Origin: a virus
DNA length: 22,109 nt
Virus record (IMG/VR): IMGVR_UViG_3300042691_021397
Coordinates: 1-22,109 of that record
Direction: 5' to 3' (one strand)
Below, piece by piece: positions 1-22,109 of the stretch (positions within the stretch are counted from its first letter, which is position 1; each line of letters begins with the position of its first letter). Below the pieces are notes generated by a model. The model did no database searches, was not told the origin of the DNA, and saw only the letters and a list, made by a program, of their open reading frames with translations. Both the position numbers and the translations under genes were made by a program.

Positions 1-2102
1 TAAACTCCAATAGTGGTAGTTTGAATGGAGTATTTAGCTTAACTGGTAATTATGCTTCAGTTTATAGTACTGTTCAGAGTAATAGTGCATATTTAAGAGT
101 TACTGTTAATAATAATTCCAACATTATAGTTGGAACCAATTCATTTCCTAATACTACTGTAGGCGCAAGCAACGTATCAGTAGGGTTATTTAATATGCTT
201 GCGAACACTACCGGAAACATGAATAGTGTTTTAGGTTCATTTTCATTACCATATAATCAAACCGGAAGTTTTAATACTGCTATTGGAAATCAAGTTTTAT
301 ATACGAACGTTGCGGGGAACCATAATATAGGAATAGGACAAAGTAGTTTATTATTTAATTATAGTGGTAGTGATAATATAGCATTAGGATATCAATCACT
401 ATATAATAACTTAACATCAAGTAATAATATAGCAATAGGAAGACAATCATCGTTTAATAATTTAACAGGAACCAATAATTTTTCAGTTGGTTACCAATCA
501 TTATATCAAAATATCGGAGGAACTAATAATTTTGCGGTAGGATATCAATCTCTAAGTTCAAACACTTATGGATTAGCTAATATAGCATTAGGATATCAAA
601 CTTTAGTTTCAAATACAGATGGGGTTAATAATATAGCTAATGGACATCAATCATTATATTCGAATCGAGTTGGAAGTAATAATATAGCGAATGGTCGTTT
701 AGCATTAGCATTTAATAATGCAGATAATAATATAGCTAATGGTCTTATGGCATCATTTTATAATGTCATAGGAACTAATAATAACGCTAACGGATATCAA
801 GCATTATATAATAATTTATCTGGAAGTAATAATTTTGCTAATGGATTCCAAACTTTATTTGCAAATATAGGAGGAAATCACAATTTCGCTAGTGGATTTA
901 GAGCTTTAAGTTCCTCTACATACGCAGAAGACAACACCGCAATAGGATTTGTTGCTTTAGCCAAAAATACAACAGGATATTCAAATATAGCAATTGGAAA
1001 TAACGCTTTAGCTAATAACACAACTGGAAATTCAAACGCAGCATTAGGTTACCAAACTTTAATTTCAAATACAGTTGGAAGTAATAATATAGCTAATGGA
1101 TTTCAAGCTATGTATTTTAATACTACCGGAAATAATAACATAGCTTTCGGTAGGTCGTCCTTATCTTATAACATATCAGGTGGAAATAACGTAGCTTTTG
1201 GTAATGGATCATTAAGACAAAACATAGGAGGAAACAACAATTTTGCTGCTGGAAATAACGCTTTAATTTCTAATACTTATGGTTATTCTAATGTAGCAAT
1301 TGGAAACGTAGCTTTAAATAATAATACAATAGGATTTGATAATATAGCTATAGGAGATAGTACATTACTTGGTAATAATTCAGGGCAAAAAAATATAGCT
1401 TTGAATGTTGGAGCATTACAAGCAAATCAAACTGGAAGTAACAACATATCATTAGGATTCCAAACTTTATTTTTTAATGCTACTGGAAGTAATAATATAG
1501 CTCAAGGCGTTCAAGCTTTAGCATATAATAATGCTGAACATAACACAGCAATCGGGTATCAAACACTATTCAATAATACTATAGGTATTGGTAATATAGC
1601 AATAGGAAATCAAGCATTAAAAACTAACACCGGAGGAAACTATAATGTTGGCATTGGTTGGGGTCAAAATGCAAGTTCCGCTACCATAAGTAACGAAGTA
1701 AATATAGGAAACGGATCAGTTGTAGCTAGATTCCAAGGAGCAGCTTCAGCTTGGAGCTTCGTATCCGATGAAAGAGATAAAACAAACATTCAATCATTAG
1801 ATCTAGGAGTTGAATTTGTAAATCAACTTAAACCTAGAAAATTCGAATGGAATATAAGAGAATGTGAAGTAGACAAAGGAAAGCCAGCAATCGGGTTTAT
1901 AGCTCAAGAACTTCTAGATTGCGTAGAATCGAATAATGTTAAGTATACAAATTTGGTCGATACTAACGATAAGAATAAATATACGGTGGCTCAAACTAAC
2001 CTCATACCAGTACTTGTAAAAGCTATTCAAGAACTATCAAAAGAATTATTAGAAGTAAAAAACGAATTAAACACACTTAAAAATGTCAACGATACCAAAT
2101 AA
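1..2102 (+). CDS. Tail fibre protein with YadA-head-like repeats and C-terminal S74 chaperone (5' truncated)
   Basis: The reading frame is open to the left edge (first full codon at base 3), so the true start lies outside the window; the TTG at 21 is internal. Bases 171-1694 encode 30 tandem units of 17 residues (two have 16) of the form N-I-A-x-G-x-x-x-L-x-x-N-x-x-G-x-N, like the stacked beta-roll of trimeric YadA-type heads. The last 112 residues, from the Ser codon at 1764, are an intramolecular chaperone of the endosialidase/peptidase S74 family: SDERDK supplies the Ser and, five residues on, the Lys of the known self-cleavage dyad, followed by GFIAQEL and a terminal coiled coil (QELSKELLEVKNELNTLK). 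In that family the chaperone trimerises the fibre and then cuts itself off before the Ser. The 3' end overlaps the neck gene by 20 bases. The gene is probably a host-recognition fibre; its receptor cannot be told. Confidence 0.9.
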   Translation, partial: NSNSGSLNGVFSLTGNYASVYSTVQSNSAYLRVTVNNNSNIIVGTNSFPNTTVGASNVSVGLFNMLANTTGNMNSVLGSFSLPYNQTGSFNTAIGNQVLYTNVAGNHNIGIGQSSLLFNYSGSDNIALGYQSLYNNLTSSNNIAIGRQSSFNNLTGTNNFSVGYQSLYQNIGGTNNFAVGYQSLSSNTYGLANIALGYQTLVSNTDGVNNIANGHQSLYSNRVGSNNIANGRLALAFNNADNNIANGLMASFYNVIGTNNNANGYQALYNNLSGSNNFANGFQTLFANIGGNHNFASGFRALSSSTYAEDNTAIGFVALAKNTTGYSNIAIGNNALANNTTGNSNAALGYQTLISNTVGSNNIANGFQAMYFNTTGNNNIAFGRSSLSYNISGGNNVAFGNGSLRQNIGGNNNFAAGNNALISNTYGYSNVAIGNVALNNNTIGFDNIAIGDSTLLGNNSGQKNIALNVGALQANQTGSNNISLGFQTLFFNATGSNNIAQGVQALAYNNAEHNTAIGYQTLFNNTIGIGNIAIGNQALKTNTGGNYNVGIGWGQNASSATISNEVNIGNGSVVARFQGAASAWSFVSDERDKTNIQSLDLGVEFVNQLKPRKFEWNIRECEVDKGKPAIGFIAQELLDCVESNNVKYTNLVDTNDKNKYTVAQTNLIPVLVKAIQELSKELLEVKNELNTLKNVNDTK
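171..1694 (+). repeat. 30 tandem 51-base (17-residue) units in the first fibre gene
   Basis: The units start at Asn 171-173 and end at 1694; 28 have 17 codons and two have 16 (ending NNADN and NNAEH), which accounts exactly for the 1524 bases. They are well conserved in protein and less so in DNA. A larger period is overlaid: the marker NIGG followed by NFA begins at 510, 864 and 1221, seven units apart each time. Confidence 0.9.
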
Positions 2103-2952
2103 ATTTCATGGTAGTACTACTTTTAATTCAAAAATAAAAAGTTATGACCATTTAGCTCAAAGAGTAAGAAGAACATTAGGAGAACCACTTGTTGACATAG
2201 AAGTTAGCAGTGAACAAATGTATGAATTTATCGATATTGCTATTGAATGGTTCACTAAATTTTCAGGAGTAACAGAAGAATATTTAATTTTTAAATCTGA
2301 TTTATATGAATTTGGAATTGGATTAAAAATAGATAAACTATTCAGTATTACTCCAGAAATGTATAATTCTATAGATTCATCATCCCCATCTTTAAGTGCG
2401 GGATATGATTTCGATATGGATGACTATAGAAAAGTTGTTGATGTATTTTCAATAGAGCAAGGAAATACTAGCGGCGTTAATACGTTATTTACTATAGAAC
2501 ACACTATAGCTCAACAAGCATATTTTGGACATTTATTAGGAAATGTGGGATACGATTTAATAACTTGGAATTCGTTAAAAGAATGGTTAGATACAAGAGA
2601 AAAGTTATTAGCACTAAAACCATATTTTAGATTCAATCCAGACACACAAATTTTAAAATTAATACCAGAACCAAATAAAGCATTAAGTTATTACGGACTT
2701 GTTGGATGCAAAGTTCAAAAACCAATTAAAGATTTAGTATCTCAACTTTGGGTGTTTAGATATGTAACAGCTTTAACTAAAATTTCTGTAGGAAATGTAA
2801 GAGGAAAATATAGCGGAACAAATTTATTCGGCGGACAACAAGTAAATTATCAAGATTTCATGAATCAAGGAATAAAAGAAAAAGAAGAACTGGAAAAAGA
2901 ATTAATGTCTAATTATGTAGATACTGATCCAGTAAGATTTTTCATAGGTTAA
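2083..2952 (+). CDS. 13: Neck protein gp13 (head-tail connector completion)
   Basis: This 289-residue protein resembles T4 gp13 (309 residues), which with gp14 forms the neck that closes the DNA-filled head and receives the tail. The N-terminal part (about residues 25-60, VRRTLGEPLVDIEVSSEQMY then AIEWFTKF) matches the opening of gp13, with its RRLGAP-type segment and following helix. The C-terminus (VTALTKISVGNVRGKY, a Lys/Glu helix, then DPVRFFIG) matches the gp13 ending of a Glu-rich helix followed by PPFGILVG. The ATG lies inside the end of the fibre gene (20-base overlap) and has no Shine-Dalgarno sequence, so translation may be coupled. The stop overlaps the gp4 start as TAATG. No gp14-like gene is in the window. 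Confidence 0.8.
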   Translation: MSTIPNKFHGSTTFNSKIKSYDHLAQRVRRTLGEPLVDIEVSSEQMYEFIDIAIEWFTKFSGVTEEYLIFKSDLYEFGIGLKIDKLFSITPEMYNSIDSSSPSLSAGYDFDMDDYRKVVDVFSIEQGNTSGVNTLFTIEHTIAQQAYFGHLLGNVGYDLITWNSLKEWLDTREKLLALKPYFRFNPDTQILKLIPEPNKALSYYGLVGCKVQKPIKDLVSQLWVFRYVTALTKISVGNVRGKYSGTNLFGGQQVNYQDFMNQGIKEKEELEKELMSNYVDTDPVRFFIG

Positions 2953-3407
2953 TGAAACCAAAAAGTAAAAATAAAAATTTCGTTCAAGGTAAATTCAATC
3001 CTAAAAATATAGAAAAATATAAAGGTACATTTCCAATTTTATATAGATCATTAATGGAATTAAAATCTATGAGATGGATGGATAATAATCCTAACGTCTT
3101 AAAATGGACTTCTGAAACAATAATAATCCCATATACATCTCCAATAGATGGTAAAATACATAGATATTTTACAGATTTATCTTGTGAAATGAAAATGAGA
3201 GACGGAACAAATAAAAAATTATTAATAGAAGTTAAACCAGAAAAACAAACATTTCCACCAATAGAAACACCAAGAAAAAAGAAAAAAACTATATTATATG
3301 AAAAATATAATTATGCTGTAAATTGTGCTAAATGGGAAGCAGCTAAGAAGTGGGCTAAAAATAAAGGATATATATTTTTTATTTTAACCGAAAAACACAT
3401 TTCTTAA
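2952..3407 (+). CDS. 4: Head completion protein gp4
   Basis: At 151 residues it equals the usual length of T4 gp4 (150), which is needed to finish the DNA-filled head before tail joining and belongs to a nuclease-like fold (TnsA-like). Matching features are GKFNPKNIEKYKG near residue 13, YRSLMELKSMRWMDNNPNV at about 31-49, the strand WTSETIIIPY, HRYFTDL and LLIEVKPEKQ. The Asp of YFTDL and the Glu-x-Lys of IEVKP are the likely metal-site residues of a PD-(D/E)xK-type nuclease; this assignment is inferred from spacing. Its ATG shares the A of the previous TAA stop (TAATG), a typical translational-coupling arrangement. It sits just ahead of the promoter-like element before the protease gene. 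Confidence 0.85.
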   Translation: MKPKSKNKNFVQGKFNPKNIEKYKGTFPILYRSLMELKSMRWMDNNPNVLKWTSETIIIPYTSPIDGKIHRYFTDLSCEMKMRDGTNKKLLIEVKPEKQTFPPIETPRKKKKTILYEKYNYAVNCAKWEAAKKWAKNKGYIFFILTEKHIS

Positions 3408-3441
3408 ACATTTTTAAATGAAATTGAATATATATTGAATA

Positions 3442-3449
3442 AGTAAATA
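3442..3449 (+). promoter_or_regulatory. Late-promoter-like octamer before gp21
   Basis: The octamer AGTAAATA (T4 late consensus TATAAATA) lies in the 46-base gap between gp4 and gp21, with only four bases between it and the ATG. No Shine-Dalgarno sequence is present. With T4 geometry the transcript would begin at or within the start codon. Confidence 0.4.
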
Positions 3450-3453
3450 ATAT

Positions 3454-4125
3454 ATGTCAAATAATGTGTATAAACTTTTAGTTGAAGAGCCAACATACGA
3501 AGTTAAATATTTAATAGAAGAACAAAATAGAAACACCCCTTCAAACATGTACATCAAAGGTCCATTTTTAATGGCTAATGAGGCGAATAGAAATAAAAGA
3601 GTTTATCCATTAGAAGAAATGGTAAAAGAAGTTTCTCGATATGATAGAGAAATGATAAAACAAAATAGAGCTACCGGAGAATTAAACCACCCACAAAGTC
3701 CAGAAATTAATTTGGAAAGAGCTTGTCACATGGTTACTGAACTTACACAAGAAGGAAATATTTTTACTGGAAAATCTAAAATATTATCAACTCCAGTTGG
3801 TCAAGTTGTTAGATCTCTAATTTTAGATGGTGTAAAATTAGGAGTTTCATCTAGAGCATTAGGAAGAGTTGATTCTGATAAAGGAATAAATAGAGTATCT
3901 GATTTTAGATTAGTAGCAGTTGATGTAGTAGCTGACCCATCAGTACCAACAGCATTCGTAAATGGAATTTTAGAATCCAAACAATGGGTTTTAATGGATA
4001 ATGGTGAATTCGAACCAGTATATGAAAATTTCGAAAGAAAAATTTCTACATTACCGAAAACAAATAAAGATCAATACTTGAAAGAACAAATTATTATTTT
4101 TATAAATTCACTTAAAACACTGTAA
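3454..4125 (+). CDS. 21: Prohead core protease gp21
   Basis: This is a 223-residue serine protease of the T4 gp21 family (herpesvirus-assemblin-like), which matures the prohead by cutting scaffold and capsid proteins after (I/L)xE. Visible landmarks are MANEANRNKRVYP (about 40-52), GELNHP carrying the catalytic-type His79, GVSSRALG carrying the nucleophile-type Ser (132 or 133), and VAVDVVADPS (about 155-163). An I-L-E site at residues 172-174 (NGILESK) could be a self-trimming site just after the catalytic core. The order protease, small core protein, scaffold, capsid is close to the 21-22-23 order of T4. A TAAATA-type element precedes the start. Confidence 0.9.
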   Translation: MSNNVYKLLVEEPTYEVKYLIEEQNRNTPSNMYIKGPFLMANEANRNKRVYPLEEMVKEVSRYDREMIKQNRATGELNHPQSPEINLERACHMVTELTQEGNIFTGKSKILSTPVGQVVRSLILDGVKLGVSSRALGRVDSDKGINRVSDFRLVAVDVVADPSVPTAFVNGILESKQWVLMDNGEFEPVYENFERKISTLPKTNKDQYLKEQIIIFINSLKTL

Positions 4126-4126
4126 G

Positions 4127-4134
4127 TATAAATA
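4127..4134 (+). promoter_or_regulatory. Perfect T4-type late promoter octamer TATAAATA
   Basis: An exact TATAAATA starts two bases after the gp21 stop and ends five bases before the next ATG (4140). In T4 this octamer occupies about -13 to -6, which would put +1 on or next to the A of the ATG. There is no Shine-Dalgarno sequence. Confidence 0.55.
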
Positions 4135-4139
4135 TTATT

Positions 4140-4394
4140 ATGAAAATGAAATCTTGTAAAACAAAAGGTAAATACAAAAAATTACCACCAAAAAAGAATA
4201 AAGAAAAATTAGAAGATTCTGTAAATATAAGATCTTTATTATCTAAATTTGTAACTAATATTTTTGAAAAAAATTATTCAAATGCTAATTCTATTTTGGA
4301 AACTGTAATTACAGAAAAATTAAAGAAAAAAATTAAAACATCAGCAAAGAAAAAAAAATGTTCGTGCGGATGTGATGAATGCGAAGAAAAATAA
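4140..4394 (+). CDS. Small probable prohead core protein with C-terminal Cys cluster
   Basis: This 84-residue protein is not firmly recognised by sequence. Its position between protease and scaffold, its small charged make-up, and a helix of the type SLLSKFVTNIFEKNYSNA recall small T4-like prohead core proteins (gp67/gp68 class). It contains three (I/L)xE triplets (IFE 41-43, ILE 52-54, ITE 57-59), the specificity of gp21, as expected for a core protein cut to internal peptides. The N-terminus is strongly Lys-rich. The C-terminus, KKKCSCGCDECEEK, holds four Cys (74, 76, 78, 81) that could bind metal, which is unexpected for a core protein. It is expressed with gp21/gp22 or from the TATAAATA just upstream. 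Confidence 0.55.
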   Translation: MKMKSCKTKGKYKKLPPKKNKEKLEDSVNIRSLLSKFVTNIFEKNYSNANSILETVITEKLKKKIKTSAKKKKCSCGCDECEEK

Positions 4395-4438
4395 AAAAAA
4401 ATATCAAAAAAGTAATCAACCAAGGATAATTATTAATA

Positions 4439-4446
4439 TATAAATT
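4439..4446 (+). promoter_or_regulatory. Late-promoter-like element before gp22
   Basis: TATAAATT (7 of 8 to the T4 late octamer) ends one base before the gp22 ATG. It is too close for a normal T4 start upstream of the ATG, so it may instead be part of an A/T-rich initiation region. The AAGGA at 4421-4425 is too far upstream to act as a ribosome site. Confidence 0.25.
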
Positions 4447-4447
4447 T

Positions 4448-5356
4448 ATGGATCTAAAATCAATATTAGAAAAAATGGACAACTCTGTTATTTCAGAAGA
4501 AGTAGCTAAAGAAATAGCAGAAGCGTTTGAAACCGCAGTTAATGAAAAAGTAGAAAACCGAGTTTCTCTACAGTTAGAAAAATCATTAAGCGAACAAGAT
4601 GATGATCACGCTAAAAAATTAGAAAAACTATTAGAAGCAATCGACGCCGATCATAGTGATAAACTCCAGAAAGTTGTTAATGCGATTAATGAAAACCACA
4701 CTGAAAAATTGGAACAGTTAGTTTCTTTTTATCGCAAAGCTTTAAACGAAAAAGCAGAAAGTTTTTCTAATAACATTATTAACGAACTTAGTAATTATTT
4801 AGATTTATATATTGAAAAATTAATTCCAAAAGATCAGCTGGAAGAAGCTGTTGAAAACGTTTATGCTAAAAAGCAATTAGATGAAATTCGTAAATTAGTT
4901 GGAATAGATTCTAATTATGTAAATAAACAAATTAAAGATACTATTTCAGAAGGAAAACAAGTTATTGATAATTTAACTGAAGAGTTAAATAAGTCAAAAG
5001 AAGAAAATCAACAACTTTTAGAAAAAGTCCAAACAATAGAAGCTAATATGATTCTTGAAGAAAAAACAAGAAACATGATTAAAGCTAAAAAAGATTTTGT
5101 AATTAAATTATTAGGAGATAAAAATAAATCCTATATCGAAGAAAATTTTAACTACGTAGTTGAGATGTTCGACGCTAGTGAAGAAGAGAAAGAAGTAGAA
5201 TTAGCAGTTGAGGCTAAACAAAACGCATTAAGTCGTAATGTTAAAGTCCCAGCAACTATTATTTCTGAATCTAACACTATTTCTAACCAAGGAAATATCT
5301 TGGTTGGCGGATATCTGAGTGAATTGAAGAAAACAGAGGGGTATAATAAAAAGTAA
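4448..5356 (+). CDS. 22: Prohead scaffold (core) protein gp22
   Basis: This is a 302-residue, highly charged and almost wholly helical protein directly upstream of the capsid gene, as for T4 gp22 (269 residues), the main internal scaffold on which gp23 assembles. N-terminal helix: about 15-45 (EEVAKEIAEAFETAVNEK). Residues 53-95 form three 15-residue units, each beginning with Asp/Asn-His and carrying K-L near the middle (His54, His69, His84). Long coiled-coil segments follow (about 160-215), then a C-terminal segment rich in Glu. The scaffold is expected to be degraded by gp21. Arg is partly coded by CGT/CGC (for example in FYRKAL and EIRKLV), intermediate between the upstream genes and gp23. 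No Shine-Dalgarno sequence is close to the ATG. Confidence 0.85.
   Translation: MDLKSILEKMDNSVISEEVAKEIAEAFETAVNEKVENRVSLQLEKSLSEQDDDHAKKLEKLLEAIDADHSDKLQKVVNAINENHTEKLEQLVSFYRKALNEKAESFSNNIINELSNYLDLYIEKLIPKDQLEEAVENVYAKKQLDEIRKLVGIDSNYVNKQIKDTISEGKQVIDNLTEELNKSKEENQQLLEKVQTIEANMILEEKTRNMIKAKKDFVIKLLGDKNKSYIEENFNYVVEMFDASEEEKEVELAVEAKQNALSRNVKVPATIISESNTISNQGNILVGGYLSELKKTEGYNKK
4604..4738 (+). repeat. Three 15-residue units in the scaffold protein
   Basis: Residues 53-67, 68-82 and 83-97 align as (D/N)-H-x-x-K-L-x-x-(L/V)-(L/V)-x-x-I-x-x, with the third diverging at its end (SFY). A 15-residue unit is close to two heptads plus one and suits a helical bundle. Confidence 0.7.
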
Positions 5357-5402
5357 TTTTTAATATATTTTATGTTTAAATTCAATTCGTATCTATCCAT
5401 AG

Positions 5403-5407
5403 AAGGA
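5403..5407 (+). promoter_or_regulatory. Shine-Dalgarno sequence of the capsid gene
   Basis: AAGGA stands 11 bases before the gp23 ATG in a 62-base leader. It is the only convincing Shine-Dalgarno sequence among the gene starts here, though the spacing is rather long. Confidence 0.5.
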
Positions 5408-5418
5408 AACAAACAAAT

Positions 5419-6873
5419 ATGAAAACCGTTAATCCATCAGTAGGCTATATTGACCGTTCTCGTGCAACACAGTTAGTTGAAAAATGGTCGCCTGTTCTCG
5501 ATTACTCATCCGATAAGGTAACAGCAATCGAAGACGAACATGCCCGTTTAACAACTGCTATTCTCATGGAAAACCAAGAACGTTGGTGTATCGAAGAAGC
5601 TGGTAACACAGCTGGTACAACCGGTGTTTTTGGTAATAATTCAGGTGGTCTTTATAACCCACCAGGATCTATTACTTCCGGAGATACCTATGCTAGTGGA
5701 GATTCTCGTTTACCTAAGATTCTTATCCCAATGGTACGCAGAACTTTCCCTGAGCTTATCACGAATGAAATCGTCGGTGTACAGCCAATGTCAGGACCAG
5801 TAGGTTTAGCGTTTGCCTTACGTTACCGCTATGAAGCAGATAGCCTTGGAGCCAACGGCCTCGATGGTTACGCCACAGGTGCTACTACAGCATCAAACAC
5901 TGGCGTATCCAGAGCAGCAGCCGACGGCAAAGAAATTGGCTATCAATACTTGGATACTCGTTTCACCGGTACTTCAGCTACCTCACTCTCCGGCCTCGGT
6001 GGTGCAGGAACTGAATTCCAAATGCTTGATGAAGATAAAGGCGTTGCCGCTCTTCTCAATCAATTTGAATTAACCGGAAACATCCCACAAGTTGTTGTTG
6101 AATTCAGCAAAACAGCAGTCGAAGCTGGCACACGCCGCCTCGCCGCTCGCTGGTCTGTTGAATTAGAACAAGACTTGAAGAACATGAACGGACTCGATAT
6201 CGACAATGAACTCACTAATGCTATGTCATATGAGCTTCAAGCCGAAATCGACCGCGAAATGGTCATGAGAATGGTTCAAGTATGCTTAACAGCAGGTAGT
6301 GGAAGTGGATACTCGTTCTGGTACGCTCAGTCCGCCGACGCACGTTGGTTGGGTGAGAGAAACCGTGACTTCTACAGCAAGGTAATTGTCGAAGCTAACC
6401 GCATCGCAATTCGTAACCGCCGTGGTAGTGCTAATTTCATTATCGCTACACCTCGCGTTTGCGCTATCCTTGAGATGTTACCTGAGTTTCAGTGGATGCC
6501 AGTAAACGGTAACGTTAATACCCAGCCAACAGGCATTGCCAAAGTTGGTAACTTGGGTGGACGTTTCACTGTTTACCGCGACACACGTACAGACGCGCAG
6601 TATCTCGACGGCAGACGTTCAGCCGCACTTGAGTACGCTTTACTTGGTTACAAAGGTTCCGAATATTATGATACCGGTATTGTATATTGCCCATACATCC
6701 CAGTTATGATTCAACGCACAATTGGTCCTAATGACTTCTCTCCAAGAGTTGGTCTTATGACTCGTTACGGCGTAGTCGATCATATCTTTGGTGCAAATCT
6801 ATACTACCACACCATCATAGTTAAAGGTCTTGGTAATGCATTCGTACCCGATCAAGGTCGCATTTATCTGTAA
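5419..6873 (+). CDS. 23: Major capsid protein gp23
   Basis: This is a 484-residue precursor of the head shell protein (T4 gp23 is 521). It forms the hexamers of the capsid with the HK97-type fold known for the family. Residues IPMVRRTFPELITNEIVGVQPM match the diagnostic gp23 segment with GMVRRAIPNL and GVQPM. The N-terminal propeptide holds KWSPVLD and ENQERWCIEE; the (I/L)xE site I58-E59-E60, followed by AG, aligns with the gp21 cut in T4 gp23 (LTE before AEIGG), giving a mature protein of about 424 residues. Base use differs sharply from the neighbours: some 60-base stretches reach 34 G+C (5821-5880, 6121-6180) and Arg is mostly CGT/CGC rather than AGA. It has a Shine-Dalgarno sequence and a strong terminator. 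No vertex protein (gp24) gene follows. Confidence 0.95.
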   Translation: MKTVNPSVGYIDRSRATQLVEKWSPVLDYSSDKVTAIEDEHARLTTAILMENQERWCIEEAGNTAGTTGVFGNNSGGLYNPPGSITSGDTYASGDSRLPKILIPMVRRTFPELITNEIVGVQPMSGPVGLAFALRYRYEADSLGANGLDGYATGATTASNTGVSRAAADGKEIGYQYLDTRFTGTSATSLSGLGGAGTEFQMLDEDKGVAALLNQFELTGNIPQVVVEFSKTAVEAGTRRLAARWSVELEQDLKNMNGLDIDNELTNAMSYELQAEIDREMVMRMVQVCLTAGSGSGYSFWYAQSADARWLGERNRDFYSKVIVEANRIAIRNRRGSANFIIATPRVCAILEMLPEFQWMPVNGNVNTQPTGIAKVGNLGGRFTVYRDTRTDAQYLDGRRSAALEYALLGYKGSEYYDTGIVYCPYIPVMIQRTIGPNDFSPRVGLMTRYGVVDHIFGANLYYHTIIVKGLGNAFVPDQGRIYL

Positions 6874-6885
6874 TATATAGCAGTC

Positions 6886-6922
6886 AAAAAAACCCGCTAA
6901 TAGAAATATTAGCGGGTTTTTT
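6886..6922. terminator. Bidirectional intrinsic terminator
   Basis: A perfect 10-bp stem (CCCGCTAATA at 6893-6902 with TATTAGCGGG at 6907-6916) closes a GAAA tetraloop. T6 follows on the right, with a further T run after one A, and A7 precedes on the left. It would stop gp23 transcripts rightward and the convergent minus-strand gene leftward. It is the only strong terminator in the window. Confidence 0.9.
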
Positions 6923-6942
6923 ATTTTTTAAAATAAGTTAAT

Positions 6943-7440
6943 TTATTCGACTATTTCAGAATTCAATATTTGAATTTTTTCTTTTTTAATTGGTTTATCA
7001 AACATCTTTTGCATTATTTCATCTCTAGTTGCTATAACAATATTATTAGTTTGTGGAATTAATTTTGATAAATGAGAATTTGATTCTATTTCTAATTTTT
7101 TAAGCTCCAAATTAGATTTTGTTTGTTTATTTTGTAAATTAATTTTATTTAATTGATCTAATGCTTTAGATGCTGAATTTATAAGCTGAGATAGTGCTGA
7201 TATTTCTTTAGGATCGCTACCAGCTAATATATTATCTCTAAATGATGCAATAGCACCTAAAGTAGATTCCACTAATTCGCTTGATTTTTTATAAACGTAA
7301 TCATTTACATTTTCATCCGTTAATGTTTGGGGTGTAGAAATAGTTAATTCTGTTTTATTATTATTTGATTGTGGAGAAATAGAATCATCTTTTAATTGAT
7401 CTATAATATCATCTATTTCTGAATTATTATCGTTTGACAT
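6943..7440 (-). CDS. 16: Probable small terminase subunit (gp16-like)
   Basis: This 165-residue protein has almost the length of T4 gp16 (164), the DNA-recognition subunit of the packaging motor. An acidic, Asn/Ser-rich N-terminus (1-45) precedes helices. The middle, SLVxx-type helix then ILAGSDPKEISALSQLINSA (71-90) and LDQLNKINLQNKQ, matches in layout the gp16 core (NADSPRHMEVFATLMGQ then helix with L-x-L-H-K). The C-terminal TNNIVIATRDEIMQKMFD (131-148) resembles gp16 [20 protein letters not shown]. Identity is low, so this rests on pattern and length. It is on the minus strand, convergent with gp23, and diverges from a 57-residue ORF across 26 bases. Its large-subunit partner is not in the window. 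Confidence 0.55.
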   Translation of the reverse strand: MSNDNNSEIDDIIDQLKDDSISPQSNNNKTELTISTPQTLTDENVNDYVYKKSSELVESTLGAIASFRDNILAGSDPKEISALSQLINSASKALDQLNKINLQNKQTKSNLELKKLEIESNSHLSKLIPQTNNIVIATRDEIMQKMFDKPIKKEKIQILNSEIVE

Positions 7441-7447
7441 ATAAGTA

Positions 7448-7455
7448 TATTTACT
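7448..7455 (-). promoter_or_regulatory. Late-promoter-like octamer before the gp16-like gene
   Basis: Read on the minus strand it is AGTAAATA, identical to the element before gp21, with seven bases (TACTTAT) to the ATG. It overlaps the opposite-strand element by three bases. Confidence 0.4.
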
Positions 7456-7460
7456 AAATA
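7453..7460 (+). promoter_or_regulatory. Late-promoter-like octamer before the 57-residue ORF
   Basis: ACTAAATA, with six bases (CTTAAT) to the ATG at 7467. A T4-type start site would fall on the start codon. No Shine-Dalgarno sequence is present. Confidence 0.4.
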
Positions 7461-7466
7461 CTTAAT

Positions 7467-7640
7467 ATGACACAAGTGACTATTCAAAATTTTGGAAATT
7501 TTCAAATACCAAACGAAAAAGCAGAAGATCTTAAAGATTGGTTATTGACTAATGACGGAATTAAAACAAAAACAAAAGAAGAAGAATTAAAAGAAGTTAT
7601 AAATTCTAAATATGAGGGTTTGGAACTTCTAAACGATTAG
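7467..7640 (+). CDS. Small hypothetical protein (57 aa)
   Basis: The frame from ATG 7467 to TAG 7640 encodes 57 residues: MTQVTIQNFGNFQIPNEK, then a charged helix (EDLKDWLLTND), a Thr/Lys stretch and a Glu/Lys-rich helix ending LELLND. I do not recognise it. Support for it being real is a fully occupied gap between two well-supported genes, A/T-rich codon use like the neighbours, a promoter-like element six bases upstream, and a predicted strand-turn-helix layout rather than random composition. It has no membrane segment or signal peptide. It precedes gp44 by 41 bases and may share late timing with the divergent gp16-like gene. Confidence 0.65.
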   Translation: MTQVTIQNFGNFQIPNEKAEDLKDWLLTNDGIKTKTKEEELKEVINSKYEGLELLND

Positions 7641-7653
7641 CCCTTGACTAATC
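7635..7653 (+). repeat. Inverted repeat at the end of the 57-residue ORF
   Basis: GATTAG and CTAATC (6 bp) flank a 7-base loop CCCTTGA. The left arm includes the stop codon and the right arm overlaps the -35-like TTGACT of the gp44 promoter. It is followed by TTGTAT, too weak a tract for a confident terminator, so an operator is equally possible. Confidence 0.35.
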
Positions 7654-7671
7654 TTGTATACTAGCTATCAT
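7644..7671 (+). promoter_or_regulatory. Host sigma70-like promoter before gp44
   Basis: TTGACT (7644-7649) and TATCAT (7666-7671) are 16 bases apart, each one base from the sigma70 consensus. Initiation would occur a few bases before the gp44 ATG at 7682. This differs from the TAAATA-type elements before the late genes and fits early or middle expression of a replication gene. Confidence 0.4.
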
Positions 7672-7677
7672 TATAGC
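7664..7677 (+). repeat. Short inverted repeat just before gp44
   Basis: GCTAT and ATAGC around CATT form a perfect 5-bp palindrome overlapping the -10-like element. It ends five bases before the ATG. It could be an operator or a small hairpin at the translation start. Confidence 0.3.
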
Positions 7678-7681
7678 GTAT

Positions 7682-8614
7682 ATGAATGGTTATAATTTTC
7701 TTTGGGTTGAAAAGTACAGACCTAAAACTTTATCAGATCTATTATTATCTGATAGTAACAGAATATTTTTTTCTAATATCTCTGATAGCACTCCGCATTT
7801 GTTATTTTATGGTAAATCTGGTACTGGTAAAACCTCTTTGGCTAAAATACTAGTTAAAGATGTTTTAAAATGTCAATATTTATATATTAATGCATCTGAC
7901 GAAAACGGAGTAGATACAATTAGGAATAAAGTTATAACGTTTTCTCAGACTAAATCAATTGATGGTAATAAAAAAGTAATAATTCTCGACGAATTTTGCG
8001 GCACAACACCAGAAGCACAAAGAATATTGCGTAATGTAATGGAAGAGTATTCCGATAATGTTAGATTCATATTAACAGCTAATTTTAAAGAAAAAATAAT
8101 AGATCCTATTAAATCTAGATGTTCAATGTTTAATCTTCAACCATCAATTGATGATATGATTAAAAGATGTTGTTTCATATTAAAAAATGAAAATATAGCT
8201 GTATCAGAAGATCAAAAACCAATACTTATAAATTTAATTAATAGTCAATATCCAGACTTAAGACATATAATAAATAGCATTCAAAAATTTTCAATAACAG
8301 GAAAGCTTTTAATAGATTCTAATAACTCTTTAAAAACATTAACGGATTATATTTATAATTCTATTTCAAAAAAAGTTGATTTATATATAATTAGAAAAAA
8401 AATAATAGAGGAAGAAAAAATGTTTAATTCAGATTATCAAAATCTGTTAAAAGAATTATTTGAATTCTTTTATTCTTCAAATATTCACGAAATGAAAAAG
8501 AAAAATATTCTTATGGATATAGGTGAATATATGTACAGAGATGTAACAGTATTAGATAAAGAAATAAATTTCTTTTGTTGTCTTATATCAGTATATAAGA
8601 TTATGAATGACTAG
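7682..8614 (+). CDS. 44: Sliding clamp loader ATPase subunit gp44
   Basis: This 310-residue AAA+ ATPase of the RFC/gp44 type (T4 gp44 is 319) uses ATP to load the ring clamp (gp45) for the phage DNA polymerase, with gp62. FLWVEKYRPKTLSDLL at the N-terminus is the clamp-loader signature. Walker A is GKSGTGKT (44-51), Walker B is VIILDEF (99-105, Asp103-Glu104), sensor 1 is TAN (132-134), and the SRC motif with arginine finger Arg146 is at 145-147. A helical collar domain follows to the end. All catalytic residues are intact. Its place among structural genes is unusual, as in T4 it sits with 43, 62 and 45. It has its own sigma70-like promoter and converges with the next gene, the two stop codons overlapping at CTAG. 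Confidence 0.92.
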   Translation: MNGYNFLWVEKYRPKTLSDLLLSDSNRIFFSNISDSTPHLLFYGKSGTGKTSLAKILVKDVLKCQYLYINASDENGVDTIRNKVITFSQTKSIDGNKKVIILDEFCGTTPEAQRILRNVMEEYSDNVRFILTANFKEKIIDPIKSRCSMFNLQPSIDDMIKRCCFILKNENIAVSEDQKPILINLINSQYPDLRHIINSIQKFSITGKLLIDSNNSLKTLTDYIYNSISKKVDLYIIRKKIIEEEKMFNSDYQNLLKELFEFFYSSNIHEMKKKNILMDIGEYMYRDVTVLDKEINFFCCLISVYKIMND

Positions 8615-9129
8615 ATTTTAGTGTTTTTAGTTGGTAAAGAGTTATCAACTGGTTGATTACCTAAACTAATATTAATTTGAACAACTTCTGGTTTAGTTCC
8701 GATTGGTTTTTCGTACCTATTTGGAACTCCTTGTACTGGAGGTAAGTTTACTCCAAAATTCAATACTTCAACATATTCCATATCTCCAGGAACTGTAAAA
8801 TCATTAAATTCTGTTGAATATTTAATACTTCTAGGATCCATTTTTAAAACTAAATAAACAGGTCCAGTTCCTTCATTAGTATTTGCATCTTTTATGTTTT
8901 GTTCTGATCCAGAACCAGCTACTCTTTTGATGAAGAAAAAAACATCTTTTTCTATCATGTCTTTTAAAAAATTATAAAATTCAGTATCTTTACCGTAATG
9001 CATTAAACAATATTTTGAATTTAAAAATTGTTTTTTAATTTTTACTGGAGAACCTTCTCGAAATCCGCCATTAGCATAATGTGAAAATGCTTTTTCTAAA
9101 AGTGTATTGAATTTGTTAAACTTTGACAT
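8611..9129 (-). CDS. Conserved-type hypothetical phage protein (172 aa)
   Basis: I chose the ATG at 9129 (MSKFNKFNTLLEKAF); the longer frame to 9201 would add 24 hydrophobic residues and run into the divergent gp25 gene. From memory it loosely resembles uncharacterised proteins of marine T4-like phages that begin with a short helix and a GGF-x-x-G-x-x-V-K-(F/I) motif and contain a NLPPV motif near the end. Here these are NGGFREGSPVKIKKQFLN (about 20-37) and FGVNLPPVQGVP (about 128-139). The family's function is unknown to me. The protein looks mostly beta, soluble and without a signal peptide. The C-terminal 35 residues are Pro/Thr/Asn-rich and probably flexible. It converges on gp44 and diverges from gp25 across 25 bases. 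Confidence 0.7.
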   Translation of the reverse strand: MSKFNKFNTLLEKAFSHYANGGFREGSPVKIKKQFLNSKYCLMHYGKDTEFYNFLKDMIEKDVFFFIKRVAGSGSEQNIKDANTNEGTGPVYLVLKMDPRSIKYSTEFNDFTVPGDMEYVEVLNFGVNLPPVQGVPNRYEKPIGTKPEVVQINISLGNQPVDNSLPTKNTKI

Positions 9130-9134
9130 ATTAC

Positions 9135-9142
9135 TATAAGTA
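9135..9142 (+). promoter_or_regulatory. Late-promoter-like octamer before gp25
   Basis: TATAAGTA (7 of 8 to the T4 late octamer), with 12 bases to the gp25 ATG at 9155. T4 geometry would give a leader of about six bases. Confidence 0.4.
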
Positions 9143-9148
9143 TTTACA
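9141..9148 (-). promoter_or_regulatory. Late-promoter-like octamer before the 172-residue minus-strand gene
   Basis: Minus-strand TGTAAATA, with 11 bases to the ATG at 9129. It overlaps the plus-strand element by two bases. Confidence 0.35.
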
Positions 9149-9154
9149 CTTAAA

Positions 9155-9661
9155 ATGGCTAAAATCGATTTAAATAATTTGGCAAGACCAAAACAAATCA
9201 ATTCAATTGATACTAAAATAAACGAAGAAGTTATTGATAAAAGCTATATATACAGAGATTTACATTTAGATTTACAACAATCTAAAAGTATAGGATTAGG
9301 ATTTAAACCTGTAATATCTACAGATATTTTAGCTGATGATGATATTTTAGCTATTAAAAATTCATTAAGAAATATTTTTACAACAAAAAAAGGAGAAAAA
9401 TTATTAAATCCTAATTTTGGGTCTTCTTTCGAACAATATTTATTTGAACCTGTGAACGAAACTATAGCAAATATAATGGGAAGAGATATATTAGAAACTA
9501 TTCAAAACTTAGAAGATAGAGTAATAATAGATAATATAAATATAGACGCTTATCCAGATGAAAATTTATATAAGATACAAATAATTTATTCTTTTATAGA
9601 TATTAAAAAACAAAATTTATTAAATATAATAGCATTAAAAGGAGGAGAAATCTTAATCTAA
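9155..9661 (+). CDS. 25: Baseplate wedge protein gp25
   Basis: This 168-residue protein of the gp25/TssE family forms part of the baseplate wedge core that nucleates sheath assembly. The diagnostic stretch is LRNIFTTKKGEKLLNPNFGS followed by SFEQYLFEPVNE (about 71-102), corresponding to the family pattern G-x-x-x-x-N-P-x-F-G then L-F-E-P. The C-terminal strands (VIIDNINID, YKIQIIYSF) are also typical. T4 gp25 has 132 residues; the extra length is a polar N-terminal extension of about 40 residues. It starts the baseplate run and is followed by gp6 after 13 bases, as a probable operon. It has no Shine-Dalgarno sequence. Confidence 0.88.
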   Translation: MAKIDLNNLARPKQINSIDTKINEEVIDKSYIYRDLHLDLQQSKSIGLGFKPVISTDILADDDILAIKNSLRNIFTTKKGEKLLNPNFGSSFEQYLFEPVNETIANIMGRDILETIQNLEDRVIIDNINIDAYPDENLYKIQIIYSFIDIKKQNLLNIIALKGGEILI

Positions 9662-9674
9662 GATAATTATTAAA

Positions 9675-11474
9675 ATGGAAGATAATTTTTTAAATAAAAA
9701 CTCATACCTGTCATTTGACGCAACAAGTTTAAGAGATTTATTGGTTGATAGATTAAATAGAGGTAAAGTATTCACAGATCAAAACTACCAAGGATCAAAT
9801 TTATCATCATTATTAGATGTTGTTGGGTTTACTTTCAGCACGTTGATGTACTACTTAAATAAAACAGCATCAGAAAGTATGTTTTCGGAATCACAAATAT
9901 ATGAAAACATGAACAGGATAGTAAAAATTTTAAATTATAATCCTGTGGGTAGATTGGGGCAAACGGTTCCGTATAAAGTAACGGCCACAAGCATCATAAA
10001 ATCTGGAAATTATACAATACCAAGATATAGTTATGTTAATGTAGGTGGAGTTTTCTATTCAATAAATCAAGATACAACTTTTACGAAATCAACAGATGAT
10101 GACGAGACAATAGATGCGATAGCAAATACATATTTAGCATATCAAGGACTGTATGATGAATATCCACTATATACTGCATCGGGAATTGATAATGAAATTA
10201 TATTTATGTCATTAGAAGAGGATATATACGTAGATCATTTTAATATTGATGTATATGTTAAAAGATTTGGAACCAATAAATGGATTAAATGGACCAGATG
10301 TTCAGAGCTTTTTTTATATTCATCTGATGATACAGTATACGAAGTAAGATTTAATCAAAATAAAAAATACGAAATTAAATTTGGAGATGATATAAATGGT
10401 AAAAAATTAGATCAAAACGATGAAGTATCAATTTTTTATTTAAGAGTTAGCGATAAAGTTTCTGGTATTGGACCAAATGTATTAGGAGATTCTTCTTTGA
10501 TTTCTTATAACTCAATTAGATACGTTAATATATTAACTGATACATCAACTACATATGAAAATTTTTTAACTCCTTATCAATTAAATTATATTAAATTAAA
10601 TAATGATTACCCATCAACAGTTTTTACTCCAGAAGAAACAGTGGACTCTATTAGAAATAACGCTCCAAAAACATTTAGAAGTCAATATAGACTAATAACA
10701 TCAAATGATTATGAATCATTTTTAAAATCTAATTATAGTTTATTTTTATCAGACTTAAAAGTAGTAAACAATGAAAACTATACGGCAAATTATATAAAAT
10801 ATTTGTATGACTTAGGTTTAAGCGAACCACAAAAAGATAATAGAATATTATTCAATCAAATAAAATTTGCAAGTAGTTGTAATTTTAATAATATATACAT
10901 ATATATGGTTCCGAAAAACGAACTACAGCAATATATAACTCCACCACAAAAAGAAATTATATTAAATGGATTACAAGAAACAAAAACATTAACTTCAAAA
11001 ATAGTTCCTATGGATCCTGTCTATATATACGTAGATTTTTATATTGAAAAAGTAGATGAATATCCAATTATAGATAATATAAATTTATCAAAATTATTAA
11101 TAACAAAAAGTTCTAACAGTAGAAGATCTGATTCTTCTATTAAATCCGACATAGATAAAATTTTTAAAAAATATTTTAGTAGAGAAGTAAACAAATTAGG
11201 TCAATTAATAGATATATTTCAAATATCAACAGACTTACTTAATATTGATAGCGTCGAAAGAGTACAAACGTATAGATCAGATATTGACACTTATCTAGAA
11301 GGAATTTCTTTTATATTTTGGAACTCCACATATCCAGAAGCAGATGCAAAAGTTTTTTCGCAAAATATACAATTAGAAAATTTCAAATATCCAATCTTTA
11401 ATAATATACAAAATTTATTTTCAAGAATAGAAATAGTAGAAAAGAATATGTTTATTAAAGCTGCTGATTTTTAA
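9675..11474 (+). CDS. 6: Baseplate wedge protein gp6
   Basis: At 599 residues (T4 gp6 is 660) it belongs to the gp6/baseplate-J family, whose dimers form the inner ring of the baseplate with gp25 and gp53. The N-terminal helical region FTDQNYQGSNLSSLLDVV, YYLNKTASESMF and NMNRIVKILNYNPVG (about 33-92) is characteristic of this family. A beta-rich middle includes KYEIKFGDDINGKKL. The baseplate-J-type motif APKTFRSQYRLITSNDYESF lies near 330-350. The C-terminal region contains an RRSDSSIKSDI segment and helix. Its position directly after gp25 and six bases ahead of the gp7-position gene supports the call. The frame is intact. Confidence 0.88.
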   Translation: MEDNFLNKNSYLSFDATSLRDLLVDRLNRGKVFTDQNYQGSNLSSLLDVVGFTFSTLMYYLNKTASESMFSESQIYENMNRIVKILNYNPVGRLGQTVPYKVTATSIIKSGNYTIPRYSYVNVGGVFYSINQDTTFTKSTDDDETIDAIANTYLAYQGLYDEYPLYTASGIDNEIIFMSLEEDIYVDHFNIDVYVKRFGTNKWIKWTRCSELFLYSSDDTVYEVRFNQNKKYEIKFGDDINGKKLDQNDEVSIFYLRVSDKVSGIGPNVLGDSSLISYNSIRYVNILTDTSTTYENFLTPYQLNYIKLNNDYPSTVFTPEETVDSIRNNAPKTFRSQYRLITSNDYESFLKSNYSLFLSDLKVVNNENYTANYIKYLYDLGLSEPQKDNRILFNQIKFASSCNFNNIYIYMVPKNELQQYITPPQKEIILNGLQETKTLTSKIVPMDPVYIYVDFYIEKVDEYPIIDNINLSKLLITKSSNSRRSDSSIKSDIDKIFKKYFSREVNKLGQLIDIFQISTDLLNIDSVERVQTYRSDIDTYLEGISFIFWNSTYPEADAKVFSQNIQLENFKYPIFNNIQNLFSRIEIVEKNMFIKAADF

Positions 11475-11480
11475 TATAGT

Positions 11481-14400
11481 ATGATTACTATCTATCCAAA
11501 TAAAGGGTTTGCTAAAGCTACTAATTTTAATTTAACATTAAGCGATACCGTTTTATCATCATATGACAGTTTCTTATGGGATTTTGGTGATGGTAATACA
11601 AGCAGAAATAAAGCTCCGAATTATAGTTATATATATCCAGGTAATTTTACAGTAACAGTTAAAGCATATAATAAAAAAACTGGAGAAAATACAATATTTA
11701 GTTCAGATTTAAATGTAGGATTATATCTTAGCGAATCAATATATTTTGACGTCATACCACCACCAACATTTTCAGGTTATTATAACAAATATCCTTTTAA
11801 AGTAAACATTACTTCGTCTCAAGAGGGAAAACATATAATAGATTTGTCAACTCAATTTTCTAAATCATACGAAAAACAAAATCCAGAAAATAAATGGTCT
11901 TTTTTAAGACCAGAGTGGAAGTTTTTAGATTTAAACGGAAATAAAATAGATTACGTAGAAACAAAAGATACTCCCATTAAAATAGATAATTTTGGAAATT
12001 TAGATACTAATGGTACAACTGTTGGGATAACTGGAACGGCAGAATTTTATTTAGTCGATGATAATTTTAATTCAGACTTGGTAGTAAATAATAAACCATA
12101 TACTACGATAATAGCAACTTTAAGAACAGATAATATTAAATCATTTCATGATTCTTTTAATGCTAATGAAGAATTACCAAGTTACAGTAATAGTTTAGCA
12201 GTTGCAGTTGCTCCATATATGATATTATGGAAAACTCCAGAAAAATTAGAAATTACCGAAAATGGAACTAAAGGATTTAGTAATATTAAATGGTCAAGTT
12301 CTAAAAATCCAATTTTAATAAAAATATCAAATAACAGTATAGATCAAAATTCAAAAGAAGAAGGAAATTATTTTAAAGTTTATAAAGAAGATTCTTATAT
12401 ATGTCACGATATACCATTTTCAAATGATAAGTTTTACACTTTAAATATTTTATTGTGCGGAATCAGTGGAAACATAACACCATCTAACTATAATATAAAT
12501 TATATAGACGAAACATTATATAAAACTCAAGGTTATTTTAAAGGGACTATATCAACTCAAAAAGTGTCAGCACAAAACGTTAAAATAAAAACAAACGTTT
12601 ATATAACAGATATTCCAGAACTTTCTGGAAATCTACATAATCCATTAATTTGGATATCAAATCCAAATGCTGGAATGATGGCAGTTGCTCAATATTATTA
12701 TTTTAATGAATTGAATCAAATAACTGATAAAAATTTAAATAAAGCTAACTTTAAAAGTTTTGATTTACCAACTCAAAGATCACTAAACGAAACTTATCCA
12801 CTAACTGGATATCATGGGATATATTCAGTTGCGGCGTTACCTGCCCCTACATTTAATGCGTGGGTAGCTGATGCAGAATTAAACAGTATATATAAAATAT
12901 CATCTATCGGATCAATATTGTGTTCTATAAATATCAATGAAATTTTAAATAAAAATAACTTAAAGGGGCTGGTTTTAAGAGATCAAAATTATTATCAAAC
13001 AACACCATCATCAATAACATTAGATTCTAATCAAAATTTATGGGTTACTTTATACGATACTATATCTTGTTTAAAATTTAATTCTAATGGTGAATTCTTA
13101 TTCGCAACGTCACCAATTAGTAATTTAAATTATAATATAAGTGGTGGAAATGTTAACTTTTATAATTTATTTTTACAAAATTGTAATTATTATGCTTTAA
13201 GCACTAATGAATTTGATTTTAATTTATTGGAACCAACTTGCATAGAAACTGATTGCAATGATAATGCTTGGGTTTCGTATTCAAATTTATTAAGCGGATT
13301 TGTTATAAAGTATAATCAAAATGGAATATTGCAAAATATTATAAGTTATCCTATAAATTTTTCTCCCAATCAAATTAAATGTGACGCATACAATAATATA
13401 TGGATAACTTGTTCACAAACAATAGAAAAAAGAAATTCCAATGGATTGTTGTTAAGTTCTTTTGGAATATATGATCAAATAAATAATCTATGTTTGGATA
13501 GAAATCAAAATCCTTGGTTTACATATAGTTATCAATGGGTTGGGTCTATAGACACAAAAAATGGAGATTTAAAAAACATTAAAATGTTTAATGGTACATA
13601 TTCAGAATATCCTCAAACATGGATGTCAACATCATCATCTTTAAGTGGTCTTATTTTCGATGAAAACATGTTAGAAGGTATAGCTTCCGATTCGTTAGGA
13701 CGAGTTTTTGTAATAAATTCAATAGAAAATAAAATATATGTATTAGATTCTAATACAAATACAATAATTGATTATTTTTATATCGGACCAAAAGGTTATA
13801 ATTTTACAATTGAAAATAATGAAGAATATAACATAAACACTCAAATAGATTTTGATTTGTGGAGTAAATCCGCACAGGCACAAGGAGATTGGACTGGTTT
13901 TAATTGGATTAATAAATATGGAAAAAATAAATTAAATTTTATATATCCAAATTCTTCGGTTATATTTTTATCAGGAGAAACTGATTATATAAATTTTTAT
14001 TATAAAAATCCATATGAATTTTTTAAAATAAATGAAAATTTTGATATGTCTGAAAATATGAGGTCAGTAACATTCCAAAAAATTTTAAATGAAAGTGATT
14101 TTTTGTTTGATGACTTTTTAGGATCTATTTTTGGTAAATTTCCATTTGAACATGATGATTTAGGCGTCAATACTTACGAAAAAATTTCTAATTTTAATAT
14201 AAATCATTCAGATATAGATACCTGCAATATAGATTTGTTATATGACAGTTCAAATATGTTAGATTTAGATAATACCGACTTTAAGATTGAATATCCAAAT
14301 CAAATTAAAAAATTAATGGATATTTTAAGTATAAATAAATCTAGATTGTGGGGAACTAAGTTAAATGATAAATATAATTTTATAAAATATAATAAAAACA

Positions 14401-14810
14401 ATAACTTTAATAGAGGAGATTTGATATCATTAACTTCATATAAAATAAAAGCAGACGATAAAGTTATTTTAAGGACTAAAAGTTTAAACGATTTTAGATT
14501 AATAAATACTGGATATTTATTTAATTCTAATTTTCCAATAACAAGTTCTTTAAATATCGGAACTTCAACATATACCATAAACGAATTAGCTACATCATTA
14601 AATTTGGGAATAGATTGGTATAGATTTTATGAATTTTATAAGTTTAAAGATCAAGGTAATGATATTATAACTGATAGTATTATAGATTGGAATAACGAAC
14701 AAACAGTTTTAAATAAAAATTTATCATCTAATGAGTATTGGATAGGAGAAAATGGAGTCGTAGAAAATATATTTTCTTATTATTTATATAAAGGGTTTGA
14801 TCTAATTTAA
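11481..14810 (+). CDS. Giant baseplate protein with PKD and beta-propeller domains, in the gp7 position
   Basis: A 1109-residue protein directly downstream of gp6, where T4 has gene 7 (1032 residues). Residues about 27-80 form a PKD (Ig-like) domain with the signature FLWDFGDGN and YIYPGNFTVTVKAYN. Residues about 440-765 contain at least six propeller blades of the NHL or streptogramin-lyase (Vgb) kind, for example LDSNQNLWVTLYD, CNDNAWVSYS, AYNNIWITCS, RNQNPWFTYS and DSLGRVFVINS. The C-terminal third holds TYEKISNFNINHSDIDTCN (about 895-915) and IKKLMDILSINKSRLWGTKL, probably the wedge-anchoring domain. T4 gp7 likewise has an Ig-like start and a propeller with an Asp-box segment, so it may be the functional equivalent; this is inference from order and architecture, not clear sequence match. 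No catalytic residues are assigned. Confidence 0.6.
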   Translation: MITIYPNKGFAKATNFNLTLSDTVLSSYDSFLWDFGDGNTSRNKAPNYSYIYPGNFTVTVKAYNKKTGENTIFSSDLNVGLYLSESIYFDVIPPPTFSGYYNKYPFKVNITSSQEGKHIIDLSTQFSKSYEKQNPENKWSFLRPEWKFLDLNGNKIDYVETKDTPIKIDNFGNLDTNGTTVGITGTAEFYLVDDNFNSDLVVNNKPYTTIIATLRTDNIKSFHDSFNANEELPSYSNSLAVAVAPYMILWKTPEKLEITENGTKGFSNIKWSSSKNPILIKISNNSIDQNSKEEGNYFKVYKEDSYICHDIPFSNDKFYTLNILLCGISGNITPSNYNINYIDETLYKTQGYFKGTISTQKVSAQNVKIKTNVYITDIPELSGNLHNPLIWISNPNAGMMAVAQYYYFNELNQITDKNLNKANFKSFDLPTQRSLNETYPLTGYHGIYSVAALPAPTFNAWVADAELNSIYKISSIGSILCSININEILNKNNLKGLVLRDQNYYQTTPSSITLDSNQNLWVTLYDTISCLKFNSNGEFLFATSPISNLNYNISGGNVNFYNLFLQNCNYYALSTNEFDFNLLEPTCIETDCNDNAWVSYSNLLSGFVIKYNQNGILQNIISYPINFSPNQIKCDAYNNIWITCSQTIEKRNSNGLLLSSFGIYDQINNLCLDRNQNPWFTYSYQWVGSIDTKNGDLKNIKMFNGTYSEYPQTWMSTSSSLSGLIFDENMLEGIASDSLGRVFVINSIENKIYVLDSNTNTIIDYFYIGPKGYNFTIENNEEYNINTQIDFDLWSKSAQAQGDWTGFNWINKYGKNKLNFIYPNSSVIFLSGETDYINFYYKNPYEFFKINENFDMSENMRSVTFQKILNESDFLFDDFLGSIFGKFPFEHDDLGVNTYEKISNFNINHSDIDTCNIDLLYDSSNMLDLDNTDFKIEYPNQIKKLMDILSINKSRLWGTKLNDKYNFIKYNKNNNFNRGDLISLTSYKIKADDKVILRTKSLNDFRLINTGYLFNSNFPITSSLNIGTSTYTINELATSLNLGIDWYRFYEFYKFKDQGNDIITDSIIDWNNEQTVLNKNLSSNEYWIGENGVVENIFSYYLYKGFDLI

Positions 14811-14831
14811 CTTTAAAAAATAATATTTTAA

Positions 14832-14839
14832 TCTAAATA
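14832..14839 (+). promoter_or_regulatory. Late-promoter-like octamer before the 1940-residue gene
   Basis: TCTAAATA, 16 bases before the ATG at 14856, in a 45-base gap of pure A/T-rich sequence. A second element, TATAAAAA (14846-14853), lies too close to the ATG for a T4-type start. Confidence 0.3.
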
Positions 14840-14855
14840 TTAATATATAAAAATA

Positions 14856-17800
14856 ATGGCTACTATTATACCAACTGCTTCTGATGGATTTTCAATCGTT
14901 AAACGATCAGGAACATTTTGGCCGAATGAAGTTTATGATATAACTCCAACTTACATAAATAAAAATGCTACAGGTTTGCCAAGAGGAGGACTTAGTTATA
15001 GAGCGGAAAATATAATTAGATACTTAAATAACCCAAATACAGATAATAATAAAATATTAGACGAATATAAATTTGTAGATTATAGATATGGAAATTTAAA
15101 ATATTTTATATATGATCCTATTTTCAGTAACATAACGTCACTTACTAGTTCTACATCTTATTATGTATTAAGTTCATACTCAAAAACACCATCTACATTA
15201 TCATATATACCATCAAGTTTAAGATTAATAGATAGTGGAGAATTTTTTAATTTTTTATCTCTTGAATATAAGAGGTTAACTATTAATGATAGCGTAACCT
15301 CTTTCTCATATTTACTAATACCGGAAAGTTTATTTAATTATCCTATAGATGTATATCCTAATGGAAATAATTATATTTTAACAACTAAAACTCTATTATT
15401 AAGTTCTAATTTTGTAAGGTTTTTCGGAACTTATAATGAAAATAATGCTTATAAAGAATTAAATAATTATTTATATACTAAGCCCTTAACATCTAATATA
15501 CCTTCAAATCCCGGATCTAATATATATACTTCTATTTCCGCATATAAAAGCGTTAAAGATAAAAAATTAGTAGATTTAAATTTAAATGCTTCAAACAGTT
15601 TTATTTTTTTAGAAGATTATATAGAAAATAGTAATAAAAATTTTATAATAAGACCCGAATCTACTTTTTTAACTTATAGAAGTTTATATAATTCTGGAGA
15701 AATAATAGGTCAAGATATACCCGAATTATATCACGATCTTGCTATAGATTTTAAAGGGTCTTTAATTTTAAGACAAAATTTAAATAATAAATTTTATCAA
15801 ACATTTCAATTAGCACAAAGTTCTATTAGTAAAGGTTTAAATTTAGATGAGCTTTCTAATTCGGTAGAATCTCTAGTAATAGATCTAACTAGTAGTAGTA
15901 TTAATCATAATTTAGTATCATATGATACTGATGATTTTGGAAGCGAATTATTTATAGTTAATCCAACTGATCCACTTGGAATTTCATATAAAATAGATTC
16001 TAATTATTTCTTAGGGAACCCTTCAACGGATTTATATTCTGGTATTTCTACTGTTCCGTCGGGAGATTTATTAATTCATACTTTAAACTATCCTCCACAC
16101 TATTATACTATAAAATCTTCATACATAAGTAATAATTTCCCTAACTATGGAGCATCAACAAATTTAAATTTTAATTTATCAAGCGGAATATCTAAATATT
16201 ATTATTCTGGTGGGGATTCATTTTCGGCAGTAGAAATAAGCTCATTTTTATATTCTAATTTTAATATTTTAAAATTAGATTTTCCAACTTATTGTACACA
16301 AGATAATATTATTTTTTATTCTTATTTAGTAACAAATACAGTTGGAGAAACAACAGATAGTGCATATCTAAGTGCTTTGGAATGTTTTTATGGAGAAAAT
16401 TTAAACGTATATTACGATTTAAATAATCCAATATATATACCAGCAGTATCAGCATCAAAAATTTTAATTAAATATCCAAAAGAAATATACGGAGAGTTTA
16501 ATTTATTTTTATTTTCATCTTTAAGCTGTTCAAATTTAACTGAAATAGATAATGAAAATATTTTACGTATAAATTTTTCAAAAGGAAAACCAGTTGTACT
16601 ATACGAATATCCTATTTATATAGAAAAGCTAAGAGAAATAGAAAATAGGATGGATTTAAGTTGTGCTAAATTAAGTGCAGATAATTTATTTTCAACTAAA
16701 GATTTAACAGATACTTTTATATCATGGTCATATTATCCACAATCAGATAATATAAAAATGATAGGTATAGACAGAAGTACATTTAGTCAATATCAAAGCT
16801 CAGATTACTCAAACTATACAATAAATAACGGAGAATCTATATTATTTTCAGATAATACATCCACTATTTGTATATCAGGCTACGGAATAGATAATATAAC
16901 AGTTGTATTATCATCTCAAAAGTATAACGAAACCGCAACTATTAAAAATGTATTATATGATCAATTATACTTAAATGATAAAGAACTTAAAATTAATTCT
17001 TCTGATATAACAAGAATCAACGATGTTGTAAACTTATCTTTAAGCGCGAGTAGATACTACTATGGAACAATATTGCCGATACCTAGTTCTGCTGATTTAT
17101 ATTGGAATTTCGAGTATTATAATAAAAATCTAGTTGAAATGTATTATAATGATGGAATCACAGTTTATAACGAAAATGATTTATTAGATGCTTATATATT
17201 AAGCTCTATCAAGGTTAAAATAAAACCAGATTATAATGATTTGTTATCACATATAAAACCATTTAAAATTAATTTAAATCTATTGGTTGGAAATTATAAA
17301 ACATTAACTACTAGTTATTCCACCAATATATTTTTATTACCCACTGATGACATTATAAATGTGGATTTTGAAGTAAACGCAAATGGGATCACAACATTAG
17401 AGAATAAAACATATAAAACTAGAAATAGAACAAATTTAATAACAAGACCTAATAATGATTTAAATTCTTTTACATTTAAAGGAAATACTGATATAATACC
17501 GTCATTAAGTTATGATAGTTTAACTTGGATAGTATCAACAAATGTAAATTATTCATACACCACAGCTTATAATATAAATGAAGATTTAATTGTTAATTTT
17601 TATAATATATATCAACAATATTCAAATATTACTCAAGCAACAGTTACATTATCTGCATATAAAGCAAAACTTTCCGGATGGTCAATATCTAGAAACTTAA
17701 GTTCGGTTTTCACTTTAAATTTATTACCTAAAACATTTTTAGATGAAAAATTAGAATTTAAAATTTATTCCCCATATACTTGGTTATCGGCATCTAGTGG

Positions 17801-20678
17801 ATTTATAACACTATTAAACGAGTCAAATTATAGTAATTTATCATTTTCTCCTACTGCATACGCAAATAAAAAATCATTATCTCAAAATTTTTATGTTTCT
17901 TCAAATAGAAATTACGATACATATGAGTATTATTCTGGATCAAATTTATTATACGTAAATACATTAACTTCAGCAAAAGGAGAAATAGAAATACCATATA
18001 CTAATGAGATATATTCCGATGTAGGCTCTGTGATTTATTTATCTGCTTTTAAAAGTGATTTATTTCCAAAGCATGATGGTATATCATATACTGGAGTGAC
18101 AACGAATAATACGGAGTATACTGGTTATTTTCCAGTATTTTCTAATACTTTACCATTTAGTTCAACATACGTTAAAACTGCATCTGCATTTTTACAATCT
18201 CCAAAAATATTAGAGTATAGTCCCAATAATATTAGTTTTTTTGTTAATAGTACATCAATTGATTTAGATAAAAATATATTTTTAACAGTAACCCAAAATA
18301 TAACCGGATTAAATATTTACAATCCAGCTAAAATATCAAATGATAATTTTACACAATCTATAACATATATTTTATCTTGTAAATATTGGCAAACTGAGGT
18401 ATCCATACCAGCAGTAGACGGAACTTATGATTTATTCATATTAAGAATAGGTGATCCATCAGAAGTTTTAAATATAAAAGATTTAGAGATAACAACACTA
18501 AGTTTACAGGCATCTAGTGACATAGAATTAAAAATACCAAAAACAACATTTCAATATGTATCATCTAATTTTAATGGGGATATAGACTTGTGGAATGAAA
18601 AACAAGTACCTATATTAACAAATCCAGTAACGATTTTCGCGTATAGCACAAGTGTAAAACCTAATATTTTTATATCCTCTTATTATACAATAACCGGAGA
18701 AGAAATTTATTTCGAATTTGAAACTCCAGAAAATACTTTAAATTACAAAATATCATCTTACGATTTATTTTTTGGAGATGGGTTATCAGCTAAAGTTTTT
18801 AATGATTCAAAAATATATAAAACTTATTATAACAATGATTATTATTATATTTCATTTGTAGCAAATTATACGAATCAAACTTCTACATATTTTGAAATGT
18901 CTGATCCGATAATCGTATTTAATGAATGGCCTTATTACGATCAAAGTGAAATAAGATTACTTTCAGAAAACCAATTATATTTTGGAAATGTAAACGAAAA
19001 CACATACACCTTAGACCAAATAGAAATACAACCAAATGAATGGGGAGATGTTGATATATTTAATACTGGAATAAATAGATTATATTCTAATTTGCAATAT
19101 TTAAGAGATAATTGCAAAACATTAATTTCTAATTCTCCGGAAGTTTATTACGGTTGGTTAGGTACAAATGAAGATAAAAAATCAGAAGGAATAAGCTGGC
19201 ATACTAAAGACTATAAGAAGTTTTATCTTAATCACCCAAATAAAGCTACATCATCAGGCAGTAATTATTTTTCAAATTTAAAAGATGCTGTCGAAAATAA
19301 AGATAGAATTTTTGTTATAGACGAAACTACAATAAGAGCATTTTCATCATCTAAAATACCACAAGAAATTGTTTTTGAAAATAAACAAGAAATAGACAAT
19401 CTACTAGTAAATCCAATATCTATAGATATTGATGAATCGGGAGAAAATGTTTATGTAGCAGATAATTTTAAAAATAAAATATATAAATTAAATTTAGATT
19501 TTGATTTTTACCCCCCACAAGTAAACGTCCAATTAAATGTTGGAAATTTTGGAAAAAGAGAAGAACCATTTAAATTAAATTCTCCTACAGAAATAATATA
19601 CAAAAAAGAAGTTTTATTCGTATTGGATTATAACAATAAATGTATTAAACAATACACAAAAGATTTAAATTGGATGTTTACGTATCACACTGATGATTTT
19701 GAAATATATCAACCAATATCAATCGCAATTCATCCTGAAAATTTGTTTGTATATGTTTTAACTGAAAATTATAATATTTATATTTTTGACTATTTTAATT
19801 CTGATATTTTTGAAATAATAGACATTTCAGATATAGACAAAAATTATACACCTTTAAAATTATTTTTCGATGAAGGTGGAGATTTTATTTATATATTAAC
19901 AGAGAAAGAAATATATAAATATTCAACTTCTGGATTATATATAACAAACACCGCAATACCAAATTTAGAAAATTTAAGTTTAGTAACTGGAAAATCTTCA
20001 TTTTATAGATCTATTTTAGCATTAACGACAAATAGTATAATAAAATTTAGTGATATAATATTTTATCAAGAAATAGGAGAGGGGTTACCGTATAGTTATT
20101 GGAATGAAGAACATATTAAATTGAATAGAGATGATCTAGCTTTAGATTTAAATTACAACACAAGTCTAATAAGATTATGTCAAAATATTAAACAATTTAG
20201 AGATAATTTGAATTCTAGATTTGTCTTAGTTTCCGAAAAACAAAATTTTGGAGTTATAGAATATTATTCCATATATCCAATTTCAAATAAAAATAAACTT
20301 ATCTTTTCCGATGACATAGAAAATGAAAATATCGGAGTAGGAGTAAATGAGTTTCACATACCACAAGTATTAAATAGAGAATTTAAAAAAATATACACCG
20401 CCTTAGAACAATTAAGGGAATATTTAGAAATAATTGACGTTAGATTGATAGACGGAAATGATGGATTATCAGACTTATGCACTGGAACTTTTTGTTGGTC
20501 GTGGAAAGCAATGTCAAGTTATGATTTAAATTTTCCAGTTTTAAAAGTTTGTAATATTAATCCAATTACATATTCAGAATTAAGTTCGGATTTTTCATCA
20601 GAATATTCTTATGCACCATCTAAAACTTTTGGAGACGCAACATCAGATTGTTGTGATAGTTTAAAACCACCAATATAA
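14856..20678 (+). CDS. Giant structural (baseplate/tail) protein with beta-propeller, 1940 aa
   Basis: At 5.8 kb this is the largest gene in the window and its frame is unbroken. I do not recognise it as a whole. Residues 1 to about 1260 are Ser/Tyr/Asn-rich and beta-patterned, as in stacked Ig-like or fibre domains. About 1268-1352 is a degenerate PKD-like domain (YDLFFGDGLSA then Tyr-rich strands). About 1469-1740 holds NHL-type propeller blades (DESGENVYVADNFKNKIYKL, KEVLFVLDYNNKCIKQY, ENLFVYVLTENYNIYIF, GGDFIYILTEKEIYKY). Three related helical motifs flank the propeller (about 1400, 1770 and 1845), of the type N-x-x-x-x-R-L-x-x-N-(I/L)-x-x-(L/F)-R-(D/E). The C-terminus (1875-1940) has six Cys, ending SDCCDSLKPPI. 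Its place after the gp7-position gene suggests an outer baseplate or fibre-network part (the gp8-gp10 role in T4); this is inference. Confidence 0.55.
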   Translation: MATIIPTASDGFSIVKRSGTFWPNEVYDITPTYINKNATGLPRGGLSYRAENIIRYLNNPNTDNNKILDEYKFVDYRYGNLKYFIYDPIFSNITSLTSSTSYYVLSSYSKTPSTLSYIPSSLRLIDSGEFFNFLSLEYKRLTINDSVTSFSYLLIPESLFNYPIDVYPNGNNYILTTKTLLLSSNFVRFFGTYNENNAYKELNNYLYTKPLTSNIPSNPGSNIYTSISAYKSVKDKKLVDLNLNASNSFIFLEDYIENSNKNFIIRPESTFLTYRSLYNSGEIIGQDIPELYHDLAIDFKGSLILRQNLNNKFYQTFQLAQSSISKGLNLDELSNSVESLVIDLTSSSINHNLVSYDTDDFGSELFIVNPTDPLGISYKIDSNYFLGNPSTDLYSGISTVPSGDLLIHTLNYPPHYYTIKSSYISNNFPNYGASTNLNFNLSSGISKYYYSGGDSFSAVEISSFLYSNFNILKLDFPTYCTQDNIIFYSYLVTNTVGETTDSAYLSALECFYGENLNVYYDLNNPIYIPAVSASKILIKYPKEIYGEFNLFLFSSLSCSNLTEIDNENILRINFSKGKPVVLYEYPIYIEKLREIENRMDLSCAKLSADNLFSTKDLTDTFISWSYYPQSDNIKMIGIDRSTFSQYQSSDYSNYTINNGESILFSDNTSTICISGYGIDNITVVLSSQKYNETATIKNVLYDQLYLNDKELKINSSDITRINDVVNLSLSASRYYYGTILPIPSSADLYWNFEYYNKNLVEMYYNDGITVYNENDLLDAYILSSIKVKIKPDYNDLLSHIKPFKINLNLLVGNYKTLTTSYSTNIFLLPTDDIINVDFEVNANGITTLENKTYKTRNRTNLITRPNNDLNSFTFKGNTDIIPSLSYDSLTWIVSTNVNYSYTTAYNINEDLIVNFYNIYQQYSNITQATVTLSAYKAKLSGWSISRNLSSVFTLNLLPKTFLDEKLEFKIYSPYTWLSASSGFITLLNESNYSNLSFSPTAYANKKSLSQNFYVSSNRNYDTYEYYSGSNLLYVNTLTSAKGEIEIPYTNEIYSDVGSVIYLSAFKSDLFPKHDGISYTGVTTNNTEYTGYFPVFSNTLPFSSTYVKTASAFLQSPKILEYSPNNISFFVNSTSIDLDKNIFLTVTQNITGLNIYNPAKISNDNFTQSITYILSCKYWQTEVSIPAVDGTYDLFILRIGDPSEVLNIKDLEITTLSLQASSDIELKIPKTTFQYVSSNFNGDIDLWNEKQVPILTNPVTIFAYSTSVKPNIFISSYYTITGEEIYFEFETPENTLNYKISSYDLFFGDGLSAKVFNDSKIYKTYYNNDYYYISFVANYTNQTSTYFEMSDPIIVFNEWPYYDQSEIRLLSENQLYFGNVNENTYTLDQIEIQPNEWGDVDIFNTGINRLYSNLQYLRDNCKTLISNSPEVYYGWLGTNEDKKSEGISWHTKDYKKFYLNHPNKATSSGSNYFSNLKDAVENKDRIFVIDETTIRAFSSSKIPQEIVFENKQEIDNLLVNPISIDIDESGENVYVADNFKNKIYKLNLDFDFYPPQVNVQLNVGNFGKREEPFKLNSPTEIIYKKEVLFVLDYNNKCIKQYTKDLNWMFTYHTDDFEIYQPISIAIHPENLFVYVLTENYNIYIFDYFNSDIFEIIDISDIDKNYTPLKLFFDEGGDFIYILTEKEIYKYSTSGLYITNTAIPNLENLSLVTGKSSFYRSILALTTNSIIKFSDIIFYQEIGEGLPYSYWNEEHIKLNRDDLALDLNYNTSLIRLCQNIKQFRDNLNSRFVLVSEKQNFGVIEYYSIYPISNKNKLIFSDDIENENIGVGVNEFHIPQVLNREFKKIYTALEQLREYLEIIDVRLIDGNDGLSDLCTGTFCWSWKAMSSYDLNFPVLKVCNINPITYSELSSDFSSEYSYAPSKTFGDATSDCCDSLKPPI

Positions 20679-20679
20679 A

Positions 20680-20687
20680 AATAAATA
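20680..20687 (+). promoter_or_regulatory. Late-promoter-like octamer before the 142-residue gene
   Basis: AATAAATA (7 of 8), five bases before the ATG at 20693, the same spacing as the perfect TATAAATA at 4127. A further TATAAAAA begins at 20674. Confidence 0.4.
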
Positions 20688-20692
20688 TAATT

Positions 20693-21121
20693 ATGAATAG
20701 ATTTCACTCAAAATATCACAGATCAAATCACCACACTTCAACTAATAGTACAAATCCAGATGCTGGACATGATCCAATAGCAAGCAATGAATATCCATTT
20801 CAAGGTGATTTTGTAGTTAATGGAAATATAAAAAATCTAGTTTATGAATATTCTACTTTTTCTAGTCCAACATTAGCTATTCAATCAACAAATCAAATAA
20901 ACATAAGAACAGCTGCGAACACAACTATTACCAGTATAATCGGTGGGGTTACTGGAGTAACATATAGCTTAACAAATACTTCAAATACATATACCGCAAT
21001 AATTCAAAATAATGCAAGTGTTTTCGTTAGAGGTGGAGTAAATTTAAGTTTGGGACCATATCAATCATGTAATATAAAAATAGCTACGTCATTACCATCA
21101 AATATATATTCTGTTTGGTAA
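20693..21121 (+). CDS. Small His-rich probable baseplate or fibre-associated protein (142 aa)
   Basis: I do not recognise a named family. Residues 1-40 are polar and His-rich (FHSKYHRSNHHTSTNS), leading into DPIASNEYPFQGDFVVNGNI, which looks like a short adaptor segment, then a beta domain (about 45-142) of Thr/Asn/Ile-rich strands ending SLPSNIYSVW. The small beta-rich build, and its position between the giant baseplate gene and a fibre gene, suggest a fibre-attachment or short spike component. This is inference from context only. The stop overlaps the promoter-like GGTAAATA of the next fibre gene. No signal peptide or membrane segment is present. Confidence 0.5.
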   Translation: MNRFHSKYHRSNHHTSTNSTNPDAGHDPIASNEYPFQGDFVVNGNIKNLVYEYSTFSSPTLAIQSTNQINIRTAANTTITSIIGGVTGVTYSLTNTSNTYTAIIQNNASVFVRGGVNLSLGPYQSCNIKIATSLPSNIYSVW

Positions 21122-21124
21122 ATA
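21117..21124 (+). promoter_or_regulatory. Late-promoter-like octamer before the second fibre gene
   Basis: GGTAAATA spans the stop codon (TAA at 21119-21121) of the preceding gene and ends eight bases before the ATG at 21133. Confidence 0.35.
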
Positions 21125-21132
21125 TATAATAT

Positions 21133-22109
21133 ATGCCGATCATCACAAGCGTAAACAGTAAAAAAATAGCAGACCTACCAAATACATTAGAATTATTTGG
21201 TCCTGAAATATTTCCAATATCACAAGACAATATAACAAAGTTTACAACTTTTGATGTACTTGGAAAATATTTTTCTACTTTAGATCCTGTTACTTTTGTA
21301 AATCTTAATACTGCTAGATTTTTATTTACTAATAATATAGTTGCTTTGGGATATAATGGATTAAGACTTTCAAGTGGTGCAACAAATATATCTGTTGGTT
21401 TTGATTCTTTATCATCAAATACTACCGGAAGTGATAATACTGCTATAGGTTATAGAGTTTTATATCTAAATAAAACTGGAAGTAATAATATAGGAATAGG
21501 AGACTCCACTTTAAATAAAAATCTTTCTGGAGATAATAATACAGGTTTTGGTTATTTAGCACTGACTGAAAACATAGGAGGTACTAACAACTTTGCTGCT
21601 GGATATAGAGCATTATATCTTAATACTTATGGAGCTAATAATACAGCTATAGGATATGGCTCTCTAGATCAAAATAAAACTGGAACTGATAATACAGCTA
21701 TAGGAGCGAATACTCTACAAAACAATACTACTGGAAACGATAATACTGCTATAGGTTCATTTGCATTACAAACAAACCAAACTGGAAGTAACAATATAGC
21801 AATAGGAGATTCTACATTAAATAAAAACACAGCAAGTAATAATATAGCTCTTGGAAATGGAACACTTCGTACTAATACAGTTGGAACTGACAATTTTGGT
21901 GCTGGATATCTAGCATTGTATTATAACCTTTCTGGTAATAATAACTCTGCTTTTGGTAATGGATCATTAAATAGAAATATAGGAGGAAGCAATAATTTTG
22001 CATCTGGATTTTCTACTTTATTTACAAATACGTATGGAACTAATAATACCGCTATAGGTTATGGTGCATTAAATCAAAACACACTAGGAAACGATAATAC
22101 TGCTATAGG
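21133..22109 (+). CDS. Second tail fibre protein, paralogue of the first (3' truncated)
   Basis: The frame starts at ATG 21133, 11 bases after the preceding stop, and stays open to the right edge (325 codons seen). The N-terminal 84 residues are not repetitive; IFPISQDNITKFTTFDVLGK (about 26-45) resembles the short N-terminal motif common in phage fibre proteins (P-I-x-Q-x-x-x-T-K-x-x-T). From 21385 on there are 14 complete 17-residue units of the same N-x-A-I-G type as in the first fibre, plus part of another. Several units are near-copies of units in the first fibre (for example IAIGDSTL, NIGG followed by NFA, NTYG). An S74 chaperone end is expected beyond the window by analogy. There is no Shine-Dalgarno sequence before the ATG. 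Confidence 0.88.
   Translation, partial: MPIITSVNSKKIADLPNTLELFGPEIFPISQDNITKFTTFDVLGKYFSTLDPVTFVNLNTARFLFTNNIVALGYNGLRLSSGATNISVGFDSLSSNTTGSDNTAIGYRVLYLNKTGSNNIGIGDSTLNKNLSGDNNTGFGYLALTENIGGTNNFAAGYRALYLNTYGANNTAIGYGSLDQNKTGTDNTAIGANTLQNNTTGNDNTAIGSFALQTNQTGSNNIAIGDSTLNKNTASNNIALGNGTLRTNTVGTDNFGAGYLALYYNLSGNNNSAFGNGSLNRNIGGSNNFASGFSTLFTNTYGTNNTAIGYGALNQNTLGNDNTAI
21385..22109 (+). repeat. Tandem 51-base (17-residue) units in the second fibre gene
   Basis: Fourteen full units and a partial one; one unit (NIAIGDSTL to NTASN) has 16 residues. The NIGG-NFA marker begins at 21571 and 21976, eight units (135 residues) apart, compared with seven in the first fibre. Confidence 0.88.

Follow-up and report, generated by a model that had tools for sequence, protein, structure and literature searches.

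Gene content of the baseplate block

The window analyzed here is the stretch of 22,109 bases of the virus record IMGVR_UViG_3300042691_021397 (positions 1 to 22,109). It encodes gp23, gp25, gp6, and a T4-type clamp loader (phrog_168, 6.8e-72), which together place it in the T4 superfamily. Matches to gp23 came from a search of 2488 phage records and matches to gp6 from a tblastn search of 406. In pairwise comparison, gp23 was 29-32% identical to that of RM378 and about 34% identical to those of cyanophages, and the gp6, gp25, p1109, and p1940 profiles found no match in RM378. A block of baseplate genes, all on the same strand, contains two adjacent giant genes, p1109 and p1940, the second of which is the subject of this study:

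9155..9661, +, gp25-like baseplate wedge protein (PF04965, 3.5e-11; phrog_261, 1.4e-28)
9675..11474, +, gp6-like baseplate wedge protein (phrog_219, 4.7e-29; tblastn against 406 phage records)
11481..14810, +, p1109, the first giant, in the gp7 position: PKD, propeller, and C-terminal region (PKD_4, 2.2e-8; PDB profiles)
14856..20678, +, p1940, two-module protein (ORF, homologues, module HMMs)
14856..18590, +, N-module, residues 1-1245, predicted all-beta, mostly tandem Ig/FnIII/cadherin-like sandwiches (AlphaFold2, Foldseek, VIA)
18657..18923, +, PKD-like domain, about residues 1268-1356 (profiles, AlphaFold2)
19005..19115, +, predicted helical unit A, residues 1384-1420, within the stretch of highest conservation (AlphaFold2, profile-profile comparison, conservation)
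19146..20048, +, predicted NHL-type six-bladed propeller, residues 1431-1731 (structure matches to the model, profiles)
20100..20210, +, predicted helical unit B, residues 1749-1785, with a beta hairpin after it (AlphaFold2, profile-profile comparison, conservation)
20316..20426, +, predicted helical unit C, residues 1821-1857 (AlphaFold2, profile-profile comparison, conservation)
20478..20654, +, Cys/Trp-rich C-terminal segment, residues 1875-1933, of low model confidence (conservation, AlphaFold2)
20693..21121, +, p142, small downstream protein of 142 aa (weak phrog tail match, 0.056; no Pfam match)
21133..22107, +, first part of a repetitive tail-fibre-like protein that is truncated at the end of the window (phrog_6002, 6.8e-44; phrog_4636 tail spike, 8.6e-38)

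Tail-fibre-like genes with repeats of the TG-NN-AIG type were found on both sides of the block (3-2102 and 21133-22107). By eye, the end of the first resembles what we take to be an S74-type chaperone tail.

p1940 is a real, conserved gene. Its reading frame (14856-20678, + strand) encodes 1940 aa uninterrupted by a stop codon, and third codon positions were the most divergent in all five pairs of relatives compared, revealing constraint at the protein level. A profile built from three gp6 proteins retrieved 135 relatives from IMG/VR, 80 of which were kept. Many p1940 homologues were found among the ORFs at these loci, normally directly after p1109, the full-length ones being about 30-55% identical. 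A profile of 14 p1940-family proteins retrieved 98 relatives, and the 80 that were kept correspond to 77 loci.

Two modules and their predicted folds

p1940 is composed of an N-module (residues about 1-1250) and a C-module (residues about 1250-1940). The first-pass annotation, made from the sequence alone, described the C-module but overlooked the division into modules, the N-terminal string of beta-sandwiches, and the fact that the gene stands in the place of gp8 and VrlC of related phages. Module HMMs showed that p1940 is a single ORF in some relatives and two ORFs in others, with the cut between the separate genes near residue 1250. Among 95 classified loci, several of which share a contig, 68 were fused, 16 were split and adjacent, and five were split with genes in between; four others were fused but carried an insert of about 250 aa, and two had the C-part only. 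After reduction at 88% identity to 45 members, the corresponding numbers were 26 fused, 12 split and adjacent, three split apart, two fused with an insert, and two with the C-part only. On the C-module tree, the adjacent splits required two changes, both forced by well supported branches, and the modules are thus separate genes in at least two lineages. In the overlapping gene pairs, the TGA stop of the N-module gene was located inside an ATGA in 14 of 14 cases (about 10 distinct; read by eye). The downstream protein therefore probably starts at the ATG of this ATGA, although our ORF rule picked an earlier TTG start in some of these pairs. Such a stop-start overlap would fit with coupled translation. 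The split versions found in nature also offer ready construct boundaries for structural work. Where the module genes are split apart, the genes between them encode one or two proteins of 614-957 aa with no Pfam match (L150 8795-11668, L151 8798-12828, L160 12329-14173).

The two modules differ in length variation, the N-module ranging from 1159 to 1883 aa (n = 100) and the C-module from 655 to 706 aa (n = 94). A single full-length C-module was found in 17 of 18 long contigs. An AlphaFold2 model of N-module residues 1-1200, computed from 40 sequences, was nearly all beta (mean pLDDT 78.9, pTM 0.52). Its Foldseek and VIA matches were tandem beta-sandwich proteins, each of them weak, with a best Z of 7.5 that is within the range also reached by models without a clear match; residues 1-437 were barely probed by this structure search. 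The N-module is predicted to be for the most part a string of Ig/FnIII/cadherin-like beta-sandwiches.

The first-pass annotation had proposed a separate structure prediction of the part from about residue 1250 to 1940. The single-chain AlphaFold2 model of the C-module, obtained from 45 sequences (model residue i is protein residue 1245+i), reached a mean pLDDT of 82.7 and a pTM of 0.76, and contained a PKD-like domain, a propeller, and three helices. The PKD-like domain, at about residues 1268-1356, lies before the propeller, as had been noted. PKD_4 was matched in 4 of 14 family members (Pfam, best 2.8e-5), and by profile the p1940 domain matched the PKD of collagenase in the PDB (E = 1.2e-3); a Pfam search with the window p1940 alone did not match PKD. 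The propeller, previously placed at about residues 1469-1740, was recovered by the model, but starts about 40 residues earlier: residues 1431-1731 aligned with 8j72 at a Z of 26.2 and an rmsd of 2.7 over 254 residues. The Pfam search detected NHL in 11 of the 14 members (best 2.4e-5), with the window member below the cut-off. From the model, the propeller is predicted to be of the six-bladed NHL class.

The three short motifs that had been described as repeated helical motifs flanking or following the propeller are located at residues 1407-1419, 1772-1784, and 1846-1857, and each lies in a predicted helix (1401-1418, 1764-1784, and 1836-1857, respectively). Profile-profile comparison of the motif regions from 45 aligned homologues related A to B (E = 3.3e-5, probability 46%) and A to C (E = 9.2e-5, probability 31%), while B and C were weakly related when compared alone (E = 0.014, probability 1.4%). 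The 15 control comparisons, in which the motif regions were set against four slices of the propeller or against the PKD region, all stayed at or below 0.11%. These comparisons support the repeats of the first-pass annotation, and support A, B, and C as copies of one unit, the relation between B and C being weak. The majority consensus of the units consists of NE or E followed by F/L, with an Asn about six to eight residues further on, and a helix. A profile search for the motif, also proposed previously, thus related the units to one another within p1940, but outside the family no match rose above chance (best 0.049). The Foldseek lists for the C-module were dominated by propellers, and its helical part was barely probed by them.

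The Cys-rich end already recognized in the first-pass annotation is conserved. Cysteines at residues 1596 (propeller) and 1875, 1880, 1899, 1932, and 1933 (tail) were near invariant, each in 41-45 of 45 sequences, and FCWSW and CC in the C-terminal segment were also near invariant. Mean entropy was lowest in the helix A region (1.35 bits), followed by helix C and the Cys tail (1.45 bits each) and the helix B region (1.68 bits), and was higher in the propeller (1.97 bits), the PKD-like domain (2.25 bits), and the N-module (1.99-2.44 bits).

Some relatives carry further sequences. One C-module gene (L138, 13226-14143) has a C-terminal extension of 306 aa with no Pfam match, in which a YELGR stretch resembles, by eye, a degenerate metallopeptidase motif. 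In addition, the records of two other loci, L077 (G002) and L146 (G017), contain large open frames (1563 and 3435 aa) that weakly matched the C-module profile in its propeller part (G002:C1:187729-188013 and G017:C1:22877-23179), hinting that these records may encode more propeller proteins.

Genomic position and comparison with known baseplate proteins

The usual gene order was gp25, gp6, p1109, then p1940. Of the 111 p1109 genes for which 400 nt or more of downstream sequence was available, 92 had an N-module gene starting no further than 400 nt away (loci of one contig may count more than once), and 16 of the 19 exceptions belonged to one group with reverse-strand genes after p1109. In two contigs of this group (L102 and L128; contigs of L020 and L033), the p1940 gene was found upstream of gp6, on the same strand and roughly 20 kb away. 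p1109 is conserved beside gp6 and contains a PKD (2.2e-8) and, by profile, a propeller (Pizza6, E 6.1e-9), in agreement with the description of two adjacent giant proteins with propellers. The profile of its C-terminal region gave chance-level matches only in the PDB, and p1109 had no match among isolated phages. From its position alone, this C-terminal region is a candidate for the gp7-type helices that join the core bundle of gp6.

No described counterpart of p1940 was known to the first-pass annotation. This holds across Pfam, PHROGs, NCBIfam, isolated phages, and, for the literature, a few targeted searches, and none of them yielded a match to a described baseplate family of the same architecture. 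The whole protein belonged to no Pfam or NCBIfam family and no PHROG matched it above chance; a single-sequence search found it in no isolated phage and no viral contig, and the 14-protein profile had no match in GTDB genomes. Literature searches combining NHL repeat, baseplate, and phage, or Far-T4 and baseplate, gave nothing related, and one combining baseplate, beta-propeller, PKD, and phage gave only work on eCIS fibres. The words "baseplate" and "propeller" are absent from the main text of a Far-T4 paper (PMC4360716). On the best reading, the carriers of p1940 form an uncultivated clade of T4-superfamily phages, and p1940 represents an unnamed conserved family of their baseplate block.

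In cyanophages and relatives, this block consists, with variations, of gp25, gp6, a gp7-position protein, gp8, and VrlC, and the p1109/p1940 interval thus takes the place of gp7, gp8, and VrlC. Giants are already known there: in cyanophages the gp7-position protein has about 4450-4750 aa and VrlC 2217-2484 aa. Like p1940, VrlC and gp8 are large or giant and encoded downstream of gp25-gp6, but neither shares profile similarity with p1940 and neither was detected in the long contigs of the p1940 group. DUF4815 (VrlC) was detected in none of the 18 long contigs but in 7 of 7 control records with such blocks, and gp8 in 0 of 18 versus 4 of 4 (two of the four below the curated cut-off); these 18 contigs may be incomplete, but the gp6-p1940 interval itself was seen directly in many loci. 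It is conceivable that p1940 shares a remote ancestry with VrlC, gp8, or gp7 and has drifted beyond recognition, as it occupies the same interval and gp7-position proteins vary widely in size among phages. This is improbable, given that DUF4815 and gp8 were not detected in the 18 long contigs, an hhalign probability of 0.1% to VrlC with no Pfam DUF4815 match, and values of at most 0.7% for the p1940 modules and p1109 against gp7, gp8, and cyanophage/phiM12 gp7. The gp8 family (PF09215) likewise showed no profile similarity, nor did any other of the known baseplate proteins compared. A match between the C-module and gp7 of Erwinia phage Cronus (E 0.037) was dropped, profile-profile comparison giving only 0.7%.

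The closest predicted fold was that of A0A6J7X647, an uncharacterized 539-aa protein of an uncultured Caudovirales phage (BFVD), which resembled the C-module, to which the comparison is restricted, over 536 columns (TM 0.72 by target length, E 1.7e-27) at 19% identity. TRIM71, Pizza6, and PknD share the six-bladed NHL class predicted for p1940 (Z 22-26), but they are not phage baseplate proteins and the likeness can be trusted for the propeller only.

Possible role at the baseplate periphery

We infer that p1940 is located in the virion, where it is probably a peripheral baseplate protein with a docking C-module and an extended arm formed by the N-module. The first-pass annotation had suggested an expanded baseplate; a baseplate context, with p1940 directly downstream of gp25, gp6, and p1109, and an expanded baseplate periphery are both supported. 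The assignment of docking and projecting parts would follow from the conservation peaks of the C-module as opposed to the variation of the N-module in sequence and length. The helical units and the Cys/Trp tail would contact adjacent proteins of the baseplate, the p1109/gp6 wedge being the likeliest partner and a fibre base another possible one, and the docked C-module would keep the propeller in place as a rigid platform. The N-module, mostly Ig-like sandwiches, would be a long arm that reaches outward and diversifies, made as one chain or from two coupled genes depending on the lineage. Since the model is a single chain and holds no inter-chain contacts, the docking face is guessed from conservation. 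However, helices more conserved than an arm are expected of many structural proteins, which counts against this reasoning, as does the lack of profile similarity to any known baseplate protein, and position is a weak guide since in one group the gene is not beside gp6.

Alternatively, the propeller could be a receptor-binding head, p1940 being primarily an adhesin for host surface glycans and the rest a scaffold. NHL propellers bind ligands of many kinds, and the propeller of p1940, at 1.97 bits, varies less than the N-module and the PKD-like domain do, unlike a fast-changing receptor head. Separate repetitive fibre-like genes are also present in the window. On the other hand, lectin-like or Gly-rich domains occur in some relatives: a LamG-like domain is located at the N/C junction of L123 (11715-12458; contigs of 3300042289_000986), Gly_rich_2 extends the C-terminus of the C-module in L135 (12335-13447) and L158 (12500-13654), and LamG_3 and YHYH were each found in one p1109 member. 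Propellers are moreover known in receptor-binding or peripheral tail proteins, namely phi11 gp45, PRD1 P2, and phiKZ gp131C; according to the source, these are five-, six-, and seven-bladed, respectively, and they are set beside p1940 by description only (PMC6115969). Taken together, a primary adhesin role appears unlikely, while glycan binding by p1940 is plausible by analogy, and the LamG-like, Gly-rich, and YHYH additions would fit with a surface-facing layer or surface binding.

A less likely possibility still is a pseudo-trimeric bundle of the three helical units, which on a single chain would copy a homotrimeric fibre base of the T4 gp10 type and adapt trimeric fibres to the wedge. One chain does carry three copies, A being related to B and C, and two of them lie close together past the propeller. 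Nevertheless, the units matched the gp10 N-terminal motif at E values of 0.0037-0.25 in shifted registers, which is the level of the controls and leaves this motif unsupported as their source; the best of 55 control slices reached 0.0075 against the stacked units, whereas the stacked units against gp10 gave 0.13. A combined view, in which a pair of PKD-propeller giants replaced the gp8/VrlC layer and the core of p1940 is a propeller clamped in a triplicated helical unit forming a pseudo-trimeric fibre adaptor, is also unlikely as a whole.

Exchange within this baseplate layer has a precedent, as T4 gp7 was reported to be missing from pelagimyophages and cyanomyophages and VrlC was put forward as its substitute (PMC7029224). 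Gp7-like wedge parts were also reported as an evolutionary hotspot that mediates tail fibre contacts (PMC8894135). The outer layer of the T4-type baseplate may thus be an exchangeable module, with gp8 and VrlC in some lines and propeller and Ig-string proteins elsewhere.

Marine Bacteroidetes were linked to Far-T4-like viruses (PMC7198788), which would bear on the window if it were itself a Far-T4 member. Among the distinct regions upstream of p1109/p1940 genes, 3 of 141 contained a Shine-Dalgarno-like tetramer, whereas in reference phages 12 of 24 structural genes had one, a scarcity that serves as a hint only because the low G+C content (0.275) lowers the chance rate of such tetramers. Bacteroidota make little use of Shine-Dalgarno sites, and a host of this kind would be compatible with the observed scarcity.
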